In this document: positions 1 to 64,000 of the stretch, piece by piece
How positions within the stretch are numbered: the first letter of the stretch is position 1
Layout of the letters: each line of letters starts with the position of its first letter
NCBI RefSeq assembly: GCF_023016155.1
Contig: NZ_JALKBG010000008.1
Coordinates: 374,501 to 438,500, forward strand
Direction: 5' to 3'
Origin: Aliiroseovarius sp. F20344
Lineage (GTDB): Bacteria > Pseudomonadota > Alphaproteobacteria > Rhodobacterales > Rhodobacteraceae
Length of the DNA stretch: 64,000 nt
Notes under the pieces: generated by a model
Seen by the model: only the letters and a program-made list of their open reading frames with translations
Databases searched by the model: none
Told to the model about the DNA's origin: nothing
Position numbers and translations under genes: made by a program

Positions 1-3000
1 CACAAGCACATCGCCTGCAGTCCCGATCGCTCCCGAGCTGCCAACCAGCCCTGTCCCTTCGCCGACTTCGCCCAGAACACCACCGCCGCCGCCGACCGAC
101 TGCGCGAAAATCGCGGTGGCGCCGTCGCCCAGCGTCACAATGGCACCGTTGCTGATCACAGTGACGTCGCCGCCATTGCCACCCGCACCACCCGAGGCCC
201 CAAAAGCCAAGGCGTCTGTATTTTCCTCGCCATTGATGCCGCGGTCGACATTGCCGGCCATTCCGCCGCCGCCGCCAACCGACTGCGCGAAGATTCCATA
301 GCCTGCGGTTCCGGCGGTCAGGATCAGGCCATCATTCGTGACCAGGACATCGCCGCCCTCACCGCCAGCGCCGCCCGAGCCACCAAGCCCGATGGTGCCC
401 GTTTCACCAACAGCGCCATAGCCGCCAAGGCCACCACCACCGCCAACAGATTGGGCAAAGACCCCGATGGCCCCTTCGCCCAGTGCCATCACATTGCCCC
501 GGTTTGTCACGGTCACCAGACCACCATCGCCGCTTGCACCACCGCGCCCACCGACTGCGATTTCGAACCGGCTGACGCCATCCTCTTCCTCGTCCGCCTC
601 GGGTGTTTCTGGCGCTTCAGGAGGCTCAGGGCCAGCCGGAAGGCCAGGAACGTCCGGTGCTTGGGGAAGGTCTGCAACGACTGGCAGGCCCGGCAAACCG
701 GGTAGACCTGGAAGTCCGGGCACCGTAACGCCATTCAAGCTAGGTAGACCGCCCAGATCCTTCAGGCTGGGCAGGCTTGGCAAGTTAGCCAGATTAGGCA
801 TGTTGGGAAGACCAGGCAGGCCTGTCACACCGGGCAAGCCGGGTGTGGAGCCCACCGACGGAAAGGCCGGAAGGGCCGGGATGGTCGGCAGGTTTGCAAC
901 CAGATCGCCTCCGATGGCGACAAGCTCGTCGATTGTGGGTTTGCCATGTTCGCCGTGCCCCCCGACGCCACCGCCGCCGCCAACGGATTGCGCCATAACC
1001 CCGAAAGCATTTGCGCCATAGGTCACAACCCAGCTGTCATTTTCAACATTTACGTCGCCGCCATTGCCAGCAGCGCCGCCGTCGCCACCCATCGTCAGTA
1101 CTCGCGATTTGTTCTGTGGTCCGTCGGGCTGGTTCGTATCTTCTTTCCCGGCAAAGATCGTGACCGCTTTCGAGTTGCCACCCGAGCCACCGCCGCCGCC
1201 GATGGATTGCGCCATGACGCCGTGCGAATTCAGGCCAAACGTGTTTACGATGCCGTCGATATCCACATTCACCGCACCCCCGTGTGCGCCGGTGCCACCT
1301 TGTCCGCCGATCCCGACGGCAACTGCAAGATTGCGCGCTGGGTCGCCATTCGGACCGGTCGCAGGTGTGGTCGCGCGAGTCATCGCAAGCGCCGAGCCGC
1401 CCGCACCGCCGCCGCCGCCAATCGACTGTGCCAATACACCTTCCGAGAACGCCCCCGTGGTCAGCAGATAGCCAGAGTGGGTCACATCGACTGCGCCGCC
1501 GATGTTTCCGTCGCCACCCGCACCCCCGATTGCAAACGCGTATTGGGTGGTGTCCCCCCCGCGTCCCAAAGCAGCGCTGCCAGTAAAGCCGCCCGCGCCA
1601 CCGCCACCGCCGATGGATTGGGCTTGGATACCGCGGCTCAGCACACCTTGGGTGTACAATGCGGCCGTGTTGTTGACCGAGACCTGATCGGCATAGCCAC
1701 CGGTCCCGCCATCGCCGCCAAGGGACAGGCCGAAGGCTGTGCTGTCGGCTCCCGAGAAGCCGATCGATAGCGCTTGGTTGGCCGTGCCGCCGCCGCCGCC
1801 GATGGATTGGGCAAGGATCGCGTGGGAATCGGCCGCCAGCGTGGTGACGCCTGCATGGTTCTGTACGTCGACAATGCCTGCGTGGTTGCCGTCGCCTCCG
1901 GAACCTCCCAAGCCAACGTAGAACTGGTTCGCGCCCGATCCGGCTTTCTTCGCAATGATGCTGCCCGCCACAGCCTGTCCGCCATTGCCTCCGCCGCCGC
2001 CGATGGATTGGGCCGTGATGCCGTGACTGCGCGTGCCGCCAGTCGAAATCGAGGCTGTGTTGGTGACAGAAACATCCGAGGCATAGCCACCCGTTACGCC
2101 AGATCCACCGCTTGCCAGCGCCAGCTGTGTCGCTTCGTTGTCCATGGCGAAATTGAACGCAATCGCACCACCGCCCGAGCCACCACCGCCGCCCAGCGAC
2201 AGAGCGTTGATGCCGATCGCATCGGCGCCGCGGGTCAGGATCGCCCCGTTCGAGGCTACGTTCACCGTGCCGCCAAAATGCCCGGTGCCTCCATTGCCCC
2301 CCAGTTGCAGGCTCATCGTTTTGCCGTCGTCAAAAGACCCGGCAAATGCACCGGCAAAGCCGCCGGTGCCGCCACCGCCGCCTATCGCGTGCGCCACGAT
2401 GCCGCCGCTGCCATTCGACGCCGTGTCGATCACGCTATTAGATACCACCGTGACCGCTCCGGAATGCCCGCCGCTGCCGCCCGTGCCGCCCAGCGTCACC
2501 GCAACGCCGTTGGATTTCGAGGACAGCGCCAACCCGGCGTTTACGCTGGCATTGCCACCACCGCCGCCGACCGAGCGCGCCACAACGCCTGCTGCGTTCA
2601 CGCCTTGCGTAACAACCTGCCCATTGGACACAACCCGCACGTCGCCGGCACGCGATCCGGTGCCGCCATCTGCGCCCAGCTGCAGTGACAAGGCGTTCGA
2701 TTTCGAGAATGCACCAGACAGATGCAGGTTCGCCGAGCCACCGCCGCCGCCAATACTTTCGGCGACGACGCCTGCGCTGCCTGCGCCCGCCGTGTAGATG
2801 TATGCGTGCAGCTCATCCAATGTGACCGCACCACCTGAACCGCCAGATCCGCCGCGACCGCCCATGGTCAGGCTTAGCCCTGCACCGCTGGTGCCCTGCG
2901 CCGCCATTGTGAAGCTGCCATTGCCTCCTCCGCCGCCGATGGATTGGGCGCGGATCGCGGCTGCGTCATCGCCGCGTGTGTAGACATTGATCAACGCGCC

Positions 3001-6000
3001 TGCTGCACCAATTCGTCCAGAGACCGTGCCGCCATTGCCGCCCGCGCCACCGCTGGACCCGACCGAAAGGCTGCCGCCAGCCCCTTTATTGCCACCGCCC
3101 GCAATGATGTAAGAGCCGTTGCCGCCTCCGCCGCCGATTGATTGCAGTTGCACCGCGTCGGAGCCTTGGCCCTGCGTCTGCAAAGAGGTGCCGCCACCTG
3201 CAATCCCGGTTTGGGTCAGTGCGACGTTGCCACCTGTACCACCGATGCCGCCGCTGGCCCCGATGGTTAGGCTGGCCGAGGCCGCACCCGCGGCTCGCAA
3301 GGACAAGGTTCCGCCAGCCATTCCACCACCGCCGCCAATCGACTGTGCCAGAAGTGCCTGCGCACCCTCGCCCATTGTGGAAATGGTGCCCGAGTTGGTC
3401 ACGGTCACCGCGCCACCATTGCCGCCATTGCCACCGCTACCACCAAGCGCAAGGGTCAGCGCGTTGCCCGTGGTTGCTGAAAGGCTACCAGCCGATCCTG
3501 CCGTGCCGCCGCCGCCACCAATGGATTGCGCCATAAGCCCAGCCGAGCGGTCGCCCTGTGTAAACAGATCTCCGGTGTTGTTGACAGTAACGGTGCCGCC
3601 CCAGCCGCCGCTGCCCGCGTTGCCACCAAGGCTGATTGTTGCCGCGCGGCCAGAACTGACCGTTCCACCCAGCGTGAAGCCTCCATTGCCTCCGCCGCCG
3701 CCGATGGATTGGGCGCGCAGTGCTGCGCTGTCATCACCATAGGTCACGATCTGCGCCGATTGCGTTACGTTTACCGCGCCGCCAAAAGCGCCACCCGATG
3801 CGCTGCCACCCAACCGCAGCGATGCTGAATTGCCTCCGCCTGCCAGACCTGCCGACATGCCGCCATTACCACCGCCGCCGCCGATGGACTGCGCCAGCAA
3901 CCCGTCCGACTGCGCGCCGCGTGTTGTGATGGCGCCGGTGTTCGTCACCTCGACTGTGCCGCCTTGGACGGCACCTGCGCCGGATCCGCCGATGGTGACG
4001 CCCATGCTGGCAGATCTGGCCAGAGTGCCGCCGATGGTGAAGCCGCCATTACCGCCACCGCCACCGATGGATTGCGCGGCGACGCCGATTGAATTGTCAC
4101 CCTGTGTCTCGATGGTGGCCGCGTTGGTCACACGGACAGTGCCACCCGCGCCACCGGAACTGCCGCTCCCGCCTATGCCTACCGAGGCTGCTGCCGTTCT
4201 GCTGAACCCACCCGTGATTGCCATGCCGCCATTGCCGCCGCCACCGCCGATGGATTGCGCCAGAATACCGGCCGAGTGATCTCCGATCGTTTGTAGGCGG
4301 CCGTCGGCACTGACCTGCACCGCGCCAGCCGATCCACCAGACGCGCCGCGTCCTCCAAGGGTGAAGGCCCCGCCAGCTGTTGTGGACACGCCCGCCGAGG
4401 CCGACATGCCGCCATTACCGCCACCGCCACCAATTGATTGTGCAAGGATCGCACCCGAGAAGCGGCCCATGGTAAAGATGTCTTTGTAGCTCGTCAGAAC
4501 AACGTTGCTACCCGCTCCACCAGCACCACCAGAACCGCCGAGCGCGACATTGATCGCTGCTGTGCCCGCGTTTACCCCGCCCGAGACGGCAAAGCCGCCG
4601 TTTCCGCCGCCACCGCCGATCGACTGTGCCGACAGGCCCGTAGCGTGATCGCCAAGCGTGGTAACCGTGGCGCGGCTGGTCAATGAGACCGTATTACCAT
4701 TGCCACCCGAGCCGCCAAAGCCGCCCATTGCCATTCCGGCGGTAAACGCGCTGTTCGAGACATCTGCCCCGATTGCGAATCCGCCATTGCCGCCGCCGCC
4801 GCCGACGGATTGTGCCAGAACACCGACCGAGCCGTCTCCTTCGGTGCGTAGAGTTGTGTCAAAAGCCGTGGTCCCCAGCGAAACCGACACCGCGCCACCA
4901 ACCTGACCGTTGCCGCCCGATCCGCCCATCGCCAGTGTGGCCCGGTTGCCGCCGAAGCCTCCTGACAGGGCGAAGCCGCCATTGCCGCCGCCGCCACCAA
5001 CCGATTGCGCCACAAGCCCGTGTGACAGGTCCCCTTTGGTCAGAATGCTTTCGGTTACGCTTGCAGTGACATAACCGCCGTGCCCGCCGATGCTGGCAGA
5101 CCCCCCGAAGGCCATTGTGGCGCTTCCAGTGCCTGCATTCGCGCTGGAAGCCGTGAACCCGCCATTGCCACCACCGCCACCGATAGATTGGGCAAGGATG
5201 GCGGTCGAGTTGTCACCATGAGTTTCAATGTTCCTGTCCGGAATGGCAGAGTTCGCGACGTTGACGTCGACCCGGCCACCATGTCCGCCAATACCGCCAG
5301 CCCCGCCAAAGCTAAGCCCGACCGAGCCCGTCGCTGCAAAGCTGCCCGAGCTGGACATGCCGCCATTGCCGCCTCCGCCGCCGATGGACTGTGCGACCAG
5401 AGCGTTTGCGTTGTCGCCAAAGGTCCACGCCCCGTTCGAGGCGCGCAGGTCAACACGTGCACCATTGCCGCCGATGCCGCCGGAACCACCGATGCTGGCT
5501 GTCGCGCTGGCGGTGAAGCTGGCCGAGGCGCTGATCGCCATGCCGCCGTCTCCACCACCACCGCCAATGGATTGTGCTAGAACGCCCGTCGCGCCGTCGC
5601 CTTGCGTCAGAACCAATCCGGCCGCATTGGCCCAGACGTTTCCGCCATGCCCGCCACTTCCGCCCGAGCCGCCAATGGACAGGCTGCCTGATAGGGCTCC
5701 GGACAGCGCGCCCGCAACAGCCATGCCACCACGTCCACCACCGCCGCCGATGGATTGCGCCACAAGGCCCGACGACATATCGCCCGCCGTGACGATGGCG
5801 CCATTCGCAGTCACCGCAACACGCTGGGCGTAGCCGCCGCTGCCACCTGCACCGCCAAGAGCCACCGAAAGTGCCCCTTTGCCCGAGGCGCCTGCCGCAA
5901 GGGCCATTCCACCATTGCCGCCGCCGCCACCAAGCGACTGGGCCAAGATCCCTGTGGCATGGTCCCCTTGGGTGCCGATCCTGTCATATGTGGTGACTGT

Positions 6001-8856
6001 GACGGTCCGTCCGCCACCGCCGGCGCCTGCAGCGCCACCCACGGCCACCGACAGGGCACCGCCGCCACTGGCCGCACCTGCGACCGCGAAGCCGCCATTG
6101 CCGCCGCCGCCGCCGATAGATTGCGCAACGATCCCATGGGCCCCGTCACCTGATGTGTCGATTTGACCACGCGATGTGACCGAGACATGCCCGGCATAAG
6201 TCCCCAGCGAACCGCTGCCACCCAAGGCCAACGATCCCGCGCCCGCGCCGCCAAAGCTTTGCGCCATCGAATGCCCGCCATTGCCGCCGCCACCCCCGAT
6301 GGATTGTGCAACGATGCCTGCGGACATCAGTCCGCGTGTCGCGATATTTCCATGACTGTCGACATTGACATTAGCGCCACCGCCGCCACGTGCGCCGCTG
6401 CCGCCAAGAGCAAAGCTCAGGCTGCCCACACCGCTCATGGCGCCTGCGAATGCAAAGCCACCATTGCCTCCACCGCCACCGATGGACTGCGCAAGAATTG
6501 CGGACGAGCGATCTCCGAGCGTGAGAAGGTTGTGATATGTCGAGACATTTACGCTTTGGGCCTGACCTCCCGCCGCACCTGATCCGCCCAATGCAAAGCT
6601 GAGAGCTCCGGTGGACGACGCCGACCCCGAGACCGCGTAGCCGCCATTGCCGCCGCCGCCACCCAGCGATTGTGCGCGCACGGCGTTGGACCATTCGCCC
6701 TCGGTCCGGATGGCCCCGCGATAGGCAACGGTCACGCTGCCTGCGTCGCCGCCGACGCCGCCATTGGCCCCGATGGCGAAGGCCGCCGAGAAGCCTGCGC
6801 CGAACGCGCTGGACATCGCTGCGCCGCCATTGCCGCCACCGCCACCGATGGATTGTGCCAAAATGCCGTCCGCGTAGTTTCCGCGCGTGTTAATATTAGC
6901 TGACCCGCCAAACCCATTCGTATTGGTGACGCTCACCTGAGAGCCATTTCCGCCAAATCCGCCACTTCCGCCCATGGCAAAGGATGCAAATGGTCCGGAC
7001 GATGTGGCCGAGCCCCCGGTTCCGCCGCCGCCGCCAATACTTTGCGCTGAAATGCCGGTAGAATAGTGCCCCCAGGTGGAAACATATCCATCGTTTCGCA
7101 CGGTGGCGCGCTCACCATTCCCGCCAAATCCGCCACGCCCGCCGATTGCGGCCATGCCGCTGGCGTTGCCGCCGTGACCGCCACCGCCGCCGATGGACTG
7201 AACGAAGATGCCAATGGCGTCCTGTCCGGCCGTATAGATCGCGCCGGTGTTTTCGACGATGGCCTGACCCGAAGATCCGGCCGAATTGCCGTTGCCACCC
7301 AAGGCAGCCGCGCCCGAGGCATTGCCGCCGACGCCACCGCCACCACCGATGGATTGCGCAAGAATGCCGTGGCTGCGCAGTCCCCAATGGGTGTTGATCG
7401 TGCCGCGGTTGGTGACCTGAAGCCCGGCACTGTCGCCGCCAAGACCACCTGTGCCACCTATGGCATAGTAGCCATCTGCCGCGCCACCGGCACCGCCGCC
7501 GCCGCCGATGCTTTGGGCCAGAATACCGACGGCGTCATGGGAGCCCCATGTGTCGATCGAGGCATTGTTGGTCACAAAGACACCGCCGCCGTTGCCACCG
7601 GAACGTCCGTTCCCACCAGCCGAGAACAAATAGCCCCCGGACCCGGCAGTACCTGCGAACCCACCAATGGATTGCGCCAGAATGCCGTTGGCACCCGCGC
7701 CGCGCGTGACGATGCTGGCCCAGTTCTGGTTGGTCACCTGCACGATGTCCCCGCGCGAGGCTGAACCACCTGCGCCGCCGGATCCAGAAACCCAGCCGCC
7801 ATTGCCGCCCAGACCGCCTCCGCCGCCCAGCGATTGCGCCACGATACCCGAGGCTCGGAACCCATGGGTGTTGATCGAGGCCATGTTGTTCAGCACAACG
7901 TATTCTCCGCGCCCGCCAACGCCGCCGGAGCCGCCGCCGCCGAATACCGTCCCGTTGTGACCATTGCCGCCATTGCCACCCAGACTGCGCATCAGGATCC
8001 CAGCTGAATCGTTTCCATATGTGGTGATACGGCCCTGAATAATGGCACTAAGCACTCCACCTCGTCCGCCAGGTCCACCGTATGTACGGTCGCTGGATCC
8101 GCCCGAACCGTGGCCGCCCGCGCTTGCCATGACGATGCCATGCCCGCGGTCTCCGGTGGTCACGATCTGGAACGCGTTGCCCATGGCCCAGTTTGTGTAT
8201 TGGGCATTGGTGCGATCATGGCCGAAGTCATAAACCGTGTTGTCGAAATAGATCGCCTCGTCGCCTGAACCACGGGTCGGGTTAGAATTGTCGATCCGCA
8301 GAGATAGATCGCTGCCGGAAAAGCCGAAGCGCTCATCAAGGTAGGGGAAGTTCACATCCCCTTGTAACAGGTATCCGCCAAACGAGCTGAGCTCGACCGC
8401 AGAGGCGCCGACGCCGTTGGCCTGTATGTATCGACCGACCCCATCCGGCAGAAGCCGCGCCTCGAAGTCATGGGCATAGTCCAGATAAGGCTGCGCATAG
8501 GTGAGTAAGCGAATGGCCGAGACATTGTTGGTGACAATCGGGCGATCCAGATAGGCGATCTCGATTTCCGAGAATGTATTCGGATTGAAAGGATTGACCA
8601 GATTCAAGGAGCCAAAGGGGCCAAAGGAGAATTTTGGAAAATGAACGCCGTTGGATTGGTTGCCTTCGCAGAAGACCTCAACAATCGCGCCCGAGGCGGG
8701 GTGGCCATTGTCCTCGATGCAGGGGTCATTGGCCCATATCGGTGTGCCAACCAGCACATTAAGCCCGGCCAAAAGGCCGAGTCTGGAAACATAACAAGTT
8801 AATCTTTTTGCGACACCCCAGCCACCCCAGGACGCGCGCAACAAACGCAAATTCAT
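1..8856 (-). CDS. Giant glycine-rich repeat exported protein (autotransporter/adhesin-like), 3' end beyond window
   Basis: The frame is open from ATG at 8856 to the left edge (2952 codons, no stop), so the C-terminus is missing. The N-terminus resembles a long signal peptide: basic residues, then a hydrophobic run ending GTPIWA, with predicted cleavage before NDPC. After about 230 non-repetitive residues come about 40 repeats of roughly 60 residues (180–195 bp). Each has the form V-x-V-x-N-x-G-x-I-x-T-x-G-x-x-S-x-GI followed by AQSIGGGGGNGG. This composition is known from very large surface autotransporters and adhesins of Alphaproteobacteria. No beta-barrel or type I secretion signal can be seen because the end is off-window. 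Codons 898–577 encode an unrelated Leu-Pro-rich insert. No clear Shine-Dalgarno precedes the ATG, and a TAG lies directly before it in the same frame. Surface display is inferred from family resemblance. Confidence 0.85.
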   Translation of the reverse strand, partial: MNLRLLRASWGGWGVAKRLTCYVSRLGLLAGLNVLVGTPIWANDPCIEDNGHPASGAIVEVFCEGNQSNGVHFPKFSFGPFGSLNLVNPFNPNTFSEIEIAYLDRPIVTNNVSAIRLLTYAQPYLDYAHDFEARLLPDGVGRYIQANGVGASAVELSSFGGYLLQGDVNFPYLDERFGFSGSDLSLRIDNSNPTRGSGDEAIYFDNTVYDFGHDRTNAQYTNWAMGNAFQIVTTGDRGHGIVMASAGGHGSGGSSDRTYGGPGGRGGVLSAIIQGRITTYGNDSAGILMRSLGGNGGNGHNGTVFGGGGSGGVGGRGEYVVLNNMASINTHGFRASGIVAQSLGGGGGLGGNGGWVSGSGGAGGSASRGDIVQVTNQNWASIVTRGAGANGILAQSIGGFAGTAGSGGYLFSAGGNGRSGGNGGGVFVTNNASIDTWGSHDAVGILAQSIGGGGGAGGAADGYYAIGGTGGLGGDSAGLQVTNRGTINTHWGLRSHGILAQSIGGGGGVGGNASGAAALGGNGNSAGSSGQAIVENTGAIYTAGQDAIGIFVQSIGGGGGHGGNASGMAAIGGRGGFGGNGERATVRNDGYVSTWGHYSTGISAQSIGGGGGTGGSATSSGPFASFAMGGSGGFGGNGSQVSVTNTNGFGGSANINTRGNYADGILAQSIGGGGGNGGAAMSSAFGAGFSAAFAIGANGGVGGDAGSVTVAYRGAIRTEGEWSNAVRAQSLGGGGGNGGYAVSGSASSTGALSFALGGSGAAGGQAQSVNVSTYHNLLTLGDRSSAILAQSIGGGGGNGGFAFAGAMSGVGSLSFALGGSGARGGGGANVNVDSHGNIATRGLMSAGIVAQSIGGGGGNGGHSMAQSFGGAGAGSLALGGSGSLGTYAGHVSVTSRGQIDTSGDGAHGIVAQSIGGGGGNGGFAVAGAASGGGALSVAVGGAAGAGGGGRTVTVTTYDRIGTQGDHATGILAQSLGGGGGNGGMALAAGASGKGALSVALGGAGGSGGYAQRVAVTANGAIVTAGDMSSGLVAQSIGGGGGRGGMAVAGALSGALSGSLSIGGSGGSGGHGGNVWANAAGLVLTQGDGATGVLAQSIGGGGGDGGMAISASASFTASATASIGGSGGIGGNGARVDLRASNGAWTFGDNANALVAQSIGGGGGNGGMSSSGSFAATGSVGLSFGGAGGIGGHGGRVDVNVANSAIPDRNIETHGDNSTAILAQSIGGGGGNGGFTASSANAGTGSATMAFGGSASIGGHGGYVTASVTESILTKGDLSHGLVAQSVGGGGGNGGFALSGGFGGNRATLAMGGSGGNGQVGGAVSVSLGTTAFDTTLRTEGDGSVGVLAQSVGGGGGNGGFAIGADVSNSAFTAGMAMGGFGGSGGNGNTVSLTSRATVTTLGDHATGLSAQSIGGGGGNGGFAVSGGVNAGTAAINVALGGSGGAGGAGSNVVLTSYKDIFTMGRFSGAILAQSIGGGGGNGGMSASAGVSTTAGGAFTLGGRGASGGSAGAVQVSADGRLQTIGDHSAGILAQSIGGGGGNGGMAITGGFSRTAAASVGIGGSGSSGGAGGTVRVTNAATIETQGDNSIGVAAQSIGGGGGNGGFTIGGTLARSASMGVTIGGSGAGAVQGGTVEVTNTGAITTRGAQSDGLLAQSIGGGGGNGGMSAGLAGGGNSASLRLGGSASGGAFGGAVNVTQSAQIVTYGDDSAALRAQSIGGGGGNGGFTLGGTVSSGRAATISLGGNAGSGGWGGTVTVNNTGDLFTQGDRSAGLMAQSIGGGGGTAGSAGSLSATTGNALTLALGGSGGNGGNGGAVTVTNSGTISTMGEGAQALLAQSIGGGGGMAGGTLSLRAAGAASASLTIGASGGIGGTGGNVALTQTGIAGGGTSLQTQGQGSDAVQLQSIGGGGGNGSYIIAGGGNKGAGGSLSVGSSGGAGGNGGTVSGRIGAAGALINVYTRGDDAAAIRAQSIGGGGGNGSFTMAAQGTSGAGLSLTMGGRGGSGGSGGAVTLDELHAYIYTAGAGSAGVVAESIGGGGGSANLHLSGAFSKSNALSLQLGADGGTGSRAGDVRVVSNGQVVTQGVNAAGVVARSVGGGGGNASVNAGLALSSKSNGVAVTLGGTGGSGGHSGAVTVVSNSVIDTASNGSGGIVAHAIGGGGGTGGFAGAFAGSFDDGKTMSLQLGGNGGTGHFGGTVNVASNGAILTRGADAIGINALSLGGGGGSGGGAIAFNFAMDNEATQLALASGGSGVTGGYASDVSVTNTASISTGGTRSHGITAQSIGGGGGNGGQAVAGSIIAKKAGSGANQFYVGLGGSGGDGNHAGIVDVQNHAGVTTLAADSHAILAQSIGGGGGTANQALSIGFSGADSTAFGLSLGGDGGTGGYADQVSVNNTAALYTQGVLSRGIQAQSIGGGGGAGGFTGSAALGRGGDTTQYAFAIGGAGGDGNIGGAVDVTHSGYLLTTGAFSEGVLAQSIGGGGGAGGSALAMTRATTPATGPNGDPARNLAVAVGIGGQGGTGAHGGAVNVDIDGIVNTFGLNSHGVMAQSIGGGGGSGGNSKAVTIFAGKEDTNQPDGPQNKSRVLTMGGDGGAAGNGGDVNVENDSWVVTYGANAFGVMAQSVGGGGGVGGHGEHGKPTIDELVAIGGDLVANLPTIPALPAFPSVGSTPGLPGVTGLPGLPNMPNLANLPSLPSLKDLGGLPSLNGVTVPGLPGLPGLPGLPVVADLPQAPDVPGLPAGPEPPEAPETPEADEEEDGVSRFEIAVGGRGGASGDGGLVTVTNRGNVMALGEGAIGVFAQSVGGGGGLGGYGAVGETGTIGLGGSGGAGGEGGDVLVTNDGLILTAGTAGYGIFAQSVGGGGGMAGNVDRGINGEENTDALAFGASGGAGGNGGDVTVISNGAIVTLGDGATAIFAQSVGGGGGVLGEVGEGTGLVGSSGAIGTAGDVLV
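577..900 (-). repeat. Leu-Pro-rich tripeptide insert with acidic tail inside the giant repeat protein
   Basis: Read on the minus strand in the frame of the giant protein, this segment breaks the glycine-rich pattern. It encodes about 85 residues with a period of three, hydrophobic-Pro-small, as in LPTIPALPAFPS, LPGLPNMPN and GLPGLPGLPGLP. A Pro/Glu/Asp-rich stretch ending EADEEEDG follows. Normal repeats resume on the C-terminal side, with three more AQS(I/V)GGGGG blocks before the window edge. It may form an extended polyproline-like stalk or linker. That structure is inference. Confidence 0.75.
975..8010 (-). repeat. Tandem repeat array of about 60-residue units with AQSIGGGGG core
   Basis: The recurrent plus-strand sequence around CCGATGGATTG, the complement of codons for AQSIGGGGG, occurs every 150–200 bp across this interval. 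Examples lie near 1210, 1615, 1990, 2940, 3525, 4070, 4620, 5390, 5755, 6120, 6490, 6850, 7350 and 7510. Units differ by synonymous and conservative changes, so this is old protein-level repetition rather than recent identical duplication. The two units nearest the N-terminus are shorter and more degenerate. Three further blocks lie beyond the Leu-Pro insert, near 445, 275 and 95. Confidence 0.8.
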
Positions 8857-9179
8857 CTATCTAGTACGTTGAGCGCCGCGGCAGTATTTCCTGCACTTTA
8901 GGTCACCCATCCCCAACTTCGTGACGTTAGGGTAGAGACGCGGTTTTCTCCTGTCAATAAGCCTAAAAATCGACACAATGTTGACAGCTTTCCGAACGGA
9001 TAAGAGGCAGCACGCAGCGCATTTTGTTGCCACAAACGCAGCCACCGTCGCCGTGATCAGTCCCATCTGAGCGGCCGACATTACCGGTTCGGACTGGCCG
9101 CTTATAGTTAATACGGTTTCGGTGGCAGCGGTTGTTTTGTAGCGGCGCAGTTCGCTGGTAGGCAATCTCGTGTGAATCG
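8857..9179 (-). promoter_or_regulatory. Upstream region of the giant gene with a candidate sigma-70 promoter
   Basis: No convincing gene is seen here. On the minus strand a TTGACA (8957–8952) and a TACCCT (8934–8929) are separated by 17 bp, giving a plausible sigma-70 promoter with a transcript start about 65 bp upstream of the ATG at 8856. The -35 box is perfect; the -10 box is weak. A minus-strand frame (9165–8857) ends in TAG immediately before the giant gene's ATG. Its composition is not protein-like and it is not called as a gene. Confidence 0.35.
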
Positions 9180-9413
9180 ATGAAAGAACAAAGATTGAGC
9201 TGGTTCTTAATTGAAATCGCCACCATAGACCCCTCTATTTCGTCGCCACCAGTCGAAGCACAACAAAAGTTAAGGCAAGAACTAAGCGAAAAGCTCTTTG
9301 GGCAAGAAAGTGTAATTGAGGATAAACCATCAAGCAGCCGAGGTCTTGATCTAGAGACTATCAAAAGTGTGACGAATCCGATCACTAAAGCAATAAAGGC
9401 TGCCAAATGGTAG
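9180..9413 (+). CDS. Possible small hypothetical protein, 77 aa
   Basis: This short frame has a protein-like composition: a hydrophobic N-terminal third (SWFLIEIATID), a charged helix-like middle (EAQQKLRQELSEKLF) and a basic end (KAIKAAKW). It is AT-richer than the surrounding genome, which may mark acquired DNA. There is no good ribosome binding site before the ATG and I recognise no family. It could equally be a chance frame in a non-coding interval. The following 9414–9688 holds nothing I can identify. Confidence 0.3.
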   Translation: MKEQRLSWFLIEIATIDPSISSPPVEAQQKLRQELSEKLFGQESVIEDKPSSSRGLDLETIKSVTNPITKAIKAAKW

Positions 9414-9688
9414 AGAATCCACCACAAGGACTACAAAATCTCAAATGCAGCTTGACTGACTGCTCCGCTCCGAAACAACGGCATTGGTAGGCGTTAGCAG
9501 AGGGCCGCTTGGGGAATTCGCCTAAGTTTTTGGATCGGCTGCGAATAACCGCTTCCCGCCAGCCTCAGAAAAATCCAAGAATTTTCTTCAAACGGCTGCT
9601 AGCGCTGCCCAAGGGATGGGGCGTCGGGTGGATAGGATAAGGCCGAACTCAACTAAAGATTTGTTCTTTACGTATTTTTTAAGAAAGG

Positions 9689-9763
9689 TGGTGCCCGGGG
9701 GCGGAATCGAACCACCGACACGAGGATTTTCAATCCACTGCTCTACCCCTGAGCTACCCGGGC
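9689..9763 (-). tRNA. tRNA-Phe (GAA)
   Basis: The minus strand folds as a full cloverleaf of 75 nt with encoded CCA. The acceptor stem is GCCCGGG paired with CCCGGGC, the D-arm contains TAGCTCAGGGGTAGAGC, the anticodon loop reads TTGAAAA (anticodon GAA), and the T-loop is GGTTCGATTCC. The 3' end faces the gene-poor stretch and the giant repeat gene. Confidence 0.97.
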
Positions 9764-9853
9764 ACGGGTGAACGTTTCATCGTTCGGGTGGGCGGGTTTT
9801 AGACGCGGGGTGCGGCGGTGTCCAGAGGGAAAACACCGTTTTTCGCAGGTTTT

Positions 9854-10048
9854 TCAGTGAGGCTTTGAAGTTTCCTGTGAAAGCGCCTGAGACACGGCCT
9901 CGGCGGCTTCGTCCAGGTCTTCGGGGCTGTTTGCTGCCATGGCATAAGAACCGTTAAGCCAGCGGCCAAGGTCGACGTCTGCGCAGCGTCGCGAGCAGAA
10001 GGGCCGATACTTGGGGTCAGTGTCTTTTTCGCAGATCGGGCAAGCCAT
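9854..10048 (-). CDS. yacG: YacG-type zinc-ribbon protein (DNA gyrase inhibitor family)
   Basis: This 64-residue protein carries the YacG zinc ribbon: CPIC at residues 3–6 and FCSRRC downstream, followed by the conserved [11 protein letters not shown] segment. YacG of E. coli binds zinc and inhibits DNA gyrase by binding GyrB. The start codon overlaps the stop of the upstream RNase gene (TAATG), so the two are translationally coupled. It is the last protein gene of the infA–maf–RNase–yacG run before tRNA-Phe. Confidence 0.92.
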
Positions 10049-11085
10049 TAGCGGTCCTCCAGACAGCGCGACAGGGGCAGGCGCTCACGTTTGCGTTGCA
10101 GCTCGAACAGGCCCAGTTGGGTCCAGCCGACCATAGCTGTTTCAATGCCCTCAGCCTTAAATGCGGCGCGGAGAACCTGTTCAATCTGCCGGCGATCTTT
10201 CTTGGGGCAGGGGGCGAAGTCGACAATGATCTGACCACCCAATCCCCGGCATCGCAGCGCGGCGGGCAAGGCGCGGGCAGCAGTGATGTTGGCCTTAAGA
10301 CCCGCCGCCGGGCTGGTGTCTCCCCCGGTGTTCACATCGACAGCCACAAGCGCGCGTGTGGGTTCGACAAACATCGATGCACCGCCGGTTAGCCGCTCAT
10401 AGGATCCGCGCGCAGAGGCGATCAACTCGTGCACGCCATGGCGGTCAAACGCGCCCATATCGGCGTCCAGCACATCGGGCTCAGACCAATCCCGCCACGC
10501 AAGCGCATGAGGATCAGGACCATCCACCAGAAGTTCAGCGTCGCCATCTGTGTCCGCAAGCACAGCGCGCGACAGGGCAAGCATGGCCGTGATGTCAGTA
10601 GCCACATCTTCAAGATCAGCTTGTGCGGCGATTGAGCGAATGATCAGGCCTTCTTCGGCTCCGTCCATCACCGCATGCGCTGTTTCCAGAAGTTGCACGC
10701 GGATCTCTTCATCGCGAATGGATCGGCTGACATTGATGCCAGGCGCACCGGGCGTCACGATGGCATAGCGGCTTTTGAACAGCACTTTCTGGGTAACAGG
10801 AACGGCTTTGCCGTCTTCTCCAAAACCTGTGACCTGAACCAATAGGCGCTCGCCGGGCTTTAACCCTTTGCCCTGCCTTAAGAATCCGGACTTGCCGTTC
10901 GGCAAGCGCAACATCATCCCGCCTTGCCCTTTTAAGGGGCGGTCGCAGATGGCACGAAGGATTGCACCGGGTTGAATGACATTATCCGGAGCCTCGATCA
11001 GCAAATCCGTAAGCTTGCCATCGACAATCTGGGCCGCGGCCATTCGCCCTTGGTAGTGATCAAGCGCAATCACGCTGCCGTTCAT
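10048..11085 (-). CDS. Ribonuclease E/G family protein (short form)
   Basis: This 345-residue protein covers the N-terminal S1-like and catalytic parts of the RNase E/G family. Hallmarks include VSRSIRDEE in the RNase H-like/5'-sensor region, the catalytic aspartate of VAVDVNTGG and the second aspartate of [10 protein letters not shown]. It lacks the long scaffold tail of RNase E, and the usual zinc-link CPxCxG motif is not seen. A longer frame reaches 11184, but the ATG at 11085 is chosen because it overlaps the maf stop as ATGA and begins the conserved [10 protein letters not shown] role in RNA processing is inferred from the family. Confidence 0.88.
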
Positions 11086-11669
11086 GTTTCTGCTCCGTAT
11101 AGGGGGTATCCGGCTGCAACCAGCAGGCCTGCAGTTTCCGCCACCGGAAGGCCAACGACACCTGTATAGCTGCCTTGTATCCATGGAATGAACGCGCCAG
11201 CCGGGCCCTGGATGGCATAGCCACCAGCCTTACCCTGCCAGTCGCAGGTGGCGAGATAGCCGTTCAGCTCTTGGTTCGAGAGGCGTTTCATTTTGACGTC
11301 TGTCACCACATCGCGCGACCACGAGCTTGAGGCATTGCGCACCACGACCGAGGTGATCACACGATGGCGACGCCCCGACAGGGACATCAGGAACTCGGCC
11401 GCTTGTCCGGCATCTTCGGGTTTGCCCATGATGCGGCGCCCTAAAGCGACGGTCGTATCAGCGCACAACACGATCTCGTCTGCTGCTACGGTCATGGCTG
11501 CGGCCTTTGCGGTTGCAATTCGGCGGCAATAATTCAGCGGCAATTCACCCTTCAGCGGCGTTTCATCCACGTCCGGTGGGCGCACATCATCCGCAACAAG
11601 GCCGAGCTGCCCCAGCAACTCGGCCCGTCTTGGGCTACCAGAGCCCAGAATCAGCTTGGGGCGCGTCAT
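11082..11669 (-). CDS. maf: Maf-like nucleoside triphosphate pyrophosphatase
   Basis: This 195-residue protein has the full Maf signature: [14 protein letters not shown] at the N-terminus, DVDET, and [22 protein letters not shown] in the middle. Maf proteins hydrolyse non-canonical or methylated nucleoside triphosphates (dTTP/UTP types) to monophosphates. It lies 12 bp downstream of infA and overlaps the RNase gene by 4 bp, so it sits in one transcription unit with both. Confidence 0.93.
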
Positions 11670-11681
11670 GCGCGACCGCGC

Positions 11682-11900
11682 TTACTTAAAGCGATAGTTG
11701 ATCCGACCTTTGGTCAGATCATAGGGGGTCATTTCGACCTGCACCTTGTCGCCAGCCAGAACACGGATGCGGTTCTTCCGCATCTTGCCTGCCGTGTGCG
11801 CGATGATCGTATGGCCGTTTTCCAGCTCGACCAGAAATGTCGCGTTCGGCAGGAGTTCCTTAACGACACCGGGAAATTCGAGCAGTTCTTCCTTGGCCAT
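11682..11900 (-). CDS. infA: Translation initiation factor IF-1
   Basis: At 72 residues this is a complete S1/OB-fold IF-1, from [11 protein letters not shown] to KGRINYRFK. The start at 11900 is preferred over an ATG eight codons upstream because AGGAGTG lies just before it and the product then matches the family length. IF-1 binds the 30S A site with IF-2 and IF-3. It leads the infA–maf–RNase–yacG group. Confidence 0.97.
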
Positions 11901-12035
11901 GTTCACTCCTGTGTTTTCACCCACCCATCGTAGGCGCGCTATAAATGGGGGGAAACGTCCCGGTTTTCAAGGGAATTCGGTGCTTACGTGACTTTTGCCA
12001 GAAAAGCGCAACTTTCAGGCCTTTAAGGCAGTGCT

Positions 12036-12530
12036 TTAACGGCGCGGAAGTTCCGTATTCGGCCGCCCAAAGCGTTCCAGGATACGTTCCTTGATCTGGT
12101 CGCGGGCTTGCCGGTAGTTGACCAATTTTTCCTCGCGTCGGGTGCCCAACCCCGTTGGGTCCAAAATGGGCCAGTATTCCACATCAAGGTGAAACACACG
12201 CGTCAGTTCCAGTGCACGGCGTTGGCTTGCGGGGGACAGGGCAATTACCAGATCGAAACTGGACAGGTCGTCGCCCCATTCCTCCATTTGGTCAAAACTA
12301 CGCACGCGGTGGGCCGAAAGTTCGATGCCCAATTCGTCACACACCGCGACTGAGAAGCCGTCGATATCCAGCTCGCTATGAACGCCAGCGGATTGCACAT
12401 ATATCTCGTGACCATAGAAAGCTTTCATCATCCCTTCGGCCATTGGGGAACGCACAGAATTGTGGTCACAGCAAAACAGCACGGATTGGGGACGATCTGC
12501 TTCCAAATTTACCCCCAGTGCAGCACACAA
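12036..12530 (-). CDS. Low molecular weight phosphatase / arsenate reductase-like protein
   Basis: This 164-residue protein has the low molecular weight tyrosine phosphatase P-loop, CDHNSVRS (C-x5-R-S), near residue 21. A downstream DPTG segment supplies the expected general-acid aspartate. The central region (FDLVIALSPASQRRA) matches the family. Its substrate is unknown; arsenate reduction and protein-tyrosine dephosphorylation are both possible. The start overlaps the end of the UPF0262 gene by 22 bp, suggesting coupling. About 110 bp separate its stop from infA. Confidence 0.85.
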   Translation of the reverse strand: MCAALGVNLEADRPQSVLFCCDHNSVRSPMAEGMMKAFYGHEIYVQSAGVHSELDIDGFSVAVCDELGIELSAHRVRSFDQMEEWGDDLSSFDLVIALSPASQRRALELTRVFHLDVEYWPILDPTGLGTRREEKLVNYRQARDQIKERILERFGRPNTELPRR

Positions 12531-12991
12531 ATAAGGGTGAACAGGCGGCGGGCTGTGTCGATATCGATATCGGCTTTGCCCTCAAGGCGCTCTTGCAAGA
12601 CGCGCGCGCCTTCATTGTGGATGCCGCGACGGGCCATATCGATCGCTTCGATCTGGCTGGGGGGCAGCTTCTTCACGGCATCAAAGTAGCTTTCGCAAAT
12701 CGCGAAATAGTCCTTCACCACCTGCCGGAACGGCCCAAGCGACAGGTGGAATTCGCCAGCAGGATCGCCTGCTTCTGTTTTGGCATCTACCACCAGACGT
12801 TTTTCACGAATGGCCAGCCCCAAATGATAGGGGCCGTCCGGCACAGGTTGGTCTCCGCGCGCGGCCAGATCAAAGCTGTTGTCTTCCAACAGATCAAAGA
12901 TCGCGACCTTGCGTTCCTGCTCGATCTCGGGCGTGGGGGCGGCAAGGCCGGTGTCATCAATATCAATATGGGTGATGCGGTTCGTGGTCAT
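12509..12991 (-). CDS. UPF0262 family protein
   Basis: This 160-residue protein begins MTTNRITHIDIDD and contains the conserved LLEDNSF and RRGIHNEGARVLQERL segments of the UPF0262 family found in Alphaproteobacteria. Function is unknown. The start at 12991 is chosen over an upstream ATG at 13078 because the upstream part overlaps the hisD end and is not family-like. It sits between hisD and the phosphatase, a conserved neighbourhood in Rhodobacteraceae. Confidence 0.88.
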   Translation of the reverse strand: MTTNRITHIDIDDTGLAAPTPEIEQERKVAIFDLLEDNSFDLAARGDQPVPDGPYHLGLAIREKRLVVDAKTEAGDPAGEFHLSLGPFRQVVKDYFAICESYFDAVKKLPPSQIEAIDMARRGIHNEGARVLQERLEGKADIDIDTARRLFTLICVLHWG

Positions 12992-13007
12992 TGGCACTAT
13001 CTGAGGG

Positions 13008-14309
13008 TCAATCGTTAAGGGCGTCAAGTCTTGCGCGAACGGACAGGCCGTGGGCTTCAAGGCTTTCGGAAATGGCAAGAGTTTCGGCGGCGGGGCCGAT
13101 GGCAGCCAGCGCGCCGGGCGTCATGCGGGCCAGTGTGGTGCGTTTCAGAAAATCCATCACCGACAGGCCCGAGCTAAAGCGGGCCGAGCGCGCGGTGGGC
13201 AGCACGTGGTTTGGGCCGCCGACATAGTCGCCGATGGCTTCGGGTGTGAACTGGCCCAAGAAAATCGCACCAGCGTGGACGCATTTGTCTGACAGGGCTT
13301 CGGGGTCTGCCACGCACAGCTCTAGGTGCTCGGGTGCGATACGATTGGACAGCGCGGCGGCTTCGTCCAAATCGCGCACGGTGATCACCGCGCCGAAATC
13401 GCGCCAGCTTGCGCCTGCAATATCGCGTCGTTCCAGCGTTTCAAGGCGTGCGGAAACCGCTTTGGCCACGTCGTGGCCGAAGGTTTCATCGGTCGTGATC
13501 AGGATCGATTGCGCGCTTTCGTCATGCTCGGCTTGGCTCATCAGATCCAAGGCCAGCCAGTCGGAGTCATTATCGGCATCCGCGATGATCAGAATTTCCG
13601 AAGGACCCGCGATCATGTCGATGCCGACCTTGCCAAACACCCGACGTTTGGCGGCGGCCACAAAGGCGTTGCCCGGCCCGGTGATCTTGTCCACGGGCGC
13701 AATGGTGTCGGTGCCATAGGCAAGTGCTGCGATCGCCTGTGCGCCACCGATGCGATAGACTTCGTCCACACCTGCGATTTTGGCGGCCAACAAAACCAGA
13801 GGGTTCGTGGCCCCATCTGGTGTGGGAACAGTGATCGCAAGACGCTCGACCCCGGCAACTTTGGCCGGGATGGCATTCATCAGGACGGATGACGGATAAC
13901 TGGCCAACCCCCCCGGTACATAAAGCCCCGCAGCGGAAACTGCACTCCAACGCCAGCCCAGATCAGCGCCGCTTTCATCAGTCCAGCGCTGATCTTCCGG
14001 CATCTGGCGCGAGTGATACGCGCGGATGCGATCTGCGGCGAGCTCCAGTGCAGCGCGGTCTTCATCTGAAACCTTCGCGCATTCCGCTTCGATCTCGGCC
14101 TCAGAAAAGTGCAATGTTTCTGGCGTCAAGTCCAGCCGGTCGAATTTCGAGGTTAGCTCGATTACGGCTACATCCCCACGCGCACGCACGTCAGCAATGA
14201 TGCCAGCCACAGCAGCGTCCACATCCGGGCTGTCTTCGCGCTTCATGGATAAAAGTTCAGTGAAACGCGCTTCGAAATCGCTGTCGGTGCTATTCAGAAA
14301 TTGGGGCAT
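13008..14309 (-). CDS. hisD: Histidinol dehydrogenase
   Basis: This 433-residue enzyme oxidises L-histidinol to L-histidine with two NAD+ and bound zinc. It has the HisD signature from GGAQAIAALAYGT through IAGPSEILIIAD. The zinc and catalytic motifs are present: SQAEHDE (Gln and His), APEHLE (Glu and His), GDYVGGPNHVLPT (Asp) and a C-terminal EAHG (His). The start at 14309 follows AGGAGAGCGCC; an in-frame ATG farther upstream is less likely. A second HisD-family gene (58001–59308) lies in the sulfonate operon. This copy, in the housekeeping cluster, is the biosynthetic one. Confidence 0.96.
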   Translation of the reverse strand: MPQFLNSTDSDFEARFTELLSMKREDSPDVDAAVAGIIADVRARGDVAVIELTSKFDRLDLTPETLHFSEAEIEAECAKVSDEDRAALELAADRIRAYHSRQMPEDQRWTDESGADLGWRWSAVSAAGLYVPGGLASYPSSVLMNAIPAKVAGVERLAITVPTPDGATNPLVLLAAKIAGVDEVYRIGGAQAIAALAYGTDTIAPVDKITGPGNAFVAAAKRRVFGKVGIDMIAGPSEILIIADADNDSDWLALDLMSQAEHDESAQSILITTDETFGHDVAKAVSARLETLERRDIAGASWRDFGAVITVRDLDEAAALSNRIAPEHLELCVADPEALSDKCVHAGAIFLGQFTPEAIGDYVGGPNHVLPTARSARFSSGLSVMDFLKRTTLARMTPGALAAIGPAAETLAISESLEAHGLSVRARLDALND

Positions 14310-14375
14310 GGCGCTCTCCTTTGAGCGGGTCTTAGCGGCGGTACGACAGGGCTTCAAGCGCCACTGGGTCGCGGA

Positions 14376-14867
14376 TTATTCGGACAGGTCATGCTCCGGC
14401 GTGTGTTTTGAGGGCGCGATATAGGGGCGCGTGACGTCTTGAAGGGTCACATCCAGCGCCTCGACATCCAGCGCAATGGCACCATCACCTGCCAACACCA
14501 GCTCAAGACGGCCCATTCCGTCTTCACCCGGAGTGAACGACAGAGACAAAACCGACAAGATCATATCCTTGTCGCCCTTATGAACGCCTTGGCTTTGCAC
14601 TTTTAGAACATCCGAGACGGAAAGCACTGATTGCACCCGTTCGACATCACGTCCGCGGGCATCAGCGGCGGGTTTGTCCTCCCACCGGAAGCGATTGAGC
14701 AGCAGTGCAAAGCGGCGGCGGCTGGGATTCCACGACATTTCATTTGCGGGAAATACAGCGTCCTGAACCAGTGCCGAAACGACTGAAAGGTCTTCGCCAT
14801 CCAGCGCAACAAGCTTCAGTGCGCTTTCGCCTCCATCTTCGAACCGGGCGTCTTGCATATCGCTCAC
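14376..14867 (-). CDS. DUF2948 family protein
   Basis: This 163-residue protein is recognised as DUF2948 by [28 protein letters not shown] and the position between murA and hisD. Function is unknown. The GTG at 14867 overlaps the murA stop as GTGA, giving translational coupling; the ATG at 14858 is an alternative start. No membrane segment or metal motif is visible. Confidence 0.85.
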
Positions 14868-16129
14868 TCCTTCACGCGCTCGATTTTGGCGCCAATGGAT
14901 GACAGTTTGCGCACGACTTTCTCGTAGCCGCGATCAAGGTGATAGACGCGGCTGACCACGGTTTCGCCTTCCGCAGCCATCGCAGCAAGGATCAACGACA
15001 CGGACGCGCGAAGATCCGTTGCCATGACAGGCGCACCTTTCAGCTTGTCGACGCCGTGTACGGTCGCAGTGCCGCCATGCACTTCGATATCCGCGCCCAT
15101 ACGGATCAGTTCCGGGGCGTGCATGAAGCGGTTTTCAAAAATGGTTTCGTGCAGGGTCGAGGTGCCCTCGGCCGTGCAAAGCATCGCCATCATTTGCGCC
15201 TGCAAATCGGTTGGGAAGCCGGGGAAGGGTTCTGTGGTGACGTCCACTGCGGATACACGACCGTTCTTACGGGCGACCTTTAGGCCCTTTGCGGTTTCTT
15301 CCACCTGAATGCCTGCTGCATCCAGTTTCTCGCAGAAGCTTTCCACCAACGAAATACGCCCGCCGATGCATTCAACCTCGCCGCCTGCAATGGCGGGGGC
15401 AAGCATATATGTACCAAGTTCGATCCGGTCAGTGACGACGGGGTGGGTCGCACCGTGCAGTCGGTCCACACCCTGAATGACGATCTCGGACGTGCCATCG
15501 CCTTCGATTTGCGCGCCCATTTTGCGCAGGCAATCCGCAAGATCCACAATTTCAGGTTCACGCGCGGCGTTTCGAAGTACGGTGGTGCCCTTCGCAAGAG
15601 TGGCCGCCATCATGATGTTCTCAGTCGCGCCAACAGAGGCGAAAGCCAGTTCAATCTCGGCGCCTTTCAAGCCACGCGGCGCTTTGGCGTGCAGATAACC
15701 GTCTTTCAGCTCGATCTCAGCGCCCAGTTTTTCCAGCCCGTGAATGTGCAAATCCATCGGACGCGCGCCAATGGCGCAACCACCGGGAAGCGATACAACC
15801 GCATGTCCCAGGCGCGTCAGCATTGGGCCAAGCACCAGATTTGACGCGCGCATTTTGCGCACGATGTCATATTCCGCCACGTGGTTATCAAGGTTATGGC
15901 TCGACAGGGTCAGAACCTGACCCTCTTGCATCGATGCGGCCTCAGCCCCAAGGCTTTCCAGAAGCTGCGTCATTGTCTTGATGTCCGACAGGCGCGGCGC
16001 ATTGGTCAGGGTCAGAGGCTCTTCCGAGAGAATCGTCGCGGGCATCAACGTCAAACATGCATTCTTGGCCCCCGCGATCGGAATTTCGCCACGCAGCTCT
16101 CCGCCACCCGTTACTACAATCGAATCCAT
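14864..16129 (-). CDS. murA: UDP-N-acetylglucosamine 1-carboxyvinyltransferase MurA
   Basis: This 421-residue protein is a complete EPSP-synthase-fold MurA. It transfers enolpyruvyl from PEP to UDP-GlcNAc, the first committed step of peptidoglycan synthesis. The active-site cysteine loop [16 protein letters not shown] is intact, so the enzyme should be fosfomycin-sensitive at the catalytic residue. The N-terminal [17 protein letters not shown] and the C-terminal [14 protein letters not shown] are typical. It is cytoplasmic and leads the murA–DUF2948–hisD group. Confidence 0.97.
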
Positions 16130-16138
16130 CTGCCTGCC

Positions 16139-16303
16139 TTACCTTTTATTCTCTGTGTTTTCCGCAGCTTCGCCCTCGGACGCTGCACGTGCCTTGGCCT
16201 GCGCTTTGCGCCGTCCCATGTTTGCTTTTAACGCAGCTTTCAGCCGCGCTTCACGATCAGCCCCTTTTTTTGCGGGCTTTTGAGATGACTTGTTCCGCTC
16301 CAT
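16139..16303 (-). CDS. Small basic hypothetical protein upstream of murA, 54 aa
   Basis: A short Lys/Arg/Ala-rich protein: KKGADREARLKAALKANMGRR is followed by a charged tail ending AENTENKR. It is predicted to be helical and soluble, and the basic patches could bind nucleic acid, though that is inference. A 9-bp gap to murA suggests cotranscription. The ATG at 16303 is preferred over one 18 codons upstream that starts in non-family-like sequence. I do not recognise a named family. Confidence 0.6.
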   Translation of the reverse strand: MERNKSSQKPAKKGADREARLKAALKANMGRRKAQAKARAASEGEAAENTENKR

Positions 16304-16393
16304 GGGGTCTTCTGTAACGTGGATTGAAAAAAGGGTCCAGAATACGCTTGCGTCCATCTGAGAATAGGGCTAATCAGCCGCCCACGACAGGAT

Positions 16394-16468
16394 GCTGTGG
16401 TAGCTCAGTGGTAGAGCGCGTCATTGGTAATGACGAGGTCGGGAGTTCAATCCTCCCTCACAGCACCA
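16394..16468 (+). tRNA. tRNA-Thr (GGT)
   Basis: A 75-nt cloverleaf with encoded CCA. The acceptor GCTGTGG pairs with TCACAGC (one G-T wobble), the D-arm is TAGCTCAGTGGTAGAGC, the anticodon loop is TTGGTAA (anticodon GGT), and the T-arm is GGGAGTTCAATCCTCCC. It is the only plus-strand gene in this housekeeping block. Confidence 0.97.
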
Positions 16469-16537
16469 TCCATTCCCCAAAACCCATGATTGCTTTTGAC
16501 CTTACGCGGGTTCAGTACCTGCGGCAGTTGGTTGGAT

Positions 16538-16562
16538 CTGCCAACACGGTTGGTGTTGGCAG
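16538..16562. terminator. Perfect 10-bp hairpin between tRNA-Thr and the CBS-domain gene
   Basis: CTGCCAACAC (16538–16547) and GTGTTGGCAG (16553–16562) form a perfect inverted repeat with a 5-nt loop. It lies between convergent units, tRNA-Thr on plus and the CBS gene ending at 16579 on minus, so it could stop both. Neither strand has a T-run after it, so Rho-independent activity is uncertain. Confidence 0.4.
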
Positions 16563-16578
16563 TCGCTGTGGCCTTGAA

Positions 16579-17100
16579 TTAACCGACGATCAGCTGTTTT
16601 AGCTGTAGGGCTTCGTGCTCAACCTCGTTCAAGCGGTGGGTGATGACGTCGCCGATGGTCACCATACCAATCGGACCAGAATCGCCCATCACAGGCATGT
16701 GGCGGAAGCGACCGTCGCTCATCCGTTTCAGGACAGAGACCAGCGGATCATTCATGCCGCAGGTTTCAACTTCTTTCGTCATGACGTCCTCGACCAGTTG
16801 GGGCAGGGTTTGTCCCGGTGTGTCCGCCAGTTTGCGTACGATGTCACGTTCGGACAGGATTCCGCACAACGCGCCTGTGTCATCGGTGACAACCAAAGCA
16901 CCAATCCGCTTGTCCCGTAGGATCTCAACTGCGCGTCCAAGTGTTTCACCGGGCTGGATGGCGATCACATTGCTGCCTTTGCTGTCAAGAATATCACCAA
17001 CCACGGCGGTTTTTGCCTTTAGGTTGCTGGCAGTGTCTTGGCTGTGGCTCTGGGATCCTTTGCGATCCTTGCGCATAGGGGCCTGATACGACGTTGGCAT
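16579..17100 (-). CDS. CBS domain pair protein
   Basis: This 173-residue protein is made mainly of two CBS motifs. The first includes VIAIQPGETLGRAVEIL and GALCGILSERDIVRKL; the second includes VETCGMNDPLVSVLKRM and GMVTIGDVITHRL. CBS pairs bind adenosyl nucleotides such as AMP, ATP or SAM and usually act as sensors. No effector domain is attached and the N-terminal 40 residues are basic and polar. The start at 17100 is preceded by GGAGGA. Its partner is unknown. Confidence 0.88.
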   Translation of the reverse strand: MPTSYQAPMRKDRKGSQSHSQDTASNLKAKTAVVGDILDSKGSNVIAIQPGETLGRAVEILRDKRIGALVVTDDTGALCGILSERDIVRKLADTPGQTLPQLVEDVMTKEVETCGMNDPLVSVLKRMSDGRFRHMPVMGDSGPIGMVTIGDVITHRLNEVEHEALQLKQLIVG

Positions 17101-17181
17101 AATCTGCTGTCCTCCCTGAATGGATTGCTGTTCGCACACATAGGTAGCATAACGCAGCTTATCGATTTCAGGAGACAAAAA

Positions 17182-17367
17182 ATGGTCGCACTTACGCTTT
17201 CATCCCCGGTGGCAACGGTGATCTTCGTGTTGGCGTGCTTTTGCGGCTATCAATATCGGCGTGTTTGGAAAGCCGAGGGGCCGCGGTATTTACTTTGGAT
17301 TTACGGGCTGCTGGCAGCCGTTGGGCTGCTGATACTGGGCTTTGTACCATTGGCGTCAGCCCAGTAG
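17182..17367 (+). CDS. Small two-helix membrane protein, 61 aa
   Basis: The ATG at 17182 follows AGGAGAC. The product has two hydrophobic segments, about residues 8–23 (PVATVIFVLACFCGY) and 38–57 (IYGLLAAVGLLILGFVPLA), joined by a basic loop (RRVWKAEGPR). It is predicted to sit in the inner membrane. It is divergent from the CBS gene and convergent with nqrM, ending 6 bp from it. I recognise no family. Confidence 0.6.
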   Translation: MVALTLSSPVATVIFVLACFCGYQYRRVWKAEGPRYLLWIYGLLAAVGLLILGFVPLASAQ

Positions 17368-17373
17368 GCTTGG

Positions 17374-17613
17374 TCAGCTTTCGGCCTGCGCCTGTTCCAT
17401 CATCTTCTTTTTGCGCGGGCATTGCGATAGGCGCTCGCGCAGCGGGCTGTTGGGATCAATTTCCTTGCTGCACACAAGGCATTGATCTGCATCGCTGATG
17501 GCGTTCAGGCCACCACAGCTGCCCTTGATCGTCTTGCCCGCCATGATCACGCCAAGGGCCATGCCCAGCATGATGACAAGCAGAACGCCAAAGGTCAGAA
17601 GGAAGGTGGCCAT
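17374..17613 (-). CDS. nqrM: Na+-NQR maturation protein NqrM
   Basis: This 79-residue protein starts with a membrane helix (TFLLTFGVLLVIMLGMALGV) followed by the four-cysteine signature of NqrM: KGSCGGLN and CLVC, with a further C near the end. NqrM is needed to install the membrane Fe centre in the NqrD/NqrE part of the sodium pump. It lies directly downstream of apbE and divergent from the nqr structural genes, consistent with a maturation role. Confidence 0.92.
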   Translation of the reverse strand: MATFLLTFGVLLVIMLGMALGVIMAGKTIKGSCGGLNAISDADQCLVCSKEIDPNSPLRERLSQCPRKKKMMEQAQAES

Positions 17614-17631
17614 GCCAGTGCTCCGATAATG

Positions 17632-18660
17632 TTATGCCGAAAGGCGTTTGAACGCGTCGCTTGCGGCCGATTTGAACTGAAGTGACGCCGCATCGGTGTC
17701 ACGCTCGACGAACAGAACAGCCACATCATGCGCTGCCGCCACTTCCAGACCACGCTCGCGGCCCAGAATAAGCATCGCAGTTGCCCAAGCATCTGCCAAC
17801 ATTCCGTTTTCTGCCAGGACAGTTGCCGAAGCGGTGCGGTGTGTGATGGGTTTGCCGGTTGCTGGATCAATCACATGCGAATAGCGCTCGCCGTCTTTTT
17901 CGAAATAGTTCCGGTAATCCCCGGACGAGGCCAGACCCAGACCCGAAATACCCACAACGTCAAATACAGCGTTGTTCAGAGTGGCAGGGGTTTCGATACC
18001 AATCTGCCAAGGCAGGCCGTTGGGGTTGCGGCCCGACGCATAGATGTCGCCACCGATTTCAACCATATAATCCGTGATACCAAAGGCTTCGAGAGCTTGG
18101 CCAACACGGTCCGCACCATATCCCTTGCCAATCGCGGCCAGATAGACTTGTGCGCCTGTCTGCTTTTTCTGAAGCATGTCGCCATCGACGCTGATCGTGT
18201 TGTTGTGACCAACGGAGGCCAGCGTTTGTGCAACCTCAGCATCGTTGGGCATGGACTGCGCGCCGGGGGCACCGAAGCCCCACAGCTCGATCAGTGGGCC
18301 CATTGTTGTGTCAAAACGGCCATCACTGGCGGCATGCACAGAATCAGCGGCTTTCATCACATGGGCCAGCGCCGGGGTGATGGAAACAGCTTCGGTGCTT
18401 GCCGACGCGTTAAAGCGCGAGATCTCGGATTTAGGGTCCCAGTTCGACATTTGCTGATTCACTTCAGCCAATGCCGCATCAATCGCAGTTTTCACATCGG
18501 CTTCGACCGCACCGCCCGAAGGCTCGATCGCGACAACGTTGTAAGTCGTCCCCATTGTCAGGCCCGACAGGTTGAATACACGGGCAGCCCCTTTGCACGC
18601 GGCCAAGGCCAGCGGCATGAACATTACGGAACGGCGTGAGAATTTGATCAGATCGGGCAC
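17632..18660 (-). CDS. apbE: FAD:protein FMN transferase ApbE, lipoprotein
   Basis: ApbE covalently attaches FMN to threonines of NqrB and NqrC, using FAD as donor. The frame extends to 19005, but the GTG at 18660 is preferred: GAGG lies 9–10 nt upstream, the product is 342 aa (family length), and the N-terminus becomes a short basic/RR segment followed by the lipobox LAAC. That predicts a lipid-anchored periplasmic protein. Family motifs include LTMGTTYNV, the substrate-binding IGKGYGADRV and the C-terminal ADAWATAMLILG. It is divergent from nqrA across 173 bp and upstream of nqrM. Confidence 0.92.
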   Translation of the reverse strand: MPDLIKFSRRSVMFMPLALAACKGAARVFNLSGLTMGTTYNVVAIEPSGGAVEADVKTAIDAALAEVNQQMSNWDPKSEISRFNASASTEAVSITPALAHVMKAADSVHAASDGRFDTTMGPLIELWGFGAPGAQSMPNDAEVAQTLASVGHNNTISVDGDMLQKKQTGAQVYLAAIGKGYGADRVGQALEAFGITDYMVEIGGDIYASGRNPNGLPWQIGIETPATLNNAVFDVVGISGLGLASSGDYRNYFEKDGERYSHVIDPATGKPITHRTASATVLAENGMLADAWATAMLILGRERGLEVAAAHDVAVLFVERDTDAASLQFKSAASDAFKRLSA

Positions 18661-18833
18661 TGGATGAACCTCTTTCAGTCTTTGAAGGGTCTGTGATTTG
18701 AATTCAATCAGGCTTGTCTTAGACAATAATGGTCTTTTCAACAAGAAAATGGCATTCACAATGTAAAAAGGGCCTTTCGTCCGCCGCGTACACATTGCAT
18801 ATAGCGGCAAGTCAATCTGAAGAGGTGAACACT

Positions 18834-20177
18834 GTGCAGCGGTATAGGCTACGCAAAGGATTGAACATTCCGATTTCTGGCGCACCCAGATCGGATGTGG
18901 AGAACGGCCCGAATCTGCAGTCGGTTGCCATTCTTGGGGATGATTACATCGGCTGGAAACCGCGAATCTCGGTCGCCGAAGGTGATGTGGTCGGCGCGGG
19001 CACACCGATTCTGGTCAGCAAGGATCTGCCTGACGTACAGGTTGTTTCCCCGGTCGCAGGCACCGTTAAGGCCATCAATCGCGGCGCACGGCGCAAGCTG
19101 ATCAGTGTCGAGATTGAAGTGGCGGATGACGCGGCCAAGCCCGTTGACTTCTCGAAGGTCGGGGATGCGTCTACCGCGGAAGGGCTGGCGCAGAAGCTTT
19201 GTACGGCCGGTCTTTGGACATCTTTCCGCACACGCCCCTATTCAAAAACACCCGATCCGGCGACTCGTCCGGCTGCGATCTACGTGAACGCCATGGATAC
19301 CGAGCCGCTGGCCGCCGATCCTGCGGTGATCATCGCCGAGGATGCCGAGGCATTTGCCAAGGGTCTGGAAGCCGTCGCATCCTTGAGCGAAGGCAAGACC
19401 TATCTGTGTCAGGCCGATGGTGTGACCCTGCCGGGTCAGGACGTCGCCGGTGTCGAGGCTGCCGCATTTGCCGGCCCACACCCCGCGGGTCTGTCCGGCA
19501 CGCATATGCATTTCCTTGAGCCGCCGCGCGCGGACAAGATCGTTTGGACCATCGGCTATCAGGATGTGATCGTCATTGGGCGCCTGCTGATGACCGGAAA
19601 ATATGATGCGTCTTGCATTATTTCTTTGGCGGGCCCCGCATGCGCCAATCCGCGCCTCATCCGCACTATTGCTGGTGCGTCGATGGCCGATCTGACAGCA
19701 GGGGACCAACCCGCCGATCTGCCGGTGCGCATGATCTCGGGCTCGGTCCTCAGTGGACGGGCAGGTGAAGGGGCTGATGGCTACCTTGGCCGCTATGCCC
19801 GCCAGATCACGTTGATAGAAGAGGACACGAAGCAGATCCCGATGGGTTGGATCCGCCCGATGTTCGCGAAATACGCGGTTCAGCCAGTTCTGGGCTCGGC
19901 CTTTGCCAAGCGCGAGTTCCCGCTGACCTCGAATATGAATGGCGGTCGCCGCGCGATGGTGCCTACCGGCACGTTTGAAGAGCTGATGCCGCAGGACTTC
20001 CTGCCCACGCAGCTTCTGCGTGCGCTTCTGGTGATGGACACGGATCAGGCACAGGCGCTGGGCGCGCTTGAACTGGACGAAGAAGACCTCGGTCTTGTCG
20101 GCTTTGCCTGTCCTGCGAAATATGAATACGGGATGGCGCTGCGCGACAACCTGACGAAGATCGAGAAAGAGGGGTAG
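18834..20177 (+). CDS. nqrA: Na+-translocating NADH:quinone reductase subunit A
   Basis: Cytoplasmic/peripheral subunit of the sodium-pumping NADH:ubiquinone oxidoreductase. The frame opens at 18729, but the GTG at 18834 is preceded by AAGAGG and gives 447 aa beginning with the conserved YRLRKGLNIPISG. The biotin-lipoyl-like segment (VVSPVAGTVKAINRG) and the C-terminal SLBB-like region are present. First gene of nqrABCDEF. Confidence 0.95.
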   Translation: MQRYRLRKGLNIPISGAPRSDVENGPNLQSVAILGDDYIGWKPRISVAEGDVVGAGTPILVSKDLPDVQVVSPVAGTVKAINRGARRKLISVEIEVADDAAKPVDFSKVGDASTAEGLAQKLCTAGLWTSFRTRPYSKTPDPATRPAAIYVNAMDTEPLAADPAVIIAEDAEAFAKGLEAVASLSEGKTYLCQADGVTLPGQDVAGVEAAAFAGPHPAGLSGTHMHFLEPPRADKIVWTIGYQDVIVIGRLLMTGKYDASCIISLAGPACANPRLIRTIAGASMADLTAGDQPADLPVRMISGSVLSGRAGEGADGYLGRYARQITLIEEDTKQIPMGWIRPMFAKYAVQPVLGSAFAKREFPLTSNMNGGRRAMVPTGTFEELMPQDFLPTQLLRALLVMDTDQAQALGALELDEEDLGLVGFACPAKYEYGMALRDNLTKIEKEG

Positions 20178-20181
20178 ACCT

Positions 20182-21381
20182 TTGGGCTTGCGTAATTTTT
20201 TCGATCGGATCGAACCGAACTTTGAAAAGAGCGGTAAATGGGAAAAGTACTTCCCCATCTACGAGATGGTGGAAAGCTTCCTTTACACGCCGAAGACTGT
20301 AACGACCGCTGCACCACATGCGCGGTCTTACGTGGATATGAAGCGGATCATGACCTATGTGGTCATCGCGACGATCCCTTGTATCCTGATGGCTCTGTAT
20401 AACACCGGCTTCCAGACCAACATGGCGATTGCCGAGTTCGGTCCCTCGGGCTGGCGTGCGGCGATCATTTCGGCGCTGGGCATCGGGTTTAATCCCGCCA
20501 GCGTCTTCGCCAACATGGCACACGGGCTGCTGTACTTCCTGCCGATCTATATCGTCACGCTGGTCGCTGGCGGTATTTTCGAGGTCATCTTCGCCACCGT
20601 GCGCAAGCACGAGGTAAACGAAGGTTTCCTTGTCTCCTCAATGCTTTATGCACTGATCGTACCCGCAACCACGCCGCTTTGGCAGGTCGCGCTGGGCATC
20701 ATCTTTGGTGTTGTGATCGGCAAAGAGGTCTTCGGCGGCACCGGTAAGAACTTCCTGAACCCAGCGTTGACGGGCCGTGCGTTCCTGTATTTTGCCTATC
20801 CGGCGCAGCTGTCAGGTGACAGCGTTTGGGTGCCGGTGGACGGCTTTACCGGCGCAACCGCGCTGGCAGTATCCGCTTCAGATGGCGTACAAGCCCTGGC
20901 CGCACGCGGCATCACTTGGTGGGACAGTTTCTATGGCTTCATCCCCGGTTCGATGGGCGAGACCTCGACGTTAGCCTGTATCCTTGGCTTGATCTTCCTT
21001 CTGATCACCAAGATCGCCAACTACCGCATGGTCGTGGGCTGTTTGGCCGGGATGATCGGCTTCTCTCTGCTTCTGAACTGGGTCGGCTCTGAAACGAACC
21101 CGATGTTCGCGATGCCGTGGTACTGGCACCTTGTGCTGGGCGGTTATGCTTTCGGTCTGGTTTTCATGGTGACCGAGCCTGTTTCGGGCGCACACACTAA
21201 CATGGGCCGCTATATCTATGGCGCGCTGATCGGCTTCATGGTCGTGATGATCCGCGTCATCAACCCGGCTTTCCCGGAAGGCATGATGCTGGCGATCCTG
21301 TTCGGCAACGTTTTCGCACCGCTGATCGACTATTTCGTCGTTCAGGCCAACATCAAACGCAGGGCAAAACGCCATGTCTGA
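20182..21381 (+). CDS. nqrB: Na+-NQR subunit B
   Basis: This 399-residue integral membrane subunit has about ten hydrophobic segments. It carries the flavinylation motif GFTGAT, whose Thr receives covalent FMN from ApbE, and the [15 protein letters not shown] segment. The start is TTG at 20182, preceded by GAGGGG; no better in-frame start fits the 4-bp gap after nqrA. Its end overlaps nqrC by 8 bp. Confidence 0.95.
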
Positions 21382-22186
21382 TAACGATCTGAACACCAAC
21401 AAAGGCCCCATCCGCCGCTTTCTTGATGCGCCGGCTGACTCGGTTGGCAAAACGGTTTTCGTGGCTGTCACGCTCTGCCTTGTCGCCTCGATGATCGTGT
21501 CGGCCGCAGCCGTGGCCTTGCGCCCGCTGCAAGAGGTCAACGCGCTGAAGGACAAGCAGATCAACATTCTGCAAGTCGCAGGCATCTACGATCCCAACAA
21601 AGATGTGGTCGAAAGCTTCCAAGCGTTCGAACCACGCATTCTTGAGCTGGAAACGGGCACCTTCTCCGACGCGTTTGACGTGGCCAGCTTTGATGACCGC
21701 GCCGCTGCGGACGATCCCGCAACTTCGGTTGCACTGGATGAAGATCCGGCGGGTATCGTGCGTCAGGCGAAATTTGTTACCGTCTATCTGCTGCGCGACG
21801 ACGCAGGTGCAATCGACAAGGTGATCTTGCCGATCCACGGCTATGGCCTGTGGTCGACGCTTTACGGCTTTATTGCGTTGGAAGAGAACGGCAACGACAT
21901 CTTCGCACTGCAATTCTATGACCACGCCGAGACCCCGGGTCTGGGCGCCGAAGTGGACAACCCACGTTGGAAGTCGCTTTGGAACGGCAAGAAACTGGCC
22001 GACGAAAACGGTAACCTGCAGATTAGCGTGACCAAAGCGGTTCCGGCAGCGGGTGCGGATTACCACATCGACGCGCTGGCAGGGGCGACCCTGACCACGG
22101 TAGGTGTGCATAACCTTTTGAACTTCTGGATGGGTGAAAGCGGCTACGCGCCCTTCCTGGCAAATCTGAAAGCGGGGGATATCTAA
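21374..22186 (+). CDS. nqrC: Na+-NQR subunit C
   Basis: This 270-residue subunit has one N-terminal membrane helix and a periplasmic FMN-binding domain. The flavinylation site reads LAGATLTT. The acceptor Thr is kept, but the residue before Gly is Ala where Ser is usual. [12 protein letters not shown] and the ETPGLGAEV segment match the family. The stop overlaps the nqrD start (TAATG). Confidence 0.95.
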
Positions 22187-22839
22187 TGGCCCATAAACGC
22201 AGAGAGATGCTGATCGACCCGTTGGTCGACAACAACCCGATCACCTTGCAGGTGCTGGGGATTTGTTCGGCGCTCGCGGTGACCTCGTCGCTTCAGGTGG
22301 CCTTCGTAATGGCCATCGCGGTGACCTTGGTGACGGCATTCGCGTCGCTGTTCATTTCGATGATCCGCAGCCAGATCCCCGGATCGATCCGCATCATCGT
22401 TCAGATGGTGATCATCGCGTCGCTGGTGATCTTGGTGGATCAGGTGCTGAAGGCTTTCGCCTATGAGATCTCGAAAACCTTGTCAGTCTTCGTCGGTCTG
22501 ATCATCACCAACTGCATCGTGATGGGCCGCGCCGAGGCTTTCGCCATGAAGAATGGCCCCATCGACAGCTTCATCGACGGCGTCGGAAACGGTCTGGGTT
22601 ATGGCTTGATCCTGATGCTGGTCGGCGTGATCCGCGAGCTTTTCGGCTCGGGCAGCCTGTTTGGCATCACCATTCTGGAAACCGTAAACAACGGTGGTTG
22701 GTATGTCCCCAACGGCATGCTGCTTCTGCCCCCGTCGGCGTTCTTCATCATCGGTCTGATTATCTGGGCCTTCCGCACATGGAAACCTGGTCAGGTGGAA
22801 GAACGTGAATACAAAATTCAAACGGTCGAGGCCCACTGA
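22186..22839 (+). CDS. nqrD: Na+-NQR subunit D
   Basis: This 217-residue hydrophobic protein has six predicted helices. With NqrE it forms the membrane core holding the Fe centre; a cysteine is present in the [16 protein letters not shown] segment, as in the family. It overlaps both neighbours by single bases (TAATG, TGATG), so translation is tightly coupled. Confidence 0.96.
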
Positions 22840-23447
22840 TGGAAGCGCTCCTATCCCTCGCCGTGAAGGCGATCTTCGTTGAAAACCTGGCCCTGTCCTT
22901 CTTCCTTGGCATGTGTACCTTCATCGCTGTCTCGAAGAAGATCTCGACTGCCATCGGTCTGGGCATCTCGGTCATGGTCGTGCAGGCGATCACTGTTCCG
23001 GCCAACAATCTGATCCTGACCTATCTGCTGGCGCCCGGTGCGCTAAGCTGGGCTGGTTTCGCGGATGTGGACCTGACCTTCCTTGGTCTGATCTCCTATA
23101 TCGGTGTGATCGCTGCACTGGTGCAGATCCTCGAGATGGTTTTGGATAAGTACTTCCCGCCGCTCTACAACGCGTTGGGTGTGTTCCTGCCGCTGATCAC
23201 GGTGAACTGCGCCATCCTTGGTGGCTCGCTATTCATGGTGGAACGCAGCTATGACTTCGCGGAATCGGTGACCTACGGCATCTCGTCGGGCTTCGGCTGG
23301 GCGCTGGCCATCACCGCGATGGCTGGTGTGCGTGAAAAGCTGAAATACTCGGACATCCCTGACGGCCTGCAAGGGCTGGGGATCACCTTCATCACCGCTG
23401 GACTGATGGCGATGGCCTTCATGTCCTTCTCTGGCGTAAAACTGTAA
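22839..23447 (+). CDS. nqrE: Na+-NQR subunit E
   Basis: This 202-residue, six-helix membrane protein is homologous to NqrD. The conserved cysteines lie in [15 protein letters not shown] and [14 protein letters not shown], matching the pair that with NqrD coordinates the intramembrane Fe centre. The start overlaps the nqrD stop. Confidence 0.96.
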
Positions 23448-23459
23448 GGGAAGAAAGAT

Positions 23460-24683
23460 ATGGCAACCTTTAGCCTTGGCATCATCCTTTTCACCCTGAT
23501 CGTTCTGGCGCTTGTCTCGATCATTTTGGCGGCGCGTTCGAAACTCGTGTCCACCGGTGATGTGAACATCACCATCAATGGCGAAAAAACGATCTCGGTT
23601 CCGGCAGGCGGCAAGCTTTTGCAGACGCTGGCTGAACAGCAATTGTTCGTTCCGTCGGCTTGCGGCGGCGGCGGCACCTGTGCTCAGTGCCGGGTGAAAA
23701 TCCACTCGGGCGGTGGTTCAATCCTGCCCACCGAGGAAAGCCACATCACCAAGCGTGAAGCGGCCTGTGGCGATCGACTGTCTTGTCAGGTGGCCGTGAA
23801 GCAGGACATGGACATCGAAGTCCCGGAAGAGGTCTTCGGCGTGAAAAAGTGGGAATGCACCGTGCGTTCCAACGACAACGTCGCGACCTTCATCAAGAAC
23901 TTGGTTCTAGAGCTGCCGGAAGGCGAAGACGTGAACTTCCGCGCGGGTGGCTATATTCAGATCGAAGCGCCTTCGCACAAACTGAACTATAAAGAGTTCG
24001 ACATCGGCGATGAATATCATGAAGACTGGGACAAGTTTAACCTGTGGCAGTACGAAAGCACTGTGGCAGAGCCGATCGAACGTGCCTATTCGATGGCGAA
24101 CTATCCGGATGAAAAAGGCCTGATCATGCTGAACGTGCGTGTGGCCTCGCCGCCGCCGGGTTCGCAGGGCATTCCGCCCGGTCAGATGTCGTCCTATATC
24201 TTCAACCTGAAGCCGGGCGACAAGGTCACCATCTCGGGCCCGTTTGGCGAGTTCTTCGCGCGCGAGACCGAGAAGGAAATGGTGTTCATCGGCGGTGGTG
24301 CCGGCATGGCCCCCATGCGCTCGCACATCTTTGACCAGCTGAAGCGTCTCAAAAACAAAGATCGCAAGATTACCTTCTGGTATGGCGCACGCTCGAAAAA
24401 AGAGATGTTCTTTGTCGAGGACTTCGACAGCCTGGCAGAAGAGTTCCCGAACTTCACATGGCATGTGGCCCTGTCAGATGCGCTGCCCGAGGATGATTGG
24501 GGCGGTTACACCGGCTTTATCCACAACGTGCTTTATGACGAGTATCTGAAGGATCATCCGAACCCCGAAGACTGCGAATACTACATGTGTGGTCCGCCCA
24601 TCATGAACCAGTCGGTGATCAACATGCTGTTGGATCTTGGCGTCGACCGTGAAGACATTATGCTGGATGATTTCGGCGGTTAA
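23460..24683 (+). CDS. nqrF: Na+-NQR subunit F, NADH-oxidising
   Basis: This 407-residue protein has an N-terminal helix (about 5–24), a 2Fe-2S ferredoxin domain with C68, C74, C77 and C109, and a ferredoxin-reductase domain. FAD is bound at RAYSMANYP, and NADH at [11 protein letters not shown] and YMCGPPIMN. It feeds electrons from NADH into the complex. Last structural gene, followed by a strong terminator. Confidence 0.97.
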
Positions 24684-24712
24684 ACCGCCCGTAAGATCAC
24701 AAACAGACACAC

Positions 24713-24749
24713 AAAAAGGCCTTGAGCGGAACACGCTCAAGGCCTTTTT
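24713..24749 (+). terminator. Intrinsic terminator of the nqr operon
   Basis: A perfect 16-bp stem (24713–24728 with 24734–24749) and a 5-nt loop GAACA end in a run of five T, then ATTT. The arms begin AAAAAGG and end CCTTTTT, so it could also work on minus. It lies 30 bp after the nqrF stop. Confidence 0.93.
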
Positions 24750-24835
24750 ATTTGCTTTCAGTTCCCTGAGCGCGTAGCGGAGGGGTCAGACACGGTCAAT
24801 CGGGCGAGGCTGGTTGGGTTTGTAGTGAGGAACAC

Positions 24836-25489
24836 ATGGTATTTAATTCTCTTGGAGCAGGTGCATTTGAGCGGCTGCGTCAGCGTGGTCATAGCCGCGT
24901 CTTCAAGAAGAAGGATGTGGTGTTCCGGTTCGGTGATCCCGGGCTGACGTTGCTGATTGTAGAAGAGGGGACAGCCGAAGTCAGCGTGACAACAGCGCTT
25001 GGTCAGAAGTCCATTCTTGGTTTGGCCGCGCCGGGGGACGTTCTGGGCGACATTGCGTGTTTGGATGGCGGACCACGTAGCGCGGATGTAGTGGCGCTCG
25101 AAAAGCTGGAAACCATAGAAGTTCAGCGCGGCGACGTCTTGCAAATGTTCCGAGAAGACCCTGACAGTGCAATTCTGGTGATTGAAGCCCTGTGTCAAAA
25201 GGCCCGCAATGCGTCCGAGATGTTCGAAGTTCAAACGATGCAAAGCGGTCAGGCGCGTTTGGCGGCATGCCTTCTTAGGCTTCTGGCATCCACGGCGCGT
25301 GACAACCCGGAACAGAATTCGGTTAAGGCCAGTCAAAGCTGGTTGGGCGCCTATGCGGGGCTGACACGAGAGAACGTAAACAGGCAGCTTAAGGCATGGG
25401 CGCGAGAGGGAATTGCTCGGTTTGAGAAGGGTAATGTTGTGATCGAAGATCGGGCACGCCTTGAAGAGCTGTCGCAGGGTGAAGACTGA
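24836..25489 (+). CDS. Crp/Fnr family transcription regulator
   Basis: This 217-residue protein has an N-terminal cyclic-nucleotide-binding-type beta-barrel (FRFGDPGLTLLIVEEGTAEV, PGDVLGDIACLDGGPRSADV), a long dimerisation helix and a C-terminal winged HTH. No Fnr-type N-terminal cysteine cluster is present. The recognition helix reads LTRENVNRQLK, keeping the R-E-x3-R spacing that CRP uses to read TGTGA. A perfect TGTGA-N6-TCACA palindrome lies 80 bp past its stop. The ligand is unknown; the nearby class III cyclase makes cAMP plausible but this is inference. Confidence 0.88.
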   Translation: MVFNSLGAGAFERLRQRGHSRVFKKKDVVFRFGDPGLTLLIVEEGTAEVSVTTALGQKSILGLAAPGDVLGDIACLDGGPRSADVVALEKLETIEVQRGDVLQMFREDPDSAILVIEALCQKARNASEMFEVQTMQSGQARLAACLLRLLASTARDNPEQNSVKASQSWLGAYAGLTRENVNRQLKAWAREGIARFEKGNVVIEDRARLEELSQGED

Positions 25490-25568
25490 TAAATAGCTCA
25501 AATCATGAGCTTTATTGAAAATCACCCATAGGTAGAAAATAGTGAAAATGTGAAGTAATTTTCCTAAC

Positions 25569-25584
25569 TGTGATGTGCGTCACA
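25569..25584. promoter_or_regulatory. Perfect CRP-type palindrome TGTGA-N6-TCACA
   Basis: Both half-sites match the CRP consensus without a mismatch. The centre is at 25576.5. A TATTCA at 25606–25611 is placed so that a start near 25618 would put the site at -41.5, class II geometry. No protein gene follows on plus before the convergent cyclase gene, so the likely target is the structured RNA candidate described next. Confidence 0.55.
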
Positions 25585-25614
25585 TGTGGTGTGCATGCCG
25601 CGTGCTATTCAAAA

Positions 25615-25751
25615 GGGGAAGACGCTGAAAGCTTTTGGGGAAAGTTATTTTAGCACGCTTAGATACTAAAAGCTCGCTTTGGGTGGCGCTGTTTACGGCG
25701 TTTTGGAGTGAGAATTGTACCCGGTTTCCGGGACGCCTAAGTGTCTTCCCC
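25615..25751 (+). ncRNA. Candidate structured RNA behind the CRP-type site
   Basis: The ends pair perfectly: GGGGAAGAC (25615–25623) with GTCTTCCCC (25743–25751). Inside are AGCTTTT (25630–25636) with AAAAGCT (25668–25674), GGCGT (25697–25701) with ACGCC (25733–25737), and CCCGG-TTT-CCGGG (25720–25732). All helices nest in one fold. The segment fills most of the 326-bp non-coding interval 25490–25815 and is AT-richer than neighbouring genes. Nothing in it resembles SRP RNA or tmRNA as I know them. A CCCC…GGGG pair downstream (25748–25769) could help termination. Expression is inference. Confidence 0.45.
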
Positions 25752-25815
25752 TGTCAGATGACGGACGGGGTTTGGTTGTGCCATTATTGGCTGCCGTGAG
25801 TGGTGAGGCGCTACG

Positions 25816-28704
25816 TCAGCTCTGGGAACTCAGGCCCGGAGGCGCCGACACACCAGTTTGAGTTTGTGATAACTCTGTCCGTATTTCGCGGATGGAGTGG
25901 TCCCACTCATACTCTCCCACTTCATCAGACAAAATTTTTGCTTGATCGAGAAGTGATTGTGACGTTTCCAGATCACCATTCGCCAAATAGGCTTTCGCCA
26001 AAGCCGCTTTGTAGAATGGGGCGTTCAAACCCGCGCCAATCATACTGGCCTGTTCGACCATCATTTCTAGCGCGGCTGGAGTTTCCGCGGTGTGGCCTTG
26101 ATAGATTTGCACGATTGTCAGCCAAAGCCGACCGTTCAGCGACCAGAACTGCGCCTGTTGTTCGTCCGCAACCTCGATGCCTGCTTGGATTTCACGTTCC
26201 GCGAGGTCCAGATGCCCACCTGCAAGCAGCGCTTGACCTCCGAAGATATGAATCCACGGAATTTGTGCCACGGCTCCGATGGCATTTAGGTGTTCGTGTG
26301 CCTTTGACATCGCCGCCAAAGCACCATCCAGATCACCCTTACGTGCAAGCACATGCGCGTCGGCGGATAGAACCGACGCAAGCGGGTCGGCGCCAAGTTC
26401 TAGGAACAAGCGGCCATGTTCTTCTGTTTTGTAAAGCGACTTGAGCATAGCACTACCAATGGCAGCCCGATCAAATTGACCCGAGTACAAAGCGTGGGCA
26501 GTTTCGTTCACCAGCCAGATGACCTTAAGCTCGTCATCTCCGTTTTCGGCCAAGGCCTTCATCATATCGGCGTATTCGCCGCTTTCGCGCACGCGCCCAT
26601 TGATTATGCGGTGGGCAAACAGGCCGTAAAGCGCGGTCATCCGTTGCCGGTCGGTGCCCTCGGCATGACCAACCGCATCTTCCAAAAGCTGATAGCGTTC
26701 AAGAACTATGGGGTGCGCAAACCCCATGCGTTGCACTGTGGCGCTGGCCAGAAGGGACAGAACCGGAAGGTACTCCATACGTGTTACTTTTTCAGGGGCG
26801 GCCTGCGCCTCCATATCGGTCCGGGCGTGATCCAGATAAGCCATGGATTGATCAAAATTCACGGCCATCAGCATGTGAATCCCTGCATGCATACATGCCG
26901 CCGGAAGCTGTTCATGGTCCCGTGCCGCGATGCGGTGGTCTGCCATAAGGTGAGGGTAGGTCGCACAATAGGCCGGGTCCTGCACCTGCATGGCATCGGC
27001 GAATTGCTTGTGAAGGGTACGCCTGCGTTTGCCTGGTATCATTTCGTAGGCCGCATCCCGCAGGAGGATGTGATCGAATGACAGCCCATCAGCGCGGGGG
27101 TTGAAAATGCCGCGAATGGTTAGAACCCCAAGCTCATCTTCCAGGTTCTGGCGATCCGTTAACAGATGTGCCACGTGATCGGATCTGAACTCGCGCCCCA
27201 GTACGGATGCACATTGGATGACGTCGCGGAGTGCCCCGAACCCGTTGATGATCGCTTGGAACGTCGCTTCAATCGTCTGTGGAAGCTGCTGTGATGCGTC
27301 ACCAGACCCAAACTGTCGGGCGTGGGTGGCGAGGGCTGACAGGAACAGCGGGTTCCCCTCGGCTGCATCAATAATCTGACGGCGTTGGGTATCATCAAAT
27401 TCTGGATAGGACGAAAGCGCAGTTTGCGCCGCTTCGTCGCTCAGTGGTGACAAGTGGACCGCTTCGATGGAGGTAGTCTCCAGCAAGGCATCGATCTTGT
27501 CCGAAGGGCGACTTGTTACCACGATACGCTGAGCGCCACCTTCTGCTTTCAAAAGCGCTTCAAGCACCGTGATCGTGTCATCATCGAACCAGTGCAAGTC
27601 ATCAAAGGTGATTGCGGCGCGACGTGTGATTGCAAGACCTGCAAGTGCACGGGTCGCCAGCATAACCCGACGAGATTGCAACTGTTCTGGGGTTAGCAAA
27701 ACCGGTTGGGCCGCTTGTAGGCCAAGAAGACCCGCCATCACCATCTGGTCCTGGTCTGACAGGGTGATCCCGATGGATTTTAGTTTCGCATTCAGATCGG
27801 ACAGGGCGGATTGGCCCTTTAGGCATAGCTCGTGGCGAAGGGTTTCGGTGATCGGGAATAGGGCTGATTGCTGAAGGTTTGCACGCGCATCAACTTTGAT
27901 TGCGTTTGCACCCGTCTGCGCCCGATCAAACGCATCCAGAAGAACTGATTTTCCGATGCCAGCAGGGCCAATCAGCGCATGCGCGCGGTTGTCGTCATCT
28001 TGTAGCAGAGCAAGCTCTTTATCGCGCTCCAGCAGCTCCGACTGCTTGGTGTGATCCTCTTCGAAATGGAAGCCGGTAACCTCGATCAAATCAACAGGTT
28101 CATCGATCCCCTTTAGCTTGCGGGTATCTTGTGAAGCCTCATCCAGACGGGCCAGCCGCGACAAGAAGGATTTCGTTTGCCCCGATATCACGACGCCGCC
28201 GGTTTTGGCCTGTTCCTGCAAACGGGCGGCTCTGTTCACATGCAGCCCGGTCAGTTGCGGGAACAAAGTGCCCTGCTGGCCGACGCGACACATGATTTGC
28301 CCGGTATCAATCCCAACGCGTACTTGCTGTCCGTTCACGCGTTCGGGCATGGTTTTCGCGATGGACAGGCCAGAGGCGATTGCGGAAAGGGCTGAATCTT
28401 CTCCATCGTGATCCAGACCGAAGCACGACAACACACCATCGCCATAGCGCTGCAGTACACGCCCACGGTAGGTTTCAACGGTGTCATTTACCTGTTGGTG
28501 AAACGCGGCGATTGTGTCGTCATAGGTCTCAAGCTCGGTCGAGCTGGCAAAAGCGGTCGAGCCGACAAGGTCGATGAACTGAATGGTCAGAATCCGAAGT
28601 TCAGGATTGTCCGCATTCGCGATGACTTCAGCCCCGCAACTGCTGCAGAACCGGGCCCCTTCAACAAGTGGCTCTGCGCATGACAAACAGTTGGTGGCCT
28701 GCAT
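25816..28704 (-). CDS. Class III nucleotide cyclase fused to AAA-type ATPase and helical repeats
   Basis: This 962-residue protein has an N-terminal zinc ribbon (C6, C9, C20, C23) and a class III cyclase domain (about 36–210) with metal aspartates D45 and D89 and transition-state N157 and R161. A P-loop ATPase follows (GPAGIGKS at 246–253, later FDDLHWFDDD), then a long TPR-like helical region to the C-terminus. The position where many cyclases have Asp in the G-D-x-V-N motif is Leu here, so substrate choice is uncertain. The start at 28704 follows GAGG and lies 2 bp after the upstream stop, so the two genes are coupled. It probably links a signal to cAMP or cGMP. Confidence 0.88.
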   Translation of the reverse strand: MQATNCLSCAEPLVEGARFCSSCGAEVIANADNPELRILTIQFIDLVGSTAFASSTELETYDDTIAAFHQQVNDTVETYRGRVLQRYGDGVLSCFGLDHDGEDSALSAIASGLSIAKTMPERVNGQQVRVGIDTGQIMCRVGQQGTLFPQLTGLHVNRAARLQEQAKTGGVVISGQTKSFLSRLARLDEASQDTRKLKGIDEPVDLIEVTGFHFEEDHTKQSELLERDKELALLQDDDNRAHALIGPAGIGKSVLLDAFDRAQTGANAIKVDARANLQQSALFPITETLRHELCLKGQSALSDLNAKLKSIGITLSDQDQMVMAGLLGLQAAQPVLLTPEQLQSRRVMLATRALAGLAITRRAAITFDDLHWFDDDTITVLEALLKAEGGAQRIVVTSRPSDKIDALLETTSIEAVHLSPLSDEAAQTALSSYPEFDDTQRRQIIDAAEGNPLFLSALATHARQFGSGDASQQLPQTIEATFQAIINGFGALRDVIQCASVLGREFRSDHVAHLLTDRQNLEDELGVLTIRGIFNPRADGLSFDHILLRDAAYEMIPGKRRRTLHKQFADAMQVQDPAYCATYPHLMADHRIAARDHEQLPAACMHAGIHMLMAVNFDQSMAYLDHARTDMEAQAAPEKVTRMEYLPVLSLLASATVQRMGFAHPIVLERYQLLEDAVGHAEGTDRQRMTALYGLFAHRIINGRVRESGEYADMMKALAENGDDELKVIWLVNETAHALYSGQFDRAAIGSAMLKSLYKTEEHGRLFLELGADPLASVLSADAHVLARKGDLDGALAAMSKAHEHLNAIGAVAQIPWIHIFGGQALLAGGHLDLAEREIQAGIEVADEQQAQFWSLNGRLWLTIVQIYQGHTAETPAALEMMVEQASMIGAGLNAPFYKAALAKAYLANGDLETSQSLLDQAKILSDEVGEYEWDHSIREIRTELSQTQTGVSAPPGLSSQS

Positions 28705-28706
28705 TC

Positions 28707-31625
28707 TTACCTCATCGATCTTTGACGAACCCACTCCCTCGCCATGGCCGCATGACGTACCCGTTTTGAATCCAACGGGTTGGTCATCGCCCATGAGCAC
28801 CAAACCCGGAACGCACCGGGAAGGCGTTCCCCAGTTTGCAACTGTAATGGGGCGGCGTCAAACTTTGTTGTCGGAAAACCTAGTGGATCCGGGTCTTTAA
28901 CCTCGATCTGGGCTGAAACCGGGGCGACATAAGCACGATCAAGTTGCAAGTCGAAAGCGTTGTAGAACATGCGGCCCGATGAATTGCGGGTCACGAAGGT
29001 CATGTTCAGCAGATTCGATATTGCTCCTTGCGCAGGATGGCCGGGCAACGGGTCGGGATCTTGATGCTGCTGAAAGCATGCCTCGATCTGCATGCCGCGC
29101 GGGCCAGTCGCAGTGAAGCGCGTGTTCTCGACTTTGATGTCCGACCAGACTTTCGGCATCGCATAGAACACCTTCCCAGCCATGATCGCGGACTTGTTGT
29201 TGACGTAGAGCCTGCGGGGATAAAGCAGAGGCGCCTCTCGTGCCTCGGCCGTGCGCGTGTAAGGGATGGCGAAAGTTGCCTCTCCATAAGGGGACATGGC
29301 CAGAAAATCCGGTACGAATGACCCGCGCACATTGTGATAGTGGCAAAAGGACATGCCAACGGGATGAAAGCCCGGGCGGCTTAGGGGGCTCGGTCCAAGT
29401 TCAATACCCGGTGGCAACATGGCCTGAACCTCGGCCCGCGGCAGTTCGTAAAATAGGAAGACGCCACTCATCTCGCCCCGCGCAAAGAAGGGCGTCAGTG
29501 GCCACTTGGTTCCGGAAACCGAATTCGTCTGGAACATCGCTTTTTCAGACACCGTTTCCTCGCGGGCAATGTCTTCAGCACCCACATTCAAAAGCGTTTC
29601 GCCCGTCAGGGCCGAGGCACAGGCGATCCCCGACATGGTTGCCCCTTCAACGCAACCCGCGTTCAGCCCGCAACGGGTCCAGTCCCCTGCCAAGTACAGG
29701 TTGGCAAAGCCGCTCTGCGACGGTGCCAGCCGGTGATAAACGCTGTTGGCGACCGAGAGCACATAGCGTTCCGAGCCGAACATGTTCACGCGGGAATAGA
29801 TTCCGGCCTCTTCGTTTTCATGCAGGAGGCTTCGGTCAAACTTGCCGTCTTTCTCGGCCCCTGGCCAAATCTTGACCAGATCCTTGTCCATCCACTTGCC
29901 AAAGCTCTCGTTGAAGTCACGCATGTCCTCGCCATCCGGCGCAGGAGAGCAGAAATATGCAATGGAGCTGGGCTTGTTCGCCCCCCATTCTTCGTGCGGG
30001 ATCAGGTGGGACATGTCGGCCCAAGTGTCTAAAGGTTCCGCAAATCCCGTGATCACAGTGCGCATAGGAGATTTCGGAAGGGATTTCTGCGAGTTATGCG
30101 CTTTTACCAGTTTCTCCCACCCCATCTGTTTTGGGGTCTTGTTCATCCACAATTGCAACGCGTGGGTCGGCACCGTTTTCACGCGGTCCAGCATGTTGCG
30201 CCAACGCTCGGACGCGATGGACAGTTCTTGCGACATGTAGGGTAGGGAGCCGATCGACGCGCCAAGGATCACAAGGTCGAAATCCTCGCCCCGCTTTAGA
30301 GTGTAAGCCTCGCCTTTGGGCGGCGTGCGCTCGCTTTCGAAATTGATGCCGCTGTCTTTCAAGTGCGCGCCATCTTCCAGCTGATCCCACAGCGGTTCCG
30401 ACGGCCAGCAGGGCAGGCCATCCACATCGACCAACGGGTCATAGCTGCCGGATTTAACTTTGGCTTGCCGCACCATGCTGATGCGATCGATATGGGTGCG
30501 GTCCTCGTCCAGATGCAGATTGCGGGCGGCGTTGAAAAACTCGAACTTCACGCCCAGCTCTTTCAGAACCAGATAGTAAGGGCCAAAGATCGTGTCCCCC
30601 ATCCCGGCTTGCATCTTGTGGAAGATGGCCTTGGAGTAAGTGAAGATCAGTCGTGTCATGGCACGTAGCGCGGTTCCAGCACCGGCATCGCCTTGGCGTT
30701 CGGTGTTGCCCAACGGGAAGCCGAAGACGAAGTCATAGCAGCCCCGGATCGATACCCATTTGAGTGCCTGATCGCTGACGCCGTTCATTCGTAGCCAGTC
30801 TGAAAACTCCCACTGGTCCAGTATGTCATAGCCACTGGTGAACGTGTCCGAACCGACCACCCCATGCATGTACCCCAGCCCGATATCCATCAGGTTCAAG
30901 CCCCGGCGCACGCTGTCCCGTGCCATGTTTTCCGGGGTTTGCTGTTTGTGAACCTCGGCCTGCGCATCTTCGATGATCTCAAGCAGCAAATCTGAATTAT
31001 GAGGACCTACGGGAAGACCGGCGCCCGGCAGGGATTTCAGATGCGACAGGATGCTTTCATGTCGATCCAAAAGGCCATCTGGGACTTCGATTCCCAGCGG
31101 GCCATCTGCACCTCCTTCAAGCTCTCCTCTACGTAGGAACTCGAGCATGATTTGCAGAATCCGCATCATCATCTCGAACGGGGATGGGACTTCGGTTTCC
31201 TCCCCTGGGACCTCGTCATTCTCGGGCAGATCAATTACCCAAGGACGCCACGGGTTTTCGTTGGGATCGTCTGTGGGGACGTTCTCGGCCAGAAACAGGT
31301 GCGATAGAGGCTTGAACGCCTTGTCCATCGTGCCAAGCGGGTCACTTTCCTTGCGCAACCCAAGCTCGACCATCTGTTCATAGCAACTGCGCATGTTGCG
31401 AAAGGCGTTTTGGTAAAATCCCGCCCAAACGTGCAACCCGTGTTCTTCAATCCTTTGGCCAAGCTTAGCATTGCGTCCACTGGCACCTTTGCCGCCTGTC
31501 CGCCATCCAAGTTGATAAACCGTAATATCGTATTTTTTGTCCCAATCCGCGGTTTGCGTGATCGCGTAGATGGCTGTCATAGCCCCCACGCCGCCGCCAA
31601 TCACGGCAATTTTCTGCTTTTCCAT
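28707..31625 (-). CDS. FAD-dependent oxidoreductase fused to an acetoacetate-decarboxylase-like domain
   Basis: This is a 972-residue two-part protein. Residues 1–700 form an amine-oxidase/phytoene-desaturase-type flavoprotein: the dinucleotide motif IAVIGGGVGAMTA, GWRTGGKGASG, and a C-terminal FAD motif AGDWTRCGLNAGCVEGATM. Residues 708–972 resemble acetoacetate decarboxylase: YELPRAEVQAMLPPGIEL, SPYGEATFAIPY and VFYAMPKVWSD, where the Lys after Pro (about 825) fits the Schiff-base lysine position. No signal peptide is seen. The substrate is unknown, perhaps a lipid or isoprenoid-like keto compound. It is cotranscribed with the cyclase gene and preceded by a GTTAA palindrome. Confidence 0.8.
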   Translation of the reverse strand: MEKQKIAVIGGGVGAMTAIYAITQTADWDKKYDITVYQLGWRTGGKGASGRNAKLGQRIEEHGLHVWAGFYQNAFRNMRSCYEQMVELGLRKESDPLGTMDKAFKPLSHLFLAENVPTDDPNENPWRPWVIDLPENDEVPGEETEVPSPFEMMMRILQIMLEFLRRGELEGGADGPLGIEVPDGLLDRHESILSHLKSLPGAGLPVGPHNSDLLLEIIEDAQAEVHKQQTPENMARDSVRRGLNLMDIGLGYMHGVVGSDTFTSGYDILDQWEFSDWLRMNGVSDQALKWVSIRGCYDFVFGFPLGNTERQGDAGAGTALRAMTRLIFTYSKAIFHKMQAGMGDTIFGPYYLVLKELGVKFEFFNAARNLHLDEDRTHIDRISMVRQAKVKSGSYDPLVDVDGLPCWPSEPLWDQLEDGAHLKDSGINFESERTPPKGEAYTLKRGEDFDLVILGASIGSLPYMSQELSIASERWRNMLDRVKTVPTHALQLWMNKTPKQMGWEKLVKAHNSQKSLPKSPMRTVITGFAEPLDTWADMSHLIPHEEWGANKPSSIAYFCSPAPDGEDMRDFNESFGKWMDKDLVKIWPGAEKDGKFDRSLLHENEEAGIYSRVNMFGSERYVLSVANSVYHRLAPSQSGFANLYLAGDWTRCGLNAGCVEGATMSGIACASALTGETLLNVGAEDIAREETVSEKAMFQTNSVSGTKWPLTPFFARGEMSGVFLFYELPRAEVQAMLPPGIELGPSPLSRPGFHPVGMSFCHYHNVRGSFVPDFLAMSPYGEATFAIPYTRTAEAREAPLLYPRRLYVNNKSAIMAGKVFYAMPKVWSDIKVENTRFTATGPRGMQIEACFQQHQDPDPLPGHPAQGAISNLLNMTFVTRNSSGRMFYNAFDLQLDRAYVAPVSAQIEVKDPDPLGFPTTKFDAAPLQLQTGERLPGAFRVWCSWAMTNPLDSKRVRHAAMAREWVRQRSMR

Positions 31626-31680
31626 CCCTGTGTCCCCAAAAATATGGTGGTTGTTCGCGATCGTTACAAAACTCGTTTTA

Positions 31681-31695
31681 GTTAATCACGTTAAC
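31681..31695. promoter_or_regulatory. GTTAA-N5-TTAAC palindrome, candidate operator
   Basis: A 15-bp inverted repeat GTTAA-TCACG-TTAAC lies 55 bp upstream of the ATG at 31625, in AT-rich sequence suited to a promoter. It is the clearest operator-like site before the FAD fusion–cyclase pair. The rest of 31626–31876 shows no gene. Confidence 0.35.
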
Positions 31696-31876
31696 CATTA
31701 CCGATGCGGGACAGTCCGCCAACACAGATCACGGAAATTTACAGACTAAGGATGTAGTTTTTTAGGTAAGAGCCTATCATGGGTTGAAAGGCTTGCGATC
31801 AACGCATCCCTGAGGGGCTGCAGGAGTGCAAGAACGGGGCCGTTACGTCAATCAGCCACCTCATGCGAATAGGGTT

Positions 31877-32356
31877 TCAGTCGTCGAGAGATCCGTGAAC
31901 CGCAAATTGATCAAGCTGGGCTTGCTGGGGTTTGATCGCCCGAAAGCTCTCGCGCACACCGGATTTAGTTAGCTCGCGGGCAACGGTTAACAGAGTACCA
32001 TCTTCATGTTCGTCGCATAGGTCTGCCATGTGGGCAATTTCCTCGGCTGCGACAGGACGCGCCGCTGCGACATCCGGAGCGCCGTAATAGGTGACAAAGT
32101 GTTCGGCCAGCTGATCGGTCAGGCGCTGTACTTCACTTGGTTCCACCGCTGTCACCGCGACGAAAGTGACGCGACCGCCGGTGTCCAAACCAAGCCAACC
32201 ATTTGAAAACGCCTGACGTGCTTTGCCGACCAAATCACCTTCGGCCCAGTTTGAGAATTCAAACCCGCCAGCAATGCACCATTCCCCTGTACGGGCGTGG
32301 TTGGCGAAGACACGCGTGTCGCTGTCATCCAGATGGGTGGCAATCGCAAGTTTCAT
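31877..32356 (-). CDS. DUF6505 family protein
   Basis: This 159-residue protein starts MKLAIATHLDDSDTRVF and is recognised as DUF6505, a family found beside formate dehydrogenase genes in Rhodobacteraceae. The start at 32356 overlaps the ligase-like gene's stop as ATGA. No metal, nucleotide or membrane motif is evident. A role in formate dehydrogenase production is inferred only from gene order. Confidence 0.72.
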   Translation of the reverse strand: MKLAIATHLDDSDTRVFANHARTGEWCIAGGFEFSNWAEGDLVGKARQAFSNGWLGLDTGGRVTFVAVTAVEPSEVQRLTDQLAEHFVTYYGAPDVAAARPVAAEEIAHMADLCDEHEDGTLLTVARELTKSGVRESFRAIKPQQAQLDQFAVHGSLDD

Positions 32357-33066
32357 CAGGTGATCTCCAGCAGATTGGTCAGAGGTATAAGATGGGTTTT
32401 GCCTTCGCCATCGCGTAACAGCATGCCGAAGTCCTCGTCCACACCCATAAAACTGCCAGTACGGTCGCCTTGGTTCATATCCTCGCCCATTCCATGCGCC
32501 AATCCACGCCATTCTTCATGCAGTGCGCGCGGACCTTCGTTTTCCCAGCGGTTAATCCAGTTCAGCGTGTGGCGCGCCCATGCCTCAAGAAGGCGCGGGG
32601 CTTCGACTTCCACGCAGCCTTCGGCATATAGTGCGGTGTCATCGGGCGTATCCCCCGGGCGGTCCCCTTCGGGCCAAAGCGGCAGAGTGAATCCCACGAC
32701 AAGCCAGTCGGGCACAGAATTGACGTCTGGGTCTGAAGCTGCAACGCGAAATCTGCCGCAGCGCGCGCCATTCACGCGGATACCGCCGCCCCATTCCAAA
32801 TGAACCGCAACCTCGGGCGGGGCCAGCGCGCCTAGGGCGTTCTGAAACCCAATCCCGCAGGTTGGCAACATGGACATGGCGCGAGATAAAGGCACCTCGG
32901 GGGCGAAAACCAGGGCCGCGGAAAGCGTGTTTTGGCCCAAGTCATAGACGATCAATCCAGCATCACAGCCCATCGCTGCCTTGGACACCGCTACATTGAA
33001 TGCGTCACCGGATCCCGTGGCATCATGGCCTGACATCATTGGTGGAAAGACCACGGCGTCGGTCAT
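32356..33066 (-). CDS. Biotin/lipoate–protein ligase-like protein (DUF4444)
   Basis: This 236-residue protein has a ligase-like N-terminal domain and a C-terminal DUF4444 part (TGSFMGVDEDFGMLL). The catalytic core looks altered: where biotin ligases have WPND and then a Lys in NG-x-K-x-x-G, this protein has EWGGGIRVNGARCGRF, with no Lys at that place. It may have lost adenylation or ligase activity and serve as a binding or chaperone protein. It is coupled by ATGA to both mrp and the DUF6505 gene. Confidence 0.75.
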   Translation of the reverse strand: MTDAVVFPPMMSGHDATGSGDAFNVAVSKAAMGCDAGLIVYDLGQNTLSAALVFAPEVPLSRAMSMLPTCGIGFQNALGALAPPEVAVHLEWGGGIRVNGARCGRFRVAASDPDVNSVPDWLVVGFTLPLWPEGDRPGDTPDDTALYAEGCVEVEAPRLLEAWARHTLNWINRWENEGPRALHEEWRGLAHGMGEDMNQGDRTGSFMGVDEDFGMLLRDGEGKTHLIPLTNLLEIT

Positions 33067-34118
33067 GCGTGCCCCCCGTCAATCAGGGTGCGCGCAACTT
33101 TGCGGAAAGCTTCAGCTTGTGGGCTGTCAGGCTGGCTGGTCACAATCGGTGCGCCGCCATCAGCGGCCAAGCGGATCTGCAGGTCCAAAGGGATCTCTGC
33201 CAGAAGCGGCACACCAAGCTTTTCGGCCTCAGCGGCGACGCCACCATGGCCAAACGTGTGTTCCTCGTGGCCGCAATTCGAGCAGATATGGGTGGACATG
33301 TTTTCGATCATACCATGGATCGGCACATTCATCTGATTGAACATGTCGATCCCCTTGCGCGCGTCCAGAAGCGCTACGTCCTGAGGTGTCGACACGATCA
33401 CCGCGCCATCAACAGGGGCTTTTTGCGCCAGAGTCATTTGTACATCGCCGGTACCCGGTGGCAGGTCGACAATAAGAACATCCAAAGCGCCCCATTGGAC
33501 CTGTGTCATCATTTGTTGTAGCGCGCCCATCAGCATGGGACCGCGCCAGACCACAGCCTGATCATCGTTGGTCATAAGACCAATCGACATCATCGTGACC
33601 CCGTGATTGCGCAGGGGGAGGATGGTTTTCCCATCCGGGCTGGAGGGCCGACCGGAGACACCCAGCATTCGGGGTTGCGACGGTCCATAAACATCCGCAT
33701 CTAAAAGCCCAACCCGCCGCCCTTCGGTAGCCAATGCACACGCCAAGTTGGCCGAGACGGTTGACTTGCCAACCCCACCTTTGCCCGAGGCCACAGCCAG
33801 AATGCGATCCACGCCGGGGATCTTTTCCGGCCCCTTGGGGGCAGCGGCTGCGGATTGCGGTTTCAAGTCGGGTGGGGCAGCGGGGCTGCTATGAGCTGTC
33901 ATCACGATGTTTGCGGTGACGCCGATGGCGGCCAACGCCGTCTCGGCTTGCGACTTCACAGCCTCGTAGGCCAGCGCGCGTGCCGGATCGATCTCCAGCA
34001 CAAACCGCACCGCGTCTCCGTCCACATTCAGCGCCCGCATCGTGCCCGAAGACACGATGTCGCCACCAGCGGGATCGTTCACGCCCTTGAGCGCGTCCAG
34101 AACCTGTTCTCGGGTCAC
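33063..34118 (-). CDS. Mrp/ApbC family Fe-S cluster carrier ATPase
   Basis: This 351-residue protein has an N-terminal MIP18/DUF59-like domain (about 1–80), a deviant Walker A GKGGVGKST near 115, DLPPGTGD, and a CSNCG pair that bridges an Fe-S cluster in the dimer. Mrp/ApbC proteins carry or transfer 4Fe-4S clusters. In this block, next to a ferredoxin with many clusters and opposite formate dehydrogenase, it probably supplies clusters to those proteins, though a general role is equally possible. Confidence 0.93.
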   Translation of the reverse strand: MTREQVLDALKGVNDPAGGDIVSSGTMRALNVDGDAVRFVLEIDPARALAYEAVKSQAETALAAIGVTANIVMTAHSSPAAPPDLKPQSAAAAPKGPEKIPGVDRILAVASGKGGVGKSTVSANLACALATEGRRVGLLDADVYGPSQPRMLGVSGRPSSPDGKTILPLRNHGVTMMSIGLMTNDDQAVVWRGPMLMGALQQMMTQVQWGALDVLIVDLPPGTGDVQMTLAQKAPVDGAVIVSTPQDVALLDARKGIDMFNQMNVPIHGMIENMSTHICSNCGHEEHTFGHGGVAAEAEKLGVPLLAEIPLDLQIRLAADGGAPIVTSQPDSPQAEAFRKVARTLIDGGHA

Positions 34119-34121
34119 GTA

Positions 34122-34316
34122 TTACTCCTGTGCCTTGATGTCGCCTTCGACCTCATGGGTCATGCCCAGCTCGTCGATGGTGATGACCGCGCGCGCTTTG
34201 AAGCTTTTGCCCTCGGTCTCGGGAGAGCTCCGCAAGGCCTCTTCAATGGCTTGTTGCGAGGTCACGCCAACTTGCTTGAGAAATTTACGCATCGACATGT
34301 TGAAATCATCGCTCAT
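34122..34316 (-). CDS. DUF6494 family protein, 64 aa
   Basis: A small acidic protein beginning MSDDFNMSMRKFLKQVGVTS, recognised as DUF6494, with an RAVITIDELG segment and a polar end. Function is unknown. The ATG at 34316 is chosen because the frame upstream runs into the neighbouring ferredoxin gene. It lies 3 bp from mrp and 19 bp from the ferredoxin gene, so it is in the same operon. Confidence 0.75.
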   Translation of the reverse strand: MSDDFNMSMRKFLKQVGVTSQQAIEEALRSSPETEGKSFKARAVITIDELGMTHEVEGDIKAQE

Positions 34317-34335
34317 GGGTGGCTCCTGTTTTGGA

Positions 34336-36294
34336 TTAGTGATCGCGTCGTTTTGACAGATAGTCTGCCGTTGTTCGCGGCACGGGACGGTCACCTGCTT
34401 CAAAGGGGTTGTTTTGAGAATGATACTGCGCGTTCACACGGCAATTGTCACACATCTGGATCATCCGTGCGGCTTCCGGGTTGGCAAACATGGCGTGGTT
34501 GCCTGCAAGCTTCTCTGTGATTTTTTCGATGGTTGATTTCACACCGAATAGCGCACCGCACTCGATGCAAGCAAATGGCTCTTCTTCGTGAAGCACCTGT
34601 TGATCGAGCGCACTTGCTGTCAGATTCATCTGTGGCGCAAGCGTGATTGCCTTTTCAGGGCAAGTTGAGGCGCAGATACCGCATTGCAAACAGGCGTCTT
34701 CCTGAAAGCGTAGTTGCGGCAGATCGGGGTTGTCACCCAAAGCTCCCGACGGACAAAGCGATACACAAGATAGGCAAAGCGTACAGGCATCGGTGTCGAT
34801 CAGCGTCGCGCCATAGGGTGCTTTATCTGGCAGGGGCAGCACCTCGGCATCAGGGTTCAGCGCGATGGCTGCCTGCCGCGCGACCTGACGACGGCTGCCC
34901 ACAGGGCGCACGGGTGATGTGATGGGCGCAGAGGTGTCCGCATCATAAAGAGCATCCGACATCGCGTCGGGATCGCTTGTGTCCAGCAGTGTGATCTGCG
35001 CACCCATTGCGCGGGCCAATTCTGCCTCATAGGCAATGACATCTGCGTCCACGCCGGGCCCCATCACAAGTGTCACGTCAGCAAAGCCGGCTGCGGCTGC
35101 GGCCAACATCTCGGCATGGCCAAAGGCGGCAAGCGCGGACAATTCCAGCGGGATCACGTCAGCAGGAAGGCCGCGCCCAAACCGGGCTGACAGTCGGATC
35201 ATCTCGGACCCATGATCATTCACCACCAGTAGACGCGGGGCTTTACCTCCCGCCTCCAGGTAAGCACGCGCCAGTGTTTGTGTGCGCCGGATCGTCAAAT
35301 CGACCGGCGGTGCATCGTAGCTGATCGCACCGGACGGACAAAGTGATGAACATGCCCCACATCCCGCACAGATCATGGGGTCGATCACGACGTGATCCCC
35401 ATCGGGTTGGATTGCACCTGTAGGGCACACGTCCAGACACCGGGAGCAGCCGGATTGACTGGCGCGCGAGTGGGCGCAGAGCAACGGTTCTGCTTTGATA
35501 TACAAAGGCTTTTCGAACGTGCCGACAAGGTGGGAGGCCTGCATCACAGCCTCTGCAATCGACGGCGCATGGCTGGGATCAGCACGCAAATAACCTTCGC
35601 GCTTTTCAGGGGCAGGGAACAGAGGTGTGTCACCTGTCAGGTCCAGAAGGATGTCGCATTCCGACCGCCCGCCATCGCGTGGCGGGGTCAAGCGCGGAGC
35701 GCCACGACCTGTCGGATCAAGCTGCTCTAGCGCGTCGATCTCGACACTGAATTGTCCTAGGGCACCTTGCGCCCGTTTAAGCGTCCCACGGATTACGTCA
35801 TAGGAACGGGTGACCGGCAAATCAGCACCGTCAGTGAGCAACACTGTAACCCCAAGATGATCTTTCAACGCCTCTGCGGCTGGGATCGCGACAGGTTCAG
35901 CCCCGATGATCAGACACAGCCCTTCGGATCGCACATCAACGACCTTTTCGGCAGTCGCAGGCAGGGCGGCCTCTGCGACCAGAGCGGCCATTTTGGGTAG
36001 TTTCGAGGCAGGGTCATCTGACCATCCTGCCCGATCACGTAAGTCGAGAACCTGAGGTGCATGGGCTTCTAATTCCTCGGCGAGGGCTTCGAAAAGACGG
36101 TGTTCTTGCGCGCAACAAATAATTGCGTCGCCCCCCGAAATGGCTGCTGCTGTCAGGTCAACTTGGGTGGTACACAGCGTAGAATGCAGCTGAGATACAG
36201 GAGCGCCTGTTGCTTTGGAAAGGGCGGGAGTGTCAATGTCCTGACTTCCAGAACAATCACATAATATCAGTGTCTTATCCAACATTACCCCCAT
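34336..36294 (-). CDS. Large 4Fe-4S ferredoxin-type protein
   Basis: This 652-residue soluble protein has clustered Cys motifs: C283-x2-C286-x3-C290-P with C309-x2-C312-x2-C315-x3-C319-P, a second pair near 505–545 (CTLCLSCVSLCP, CLQCGICASTCP), and C-terminal CIECG and CDNC pairs. Four 4Fe-4S clusters are likely. The N-terminal 270 residues contain further cysteines (CDCSG, ICC) and resemble no cofactor domain I can name. It is divergent from the formate dehydrogenase operon and may take its electrons or regulate them; that is inference. ATG 36285 is an alternative start. Confidence 0.85.
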   Translation of the reverse strand: MGVMLDKTLILCDCSGSQDIDTPALSKATGAPVSQLHSTLCTTQVDLTAAAISGGDAIICCAQEHRLFEALAEELEAHAPQVLDLRDRAGWSDDPASKLPKMAALVAEAALPATAEKVVDVRSEGLCLIIGAEPVAIPAAEALKDHLGVTVLLTDGADLPVTRSYDVIRGTLKRAQGALGQFSVEIDALEQLDPTGRGAPRLTPPRDGGRSECDILLDLTGDTPLFPAPEKREGYLRADPSHAPSIAEAVMQASHLVGTFEKPLYIKAEPLLCAHSRASQSGCSRCLDVCPTGAIQPDGDHVVIDPMICAGCGACSSLCPSGAISYDAPPVDLTIRRTQTLARAYLEAGGKAPRLLVVNDHGSEMIRLSARFGRGLPADVIPLELSALAAFGHAEMLAAAAAGFADVTLVMGPGVDADVIAYEAELARAMGAQITLLDTSDPDAMSDALYDADTSAPITSPVRPVGSRRQVARQAAIALNPDAEVLPLPDKAPYGATLIDTDACTLCLSCVSLCPSGALGDNPDLPQLRFQEDACLQCGICASTCPEKAITLAPQMNLTASALDQQVLHEEEPFACIECGALFGVKSTIEKITEKLAGNHAMFANPEAARMIQMCDNCRVNAQYHSQNNPFEAGDRPVPRTTADYLSKRRDH

Positions 36295-36606
36295 TGGAAA
36301 CTGGTGCGTTTCAGACCCGTTTCAAGCCTTCATTCGACATTCAACTAGCCACGAAAACTGTTGGCCGTAAACCGGTTTTGTTTTCCAGCGCCTCGGCAGT
36401 TCGGGCCGATTGAGGCTTAGTGATTCGTCCGAAACGGGCGCGTTTGTAAATCCGATTGATTTGATCGGGTTAGACAATTCGTCCGCCGCCCCAAAACCGT
36501 CGAACGAGGGTTCGACATTTTGTCCTGAATGGCTGTGCAGCCGTGAAAAACCGTTTTCGGGTCATAACCGCTGGGGCAGGATACCGGCAGGGAGGACTGT
36601 CACCAC
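36295..36606. promoter_or_regulatory. Divergent control region of the formate dehydrogenase locus
   Basis: This 312-bp interval has no gene. It contains an inverted repeat GTCGAAC-N4-GTTCGAC (36499–36516), overlapping GACATTTTGTCC (36514–36525), and a direct repeat ATTCGTCCG (36423–36431 and 36477–36485). A near match to GACATTTTGTCC also lies before the tungstate transporter genes. No convincing -24/-12 sigma-54 promoter is seen. GGGAGG precedes the GTG start at 36607. Confidence 0.5.
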
Positions 36607-37176
36607 GTGATCCATGATCCGAACAGATTTGATACGATGCCCATCGGTATCGTTTTGCGACGCGCTCCGGGTGTGACCCGGTGGGCGGCTTGGATATGGA
36701 AAGCTGTGGATGTCTTACCGGGCGCTGGTCCTGCGGATTGGCGCGTTTTGCGTGAAGAAAACGACGTGACGGATTTTCATGCCACCACAGCGTCGCTTGA
36801 GCTGCATGGTGCAGATACTGAAGCCTACCTGCACGGCCTGAATGCCCAGACACCCGCCCTATATGCCGTGATGCGTGAAACGGATGATGACGCCCGCCCC
36901 TTGGACCTCGTGCTGCTGACGGCCTCGCCCTATGAGGCACAGGATTACGCGGATAACGGCGAGGATATAATCGAAAAGATCACTATGCCACCCGCCGTAC
37001 ACGCTTGGGTCAGCGACTTTGTCGACACCCATCACCGCGAAGAGGTGTTCAAGAAGCGAAAGCGCGACAAGAAAGACATTGGCGCAGTTGAGGATGGCAT
37101 CGGGGATGCCCGTATTGCGCAGATGGCGGATGTGTATCGTTCGCCTGTGCAAGCCAAGAAGGAGCGTCTGCAATGA
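36607..37176 (+). CDS. DUF3305 family protein
   Basis: This 189-residue protein is recognised as DUF3305 by PIGIVLRRAPGVTRWAAWIW, the ENDVTDFHATTASLELH segment and the basic end (FKKRKRDKK). DUF3305 genes occur at the head of formate dehydrogenase clusters. Function is unknown; an accessory or assembly role is inferred. GTG at 36607 follows GGGAGG; ATG at 36637 is an alternative. It overlaps the DUF3306 gene by 4 bp. Confidence 0.82.
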   Translation: MIHDPNRFDTMPIGIVLRRAPGVTRWAAWIWKAVDVLPGAGPADWRVLREENDVTDFHATTASLELHGADTEAYLHGLNAQTPALYAVMRETDDDARPLDLVLLTASPYEAQDYADNGEDIIEKITMPPAVHAWVSDFVDTHHREEVFKKRKRDKKDIGAVEDGIGDARIAQMADVYRSPVQAKKERLQ

Positions 37177-37805
37177 GCGACTTCTGGGCACGCCGCAAAG
37201 CTGCCGTTCTGGCCGAGGAAAAGGAAAGCGTCCGTTTGGCGCAAGCCCAGCTTCAGTCAGAGCGTGAAGCAGATATGGCTGAGCGCACGGATGAAGACAT
37301 TCTGGCCGAACTGGATCTGCCCGATCCCGACACGATGGAAGAGGGCGATGATTTCAAGGTGTTTCTAACCGAAGCCGTGCCCGCGCGCATTCGCACCCGT
37401 GCTTTGCGCCGTTTGTGGCGGTTGAACCCGGTTCTGGCGAATGTCGACGGGCTGGTTGATTACGGCGAAGACTTTACCGATGCCTCTTGCGTCGTTGAGA
37501 ACCTGCAGACCGCCTATCAGGTTGGCAAAGGCATGACACAGCACGTGCTGGAAATGGCACGTAAGGCGGAAGACGATACGCCGTTTGAAAGCACGCCTGA
37601 TGAAGACATGCCTGAGGAAGACGAGCCCGTCTTGCAGGCACAGGTCGACCCAACAGAAGTGCAAGAGCTGGACATTGCTCCGGCTGATGCCTCCACAGGT
37701 GAAACCGCAATCCATGAACCTTACCCGGCCGAGGATCTGGCCGCCGCCGCACCGCGCCGCATGCGGTTTGCATTCGATACGCCCCAACCGGAGCCGCATA
37801 CATGA
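37173..37805 (+). CDS. DUF3306 family protein
   Basis: This 210-residue acidic protein has the DUF3306 core: FWARRKAAV at the start, FKVFLTEAVPARIRTRALRRLWRLNPVLANVDGL in the centre, split by charged sequence, and a Pro/Glu-rich disordered tail. It is partnered with DUF3305 in formate dehydrogenase clusters. The function is unknown. It is coupled on both sides by 4-bp overlaps. Confidence 0.84.
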   Translation: MSDFWARRKAAVLAEEKESVRLAQAQLQSEREADMAERTDEDILAELDLPDPDTMEEGDDFKVFLTEAVPARIRTRALRRLWRLNPVLANVDGLVDYGEDFTDASCVVENLQTAYQVGKGMTQHVLEMARKAEDDTPFESTPDEDMPEEDEPVLQAQVDPTEVQELDIAPADASTGETAIHEPYPAEDLAAAAPRRMRFAFDTPQPEPHT

Positions 37806-38437
37806 CACAGCCCCATTTGCAGGAGAGGCCCATGAGCGCCACCAACAGCTCGCCTATCATCGACGAAGATCGGATGCGGGCGGATCTATACAACTTTCTT
37901 GGGCTTCTGCTGGCCAATCCACCAAGCACAGAAACCCTGTCGATGACAGCGGGTCTAACAGGTGACGACACGCCCCTTGGTACAGCGATCAATGCGCTGG
38001 CCCGGATTGCCAAACTGTCAAAACCTGCTGGTGTGGAAAGTGAGTTCAACAAGTTGTTCATCGGCTTGGGCCGGGGCGAATTGCTGCCTTATGCCAGTTA
38101 TTATCTAACCGGCTTCCTGAACGAAAAGCCGCTGGCAAAGTTGCGCCAGGACATGGCGGCACGCGGGCTGACTCGCGCCGAGAACGTGTACGAGCCCGAA
38201 GACAACATCGCATCTTTGATGGAGATGATGGGCGCCATGATCGCCGGCCGTTTCGGGCGCGGTCATGACGTGTCCGATCAAAAACTGTTTTTCAACACGC
38301 ATATCGGCCCTTGGGCCGGTCACTTTTTCACGGATTTGGAAGCCGCCAAGAACTCGGTTTTCTATGCCGCCGTCGGCCAAGTGGGTCGGGTGTTCATGGA
38401 AATCGAAGCGGAAGGCTTTCGGATGAGCGCGGAGTGA
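37802..38437 (+). CDS. TorD/DmsD-type molecular chaperone
   Basis: This 211-residue all-helical protein has the TorD family pattern: DLYNFLGLLLANPP, EFNKLFIGLGRGELLPYASYYLTGF (in two halves), and FFNTHIGPWAGHFFTDLE. Such chaperones bind Tat signal peptides or apo-molybdoenzymes during cofactor insertion. The client is probably the formate dehydrogenase alpha subunit encoded downstream. Confidence 0.9.
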   Translation: MTQPHLQERPMSATNSSPIIDEDRMRADLYNFLGLLLANPPSTETLSMTAGLTGDDTPLGTAINALARIAKLSKPAGVESEFNKLFIGLGRGELLPYASYYLTGFLNEKPLAKLRQDMAARGLTRAENVYEPEDNIASLMEMMGAMIAGRFGRGHDVSDQKLFFNTHIGPWAGHFFTDLEAAKNSVFYAAVGQVGRVFMEIEAEGFRMSAE

Positions 38438-38486
38438 TCCGCAAATCGGGTGGGAAACCACCCTTCACAAGAGAGGAGGAACTCTC

Positions 38487-38681
38487 ATGACCCAGAAGGA
38501 CAAGGAAGCGACAAGCCGCCGCGACTTTCTGAAACTGGCCGGAACGGCAGCCCCAGCGGCTGCAGTGACTGTAATGGCCAGCGGGCAAGAGGCTGAAGCA
38601 GCCGCCGAGCCTGATCTGCAATCAACCAAATTGCAGGACACGGCGCAGACCCGCGCCTATTTCGCGTCGGCCCGTTTCTGA
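38487..38681 (+). CDS. Formate dehydrogenase region Tat-targeted small protein
   Basis: A 64-residue protein with a Tat motif SRRDFLKLAG, a short Ala-rich hydrophobic run and a small tail (TQTRAYFASARF-like end). This matches the TAT-target protein family found in formate dehydrogenase loci. GAGAGGAGG lies before the ATG. It may help export or anchor the enzyme; evidence is positional. Confidence 0.82.
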   Translation: MTQKDKEATSRRDFLKLAGTAAPAAAVTVMASGQEAEAAAEPDLQSTKLQDTAQTRAYFASARF

Positions 38682-38785
38682 CAGGCTAAGCGACCCGCAC
38701 CTGCGGCGACTGGTTGCGATAGGCCCGACTGCCAAAGGTATTCATCAACCCAGCCAGCCCCAGTGGGGTAGCAAGGGAGGTTAAC

Positions 38786-41680
38786 ATGCTGAGGAAAAAG
38801 ACCAACGGGGTAGCGAGACGCCCCCAGCGGACAAGTATCCTTTCCGATGTCGCAGAGAAATCTGTCGACCGCCGCGCGTTTTTGCGTGGCAGCGGCCTGG
38901 CCATTGGTGGTCTTGCCGCAATCAGCGCCACCGGAGGAACGGTGACGCAAGCCACGGCAGCCACGGCTGCCGAAGGCGCGGTTGAGACCATTAAGTCGGT
39001 CTGTACGCACTGCTCGGTCGGTTGTACGGTCGTGGCAGAAGTCCAAAACGGTGTATGGACTGGTCAAGAACCCGGTTATGACAGCCCCTTCAACCTTGGC
39101 GCACACTGCGCAAAAGGTGCTTCGGTTCGCGAACATGCCCACGGCGAACGTCGCCTGAAGTACCCGATGAAGAAAGAAGGCGGTGAGTGGAAGCGCATCA
39201 GCTGGGAACAGGCGATCGACGAGATCGGCGGCGGCATGATGTCAATTCGGGACGAAAGTGGCCCGGACAGCGTCTACTGGTTGGGTTCAGCCAAACACTC
39301 GAATGAACAGGCCTACCTGTTCCGCAAGTTCGCAGCCTACTGGGGTACGAACAACGTGGATCACCAGGCACGGATCTGTCACTCGACCACCGTTGCAGGT
39401 GTGGCGAACACATGGGGCTACGGCGCCATGACCAACAGCTACAATGACATCCATAACAGTCGCGCGATTTTCATCATTGGTGGTAACCCGGCCGAAGCAC
39501 ACCCCGTGTCGCTTTTGCATGTGTTGAAAGCCAAAGAAGAAAACAATGCGCCTCTGATCGTTTGCGACCCGCGCTTCACGCGCACGGCCGCCCATGCTGA
39601 CGAATATGTCCGCTTCCGTCCCGGCACCGATGTGGCGCTGGTTTGGGGCCTTCTGTGGCATATCTTCGAGAACGGTTGGGAAGACAAAGAATTCATTCGC
39701 ACCCGTGTTTGGGGCATGGATGAAATCCGCGACGAGGTAAAGAAGTGGTCACCAGAAGAGGTAGAGCGCGTTACCGGAACCCCCGGTGAACAGCTTCGCC
39801 GCGTGGCGTATACTTTGGCCAACAACCGACCCGGCACTGTGATTTGGTGCATGGGTGGTACGCAGCACACCAACGGTAACAACAACACCCGTGCCTACTG
39901 CATCCTTCAGCTTGCGCTGGGGAACATGGGCACCGAGGGTGGCGGGACCAACATCTTCCGCGGCCACGACAATGTTCAAGGCGCAACTGATCTTGGAGTT
40001 CTCAGCCACACACTGCCGGGCTACTATGGCCTTTCAGCAGGTGCATGGGCCCACTGGGCGCGTGTATGGGGCGAGGATGGCGACTGGCTGAACGGCCAAT
40101 TCGACAAGCTCACCGGTGCCGATGGCAAGGAAAAGAGTCTTCAGAATTTGAAGGGTATTCCTGTAAGCCGTTGGATCGATGGTGTGTTGGAAGACAAGGA
40201 CAACATGGACCAGCCCAACAATGTGCGGGCTATGGTTTTGTGGGGTCACGCGCCAAACTCGCAAACCCGCGGGCCGGAAATGAAAACGGCGATGGAGAAA
40301 CTGGACATGCTGGTCGTGATCGACCCGTATCCAACAGTTTCGGCTGTTTTGCATGACCGTACCGATGGCGTTTATCTGTTGCCGGCGGCGACGCAGTTCG
40401 AAACCCGTGGTTCTGTCACGGCCTCGAACCGCTCGTTCCAGTGGCGTGATGCGGTTGTCGAACCGTTGTTTGAAAGCAAGCCTGACCATGTGATCATGGC
40501 CATGTTCGCCAAGAAGTTCGGCTGGGCGGATCGCCTGTTCCGGAACATCGAGATGGAAGACGATGTCACCCCCAATGTTGAAAGCATCACGCGTGAGTTC
40601 AACAGAGGTCTGTGGACCATTGGCTATACCGGACAAAGCCCGGAACGCATCAAGTTGCACATGGCAAACCAGCATACGTTTGACCGCACCACGCTTAAAG
40701 CTGTGGGTGGTCCAGCGGATGGCGACTATTACGGATTGCCTTGGCCTTGCTGGGGTACGGCCGAGATGGGGCACCCCGGAACGCCGAACCTTTATGACAT
40801 GTCCAAGCCAGTGTCCGAAGGTGGCCTGACATTCCGCGCCCGTTTCGGTGTGGAGCGTGACGGTGACAACCTTCTGGCCGAAGGCGTCTATTCGAAAAAC
40901 TCGGACATCCAAGACGGATATCCCGAGTTCACGATGCAGATGCTGATGGACCTTGGTTGGGACGGTGATCTGACGGATGAAGAACGTGCCTCGATCGAGG
41001 CCGTGGCAGGTCCCAAGACCAACTGGAAAACCGACCTGTCGGGCGGTATTCAGCGGGTTGCGATCCAGCACGAATGTGCGCCTTTTGGCAACGCCAAGGC
41101 CCGTGCGGTTGTGTGGACTTTCCCGGATCCGGTGCCGCTGCACCGCGAGCCGCTTTACACACCTCGGCGTGATCTCGTGGCGGATTATCCGACCTATGAG
41201 GATCGTCAATCCTATCGTCTGCCGACGCTCTATGCCTCGATCCAGAAGAATGATTTCTCGAAAGAGTATCCGATCATTCTGACATCCGGGCGTTTGGTCG
41301 AATACGAGGGTGGCGGGGAAGAATCCCGTTCAAACCCGTGGCTGGCCGAGCTTCAGCAAGACATGTTTGTCGAAGTGAACCCGCGTGACGCCAATAACCT
41401 TGGCCTGCGTGATGGGGAACAAGTCTGGGTCGAAGGCCCGGAAGGCGGCAAAGTGAAGGTCATGGCGATGGTCACCGAAAGGGTTGGCGAGGGCGTAGCC
41501 TTCATGCCGTTCCACTTCGGCGGTCACTTCCAAGGGGAAGATCTGCGGGACAAGTATCCCGACGGGGCAGACCCTTATGTGTTGGGGGAAAGCTCGAACA
41601 CAGCGCAGACCTATGGCTATGATTCAGTGACCCAGATGCAAGAGTCTAAGACGACCCTTTGCAAAATCTGGACAGCGTAA
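38786..41680 (+). CDS. fdhA: Formate dehydrogenase alpha subunit (Mo/W-bisMGD)
   Basis: This 964-residue catalytic subunit oxidises formate to CO2. A Tat signal (DRRAFLRGSG, RR at 29–30) predicts periplasmic export. One 4Fe-4S cluster is bound by C73, C76, C80 and C108. The metal ligand is Cys198, encoded TGT, in RICHST with His199, so this is a Cys not a selenocysteine enzyme. The C-terminal MGD-binding domain (LTSGRLVEYEGGG, NNLGLRDGEQVWVEGPEGG) is complete. It is followed at 12 bp by the beta subunit. A tungstate transporter downstream suggests a tungsten enzyme, which is inference. Confidence 0.95.
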   Translation: MLRKKTNGVARRPQRTSILSDVAEKSVDRRAFLRGSGLAIGGLAAISATGGTVTQATAATAAEGAVETIKSVCTHCSVGCTVVAEVQNGVWTGQEPGYDSPFNLGAHCAKGASVREHAHGERRLKYPMKKEGGEWKRISWEQAIDEIGGGMMSIRDESGPDSVYWLGSAKHSNEQAYLFRKFAAYWGTNNVDHQARICHSTTVAGVANTWGYGAMTNSYNDIHNSRAIFIIGGNPAEAHPVSLLHVLKAKEENNAPLIVCDPRFTRTAAHADEYVRFRPGTDVALVWGLLWHIFENGWEDKEFIRTRVWGMDEIRDEVKKWSPEEVERVTGTPGEQLRRVAYTLANNRPGTVIWCMGGTQHTNGNNNTRAYCILQLALGNMGTEGGGTNIFRGHDNVQGATDLGVLSHTLPGYYGLSAGAWAHWARVWGEDGDWLNGQFDKLTGADGKEKSLQNLKGIPVSRWIDGVLEDKDNMDQPNNVRAMVLWGHAPNSQTRGPEMKTAMEKLDMLVVIDPYPTVSAVLHDRTDGVYLLPAATQFETRGSVTASNRSFQWRDAVVEPLFESKPDHVIMAMFAKKFGWADRLFRNIEMEDDVTPNVESITREFNRGLWTIGYTGQSPERIKLHMANQHTFDRTTLKAVGGPADGDYYGLPWPCWGTAEMGHPGTPNLYDMSKPVSEGGLTFRARFGVERDGDNLLAEGVYSKNSDIQDGYPEFTMQMLMDLGWDGDLTDEERASIEAVAGPKTNWKTDLSGGIQRVAIQHECAPFGNAKARAVVWTFPDPVPLHREPLYTPRRDLVADYPTYEDRQSYRLPTLYASIQKNDFSKEYPIILTSGRLVEYEGGGEESRSNPWLAELQQDMFVEVNPRDANNLGLRDGEQVWVEGPEGGKVKVMAMVTERVGEGVAFMPFHFGGHFQGEDLRDKYPDGADPYVLGESSNTAQTYGYDSVTQMQESKTTLCKIWTA

Positions 41681-41692
41681 GGAGGAAAGAGA

Positions 41693-42286
41693 ATGGCAAG
41701 AGCAAAGTTTCTCTGTGACGCCGAGCGCTGCATTGAATGCAACGCCTGTGTGACCGCATGTAAGAACGAGCACGAGGTGCCTTGGGGTATCAACCGGCGC
41801 CGTGTTGTGACCATCGAAGATGGCAAACCCGGCGAGCGGTCGATCTCGGTTGCTTGTATGCACTGTTCGGATGCACCCTGTATGGCCGTTTGCCCGGTCG
41901 ATTGCTTCTACCAGACCGAAGACGGTGTGGTGCTGCATTCGAAAGACCTGTGCATCGGTTGTGGTTATTGCTTCTACGCGTGCCCGTTTGGCGCACCGCA
42001 ATACCCGCAGGCTGGCAACTTCGGCAGCCGTGGCAAGATGGACAAATGTACCTTCTGTGCCGGTGGCCCTGAAGAAAACCACTCGACCGCCGAGTTCGCC
42101 AAATACGGTCGCAACCGTCTGGCCGAGGGCAAGCTGCCCATCTGTGCTGAGATGTGTTCGACCAAAGCGCTTCTGGCCGGAGATGGCGACGAAGTGTCGA
42201 ACATCTACCGCGAGCGTGTTGTGGCCCGTGGCTTCGGTTCGGGCGCTTGGGGCTGGGGTACAGCCTATCAACAAAAGGGTGGCTGA
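41693..42286 (+). CDS. fdhB: Formate dehydrogenase iron-sulfur beta subunit
   Basis: This 197-residue protein has four Cys sets typical of the 4×4Fe-4S electron-transfer subunit: CIECNACVTACK, CMHCSDAPCMAVCP, CIGCGYCFYACP and CTFC with CAEMC. It carries electrons from the alpha to the gamma subunit. GGAGG precedes the ATG. There is no membrane anchor at the C-terminus, so membrane contact depends on the gamma subunit. Confidence 0.94.
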   Translation: MARAKFLCDAERCIECNACVTACKNEHEVPWGINRRRVVTIEDGKPGERSISVACMHCSDAPCMAVCPVDCFYQTEDGVVLHSKDLCIGCGYCFYACPFGAPQYPQAGNFGSRGKMDKCTFCAGGPEENHSTAEFAKYGRNRLAEGKLPICAEMCSTKALLAGDGDEVSNIYRERVVARGFGSGAWGWGTAYQQKGG

Positions 42287-42301
42287 TCACAGCTGACCTT
42301 G

Positions 42302-42330
42302 GGGCGGCCCGACACAGTTTCGGGCCGCCC
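42302..42330 (+). other. GC-rich hairpin between fdhB and fdhC
   Basis: GGGCGGCCCGA (42302–42312) and TCGGGCCGCCC (42320–42330) form a perfect 11-bp stem with a 7-nt loop, 15 bp after the fdhB stop. There is no T-run. It could protect the upstream mRNA or lower expression of the gamma subunit; it is unlikely to be a full terminator. Confidence 0.6.
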
Positions 42331-42364
42331 AACCCATGAAATTCTGACACAAGGAGGAGCGACC

Positions 42365-43585
42365 ATGCTGCGCATGGCACTCGCACTTGTTCTGATGCTG
42401 ACACTGGCTCCGGCTGGGTTTGCACAGGAAAGCACACCAGATACCACCGCCGAGATTGACCGCTCGGCCACTGGTGGGGCGCAAACGCTGGAAGACATTC
42501 TGGCCCGTCAGGCCGGGCAAAAACTTGACGACAGTTTCCGCTCAGGCGCCGTGGGCGACCCGGACAACGCGGCAGGTATCGCTTCGCAGCTTGGCACGCT
42601 GGGCGGGGTCTCGGACGCTGAGACATGGCGCGCCCTGCGCTATGGATCAGCTAACGTGAAGGTCTCTGCCGGCGGGGACGTCGCTACGGTTTTGGTCCAA
42701 GACGGCGGCATGCGTTGGCATGAGTTCCGCGACACCACACTTCGAACCTATGGCGGCTGGCTTCTGATCGGTACGCTGGTGGCCTTGCTGGTATTTTATG
42801 TCCTGCATGGTCGGATCAAGATTGATGATGGCCGTACTGGTCGCACCGTGACCCGATTTAAAGCGATTGAACGTTTCGGTCACTGGCTATTGGCTGGCTC
42901 ATTTATCGTGTTGGGACTGACTGGGCTATTGGTCCTGTTCGGCCGCGTGTTTCTTGTGCCGCTCTTTGGCAAAGATGCTAATGCCTTCCTGCTTGTCTGG
43001 TCGAAATGGGTCCACAACAACGTTGCTTGGGCCTTCATTCTTGGCCTCGTGATGATCTTCGTGATGTGGGTTGTCCACAACATCCCCAACCGTACCGATC
43101 TTCATTGGCTGAGAAAAGGTGGTGGTATCCTGTTTGGCCACGATCACCCGCCCGCCAAGAAGTTCAATGCGGGCCAGAAGATGATTTTCTGGTCGGTTAT
43201 TTTGTTTGGTGGGTCGATTGCGCTTACAGGTGTATCCCTTCTTTTCCCCTTCGATTTGCCGCTGTTTGCGAAAAGCTTTCATATGCTAAACGCCACGGGC
43301 CTGCTGCAAATGATTGGGATGGGAGAGCTGCCCGTTCAATTAGCGCCACAAGAAGAGATGCAACTGGCGCAGGCTTGGCATGCGATCCTTGCCTTTGTCC
43401 TGATGGCCATCGTGTTTGCACATATCTATATCGGCTCGGTCGGGATGGAAGGCGCATATGATGCCATGGGCACAGGTGAAGTTGACGAAGCCTGGGCTGA
43501 ACAGCACCATTCGATTTGGTTGGAAGAATACAAAGCTGCTGAACGCGACACCAACGGAAATGCGGCGAAAACAGCCGCTGAATGA
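42365..43585 (+). CDS. fdhC: Formate dehydrogenase gamma subunit, cytochrome b
   Basis: This 406-residue membrane subunit begins with a signal peptide (LRMALALVLMLTLAPAGFA), then a periplasmic segment of about 110 residues and five hydrophobic helices. His residues in FGHWLLAGSF, WVHNNVAWAF, and AWHAILAFVL/FAHIYIG are the likely b-heme ligands. It passes electrons to the quinone pool. The ATG at 42365 follows AGGAGGAGC and is preferred over an upstream ATG at 42299. Confidence 0.92.
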   Translation: MLRMALALVLMLTLAPAGFAQESTPDTTAEIDRSATGGAQTLEDILARQAGQKLDDSFRSGAVGDPDNAAGIASQLGTLGGVSDAETWRALRYGSANVKVSAGGDVATVLVQDGGMRWHEFRDTTLRTYGGWLLIGTLVALLVFYVLHGRIKIDDGRTGRTVTRFKAIERFGHWLLAGSFIVLGLTGLLVLFGRVFLVPLFGKDANAFLLVWSKWVHNNVAWAFILGLVMIFVMWVVHNIPNRTDLHWLRKGGGILFGHDHPPAKKFNAGQKMIFWSVILFGGSIALTGVSLLFPFDLPLFAKSFHMLNATGLLQMIGMGELPVQLAPQEEMQLAQAWHAILAFVLMAIVFAHIYIGSVGMEGAYDAMGTGEVDEAWAEQHHSIWLEEYKAAERDTNGNAAKTAAE

Positions 43586-43680
43586 CAAGGTCGCCGCCGA
43601 TCTTACAATGGTGTTGGTTCGGCGGCGGCATTGGCGAAACTTGGAACCCCACAGAAGGGTGCCATGATGGAGAAGCAAAG

Positions 43681-43803
43681 ATGAAAGCGATGCTTTTGGG
43701 GTTTTTGGCAATCATCGTGATTGCGATTGGCGCAAGCAATATATTGGGGACGCTGGGCTATTCCTCTTCAGATCGCTATTCTGGCGCAGCTGTCAGAAAC
43801 TAA
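43681..43803 (+). CDS. Small membrane protein after fdhC, 40 aa
   Basis: A short protein with one hydrophobic helix (LLGFLAIIVIAIGASNIL) and a polar tail SSSDRYSGAAVRN. GGAGAAG lies 6–12 nt before the ATG. It sits between fdhC and the response regulator, 9 bp from the latter. No family is recognised; it could be a small subunit or stabiliser of the membrane complex. Confidence 0.6.
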   Translation: MKAMLLGFLAIIVIAIGASNILGTLGYSSSDRYSGAAVRN

Positions 43804-43812
43804 GGCGACATC

Positions 43813-45147
43813 ATGCGTGACGAATACGGAGAAAGCCTTGCCGGGGCGTCCATCCTTGTGATCGACGACGAGCCGGGCATGCGAAACTTCCTGACCAAAA
43901 TCCTGACGCCGCGCTGTAAACGGGTCGAACAAGCAAGCTCCGCGGCCGAGGCATCGGCTGCGTTGGACAAAAGCCATTTCGACCTTGTGATCCTTGATAA
44001 CATTATGCCCGGCAAGACCGGGCTGGATTGGCTGCGCGAACAGGGCAAGGTCGGACTGTTTTCAGACGCAATTCTGATCACTGCTTATGCTGACCTAGAG
44101 ACCGCGATCGACGCATTGCGCATTGGTGTTGCCGATTTCGTTTTGAAACCCTTTCGTGCAAATCAGATCCTGAACGCTGTAGCGCGCGCTTTGGACCGAA
44201 AGATCCTGCGCCGTGATAACTCGCTTCTGAAGCATGAACTGTCAGCCGAAGGAAGTACCGCACGCGGGCGTTTGTTGGGCAACTCTGCCCCGATTAACAA
44301 GGTGCGCGAGATGATGTCGCGCCTAGCCCCGATGCCCACGCCGGTACTTTTCACCGGCGCGTCTGGCACAGGCAAAGAAGTTGCTGCGCGCACGCTCCAT
44401 GCTATGTCAGATCGGGCCGAAAAGCCCTTTGTCGCGGTGAACTGTGCGGCCATATCCGCCACCAATTGCGCGCAGGATTTGTTTGGCGTGATCAACGAAG
44501 ACGGGCAGGGGCGCGACGGGCTGTTTCTGCTGGCCGATGGTGGGGTTTTGTTCCTAGATGAAGTTGCGCAAATGCCCGAGCAGATGCAGGCCGCCTTGCT
44601 GCGTGTGCTGGAAGATCAGCGTATTCGCCCCGTGGGGGCAGAGCGTGATATCCCGCTTAACCTGCGATTTTTCTTTGCCACAAATGCAGACCTGAAAGAG
44701 GCAGTGGCCAATGGCACATTCCGGGCCGACCTTTATCACCGGATTAATGTCGTCAGTATCGATATGCCCCCTCTTAAGGAACGTTCCGAGGATATTGTTG
44801 AACTGGCTGCGCTGTTCATGGGGCAGTTCTCTAAAACGCTAGCGCTGCCCGATCTGGATCTGGATGAAGATACGCTGTTGAAGATCAGCAGGTATGACTG
44901 GCCGGGGAATGTGCGCGAGCTGCGCAACATGATCGAGCGTTCTGTGATCCTTGGCAGCTTCCCGGAAGAGTTTGCGGGCGGCGGGCAGGTTAAAGGCGTG
45001 CGCGCCATTGAGACGTTAGACCTCGTTACAAAACGGCACATTCTTCACGTGTTGGATACCTGTGGCGGAAATCGGGCTGAGGCGTCACGTCGTCTGGGTG
45101 TTTCGCGCAAAACGATTGATCGTAAATGTGCTTCGTGGGGGATGTAG
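43813..45147 (+). CDS. NtrC-type response regulator lacking the GAFTGA loop
   Basis: This 444-residue protein has an N-terminal receiver domain (phospho-acceptor D62, K112), an AAA+ domain (Walker A GASGTGKE 182–189, Walker B VLFLDE 245–250) and a C-terminal Fis-type HTH (ASRRLGVSRKTIDRK). Between LFG and LADGG the usual GAFTGA loop is absent, replaced by VINEDGQGRDG, about four residues shorter than the family. GAFTGA contacts sigma-54, so this regulator probably acts with sigma-70, as described for Rhodobacter capsulatus NtrC. Its partner kinase is convergent. The likely target is the formate dehydrogenase locus. Confidence 0.92.
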   Translation: MRDEYGESLAGASILVIDDEPGMRNFLTKILTPRCKRVEQASSAAEASAALDKSHFDLVILDNIMPGKTGLDWLREQGKVGLFSDAILITAYADLETAIDALRIGVADFVLKPFRANQILNAVARALDRKILRRDNSLLKHELSAEGSTARGRLLGNSAPINKVREMMSRLAPMPTPVLFTGASGTGKEVAARTLHAMSDRAEKPFVAVNCAAISATNCAQDLFGVINEDGQGRDGLFLLADGGVLFLDEVAQMPEQMQAALLRVLEDQRIRPVGAERDIPLNLRFFFATNADLKEAVANGTFRADLYHRINVVSIDMPPLKERSEDIVELAALFMGQFSKTLALPDLDLDEDTLLKISRYDWPGNVRELRNMIERSVILGSFPEEFAGGGQVKGVRAIETLDLVTKRHILHVLDTCGGNRAEASRRLGVSRKTIDRKCASWGM

Positions 45148-45156
45148 AGGGGACTT

Positions 45157-47118
45157 CTAACCCGTCTCCTCGCGTTCGACCGCCGGAAGCCAGACTGTAA
45201 AAACAGCTCCGCGCTTGGTCCCGTTTTTAACCGATATCGTCCCCCCCGCCTGCCGGATGAGGGTCTGACTAATCGACAAGCCCAGCCCGGTGCCTTCGCC
45301 CAGTTTGGTAGTGTGGAACGGGTCAAAAACGCGGTTCAGGTTTTCGGTTTCGATACCGGGACCACTGTCCTCAACTATCAGTTCAACCCCGTCACGCTTG
45401 TCACGCTGGGCTTGTCGGATCGTCAGGCGCAACTCTCCGGCTCCATCCATCGCCTGAACCGCATTGATCATCAGGTTTACCACAACTTGCTGCATTTCAC
45501 CGGCACTAATCGCCACATTCGGCGCCGGCGAGAACTCGGTGGTAACATCAACATCCTTTTGCGGCTGCACATGGGTAATCAAACCCCGGCAATCCTCGAC
45601 CAGCTGCGATAGCTCTACACCTTCGCCAGAAGCGGAGTAATCAGTGGGACGCGCGAACTGTAAAAGCTTCCCGACAATGCTGTCGATGCGCTGAACCTGT
45701 CGGTCGATCAAGCTCAGCTCAGTTTTAATACCTTCTGCATTTGCGCCGAGGGTCTGACGCATCACATCAACATTACCTTGAATCACCGCAACCGGGTTGT
45801 TGATCTCATGTGCCACGCCGGCGGTGATTTCGCCGATCGATGCCAGTTTTTCGGACATAACCAGCTGTTGATAGGTTTCTTCAAGCTGATCCTTGGCCGC
45901 GCGAAGTTCGACTGTGCGCCGATCCACGCGGTCATTCAGCTCTTCCGCCCAGCTGCGCAATGCCTGATCACGTTCCTGAACCTGATCCAGAAGGGTATCG
46001 AGGTGTGTTGCAACCTGACCAATCTCGTCCTTTGAGCCAACATCACCATTTCGCGCGGCCAGATCACCACGCTCAACTCGCTTCATTGTGCGGGTCATTT
46101 GTTCCAAAGGTGAAAAGATGCCCCGCGCCATCCACAAGAACAAGGGTGCGGATAAGACCAGTACAGCCGCCATCGCCGCCAACATCGACAGATAAGCTGC
46201 CCGTTTGGCGCTGGAAAACGGAGCTTCAAGAAAACCCACGTAAAGCATTCCAACCCGGTTTCCGAAACTGTCTATCAGGGGCAAATAGCCCGAGATATAC
46301 CAGTCATTCACAACAAACGCGCGGTTCAGCCATGTCTGCCCATCGGTCAGAACAGCGGAACGAACTTCCGCAGAGACGCGGGTACCCAAAGCCCGTACAT
46401 CTTCGAACAGACGCACATTGGTCGAGACACGCACGTCTTCTAAAAACAAGGTTGCTGTGCCTTGCCGGTCACCATCAGGGGTCGCGGCATTCAAGTAGAC
46501 CAGCGCGTTGATCGTATCGATGAAGTCGAGGTTGCGGTTCAGAAGGATACCACCGACCAAGACACCACGGTGATTGGGCAAATCGATGGGCGCAGCCGTG
46601 TGGACCACCATGCCTCGATCCTCAACCGTGCGATCTGTCGGGACGGCCGCTTTTGTTTCAATCAAGTCAATGCGTGCGCGCTGGGCAAGTTCGGGAAAGA
46701 CAGCCAGATCTGTTCCCGAAAAAATGTCGATTTGCGAAGATCTCTGACCCTCTAAAGCCGACTGAATAACCGGCCATCGGCGTGCTTGTGACGCATCGCC
46801 TTCGGGAAGATAATACAGAAAATCAAGTGCTTGCGACTTTCGCATCTTCTCAAGATACGCCGTGCGGTTGCCATCCGGTTGCGCCAAAACCGCCTCAAAA
46901 GCGCGCGAGTCTGCGATTGCCTCAACGCCCGCTCCAGTGCCAGTCAGGATGCGCCCAAGATACTGCTCGGCAATTCTGAGATCACTGTCGACCTTGGAAA
47001 TCAGAAGTTCGTCATAATCCGTGGTCCAGCGGGCCATAGCCAACAGCATCAACAGCGGAAGCAAGATCCCAAGCGGCGCCAAAGCCAACACCAAAAGCTT
47101 CAAACGGACCGAATTCAA
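45157..47118 (-). CDS. Sensor histidine kinase with periplasmic domain
   Basis: This 653-residue protein has a first helix (LLVLALAPLGILLPLLMLLA), a periplasmic domain of about 270 residues resembling the Cache fold (SFGNRVGMLYVGFL near its end), a second helix, HAMP, a coiled linker (RDQALRSWAEELNDRVDRR), HisKA with GVAHEINNP, and HATPase with GTGLGLSI. The frame reaches 47190, but TTG at 47118 follows AGAAGG and puts the helix at the N-terminus. It ends 9 bp from the response regulator gene, convergent with it, and is probably its kinase. The signal is unknown. Confidence 0.9.
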   Translation of the reverse strand: MNSVRLKLLVLALAPLGILLPLLMLLAMARWTTDYDELLISKVDSDLRIAEQYLGRILTGTGAGVEAIADSRAFEAVLAQPDGNRTAYLEKMRKSQALDFLYYLPEGDASQARRWPVIQSALEGQRSSQIDIFSGTDLAVFPELAQRARIDLIETKAAVPTDRTVEDRGMVVHTAAPIDLPNHRGVLVGGILLNRNLDFIDTINALVYLNAATPDGDRQGTATLFLEDVRVSTNVRLFEDVRALGTRVSAEVRSAVLTDGQTWLNRAFVVNDWYISGYLPLIDSFGNRVGMLYVGFLEAPFSSAKRAAYLSMLAAMAAVLVLSAPLFLWMARGIFSPLEQMTRTMKRVERGDLAARNGDVGSKDEIGQVATHLDTLLDQVQERDQALRSWAEELNDRVDRRTVELRAAKDQLEETYQQLVMSEKLASIGEITAGVAHEINNPVAVIQGNVDVMRQTLGANAEGIKTELSLIDRQVQRIDSIVGKLLQFARPTDYSASGEGVELSQLVEDCRGLITHVQPQKDVDVTTEFSPAPNVAISAGEMQQVVVNLMINAVQAMDGAGELRLTIRQAQRDKRDGVELIVEDSGPGIETENLNRVFDPFHTTKLGEGTGLGLSISQTLIRQAGGTISVKNGTKRGAVFTVWLPAVEREETG

Positions 47119-47250
47119 TTCTGCTTCCTTCTGGCATAGGTGACCGAGTTGAGCCGAGCTTAACAGACCCGATAACCCTGACCAGCCCATTGACAGTATT
47201 CAGCAACAAGCTTGGTCGTATTGGTGCGCTTTATGAGAAAGCCGTCAAAT

Positions 47251-47269
47251 TGGACGGTCAAAATGTCCA
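47251..47269. promoter_or_regulatory. Inverted repeat with shared motif upstream of the tungstate transporter
   Basis: TGGAC-N9-GTCCA spans 47251–47269. Its inner part, read on minus (47267–47256), is GACATTTTGACC, matching 11 of 12 bases with GACATTTTGTCC before the formate dehydrogenase operon. It lies about 130 bp upstream of the tupB start. Shared control of both operons is inferred. The remainder of 47119–47395 holds no gene. Confidence 0.35.
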
Positions 47270-47395
47270 GTTCGCCGCTTTTGCCCAAGAAATCGGTTTT
47301 TCTGTTGCGCATGATATGGTTGATCAGTCTTAAGATGATCGGACAATTTGGCCATACGGGCCGCGGTCCTGCAAAACGCGTTAAGGGATGACGTC

Positions 47396-48097
47396 TTGGA
47401 AATATGGTCCGGGATAACCGAGGCTTTCTGGTTGCTGATCACATTGGATGCGGATCTTGTCGAGATCACGCTGCGATCGCTCTATGTTACACTAACTGCG
47501 CTTGTGATTGCGTCGGCGATTGCCCTTCCGCTTGGGGCCCTTTTGGCCGTGCGCCGGTTCCGGGCGCGGCGGGTCACAATTGCTGTTTTGAATGCGTTGA
47601 TGGGCTTGCCCCCAGTTGTGGTTGGGTTGATCGTCTATGTCATGCTCAGCCGTTCGGGGCCATTTGGTGTGTTAGGGCTACTGTTCACGCCAACCGCCAT
47701 GATTATCGCACAGGTCATCATCATCGTGCCGCTGATCGCATCGATTGCACATCAAGCCCTGCGCGAGCTTTGGTCCGACTATCACGACCTGCTGATCTCG
47801 ATGAATACGACGCAAACCCAACGTGTTCAGGCGCTGCTTTGGGACGGGCGACGCGCGTTGCTGACAGCGTCTTTGGCCGGGTTTGGACGCGCGATTGGTG
47901 AAGTCGGTGCGATTATGGTCGTGGGCGGCAACATCGATCACCACACTCGCGTATTAACCACCGCCATCGCGCTTGAAACCGGCAAAGGTGAATTTGCGCT
48001 GGCCCTTGGGCTGGGCTTCGTTCTGATCGCCATGGCCATCGCGGTAAACCTTGCGATCCACGTGATCAGCCGCACGGAACGAGGAGGCCGCTGGTGA
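47396..48097 (+). CDS. tupB: Tungstate ABC transporter permease
   Basis: This 233-residue protein has five to six helices with the permease EAA-type loop (ALRELWSDYHDLLISM…RALLTASLAGFGRAIGEVGA, in parts). It matches the TupB family. The TTG at 47396 follows AAGGG; an ATG at 47348 in frame is possible but adds 16 non-family-like residues. It overlaps tupC by GTGA. Confidence 0.85.
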   Translation: MEIWSGITEAFWLLITLDADLVEITLRSLYVTLTALVIASAIALPLGALLAVRRFRARRVTIAVLNALMGLPPVVVGLIVYVMLSRSGPFGVLGLLFTPTAMIIAQVIIIVPLIASIAHQALRELWSDYHDLLISMNTTQTQRVQALLWDGRRALLTASLAGFGRAIGEVGAIMVVGGNIDHHTRVLTTAIALETGKGEFALALGLGFVLIAMAIAVNLAIHVISRTERGGRW

Positions 48098-48807
48098 GCA
48101 ATCTCTTCCCCGTCAAACTTGAAGGCGCATTGGTGCGCCGTGCTGGCAAAGTGCTTATCGGTCCTGTGGATCTTGAGCTTCACGCCAAAGGGGTGGCCAT
48201 CGTGATTGGTCCTAACGGAGCTGGAAAAACCTCACTTCTGCGAATGATGCATGGCATCGCCCGGCTGGGTGAGGGCCGAATTGATTGGGCTTGCCCCCCC
48301 AGTGAAGCCCGCGCACATCAGGCCTTTGTGTTTCAACAACCGATTATGATGCGCCGGTCTGTTTTGGGCAATCTAGCTTATCCTCTTCGCTTGTCGGGGC
48401 TATCCCGACCCGAAGCGAACGCCCGTGCGGCAGAAGCTGCCGTGGACGTCGGATTGGGCGAAATGCTTGATCGTCCCGCCCCGTATTTGTCAGGCGGAGA
48501 GCGCCAGAAGCTTGCCCTTGCGCGGGCGCTTGTTACCCAGCCGGAACTGCTTTTTCTTGATGAGCCCTGCGCGTCGCTGGACGGGCGCGCCACCCGCGAG
48601 ATTGAGGAAATCCTAACCCGTGCCGCCGCACGCGGAACCCGTTTGATCATGTCGACCCACGACATGGGGCAGGCGCGGCGTTTGGCGACCGAGGTGTTGT
48701 TCCTGTTGAACGGAAACATCCACGAACACAGCCCTGCCGAAGCCTTCTTTGGCGGAGCCTCCACCGCACAAGCCCAAGCCTTCCTGAAAGGAGATATTGT
48801 CGAATGA
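48094..48807 (+). CDS. tupC: Tungstate ABC transporter ATP-binding protein
   Basis: This 237-residue ABC ATPase has Walker A GPNGAGKTS, signature LSGGERQKLALARAL, Walker B LLFLDEPCASLD and the switch His in STHDMGQARRL. It starts with GTG at 48094, preceded by GAGGAGG and coupled to tupB. It energises uptake with TupB. Confidence 0.92.
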   Translation: MSNLFPVKLEGALVRRAGKVLIGPVDLELHAKGVAIVIGPNGAGKTSLLRMMHGIARLGEGRIDWACPPSEARAHQAFVFQQPIMMRRSVLGNLAYPLRLSGLSRPEANARAAEAAVDVGLGEMLDRPAPYLSGGERQKLALARALVTQPELLFLDEPCASLDGRATREIEEILTRAAARGTRLIMSTHDMGQARRLATEVLFLLNGNIHEHSPAEAFFGGASTAQAQAFLKGDIVE

Positions 48808-49598
48808 AACGGACCATCCTTGCCGTTGTCACATCAACCTTGCTGGCAGGGTCAGCCCTGGCAGACGAGATGAAGCTTGCTGTCACCACATCGTTCCACA
48901 ACTCGGGCCTGTCAGACATTCTGCTACCCCAAATCAAACAGGACACAGGGATCGAGGTGCAGCTTTTGGTCGTTGGAACCGGGCAGGCTATCAAACTGGG
49001 CGAGGCGGGCGACGTCGATGCGATCCTTGTTCATTCACGCAAAGCCGAAGACAAATTTCTGGCGGGCGGGTTCGGAACCCATCGACGCGAAATCATGTAC
49101 AATGATTTTGTGTTCATCGGTCCTTCTGATGACGGCGCGAAATTGGGTGACGCCACCAGCGCGAAAGACGCACTAAAGCGGATTGCAGACAGCGCAGCGC
49201 CCTTCGTCAGTCGCGGGGATGACAGCGGGACACATAAGAAAGAGCTCAGCTTATGGGCAGCCGCCGAGGTCACGCCAGAAGGGGATTGGTACAACGCCGT
49301 CGGGGCAGGCATGGGGGCTGCGCTTAACACAGCAGCTGGTCTGGACGCCTATATCATGGCAGATCGCGCAAGCTGGCTGAACTTTGGCAACAAAGGCGAT
49401 CTGGCACTGGTCTATGCGGGCGACCCCGTGTTGTTCAATCAATACGCCTTCCTGCCGGTGAACGCGGACAAACACCCGCATGTGAAAACAGAATTGGCCG
49501 CCAAGCTTGAAGCTTGGCTTGTCTCTGACACGGCCAAAGCCTTGATCAATGACTACAAAATCAACGGCGAAACTTTGTTTGTGTTCAACGCTGAATAA
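48804..49598 (+). CDS. tupA: Tungstate-binding periplasmic protein
   Basis: This 264-residue protein has a signal peptide (AVVTSTLLAGSALA) and then the TupA pattern: AVTTSFHNSGLSDILLP, VVGTGQAIKLGEAGDVDAIL (in parts), and GDDSGTHKKE for oxyanion binding. The TTS and SGTHKKE segments set TupA/WtpA-like proteins apart from ModA, although molybdate cannot be excluded. ATGA overlap with tupC. Confidence 0.9.
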   Translation: MKRTILAVVTSTLLAGSALADEMKLAVTTSFHNSGLSDILLPQIKQDTGIEVQLLVVGTGQAIKLGEAGDVDAILVHSRKAEDKFLAGGFGTHRREIMYNDFVFIGPSDDGAKLGDATSAKDALKRIADSAAPFVSRGDDSGTHKKELSLWAAAEVTPEGDWYNAVGAGMGAALNTAAGLDAYIMADRASWLNFGNKGDLALVYAGDPVLFNQYAFLPVNADKHPHVKTELAAKLEAWLVSDTAKALINDYKINGETLFVFNAE

Positions 49599-49604
49599 AC
49601 CTGC

Positions 49605-49630
49605 GGGGCAGGGCGTTTCAGCCCTGTCCC
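49605..49630. terminator. Hairpin between convergent tupA and the indolepyruvate oxidoreductase gene
   Basis: GGGGCAGGGC (49605–49614) pairs with GCCCTGTCCC (49621–49630), ten pairs with one G-T, loop of six. It begins 6 bp after tupA and includes the last codons and stop of the convergent gene. No T-run follows, so termination is uncertain. Confidence 0.4.
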
Positions 49631-52600
49631 ATGATATCTGCCACGCGCGACTTGCACGATGTAGTAGCCTCTTCCTTCACTGGGCCAAATCCGCGGACGT
49701 TCAGTGGGGCGGAGAGGACTTCGCGAACCAATTCCATGTCGAGATTTCCGGACATGCCGGGCAGTTTAGACAGGACCCCTTCAAACCAAGTGATCATCGC
49801 ACGCTCATCGCGCCGTTCCTGTGTGTAGCCAAACGGATCAAAGGCCGTGCCGCGCAGGCCTTTCATACCGGACAATAGCCGCATCGCCCCAGTCATCCAC
49901 GGACCAAAGCTGCGCTTGGCAGGGCGGCCGCGCGCATCTTTCTTCAAAGAAAGCAGCGGGGGCGCCATGTGATAGTTGATGCGGAAACCCGGTTCGAATT
50001 CAGCCTCAAGGCGCTCAGCGAAATCAGGTTTGGTGTGCAGCCGGGCGACTTCATATTCGTCTTTAAATGCCATCAGCTTGAACAGGGATTTGGCCGCCAG
50101 CGTGCACAGCTCTTCCGCGTTCTCCGACGGCATTGCCGCGCGAAACTGCTCTAAAGTGGTTTTGTATCGGTTCGCATAGCCCGCCGACTGATAAGCGGTC
50201 AGAAACTCCGCATGCCTGTCCATTAATGCGGCAAGCGATGTGTCGGCAGAGGCAACAGGTTCACTGGCAATCGCAGACGGGTTTTCAGCCAACAGACGGC
50301 CCAAATCAAATGCATGACCGTTCTTTTCGACCGCGACTGAGTTTAGCTGGATCGCCTGTTTCAGGGAAGACAGGCTGACCGGCACCAATCCCTTTTGCCA
50401 TGCATAGCCCAGCAGTATGACATTTGCGAAAACGCTATCGCCAAGGAACTCTTCAGCCAGTTCATTGGCATCAAAGCTCCAAACCGTGTCATCGCCAACA
50501 AGCTTACGGATTGCGGCCTCGCGCTGATCGACCTTCAGCTTAGCATCGCGATGCAGGACAAGATCTCCGGTAGGCATCTCGGCCAAGTTCAAAACGACCC
50601 GAGTGCCCGTTCTGTAGTGAACCGACGCGCGTGGGGCAGACGACACCACTACATCGCAGCCGATCACGGCATCTGCGGCGCGCTGATCAATGCGCACTTG
50701 ATTGATCGCGGCAGGTGAGCGACCAAGCCGAACATAGCTGAGAACGGTGCCGAACTTTTGGGCAAATCCCGTGAAGTCCAGAACGCTCGCGCCTTTGCCT
50801 TCAAGGTGGGCCGCCATCGTAATCAACGCACCCACCGTCACAACACCAGTGCCACCAACACCAGTGACGAGCAGGTCAAAGGGTTTTTCCAAACGGTTCA
50901 GGGGTGGGGAAGGCAGATCTGCTGTCATGCCGGCCATATCCAGCGCCTTGCCCGCATTCTTGCGCCGCACCGCGCCTTCAACCGTCACGAAGCTTGGGCA
51001 GAACCCGTTTAGGCACGAGAAATCTTTGTTGCAGGTGGATAGGTTTACTTTCCGCTTACGACCGAATTCTGTCTCTAACGGTTCGATACTCAGGCAGTTG
51101 CTTTCGACCGAGCAATCCCCGCAGCCCTCGCACACATCCGGATTGATAAAGGCAAAGCGTTTGGGATCGTCCATTTTGCCCCGTTTGCGACGGCGGCGTT
51201 TTTCCGTGGCGCAGGTCTGTTCGTAGATCAGGACGGTCACGCCGGGAATGTCACGCAGATCTCGCTGCACGGCGTCAAGATCCGTGCGCGGGTGGAAGCT
51301 TGTCCCGGCAGGGAAATCAGTACGGTCGAATTTGGTGATGTCGTCAGAAATCAGCGCGATACGCACGATCCCTTCGGCGCGACAGGTCTGTGCGATGCCA
51401 TGTACGCTGACAGGGCCATCCACGGGTTGCCCGCCGGTCATTGCGACGGCGTCATTGTAGAGAATTTTGTAAGTGATGTTTGTGCCAGCAGCGACGGCTT
51501 GCCGGATTGCCAAAGACCCTGAATGATACCACGTTCCCTCGCCAAGGTTTTGGAAGATATGTTTGCCGCCATTGAATTGCGAGGCCACCACTTGCGGCAC
51601 GCCTTCGCCGCCCATCTGCGCGTAACCAACAGTTTCTCGATCCATCCAGCTTGCCATGACGTGACACCCGATGCCGGATGCCGCCTTGCTGCCTTCGGGC
51701 AGTTTGGTCGAGCTGTTATGTGGGCAGCCAGAGCAGAAATAAGGTGTGCGGTTTGCGCCCGGAACGCTGAGCAGAGTCGGTGGCGTGTCGGTCAGTGCCT
51801 TGGCCTTTTGAGGAAGGTTTTCATCCGGAAAGAAGTGATCCAACCGTTCTGCCAAAACCGGGACCAGATCCAGGGGGCTAAGCTCGCCTGTCCAAGGCAG
51901 AAGCGGATCGCCTGCCGCGCGGTGTTTGCCAACCATTTTGTCCGGCTTGTCGCCTGGCCAGTCATAGAAATACTCTTTAAATTGGCTTTCGATGATGCCG
52001 CGCTTTTCTTCGATGACAAGGACCTCTTTCTTGCCACGCACAAAGCCAAGCGCGTCACGCCGCGCCAGCGGCCAGACCATGCCAACCTTGTAAATGTCGA
52101 TCCCAAGACGTCGGCAGGCGGCCTCGTCCAGTCCAAGAAGGCGCAACGCCTCCATCAGATCCAGATGGCCTTTGCCGGTGGTGACGATCCCAAATTCTGC
52201 ATCGCCAATGTCATAGATACGCTGATCAATTGGGTTCGCCTCGACAAAGGCTTCAACCGCGCGCAGCTTGTGTTCGATCCGGGTTTCAATCTCGGGGCTG
52301 GGAAGGTCAGAGTTGCGGACATGCAGCCCACCCGGCGGAAGGTCCAAGTCAGGCAGGGTGAAATCGCGATCACGCGGAATTTCGACGGACTGACCGGACT
52401 CAACGGTTTCAGAAATTGCCTTGAACCCAACCCATGTGCCTGAGTATCGGCTGAGCGCCAAACCGTATTCACCAAAGCTCAGATACTCACCCACACTTGC
52501 AGGATTTAGCGTAGGCATGAACCACGTCATAAACGCGACATCGGACTGGTGCGGCATAGAGGAAGAGACGCAGCCGTGGTCGTCACCCGCAACCACCAAA

Positions 52601-53034
52601 ACACCCCCTTTTTCCGAGGAACCATAGGCGTTCCCATGTCTCAGGGCATCTCCCGAGCGATCAACGCCAGGGCCTTTGCCGTACCACATAGAAAACACAC
52701 CTTCGACGGTGCAATCGGGGTCCAAGACCGCTTGCTGTGCCCCAAGAACTGCCGTCGCGCCCAGGTCTTCATTCACGGCGGGCATGAAGGTAATTTGATT
52801 GCGCTCGGTCTCGTCGCGCGCGCGCCAAAGCTCCAGATCCAAACCGCCCAAGGGGGACCCGCGATAGCCTGAAATAAAGCCTGCCGTGTTCAGCCCCGCT
52901 TTGCGGTCACGGCGCGCTTGATCCAGCATGATCCGCACCAAAGCCTGTGTTCCGGTCAGAAAGACGCGACCGTCTTCGCGCGCATAACGATCTGACAATT
53001 TATAGGAGGAGAAATGGTGAGATTGCTCGGTCAT
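49618..53034 (-). CDS. Indolepyruvate ferredoxin oxidoreductase, fused alpha-beta
   Basis: This 1138-residue enzyme oxidatively decarboxylates aryl-pyruvates to aryl-acetyl-CoA with thiamine diphosphate and Fe-S clusters. Landmarks are an N-terminal pyrimidine-binding domain (GYRGSPLGGLD, NEDLGATAVLGAQQA), a TPP-binding region (GIGCHVMASWMDR, MGGEGVPQVVASQFN), ferredoxin-like cysteines (CEGCGDCSVESNCLS), and a C-terminal gamma-type domain (TGVGGTGVVTVGALI). The start at 53034 follows AAGGAACC; the ATG at 53061 is an alternative. It is divergent from an Lrp-type regulator, suggesting amino-acid-responsive control and use of aromatic amino acids. Confidence 0.93.
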   Translation of the reverse strand: MTEQSHHFSSYKLSDRYAREDGRVFLTGTQALVRIMLDQARRDRKAGLNTAGFISGYRGSPLGGLDLELWRARDETERNQITFMPAVNEDLGATAVLGAQQAVLDPDCTVEGVFSMWYGKGPGVDRSGDALRHGNAYGSSEKGGVLVVAGDDHGCVSSSMPHQSDVAFMTWFMPTLNPASVGEYLSFGEYGLALSRYSGTWVGFKAISETVESGQSVEIPRDRDFTLPDLDLPPGGLHVRNSDLPSPEIETRIEHKLRAVEAFVEANPIDQRIYDIGDAEFGIVTTGKGHLDLMEALRLLGLDEAACRRLGIDIYKVGMVWPLARRDALGFVRGKKEVLVIEEKRGIIESQFKEYFYDWPGDKPDKMVGKHRAAGDPLLPWTGELSPLDLVPVLAERLDHFFPDENLPQKAKALTDTPPTLLSVPGANRTPYFCSGCPHNSSTKLPEGSKAASGIGCHVMASWMDRETVGYAQMGGEGVPQVVASQFNGGKHIFQNLGEGTWYHSGSLAIRQAVAAGTNITYKILYNDAVAMTGGQPVDGPVSVHGIAQTCRAEGIVRIALISDDITKFDRTDFPAGTSFHPRTDLDAVQRDLRDIPGVTVLIYEQTCATEKRRRRKRGKMDDPKRFAFINPDVCEGCGDCSVESNCLSIEPLETEFGRKRKVNLSTCNKDFSCLNGFCPSFVTVEGAVRRKNAGKALDMAGMTADLPSPPLNRLEKPFDLLVTGVGGTGVVTVGALITMAAHLEGKGASVLDFTGFAQKFGTVLSYVRLGRSPAAINQVRIDQRAADAVIGCDVVVSSAPRASVHYRTGTRVVLNLAEMPTGDLVLHRDAKLKVDQREAAIRKLVGDDTVWSFDANELAEEFLGDSVFANVILLGYAWQKGLVPVSLSSLKQAIQLNSVAVEKNGHAFDLGRLLAENPSAIASEPVASADTSLAALMDRHAEFLTAYQSAGYANRYKTTLEQFRAAMPSENAEELCTLAAKSLFKLMAFKDEYEVARLHTKPDFAERLEAEFEPGFRINYHMAPPLLSLKKDARGRPAKRSFGPWMTGAMRLLSGMKGLRGTAFDPFGYTQERRDERAMITWFEGVLSKLPGMSGNLDMELVREVLSAPLNVRGFGPVKEEATTSCKSRVADIMGQG

Positions 53035-53165
53035 CTTGGGTTCCTTGTTAGATTTACCCAATTTATCGCCGTGAATGCGAATAAGGTGACCAAATAGGGT
53101 CGCAATTTCAGAAAAGTCCGGGTAATTATGTCTATAAGATCATGCATTCTGGATAGAATAACCAA

Positions 53166-53624
53166 ATGAAACTGGACGCCCGAGACAGGCAGATTCTGAA
53201 GCAGCTTCAGACCGATTGCCGAATTTCCAACGCCGACCTGGCCGACCAAGCCGGACTTTCCCCATCTGCGTGCTGGCGCAAGACACGATCGTTAGAGGAA
53301 AGCGGTGTCATTGACGGCTACCGCGCAAGTGTGTCGCCGAAGGCTGTTGGTTTAACGTTTCAAGCTTTGGTTCACGTGCAACTGACGCGACACAACCCGG
53401 AGCGATTGCAGGAGTTCATATCCGCGATTGAGGCGCGACCAGAGGTTTTGGAATGCTATGCGACGACCGGGCAAGCGGACTATCATCTGCGAGTGTTGTG
53501 CCGGGATATCACAGCCTACAACGCTTTTCTGGAAGACTTTTTGTTTCGCCTGACCGCCGTTGAAAGTGCGCAAACCAATGTGGTTTTGAAAGAGGTCAAA
53601 CGAAGCTTCGAAGTGCCAGTTTAA
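53166..53624 (+). CDS. Lrp/AsnC family transcription regulator
   Basis: This 152-residue protein has an N-terminal HTH (CRISNADLADQAGLSPSACW) and a C-terminal RAM domain (VLECYATTGQADYHLRVLC). It is divergent from the indolepyruvate oxidoreductase gene across 131 bp, the normal arrangement for a local regulator. The shared interval carries GGTGACCAAATA and AATAACCAAATG, possible half-sites. It ends 2 bp from the convergent dehydrogenase gene. Confidence 0.9.
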   Translation: MKLDARDRQILKQLQTDCRISNADLADQAGLSPSACWRKTRSLEESGVIDGYRASVSPKAVGLTFQALVHVQLTRHNPERLQEFISAIEARPEVLECYATTGQADYHLRVLCRDITAYNAFLEDFLFRLTAVESAQTNVVLKEVKRSFEVPV

Positions 53625-53626
53625 TA

Positions 53627-54748
53627 TCAGCGACTGTCCGCAGAAAGGGACAGCTCTAGATTCTGTAGTGTTTCCGCCCCGATCTGTGCCATGGCGTTGC
53701 TCATCTCGGCGCTCAGGACGTCCCACATGCGGTGCAATCCGGCTTCGCCTCCCGCGGCAATGGCAAACTGAAGAACGCGGCCCACAAATGTGTAATCGGC
53801 GCCGAGTGACAGTGCTTTCAGGGAATCCTCTCCGGATCGAATGCCGCTGTCATAGAAAACGGGAACCTCGGGACCAAGTGCCACGCGGATGTCTTTGAGC
53901 ATTTTTATTGGGGCAGGGGCGCTTTCCAGTTGTCGTGCGCCGTGGCTTGATACCTGAATGGCATCGGCACCAGCGCTGACAAGCTGCTTGGCATCTTCGA
54001 CATCCAGAACGCCTTTGACCACCAACTTGCCGGGCCAAGCGTCACGAAGACGCGCAAGCGTGTCCCATGTGACATTGGCGCGTGTCGCGGTGCGATCGAA
54101 CTCGAACCCGTCCATTTCGAAATTCGCCATCTGCGGCTTTCCTGCGAACAGCGTTGGCAGGGACCATTGTGGATGTAGCGCGAAATCGATGAACTGGCGC
54201 GGACCCATGCGGAAGGGCATCTTGAACCCGTGGCGCAGCTCGCGGGGGCGACGCCCCACTTCGGGGACATCCACTGTTAGGACCAGTGTGGTATATCCTG
54301 CCGCTTTGGCCCGCTCGACCAGCTTGAACGTGTCCACCCCGTCCCCGCTGAAATAAAGCTGAAACCACGCATGGCCGTCGGCTGTTTCAATGATTTTCTC
54401 CATCGGGGTCGAGGCGACGGTCGAAACCCCATGGGGCACGCGGTACTTGGCCGCCAGACGTGCCAGCATCAGGTCTGCGCCCGGTCGTGACAGGTTGCAC
54501 ATGCCCATTGGCGCGATGCCGAAAGGCCGTTCTGCAGGTGATCCAAAAACTTCAGTGGCCAAGGACCTTCGGCTCACGTCTTTCAGGATCCGAGGCCGCA
54601 GAGTAACGGCATCAAGGGCGGCCCGATTGCGCGCCGCCCCTGTTTCTTGTCCGGCAGAGCCGTCGATATAGTCAAACACCATCCATGGCAGCCTGCGCCG
54701 GGCAAGGCGGCGGGCATCTTCCGCACAGTGGATGGCGTTTGCGCCCAT
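53627..54748 (-). CDS. FMN-dependent alpha-hydroxy-acid dehydrogenase, candidate sulfolactate dehydrogenase
   Basis: This 373-residue TIM-barrel flavoprotein is of the lactate dehydrogenase/glycolate oxidase family (FDYIDGSAGQE, GIAPMGMCNL, LVLTVDVPEVGRR). The active-site segment reads VSSHGARQLESAPAP, where the family usually has S-N-H-G-G-R-Q-L-D-G; the catalytic His is kept but neighbours differ, consistent with an unusual substrate. It starts at the comE stop. Given comDE and hps-type genes, sulfolactate to sulfopyruvate is the proposed reaction. Lactate or another hydroxy acid remains possible. Confidence 0.8.
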   Translation of the reverse strand: MGANAIHCAEDARRLARRRLPWMVFDYIDGSAGQETGAARNRAALDAVTLRPRILKDVSRRSLATEVFGSPAERPFGIAPMGMCNLSRPGADLMLARLAAKYRVPHGVSTVASTPMEKIIETADGHAWFQLYFSGDGVDTFKLVERAKAAGYTTLVLTVDVPEVGRRPRELRHGFKMPFRMGPRQFIDFALHPQWSLPTLFAGKPQMANFEMDGFEFDRTATRANVTWDTLARLRDAWPGKLVVKGVLDVEDAKQLVSAGADAIQVSSHGARQLESAPAPIKMLKDIRVALGPEVPVFYDSGIRSGEDSLKALSLGADYTFVGRVLQFAIAAGGEAGLHRMWDVLSAEMSNAMAQIGAETLQNLELSLSADSR

Positions 54749-55302
54749 CAGCTTGCGACCGCTTTCATAAAGCGATCACGGATGATTACCGGATCCATGG
54801 TGATCACCGGCATCTTCGCGTTGCCGCTGTCGCACTTCACGACCATCACGGTGGGTTTGCCAGCGTCGATCGCCTCTTGCAGGGCTTTCCCGGTGTCGAC
54901 GTCCTGAACCTCGACAACATTGTCGCTGCCAGCAGCGCGTGCCATGCCAGCAAGATCGGTCTTCATGCCGGTATAGGTGGGCTGGTCCCCGGTCGAGCCG
55001 TAGGATCCATTGTCGATGATCATCAGGATGTAGTTGTTGGGGGCGTTGTTCCCAATGGTGGGAAGCGTGCCCAGATTGGTCAAAACCGATCCGTCCCCGT
55101 CAATCACGATCACCGTTTTGGGCTGTGCCAAAGCAAGGCCAAGACCGATCGAGGACGCAAGTCCCATGGTGCCGAGCATGTAGAAGTTCGACGGCTGATC
55201 GTCAATTGCATGCAGTTCCTGGCTGGGAATGCCGATGTTGCAGACAACCAGTTGGTCACGAAGGATGGGCGCGATCTCGCGCAGGATTTCAGAACGGATC
55301 AT
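54748..55302 (-). CDS. comE: Sulfopyruvate decarboxylase beta subunit
   Basis: This 184-residue thiamine diphosphate-binding subunit has the GDGSVLTNLGTLPTI motif and the IDNGSYGSTGDQPT loop. With ComD it decarboxylates sulfopyruvate to sulfoacetaldehyde; phosphonopyruvate decarboxylase is a close relative and an alternative. The ATG at 55302 overlaps the comD stop as ATGA and is chosen over 55362. Confidence 0.85.
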   Translation of the reverse strand: MIRSEILREIAPILRDQLVVCNIGIPSQELHAIDDQPSNFYMLGTMGLASSIGLGLALAQPKTVIVIDGDGSVLTNLGTLPTIGNNAPNNYILMIIDNGSYGSTGDQPTYTGMKTDLAGMARAAGSDNVVEVQDVDTGKALQEAIDAGKPTVMVVKCDSGNAKMPVITMDPVIIRDRFMKAVAS

Positions 55303-55805
55303 TGGTCGCCATAGCCTCCCCAGAAGTTGGCGTCGGTCAGGATCGCCACGGGCTTGTTGCACATGAAGGTGTATTTCAGAATGTTGTCAAATTCCTCGAC
55401 ATCGCTTTGCTTGTGGAAGTGATAGGTCGGGATGTTGAGCTGAGCTAACAGCGCTTTGGTATGCACCGCCATTTCCACCTGACAGGCCACGGGTTCGCGC
55501 AGCTCGCCCCGATAGGAAATCAGCATGGGCAAGGGCATCCGGTAAAACTGGGTCAGCGTTGCCAGAGTGTTGATGGTTACGCCGATGGCGGTGTTTTGCA
55601 TGATGATGGCGGGGCGTTTGCCACCCATCCAAGCACCTGCGCACAGGCCCATGCCTTCGTCTTCTTTGTTGGAAGGGATATGGAAAATGTCGTCGCGTTG
55701 GTCGACCTCTTCGATCACGCCAGCCAGTTGCTTGCAGGGAACCGTGGTGACAAACGAGATGTCATTGGCCACCAGATCGTCTGCGATCTTTTTGTCAATG
55801 TTCAT
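55299..55805 (-). CDS. comD: Sulfopyruvate decarboxylase alpha subunit
   Basis: This 168-residue pyrimidine-binding half-enzyme has VTTVPCKQLAGVIEE, SNKEDEGMGLCAGAWMGGKRP (in two parts) and MQNTAIGVTINTLATL, matching ComD. It pairs with ComE to form the active thiamine enzyme. Located between uspA and comE in the minus operon, so its substrate is predicted from operon context as sulfopyruvate. Confidence 0.86.
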   Translation of the reverse strand: MNIDKKIADDLVANDISFVTTVPCKQLAGVIEEVDQRDDIFHIPSNKEDEGMGLCAGAWMGGKRPAIIMQNTAIGVTINTLATLTQFYRMPLPMLISYRGELREPVACQVEMAVHTKALLAQLNIPTYHFHKQSDVEEFDNILKYTFMCNKPVAILTDANFWGGYGDQ

Positions 55806-55832
55806 GGGTAAGCGTCCTGTTTGATTAGAGTT

Positions 55833-56243
55833 CTAGCTGTCTCGGTGCACATGTACTGCACAAGGAGCGTGTCGAACCACGCGTGCAGCCGTTGACCCGA
55901 TCAAGTAATCCGTCAAGCCAGGTTTGTGTGACCCGATTACGATGCAGTCGAAATTGTGGGATACGGCATAGTCGATGATGGCCCGATGCGCTTGACCTCG
56001 TGTGATCTCGGCATTTACGTCGTCCAGCCCGGCCACTTTTTCCTGAAGGATCTCATTGGCGCGTTCAAACCCACGGCGCACGGTGTCTTCGCCGATATAG
56101 GTGCTGACTGATCCCTTTGGCACTTCATAAACGTGCAAAGCTGTGATCTGCGCATTGGCAGCACAAAGCGCGCGTGCAATTTCCAGCGTGTGCTGGGAAA
56201 TTCCATGATCAAGGGCCATGGGAACGAGTATCTTTGTATACAT
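55833..56243 (-). CDS. Universal stress protein UspA family
   Basis: This 136-residue protein has ILVPMALDHG at the start and the ATP-binding IVIGSHKPGLTDYLIGSTAARVVRHAPC pattern (G-x2-G-x9-G-S/T, in parts). UspA-family genes are often found in TRAP transporter operons, where some bind and regulate the transporter. Its role here is inferred from that pattern. Confidence 0.9.
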   Translation of the reverse strand: MYTKILVPMALDHGISQHTLEIARALCAANAQITALHVYEVPKGSVSTYIGEDTVRRGFERANEILQEKVAGLDDVNAEITRGQAHRAIIDYAVSHNFDCIVIGSHKPGLTDYLIGSTAARVVRHAPCAVHVHRDS

Positions 56244-56269
56244 GGTTTATTCCTTTCTGGCGTGTCACG

Positions 56270-57250
56270 TTAAGACCACGGGTCGAGAACGATTTTAGGC
56301 GAAGCGACCGCGCCACTGCGCAAGTCGCGAAACGCCTGTGCACCGTCAGACAGCGCGCGTTCTTCAATCCAATCAAGTGGTCCAAGGCGGTTTTCGAAAA
56401 TGGCTTGCGCCGTATCGCGAAAGTCTTGTGCGGTATAAGTATACGTCCCAATAAATGTGATCTCTTGCAAGGTCATCCGACGGATATCGAGGCCACTTGC
56501 ATCCTCTCCCAACCCAACATGCGCGATCACGCCGCCGGGATTTGTGATGGCAGAGGCCAGAGCGCGCGTGGCAGCGTATCCAACCGCATCAATAACGATG
56601 GCGGCAGGCTGGGTGGTTTTGTCGGTGACGGTCTGACCGCACCGTTCAGCAAGGAACGCGCTGCGTTTGTCGTTGGGTTCTGCAATCGTAACGTCTTCCA
56701 CGCCCATTGCACGCAGCGCGAGCGCCGCCGCCAGTCCAATCGCGCCGCCGCCAATGACAAGCGCGGTGCGCTCCATCTTTGGATGTATCGCTTCCAGTGC
56801 AAGGCGCACGGCATGCCAGCTTACTGCAAGCGGTTCGGCCAATGCTGCTTTGGTTAAAGGAACATGATCTGGGACAGTCACCAGATTGCTGTCCGGCATC
56901 GTCACGTATTGTGCAAAAGCCCCTTCGCGCGGCGGCATCGAAATGATCTGGCGGTGGGGACACAAGTTCTCTCGCCCAGCGACACAAGCCGCGCAGGAAC
57001 CGCAGGTCACAAGCGGGTTTATGGTCACGCGGCGGCCGTCATCCGGGCCTCCTTCAATGATACCCGCAGCTTCATGGCCAAGTATTAGTGGTGCCGGTCG
57101 CCTGTCATCATGCCCCAAATAGGCATGCATGTCAGACCCGCAAATGCCCGATGCCATGATGCGGATCAGATGTTCGCTATCACGCGCTTCCGCTTTGGGG
57201 ACATCTCGATACCCAAGCGTTTCAATGCCGTCGTAAATCAGAGCTTTCAT
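56270..57250 (-). CDS. hpsP: Zinc-dependent alcohol dehydrogenase, HpsP-like
   Basis: This 326-residue medium-chain dehydrogenase has the catalytic zinc site (SGICGSDMHAY, LGHEAAG), the structural zinc cysteines (CGSCAACVAGRENLC) and a Rossmann motif GGGAIGLA. With hpsN and hpsO homologues in the same operon, it is the best candidate for HpsP of dihydroxypropanesulfonate catabolism. Start at 57250 overlaps the hpsO stop as ATGA; an upstream in-frame start at 57316 is less likely. The exact substrate is not visible in the sequence. Confidence 0.75.
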   Translation of the reverse strand: MKALIYDGIETLGYRDVPKAEARDSEHLIRIMASGICGSDMHAYLGHDDRRPAPLILGHEAAGIIEGGPDDGRRVTINPLVTCGSCAACVAGRENLCPHRQIISMPPREGAFAQYVTMPDSNLVTVPDHVPLTKAALAEPLAVSWHAVRLALEAIHPKMERTALVIGGGAIGLAAALALRAMGVEDVTIAEPNDKRSAFLAERCGQTVTDKTTQPAAIVIDAVGYAATRALASAITNPGGVIAHVGLGEDASGLDIRRMTLQEITFIGTYTYTAQDFRDTAQAIFENRLGPLDWIEERALSDGAQAFRDLRSGAVASPKIVLDPWS

Positions 57251-58008
57251 TTCGCTGTGAACCCTCCGTCCACCATCAGAACCTGACCCGTAACATAGGA
57301 CGATGCGTCCGAGCATAGAAAAAGAAGTGGTCCATCCATATCCTCAAGCCGCCCGTTGCGCCCAATACAGGTCTGGGCAGCGTTGCGGTCAGCACGGTCT
57401 TCGTCATCGAAAACAGCCTGTGTCAGTTCAGTCGGGAAGAACCCGGGACCGATCGCGTTGGCCGTGATGCCATGGGGCGACCATGCCTCGGCCATCGCAC
57501 GGGTCAATTGGCCGATCCCAGCCTTGCTTGCGCCATAGGCAATGCCGCCAGGAAAGGCGCGCGTGGTTTGTAGAGAGGCAAAATTCACGATCCGCCCCCA
57601 TCCCTTCTTTTTCATAGCGGGCACAAACGCCTGGCTTAGAAAAAACGGGGCCGAGAGGTTCAGAGCCAGTGTTTGATCCCATCCCTCGGGCGTCACGTCG
57701 TCGGCGGGTTGGCGCGTGTTCACGCCAGCGGCATGGATCAAAATGTCTGGTGATCCAAACGGCGTTGCGATCGCAGAAGCCAAGGCATCAAGATTATCCC
57801 GATCCGCAACATCAGCAACGACATAGGCCGCATCTTCCCCGATCTCAGAGGTCAGGCTTTGAAGCGCATCTTCGCGCCGTGCAACGGTCACGACACGCGC
57901 ACCCGCCGCCGACAATGCAATCGCCGCCTGCCGCCCAAGGCCAGAACTGGCCCCGGTGATGCAGGCACCTTTGCCGGTTAGGTCAAACAGAGATCGCGGA
58001 TCAGCCAT
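57247..58008 (-). CDS. hpsO: Short-chain dehydrogenase, HpsO-like
   Basis: This 253-residue SDR has TGASSGLG for NAD(P), HAAGVN, a Ser in NFASLQ and the catalytic YGASK pair. The order hpsN–hpsO–hpsP with overlaps points to HpsO, which oxidises (S)-dihydroxypropanesulfonate at C2. Other polyols are possible on motifs alone. It overlaps hpsN by 8 bp. Confidence 0.76.
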   Translation of the reverse strand: MADPRSLFDLTGKGACITGASSGLGRQAAIALSAAGARVVTVARREDALQSLTSEIGEDAAYVVADVADRDNLDALASAIATPFGSPDILIHAAGVNTRQPADDVTPEGWDQTLALNLSAPFFLSQAFVPAMKKKGWGRIVNFASLQTTRAFPGGIAYGASKAGIGQLTRAMAEAWSPHGITANAIGPGFFPTELTQAVFDDEDRADRNAAQTCIGRNGRLEDMDGPLLFLCSDASSYVTGQVLMVDGGFTAK

Positions 58009-59308
58009 TTGCGGTCAGGTCGAAGACTTCGTCTGGGAAGTATTTCTCCAAACGGACGTCCGCCGCTCGTGCGTGCCCTTCCATGCCCTCAAGACGTGAA
58101 ATACGGGCCGTTGCTTCGGCGACCGCTTTCGACCCTTCGCGCGTGGCGCGCTGCCACGTGACGATCTTCATATACTTGTGCACGCTCAGACCGCCCGTAT
58201 AGCTGGCCGCACCCGAAGTCGGCAGAACGTGGTTGGTGCCAGCCGCTTTGTCGCCATAGGAAACAGTCGTCTCTTCACCTAGGAACAGCGATCCATAGCA
58301 CCGCAAGCGGTCCAGCCACCAATCCAGATCGTCGGCCTGAACGGTCAAATGCTCGGGCGCATACTCGTCGGACGTGGCCGCCATTTCCTCGCGATCTGCG
58401 CACACCATGACCTCTGCATAATCGCGCCACGCCGCTTCGGCGTTCTCACGGTTCAATTCAGGCAGGTCCGCGATCAGTCCCGGCACCTGTGCCAGAACGT
58501 CTTCGGCCAATGGGCGATGATCCGTCACCAGCCACACAGGCGAGTTATATCCGTGCTCGGCTTGGCTGACCAAATCGGTGGCCACGATATGAGGATCAGC
58601 GTTCTTATCGGCAAGGATCAGGCTATCCGTCGGGCCAGCGATCATGTCGATGCCAACACGGCCATAAAGGGTGCGCTTGGCTTCTGCCACGAATTGGTTG
58701 CCGGGGCCGACGATGATGTTGGCTTTAGGTTGGTCGAACAGCCCAAACGCCATTGAGGCAATGCCCTGCACCCCACCGATCGCCATGATCTTGTCCGCGC
58801 CACTGGCGTGGGCCGCATAGACAATCGCAGGGTGAATTCCCACCTCGGGCTGAGGAGCAGAACACACCGTAATGTGTTCACACCCAGCGACTTTCGCCGT
58901 TGTCACGGTCATCACCGCGCTGGCGATGTGGCGATAACGTCCTGCGGGCACATAACACCCGGCTGCCGTAACGGGGATCGCCTTTTGACCTGCAATCAAG
59001 CCCGGATTGATCTCGTATTCCACATCCGCGACGGTTCCCTTTTGCACTTCAGCAAACCGGCGAACATTGTCATGGGCAAAAAGAATGTCATCTTTCAGCT
59101 TCTGAGGAACCAAAGCGCAGGCCGCGTCAATCTCGTCTTGGGTCAGCTGAACATTGCCATCGTATTTGTCGAATTTGGTCGCATATTTAAGCGCAGCCTC
59201 TTCTCGGCCCGCTTCGATATCCGAAAGAATATCGCTTACGATTTTTGCGGTTTCACCTTCGTCCGAGCGGGACGTGAGGATCGCCTTTTTCAGGTATTCG
59301 CGTGTCAT
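58001..59308 (-). CDS. hpsN: HisD-family (R)-dihydroxypropanesulfonate dehydrogenase, HpsN-like
   Basis: This 435-residue protein is a second histidinol-dehydrogenase-fold enzyme. Zinc and catalytic motifs are preserved (SQAEHGYN, APEHLT, GTNHVLPT with the preceding Asp, GHARAAD), but substrate-pocket sequence differs from the true hisD of this window. For example, GGVQGIASMAFGL replaces GGAQAIAALAYGT, and the HGYNSP and TGGLSVHKYMK segments also differ. HpsN oxidises dihydroxypropanesulfonate to sulfolactate. Placement between TRAP genes and hpsO/P supports this call strongly, although biochemical identity is inferred. Confidence 0.83.
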   Translation of the reverse strand: MTREYLKKAILTSRSDEGETAKIVSDILSDIEAGREEAALKYATKFDKYDGNVQLTQDEIDAACALVPQKLKDDILFAHDNVRRFAEVQKGTVADVEYEINPGLIAGQKAIPVTAAGCYVPAGRYRHIASAVMTVTTAKVAGCEHITVCSAPQPEVGIHPAIVYAAHASGADKIMAIGGVQGIASMAFGLFDQPKANIIVGPGNQFVAEAKRTLYGRVGIDMIAGPTDSLILADKNADPHIVATDLVSQAEHGYNSPVWLVTDHRPLAEDVLAQVPGLIADLPELNRENAEAAWRDYAEVMVCADREEMAATSDEYAPEHLTVQADDLDWWLDRLRCYGSLFLGEETTVSYGDKAAGTNHVLPTSGAASYTGGLSVHKYMKIVTWQRATREGSKAVAEATARISRLEGMEGHARAADVRLEKYFPDEVFDLTANG

Positions 59309-59337
59309 ATCTTAAGGTCCTGTAAACTGGCGAGAGA

Positions 59338-60384
59338 CTATGCTTCACGCTTGTTGTGAATAATGGAGGCGTAGAAGGCCAAGGCAATCAAAGCCATGCC
59401 GATACCGCCGGTTATCAGTTCGTGAACATGCACGAGGGATTGAAGGAACATCACGATGGAAAGCGCGAAGATCGAATAGAACGCGCCGTGCTCAAGATAT
59501 CTGAATTCGGCCAAGGTGCCTCGCTCGACCAGCATGATGGTCATCGAGCGCACATACATCGCGCCAATGCCAAGACCGATGGCGATCAAAAGGATGTTGG
59601 TGGTCAGGGCGAAGGCACCGATCACGCCATCGAACGAGAAACTGGCGTCGAGCACTTCGAGGTACAGGAAAGCCCCTAGCCCACCCTTGGCACCAATCGC
59701 GGCAGTCGAACCTGCCATGTTGTCAAGGTAAGTCCCAAGCCCGTCCACCATGGTGAAGACCAGCAGACCCATAACGGCCGAGGTCAGGAAGGGTCCGACC
59801 TCAGGTCCGGGCAGGGACTGAGAGATCAGCATGACAATGACCAGGACCAATGCGATCTCGAACCCTCGGATCGATCCCCATTTCCGCAGACGTTTTTCAA
59901 CCACTGTTATCCAGTCAATCGACTTGTCTTCGTCAATGAAGAACTTCAGCGCCACCATCATCAGGAAGGTGCCACCAAAGGCCGATATGGGGCCGTGGGC
60001 GTGGCCGATGATGCGGGAATACTCGTCCGGATCGGCAAGTGCCAAATGCATCGCCGCAAATGGGTTGATCCACGCAAAGATGGCAACGATGGCCAGCGGG
60101 AAAACAATTCGCATTCCGAAGACCGCGATCAAGATACCCCAAGTCAAAAAGCGTTGCCGCCAGACCGGTGTCATTTCCTCCAGCTTGTTGGCGTTGACGA
60201 TTGCGTTGTCAAAAGACAAGGCAATCTCAAGCGCTGCCAGCACTGTTCCGACCATCAGGAATGACAACACACCGGCCATACTGCCTTCTGTCGCCCAGCC
60301 TAACCAGCCAGTTAGGCCAAGACCAATGACGGTCGTGATCAATGGCCATTTCAGATAGGAAAGAGAACTACGATGCTCACTCAT
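59338..60384 (-). CDS. DUF475/TerC-superfamily membrane protein
   Basis: This 348-residue integral membrane protein has about eight to nine helices and two TerC-like acidic motifs, ALSFDNAIVNANKL and DASFSFDGVIGAF. DUF475 relatives are linked to metal or ion export. It is 4 bp from the TRAP permease and 29 bp from hpsN, so it is part of the operon. An exporter for sulfite, a metal or a sulfonate intermediate is conceivable, without direct evidence. Confidence 0.86.
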   Translation of the reverse strand: MSEHRSSLSYLKWPLITTVIGLGLTGWLGWATEGSMAGVLSFLMVGTVLAALEIALSFDNAIVNANKLEEMTPVWRQRFLTWGILIAVFGMRIVFPLAIVAIFAWINPFAAMHLALADPDEYSRIIGHAHGPISAFGGTFLMMVALKFFIDEDKSIDWITVVEKRLRKWGSIRGFEIALVLVIVMLISQSLPGPEVGPFLTSAVMGLLVFTMVDGLGTYLDNMAGSTAAIGAKGGLGAFLYLEVLDASFSFDGVIGAFALTTNILLIAIGLGIGAMYVRSMTIMLVERGTLAEFRYLEHGAFYSIFALSIVMFLQSLVHVHELITGGIGMALIALAFYASIIHNKREA

Positions 60385-60387
60385 GGT

Positions 60388-62862
60388 CTAGTTTCCTGAC
60401 ATTACCGCCGGCAGCCAAAGCACCAGCTGGGGGAAGATGAACAGAAGGATCAGGCCCAACAGCTGGACCAACATGAACTGCATCATGCCAAGGTAGATGT
60501 CCTTGAGATCCCAATTGGGCACCACGCCCTTAAGGAAGTAGGCCGACAATGCAACCGGTGGCGACAACCACGCGGTTTGCAGGTTCACCGCGACCAGAAT
60601 GCCAAACCAAACCATCATGTCATAGCGATCCAAGCCATAGACATCCAAAGCTTCCACGGTTGGCAGCAGGATCGGCACCACAATCAACACGATCGGAACC
60701 CATTCCAACGGCCAGCCTAAAAGGAAGATCAGAGACATTACGAGGATCAGGATCAGATAAGGTGACATGTCCAGCCCCAGCAGCAGCTCGGTCATCATCT
60801 TGGGCGTGCCCAATGCACTGAACTGTGCACCAAAGAAGTTCGAGGCAGCCACAAGGAACATGATCAGAACCGTGATCTCCAACGCCTTGATCAGGCTGTC
60901 AAAGAAGCTTGGGATGGTGAACTTGCGATAGGCCAGCGACAGCAGGATCGCACCAAACGCACCCATCGCGGCGGCCTCTGCCGGCGTTGCAAGGCCGAGC
61001 AGGATTGAACCAAGCGCGAATGAGATCAAGATCGTCGGGGGCATCAGCCCGGCGAAGAACTCGTCCCACAGGGCGGAGAAGTAGAAGCCACCTTCCGCTG
61101 CCGAGCTGTAAATTGGACGTCCAAGGAACGCCAAAAGCAAGATGAAGGCTGCCAACACGGTCGACCAGATTGGCAAACCGCCACCGTCGCTCATGTTCGC
61201 GACGACCATATAGAGGTGGAACAGCACCGCGATCGGCAGAACGATCCGAAGGATGTTCAGTTTCCGATAGGCCTGATAGGCGATGAACAGTGTTGCGACC
61301 AAGACGATCAGCCCACCGAATGGGATGACCCCGCCGAACGTCCCGCCCATGCTATGCCCAAAGACGCGGCATACGGTCAGGACGCCTAGGCAAATCAAAG
61401 CCACTTCAGCCCCATAGAAATTCGACGTATCCGGCTGATCTTCTTCCGGCAGGATCGGACCGAGCTCTGGGTTCAGCCAGCAACGCCCAAGCGTGTACAG
61501 CAGATAGAGCGAGGCCAGAAGTGCGCCGGGGATGAACGCCCCGCGGAACAGGTCCAGCGTGGACACTTCCAAGACCGGACCCATAACGATCAACATGATC
61601 GAGGGCGGGATTAGAATGCCAAGCGTTCCCCCTGCGGTGATTGTTCCGGCGGCCAATTGGACGTTGTAGCCAGAACGGCTCATCGTGGCGCCCGCCATAA
61701 TACCCAGAAGCGTCACGGATGCGCCCACGATTCCGGTTGCGGCAGCAAAGATCGTCGAAACGATCAAGACCGCGATAAAGAGCGCACCGCGCACGCGTGC
61801 CATGATCATCTGGATGGATGCGAACAAGCGTTCCATCAGACCAGCGGCCTCCATCACGATCCCCATCAGGACGAACAGCGGCACCGCCATTAGCTGATCA
61901 TTCAGCATGGTGGAGTTCGTGTTGAGCGTCATCAGAAGGGTCGTCAGTTTGAAGTTCGCGCCCCAAATGCCGAACACGAAGGCCAAGAAGATCAGCGTGA
62001 ACGAGATTGGGAAACCGATGAAAATCACGAACAGCATCGCGCCAAGCATGATCAATCCAATGGTCGGTTTTGACAGCTCAGGACGGGCCGCCATCAGGTC
62101 CGAGAACCATGCGCCACCTGGCACCCAATCAGGCAGGAACACCGCCATCACGAGCCAAGCCAGTCCGATCAGATAGATCGGCAAAGCCCTTACGAACCAG
62201 CGTTCACGCTCTTTGCCCATTTTGTGGAACGCGCGGAAGATCTCAGGGATACCTTGCAGCAGCAAAAGGAAACCACCAACGGGCATCGCCAAACGCGCCG
62301 GCCACAGAAGCGGCCCCCACGCGCTGTCGATTTGCATGGTTTCGCTTCTTGAGTAGGCAAGCCACCAAAACTCGCAGGAGACCACGGTGAAAAAGATCAT
62401 CGAAGGGATGAAGAACATCAGGTAGAGCAGCGCATCGACGGTCGCTTGGGTCTTGTCGGTCCAATTCCGGTAAAGGAAGTCCGCGCGGATATGTACGCCG
62501 CGCATCAGGCCGTACCCTGCCGCTGCCATGAATAGGACACCAGCAATCATGCGGCTGGTATCATAGACCCACAGTGTGGGGCCAAGACCGATTGAGCGCG
62601 CGAAATCAGCAAAACCAGCATTCTGCAGGATCGCAAACGAGTTCCGCGACAGGACCTCAAACACCACCACGATAATCAACGGCACCATCAGCAGCGCAAT
62701 AAGTTGACCAGCGCGATAGTTGATCACGTCAATCGCCGCCGTGATTGGGCGCTGCCAAGGTGTCATATCCTCTGGCGTCTCGCCGGGTGCCTCAGCACGT
62801 CGTTCCGCGATCAGCTCGTCAGCGATTTCGAGCTCTTCGGGGTTTACCTCATCTGCGGCCAT
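60388..62862 (-). CDS. TRAP transporter fused permease (DctQ-DctM)
   Basis: This 824-residue protein joins a small DctQ-type domain (four helices, about residues 50–250) to a large DctM-type domain. The latter is recognised by PLFVLMGIVMEAAGLMERLF, GILIPPSIMLIVMGP and the Ala-rich TPAEAAAMGAFGAILLSL. Start at 62862 follows AGGGAGA; an ATG at 62904 is possible. It works with the downstream-coded substrate protein at 62977. Predicted to import the sulfonate used by the operon. Confidence 0.9.
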   Translation of the reverse strand: MAADEVNPEELEIADELIAERRAEAPGETPEDMTPWQRPITAAIDVINYRAGQLIALLMVPLIIVVVFEVLSRNSFAILQNAGFADFARSIGLGPTLWVYDTSRMIAGVLFMAAAGYGLMRGVHIRADFLYRNWTDKTQATVDALLYLMFFIPSMIFFTVVSCEFWWLAYSRSETMQIDSAWGPLLWPARLAMPVGGFLLLLQGIPEIFRAFHKMGKERERWFVRALPIYLIGLAWLVMAVFLPDWVPGGAWFSDLMAARPELSKPTIGLIMLGAMLFVIFIGFPISFTLIFLAFVFGIWGANFKLTTLLMTLNTNSTMLNDQLMAVPLFVLMGIVMEAAGLMERLFASIQMIMARVRGALFIAVLIVSTIFAAATGIVGASVTLLGIMAGATMSRSGYNVQLAAGTITAGGTLGILIPPSIMLIVMGPVLEVSTLDLFRGAFIPGALLASLYLLYTLGRCWLNPELGPILPEEDQPDTSNFYGAEVALICLGVLTVCRVFGHSMGGTFGGVIPFGGLIVLVATLFIAYQAYRKLNILRIVLPIAVLFHLYMVVANMSDGGGLPIWSTVLAAFILLLAFLGRPIYSSAAEGGFYFSALWDEFFAGLMPPTILISFALGSILLGLATPAEAAAMGAFGAILLSLAYRKFTIPSFFDSLIKALEITVLIMFLVAASNFFGAQFSALGTPKMMTELLLGLDMSPYLILILVMSLIFLLGWPLEWVPIVLIVVPILLPTVEALDVYGLDRYDMMVWFGILVAVNLQTAWLSPPVALSAYFLKGVVPNWDLKDIYLGMMQFMLVQLLGLILLFIFPQLVLWLPAVMSGN

Positions 62863-62942
62863 ACCCGCTCTCCCTTGTTGTCGGTGCCCATTTTGGGTCT
62901 TCATTTTTGAAAAAGGCCGACGCCCTTATCGAAAATGAAGCG

Positions 62943-62963
62943 CGGGGCCACGGGGGCCCCGCA
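62943..62963 (-). terminator. GC hairpin between the TRAP binding-protein gene and the permease gene
   Basis: GCGGGGCC (62943–62950) and GGCCCCGC (62956–62963) form a perfect 8-bp stem with a 5-nt loop, just after the binding-protein stop on minus. A short CATTTT follows. It may act as a partial terminator or mRNA stabiliser, giving more binding protein than permease. Confidence 0.5.
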
Positions 62964-62976
62964 CCAAAGGCTGGTG

Positions 62977-64000
62977 TTATTTCAGCGTGTCGGCGTGTGC
63001 TTTACCCAAACTTGCGTTCGAGGCTTGTGCGCCCGCCCAGAATGGAACCGCGACATCCGCGAAATCCTTCTGAGACTGCCAAACTTCTGCGAAGAACTCG
63101 TTCTCATCCGCAGCTGCTTGCAGCGCGTTCTTGGCCGCTGCCATATACTCGGTGAAGTAATCGGCAGGCGTGTCCTCAAGGATAACACCGTGGTTATCGG
63201 TCAGATCCTTCAGCGCCTTACCGTTTTCATAGATACGGTAGGACATGGACTTGGACAGCGATGCGTTTGCAGCAACTTCCAGAGCTTTCTTTTCAAGATC
63301 GCTCAGCCCGTCATAGAAATCACCGTTAATGTACATGTCGGCGTTCACGACAACCTGGTGCAGACCTTGCAGGTAGTAGTGCTTAAGCACCTTCTGGAAG
63401 CCAAAGACAGAGTCTGGCTTCGGGCAGCACCATTCAGCCGCATCGATTGTGCCTTTTTCAAGCGCTGGCAGGATGTCGCCACCGCCCATTGCAACGGCAG
63501 GAACGCCGATATCTGCATAGGCTGCACCAACCATTCCGGGAGGTGCGCGGAAACGCATCTGGCGGAAGTCATCCATGGATTCGATTGGCTTCGGGAACCA
63601 GCCCAGAGCCTCGGGGCCAACAGGCTGCAACATGAAGGCTTTAACGTTCACGCCCATTTCATCCCACAGACGGTCATAAAGCTCGCGGCCACCACCATAT
63701 TGGAACCAGCTCAGGAATGCGATGTTGTCGAGACCAACACCAGCACCCGCTACCGGTGCACCAAAGAGGTTGGCTGCAACGTGCTTACCACCCCAATAGT
63801 GGGTCCAGGCGAAGCCACCTTCAACAAGACCGGCATCAACCGCGTCCATGATGTCACGTGGGCCAACAACGGCACCAGCAGGCAGAACTTCGATCTTCAG
63901 CGAGCCGTTGGTCAGCGCCGCGACGTCTTTCCCGAATTCATTCAGCATAAAGACTTCGTCAGCAGTGTTCGGCAGAACCGATTGAATACGCAGCACTTTT
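62977..64000 (-). CDS. TRAP transporter solute-binding protein DctP family, 5' end beyond window
   Basis: The frame is open to the right edge, so the signal peptide and start are missing. About 341 residues are visible, with DctP features: LRIQSVLPNTADEVF, a PVGPEALGWFPKP-type segment, the FRAPPGMVG motif including the conserved ligand Arg, and MGGGDILPALEKGTIDAAEW. It binds the ligand in the periplasm and passes it to the fused permease. From the operon, the ligand is predicted to be dihydroxypropanesulfonate or a related organic acid. Confidence 0.88.
   Translation of the reverse strand, partial: KVLRIQSVLPNTADEVFMLNEFGKDVAALTNGSLKIEVLPAGAVVGPRDIMDAVDAGLVEGGFAWTHYWGGKHVAANLFGAPVAGAGVGLDNIAFLSWFQYGGGRELYDRLWDEMGVNVKAFMLQPVGPEALGWFPKPIESMDDFRQMRFRAPPGMVGAAYADIGVPAVAMGGGDILPALEKGTIDAAEWCCPKPDSVFGFQKVLKHYYLQGLHQVVVNADMYINGDFYDGLSDLEKKALEVAANASLSKSMSYRIYENGKALKDLTDNHGVILEDTPADYFTEYMAAAKNALQAAADENEFFAEVWQSQKDFADVAVPFWAGAQASNASLGKAHADTLK

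Follow-up and report, generated by a model that had tools for sequence, protein, structure and literature searches.

The stretch of Aliiroseovarius sp. F20344 DNA analysed here, 64,000 nt long and hereafter called the window, carries a gene for a Crp/Fnr-type regulator and, converging on it, a gene for a class III cyclase. Between the two lie a CRP-type palindrome, a -10 element and a conserved interval that we predict to encode a structured noncoding RNA (Table 1). Comparison with other members of the genus rests on 15 genomes in which this RNA was recognised, eight of them in what we call clade A and seven in clade B.

Table 1. Coordinates of genes, promoter elements and predicted RNA helices at the crp-cyclase locus (positions in the window)
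Feature	Coordinates	Strand	Remarks
Crp/Fnr-type regulator, 217 aa	24836..25489	+	cNMP_binding and HTH_Crp_2 domains
CRP-type palindrome TGTGATGTGCGTCACA, TGTGA-N6-TCACA, 0 mismatches	25569..25584	+	centre 41.5 bp 5' of predicted start
-10 element TATTCA	25606..25611	+	TATYCA in clade A, TATACA in clade B
Structured noncoding RNA, predicted, ~232 nt	~25618..25849	+	from conservation edges, covariance model and covariation
P1, 5' strand	25618..25623	+	pairs with P1 3' strand, 25743..25748; two-sided changes at 3 of 6 pairs; 100% of cells paired
P2 hairpin	25624..25654	+	25624-25633 with 25643-25654; 10 pairs, 1 two-sided; 96.7% of cells paired
P3, 5' strand GCUUAG	25657..25662	+	pairs with CUAAGU, 25737..25742; clade A consensus fold
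P4	25674..25711	+	25674-25682 with 25703-25711; capped by P4b (25686-25690 with 25697-25701)
P5, short GC hairpin	25720..25732	+	CCCG/CGGG throughout clade A
P6 hairpin, loop AGAUGACG	25750..25770	+	6 pairs, 2 two-sided; 98.9% of cells paired
P7 hairpin	25774..25795	+	25774-25776 with 25793-25795, 25780-25783 with 25788-25791; 7 pairs, 1 two-sided; 98.3-100% of cells paired
Single-stranded linker GUGAGUGGUGA, 11 nt	25796..25806	+	present in 14 of 15 genomes
P8, 3' hairpin	25807..25846	+	25807-25811 with 25842-25846, 25820-25828 with 25833-25841; nearly invariant bulge; 14 pairs, 98.5-100% of cells paired; 3 two-sided pairs, all in the upper part, 0 at the base
Class III cyclase, 995 aa	25816..28803	-	Guanylate_cyc domain, AAA ATPase; convergent with the RNA
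FAD-dependent oxidoreductase / acetoacetate decarboxylase-like protein, 972 aa	28707..31625	-	overlaps cyclase start

A first-pass annotation of this DNA had described a regulator with the R-E-x3-R recognition spacing and a class III cyclase next door, and both descriptions hold. The recognition helix RENVNR is intact in all 15 Crp orthologues and in 8/8 aligned homologues of other genera, and the cyclase is identified by its Guanylate_cyc domain, its TPR and zinc-ribbon matches falling below cut-off. The regulator matches PF00027 (1.9e-19) and PF13545 (1.8e-14), and its cyclic-nucleotide cassette, GDIACL-DGGPRSA, occurs in all 15 orthologues with the RSA retained. At one cassette position, however, the 15 orthologues have D where the eight aligned homologues from other genera and E. 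coli CRP have E. Because this E to D change lies in the nucleotide-binding cassette, where it may alter ligand preference, the ligand of the regulator is uncertain. Against the CRP equivalog model (NCBIfam PRK11753) the protein scores 49.7 bits and does not reach the curated cut-off of 266. By this measure it is a member of the Crp/Fnr superfamily and not a CRP equivalog; its second-best PDB relative is Clr (7PZA).

The 972-aa protein is a probable fourth member of the crp-RNA-cyclase unit. It adjoins the cyclase in all five other genomes examined by tblastn (two of clade A, three of clade B) and, as read from frames, in G015 too. In the two clade A genomes compared it is 93-94% identical to the copy in the window, and the cyclase there is 79% identical.

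The first-pass annotation had also reported a mismatch-free TGTGA-N6-TCACA followed by TATTCA in class II spacing, and both elements were located as described. The sequence is an E. coli-type CRP site. Conservation of the palindrome, named at the outset as a check, extends to 15/15 RNA-bearing genomes, again with no mismatch and amid variable flanks. The distance from the start of the site to the -10 element is 37 nt in every one of them, which is class II spacing relative to a start that is itself predicted, and the spacer between the two elements is 56-64% identical within clades. In the window this is the sole match to TGTGA-N6-TCACA with zero or one mismatch, where 2.06 matches with at most one mismatch would be expected by chance; the palindrome is thus persuasive because it is conserved in all 15 genomes and not by its mere presence. 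Our sigma-70 pattern scan requires a -35 box and therefore missed the TATTCA element; its only sigma-70-like site lies at 25515-25543, away from TATTCA. A patch at 25524-25538, upstream of the palindrome, overlaps this site and is 86% identical in clade A inside an otherwise poorly conserved spacer; a further promoter or a regulatory site might lie in the 25515-25543 region.

Perfect sites were surveyed throughout the genome, and imperfect ones in the window only. Five perfect palindromes were found, and the copy at the RNA locus is the only one between genes. The other four fall inside frames, namely a 191-aa frame that we take for ctaG and those of a GGDEF protein, a glutamate-synthase/CDGSH protein and a phosphatidylcholine-synthase-like protein that scores below that family's cut-off. 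The small regulon envisaged by the first-pass annotation gains some support from this single intergenic copy, but a total of five is near the roughly three per genome expected by chance for ten fixed bases.

Extent, fold and covariation of the conserved interval

Within clades, identity is low 5' of the palindrome, high on it and low again in the promoter spacer. From about 45 bases past the site start to ~25850 it then runs at 0.82-1.00 per 15 bases in clade A and 0.73-1.00 in clade B, before dropping at ~25850 to 0.52 and 0.51, respectively; the cyclase sequence beyond lies at 0.67-0.89 and 0.51-0.84. Because within-clade identity stays high to ~25850, the conserved RNA passes 25751 and continues to ~25849 across the 3' end of the cyclase frame, of which it covers the last 34 nt in the window. 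The length of about 137 nt first proposed for the structured RNA therefore falls short of its conserved extent of ~232 nt, although the corresponding 138-nt piece (25615-25752) does fold well, at -56.3 kcal/mol against -40.9 +/- 3.95 for shuffled sequences (z -3.9, 0/200 as stable).

Within clades A and B, respectively, the RNA is 93.6% and 89.6% identical; the final 300 nt of crp reach 77.6% and 76.6%, the 300 nt of the cyclase gene closest to the RNA 77.7% and 68.5%, and the spacer 5' of the palindrome 57.8% and 49.5%. Between clades the values are 62.1% for the RNA, 61.5% for crp, 49.7% for the cyclase and 22.3% for the spacer 5' of the site, so that the RNA has diverged between clades as much as crp has, and largely through paired changes. 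A terminator scan of the window gave no intrinsic terminator or U tail at the 3' end of the RNA, and no long T-run follows P8. The one terminator-like site, with 0.6 expected by chance, lies inside the RNA at 25749-25770. Since there is no strong intrinsic terminator, the predicted 3' end is taken from conservation.

RNAalifold, applied to the 15-row alignment, returned 59 pairs, 14 of them with two-sided changes; one doubtful two-pair helix, both pairs of which were two-sided, was removed, leaving 57 pairs to be scored. Across clades, 98.9% of the cells of this fold are paired. The compensatory changes among homologues that had been proposed as a check are present, at 12 of the 57 pairs and in 60 cells, although most of this covariation separates the two clades, and the independent events are fewer than the cells; clade A taken by itself has two-sided changes at 0 of 46 pairs. 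Shuffled alignments had 8.3 two-sided pairs on average and reached 12 in 0/500 cases, and the covariation score of 0.270 (shuffled 0.171 +/- 0.008) was likewise reached by 0/500, although related sequences can beat such shuffles even without structure. With the 3' sides slid, the score was at most 0.096. The count of further pair types was not above that of the shuffles, 484/500 of which were at least as high.

The + strand is favoured by G-U usage, since 845 of 854 cells pair when the alignment is read as + RNA and 680 of 854 when it is read as - RNA. Fold energies are of little help for the full 232 nt, which comes out at -86.0 kcal/mol on the + strand (z -1.45, 15/200 shuffles as good) and -63.3 kcal/mol on the - strand (z -1.56, 14/200 as good); the RNA of genome G009 folds with a z of -2.41 (1/200 as good). 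Taken on the alignment, the interval is very probably a structured RNA whose shape has been preserved by matched base changes.

Individual helices differ in how they are maintained. The 9-bp terminal stem of the first-pass annotation, GGGGAAGAC (25615-25623) with GTCTTCCCC (25743-25751), can pair, but only the 6 bp of P1 are conserved: GGG at 25615-25617 precedes the predicted start and differs among relatives, and CC at 25750-25751 belongs to P6 in the consensus. The further nested helices that this stem was said to enclose are seen in the fold. P3, left out of the 57 counted pairs, reads CUUAG/CUGGG in clade B through one-sided changes, with G015 as an exception in a by-eye reading of the alignment, and it may compete with a local hairpin. 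P4 and P4b together comprise 14 pairs with 100% of cells paired; two P4b pairs and no P4 pair have two-sided changes. In clade B the position of P5 seems to be taken by a longer hairpin, which MAFFT misaligned and which was not counted. The linker has a one-base deletion in G017 and is followed by an extra A in clade B. The P6-loop word UGACG is complementary to CGUCA at 25814-25818 in the P8 bulge, and the two may form a pseudoknot; both five-base words are invariant.

P8 overlaps the stop codon of the cyclase. In 6/15 genomes (G005, G018, G016, G011, G009 and G015) the frame ending in P8 is cut short by a stop among its final 33 codons, and the residues encoded at P8 in several of the clade B genomes do not resemble the cyclase end, yet P8 is kept. 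To judge from these frames, only some of the species appear to have a cyclase whose C-terminus extends into the RNA gene.

Distribution of the unit within and beyond the genus

The RNA is found between the Crp/Fnr gene and the cyclase gene in 15 of 21 Aliiroseovarius genomes, and Crp and the cyclase (E <= 1e-60) are present in the same 15. All three are absent from the remaining six at the thresholds used, the RNA by a whole-genome search with the covariance model R1, and the full-length model R2 gave no match on a stretch of two of these RNA-less genomes (L077 and L078). A DNA search had found the interval in eight of the 21, from which R1 was built. R1 then recovered the seven clade B genomes weakly (E 1.7e-4 to 0.03), each match closely following the orthologous Crp gene on the same strand; because these matches are weak, the identity of the clade B members rests on position and alignment. 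R2 scores the 15 members at 217-269 bits, these being its own training sequences. A second R1 match in G012, at E 0.3, was taken as chance.

In 8/8 clade A genomes the unit adjoins nqrF, and in the three clade B loci whose frames we read the genes beside it look to us like an ABC transporter. Kept together in two different genomic places, crp, RNA and cyclase behave as a block. Genomes G001 (L077) and G019 keep nqrF at 91-92% identity without crp, RNA or cyclase, an indication that the unit has been gained or lost at the nqrF place; in G001, the frame after nqrF looks methyltransferase-like, in our reading.

Beyond the genus, R1 was run against 295 genomes that represent each genus of the family once, and only our own genome gave a match at E <= 0.001. 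R2 had matches at E 0.03-0.87 (11.7-16.4 bits) in 13 of the 294 others, in a search with strict filters that scored few candidates per genome and may miss weak relatives. These 13 were taken as chance, seven being fragments of the model and six spanning it with only 70-188 nt. A motif scan of public genome contigs returned 18 stretches, ten of which contain the RNA by the model (nine from Aliiroseovarius, one from an Alphaproteobacteria MAG); the other eight and a single viral contig had no convincing RNA match, the best being 13.2 bits in the viral contig. Searches of plasmid and phage DNA gave no match.

The regulator reaches further. Crp homologues of 39-44% identity occur in 8/294 genomes outside the genus, and in four of the eight genera inspected (G321, G139, G131 and G256, the last weakly at E 3e-4) the homologue converges on a cyclase; no copy of the RNA was detectable in these four loci. 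Of 44 non-own genomes with a Crp match, 29 had their loci checked within 1.5 kb. In 5/10 loci inspected in other genera, a perfect palindrome stands ~45-140 nt 5' of the homologue's own start. This links the Crp group to the TGTGA-N6-TCACA site as well as to cyclases. The distribution suggests that Aliiroseovarius either gained the RNA or is the only genus to have kept it.

One of these loci deserves separate mention. In G321 (L142, ~5170-5870), a Crp homologue (41%), a perfect palindrome, a foldable spacer (z -2.44) and a convergent cyclase follow in the same order. As a homologue of the RNA this spacer was rejected, its best model match being a 23-nt hairpin of 5.6 bits, and the 10-mer CCGTGAGTGG that it shares with the RNA was rejected as evidence of homology, an equally long word appearing in 113/500 shuffles. 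The spacer may hold an RNA of independent origin at the equivalent position.

Known RNAs, rival explanations and a proposed mechanism

At gathering score, Rfam 15 matches only two tRNAs in the window and offers no family for the RNA. At E <= 10 it gives three matches in 25480-25900, all on the - strand and well short of gathering score, the best at 21 of 55 bits, and the G009 RNA has one match, at 12 of 94.9 bits. We regard the RNA as a strong candidate for a new family of structured RNAs. Among the CRP-activated sRNAs of enteric bacteria, CyaR (RyeE), a short, Hfq-bound RNA with an intrinsic terminator, is comparable in that a complex of Crp and cyclic nucleotide is presumed to switch on a noncoding RNA; the Aliiroseovarius RNA, in contrast, is predicted to be ~232 nt long and multi-domain, has no terminator of that kind and is flanked by crp and a cyclase gene.

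Crp-dependent sRNAs are known in Yersinia (PMC4376681), and in Sinorhizobium meliloti, where Clr is likewise an alphaproteobacterial Crp-like receptor accompanied by many cyclases, the sRNA gene SMelC181 loses promoter activity without clr (PMC10127613). Clr thus has at least one dependent sRNA promoter, and is described with the core site GTNNCNNNNGNNAC and 417 intergenic ChIP peaks (PMC10127613), unlike the Aliiroseovarius system with its TGTGA-N6-TCACA site and one perfect intergenic copy. Order-restricted candidates for structured noncoding RNAs in Rhodobacterales have also come from comparative genomics, as with HRC-8-4, which differs in lying mainly between cco operons (PMC8632094). Neither cyclase nor Crp is mentioned in the main text of that paper, and a keyword search of one open-access library gave nothing on an RNA at the crp/cyclase position.

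Overall, we think it likely that the interval is a Crp-controlled, free-standing structured RNA. A Crp-type regulator, most likely the adjoining one, would be charged with cyclic nucleotide made by the class III cyclase next door, a choice of activator and ligand that follows from what is generally known of Crp proteins and from the neighbourhood. Charged Crp would then bind TGTGATGTGCGTCACA at -41.5 and activate a class II promoter with a TATTCA -10 box and no recognisable -35. The resulting + strand transcript of ~232 nt would fold into a P1-closed domain with P2-P5 inside, followed by P6, P7 and P8 with the conserved linker, and would act in trans through this fold as a dedicated output or feedback of the crp-RNA-cyclase unit. 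Of this chain, sequence comparison itself supports the Crp-type class II promoter and the folded + strand RNA, with its helices, approximate extent and co-inheritance.

Other explanations share parts of this evidence. The same promoter and RNA could serve a trans base-pairing sRNA of the CyaR or Spot 42 type, reaching distant mRNAs through its loops, and this we regard as somewhat unlikely. Crp-dependent sRNAs are indeed known (PMC4376681; PMC10127613), and conserved unpaired stretches exist, but the RNA has no U-rich 3' end or strong terminator, and the 11-nt linker has no perfect complement in its own genome except at the RNA locus (TCACCACTCAC does occur outside the RNA locus in other genomes). 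Duplex tests of five RNA segments against eight gene starts of the window stayed at chance level, 1/40 having p<0.03 (p 0.02), and none of five tests against one clade B crp start was significant. It is because there is neither a U tail nor a linker complement elsewhere, and because the duplex tests are at chance, that trans action through the fold is favoured, all of this being negative and indirect evidence.

Alternatively, the Crp-driven transcript might enter the cyclase gene as a cis-antisense RNA and damp it by duplex formation or collision, giving negative feedback in which the folds are secondary. Convergence of the genes, the coverage of the cyclase frame end and the co-inheritance of Crp, RNA and cyclase would all suit such an arrangement, which nevertheless strikes us as improbable, since it needs no covarying folds and the helices are kept by compensatory changes; moreover, the coding overlap is given up in those genomes with an earlier stop or unlike residues, while P8 is retained. 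We consider it much less likely that the conserved sequence works as DNA or as part of an mRNA, such as a 3' UTR fold of the cyclase transcript or a shared terminator. Such an element would sit between convergent genes, where hairpins are common, and the reverse strand does fold slightly better than its shuffles, but both cell pairing and fold energy are better on the + strand, and a terminator needs neither a conserved palindrome and -10 box nor 232 nt, nor is there a long T-run past P8. We give almost no credence to a short protein-coding gene. A CRP site and a -10 box suit an mRNA equally well, and single + frames are open for up to ~57 codons in clade A; each + frame, however, has at least one stop in each of the 15 genomes, at positions that differ between clades, so that no protein frame is common to the relatives, as the first-pass annotation had maintained. 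Indels are not multiples of three, and clade A has long stretches identical at every base, with no codon pattern.

Returning to the Crp-controlled, free-standing RNA, the step we tentatively prefer, short of calling it probable, is that it acts by binding a protein, because strong conservation within clades extends over both paired and unpaired positions, and because the linker lacks a perfect complement elsewhere in its own genome. Its target is a guess. For example, the folded RNA could bind the cyclase (or Crp) and so close the loop, as an allosteric partner of a nucleotide cyclase; this conjecture, which we put forward as a doubtful one, is drawn from the all-or-none occurrence of Crp, RNA and cyclase in 21 genomes and their staying together in two places.

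Regardless of the specific mode of action, the likely regulator and the second-messenger enzyme flank the RNA, and a whole circuit would thus be contained in one small piece of DNA. The best-known Crp-controlled RNAs are short base-pairing sRNAs of enteric bacteria. If the proposal is true, a large folded RNA inherited with Crp and a cyclase would widen the range of cyclic-nucleotide control in marine bacteria, and it raises the question of whether an RNA can regulate a cyclase.
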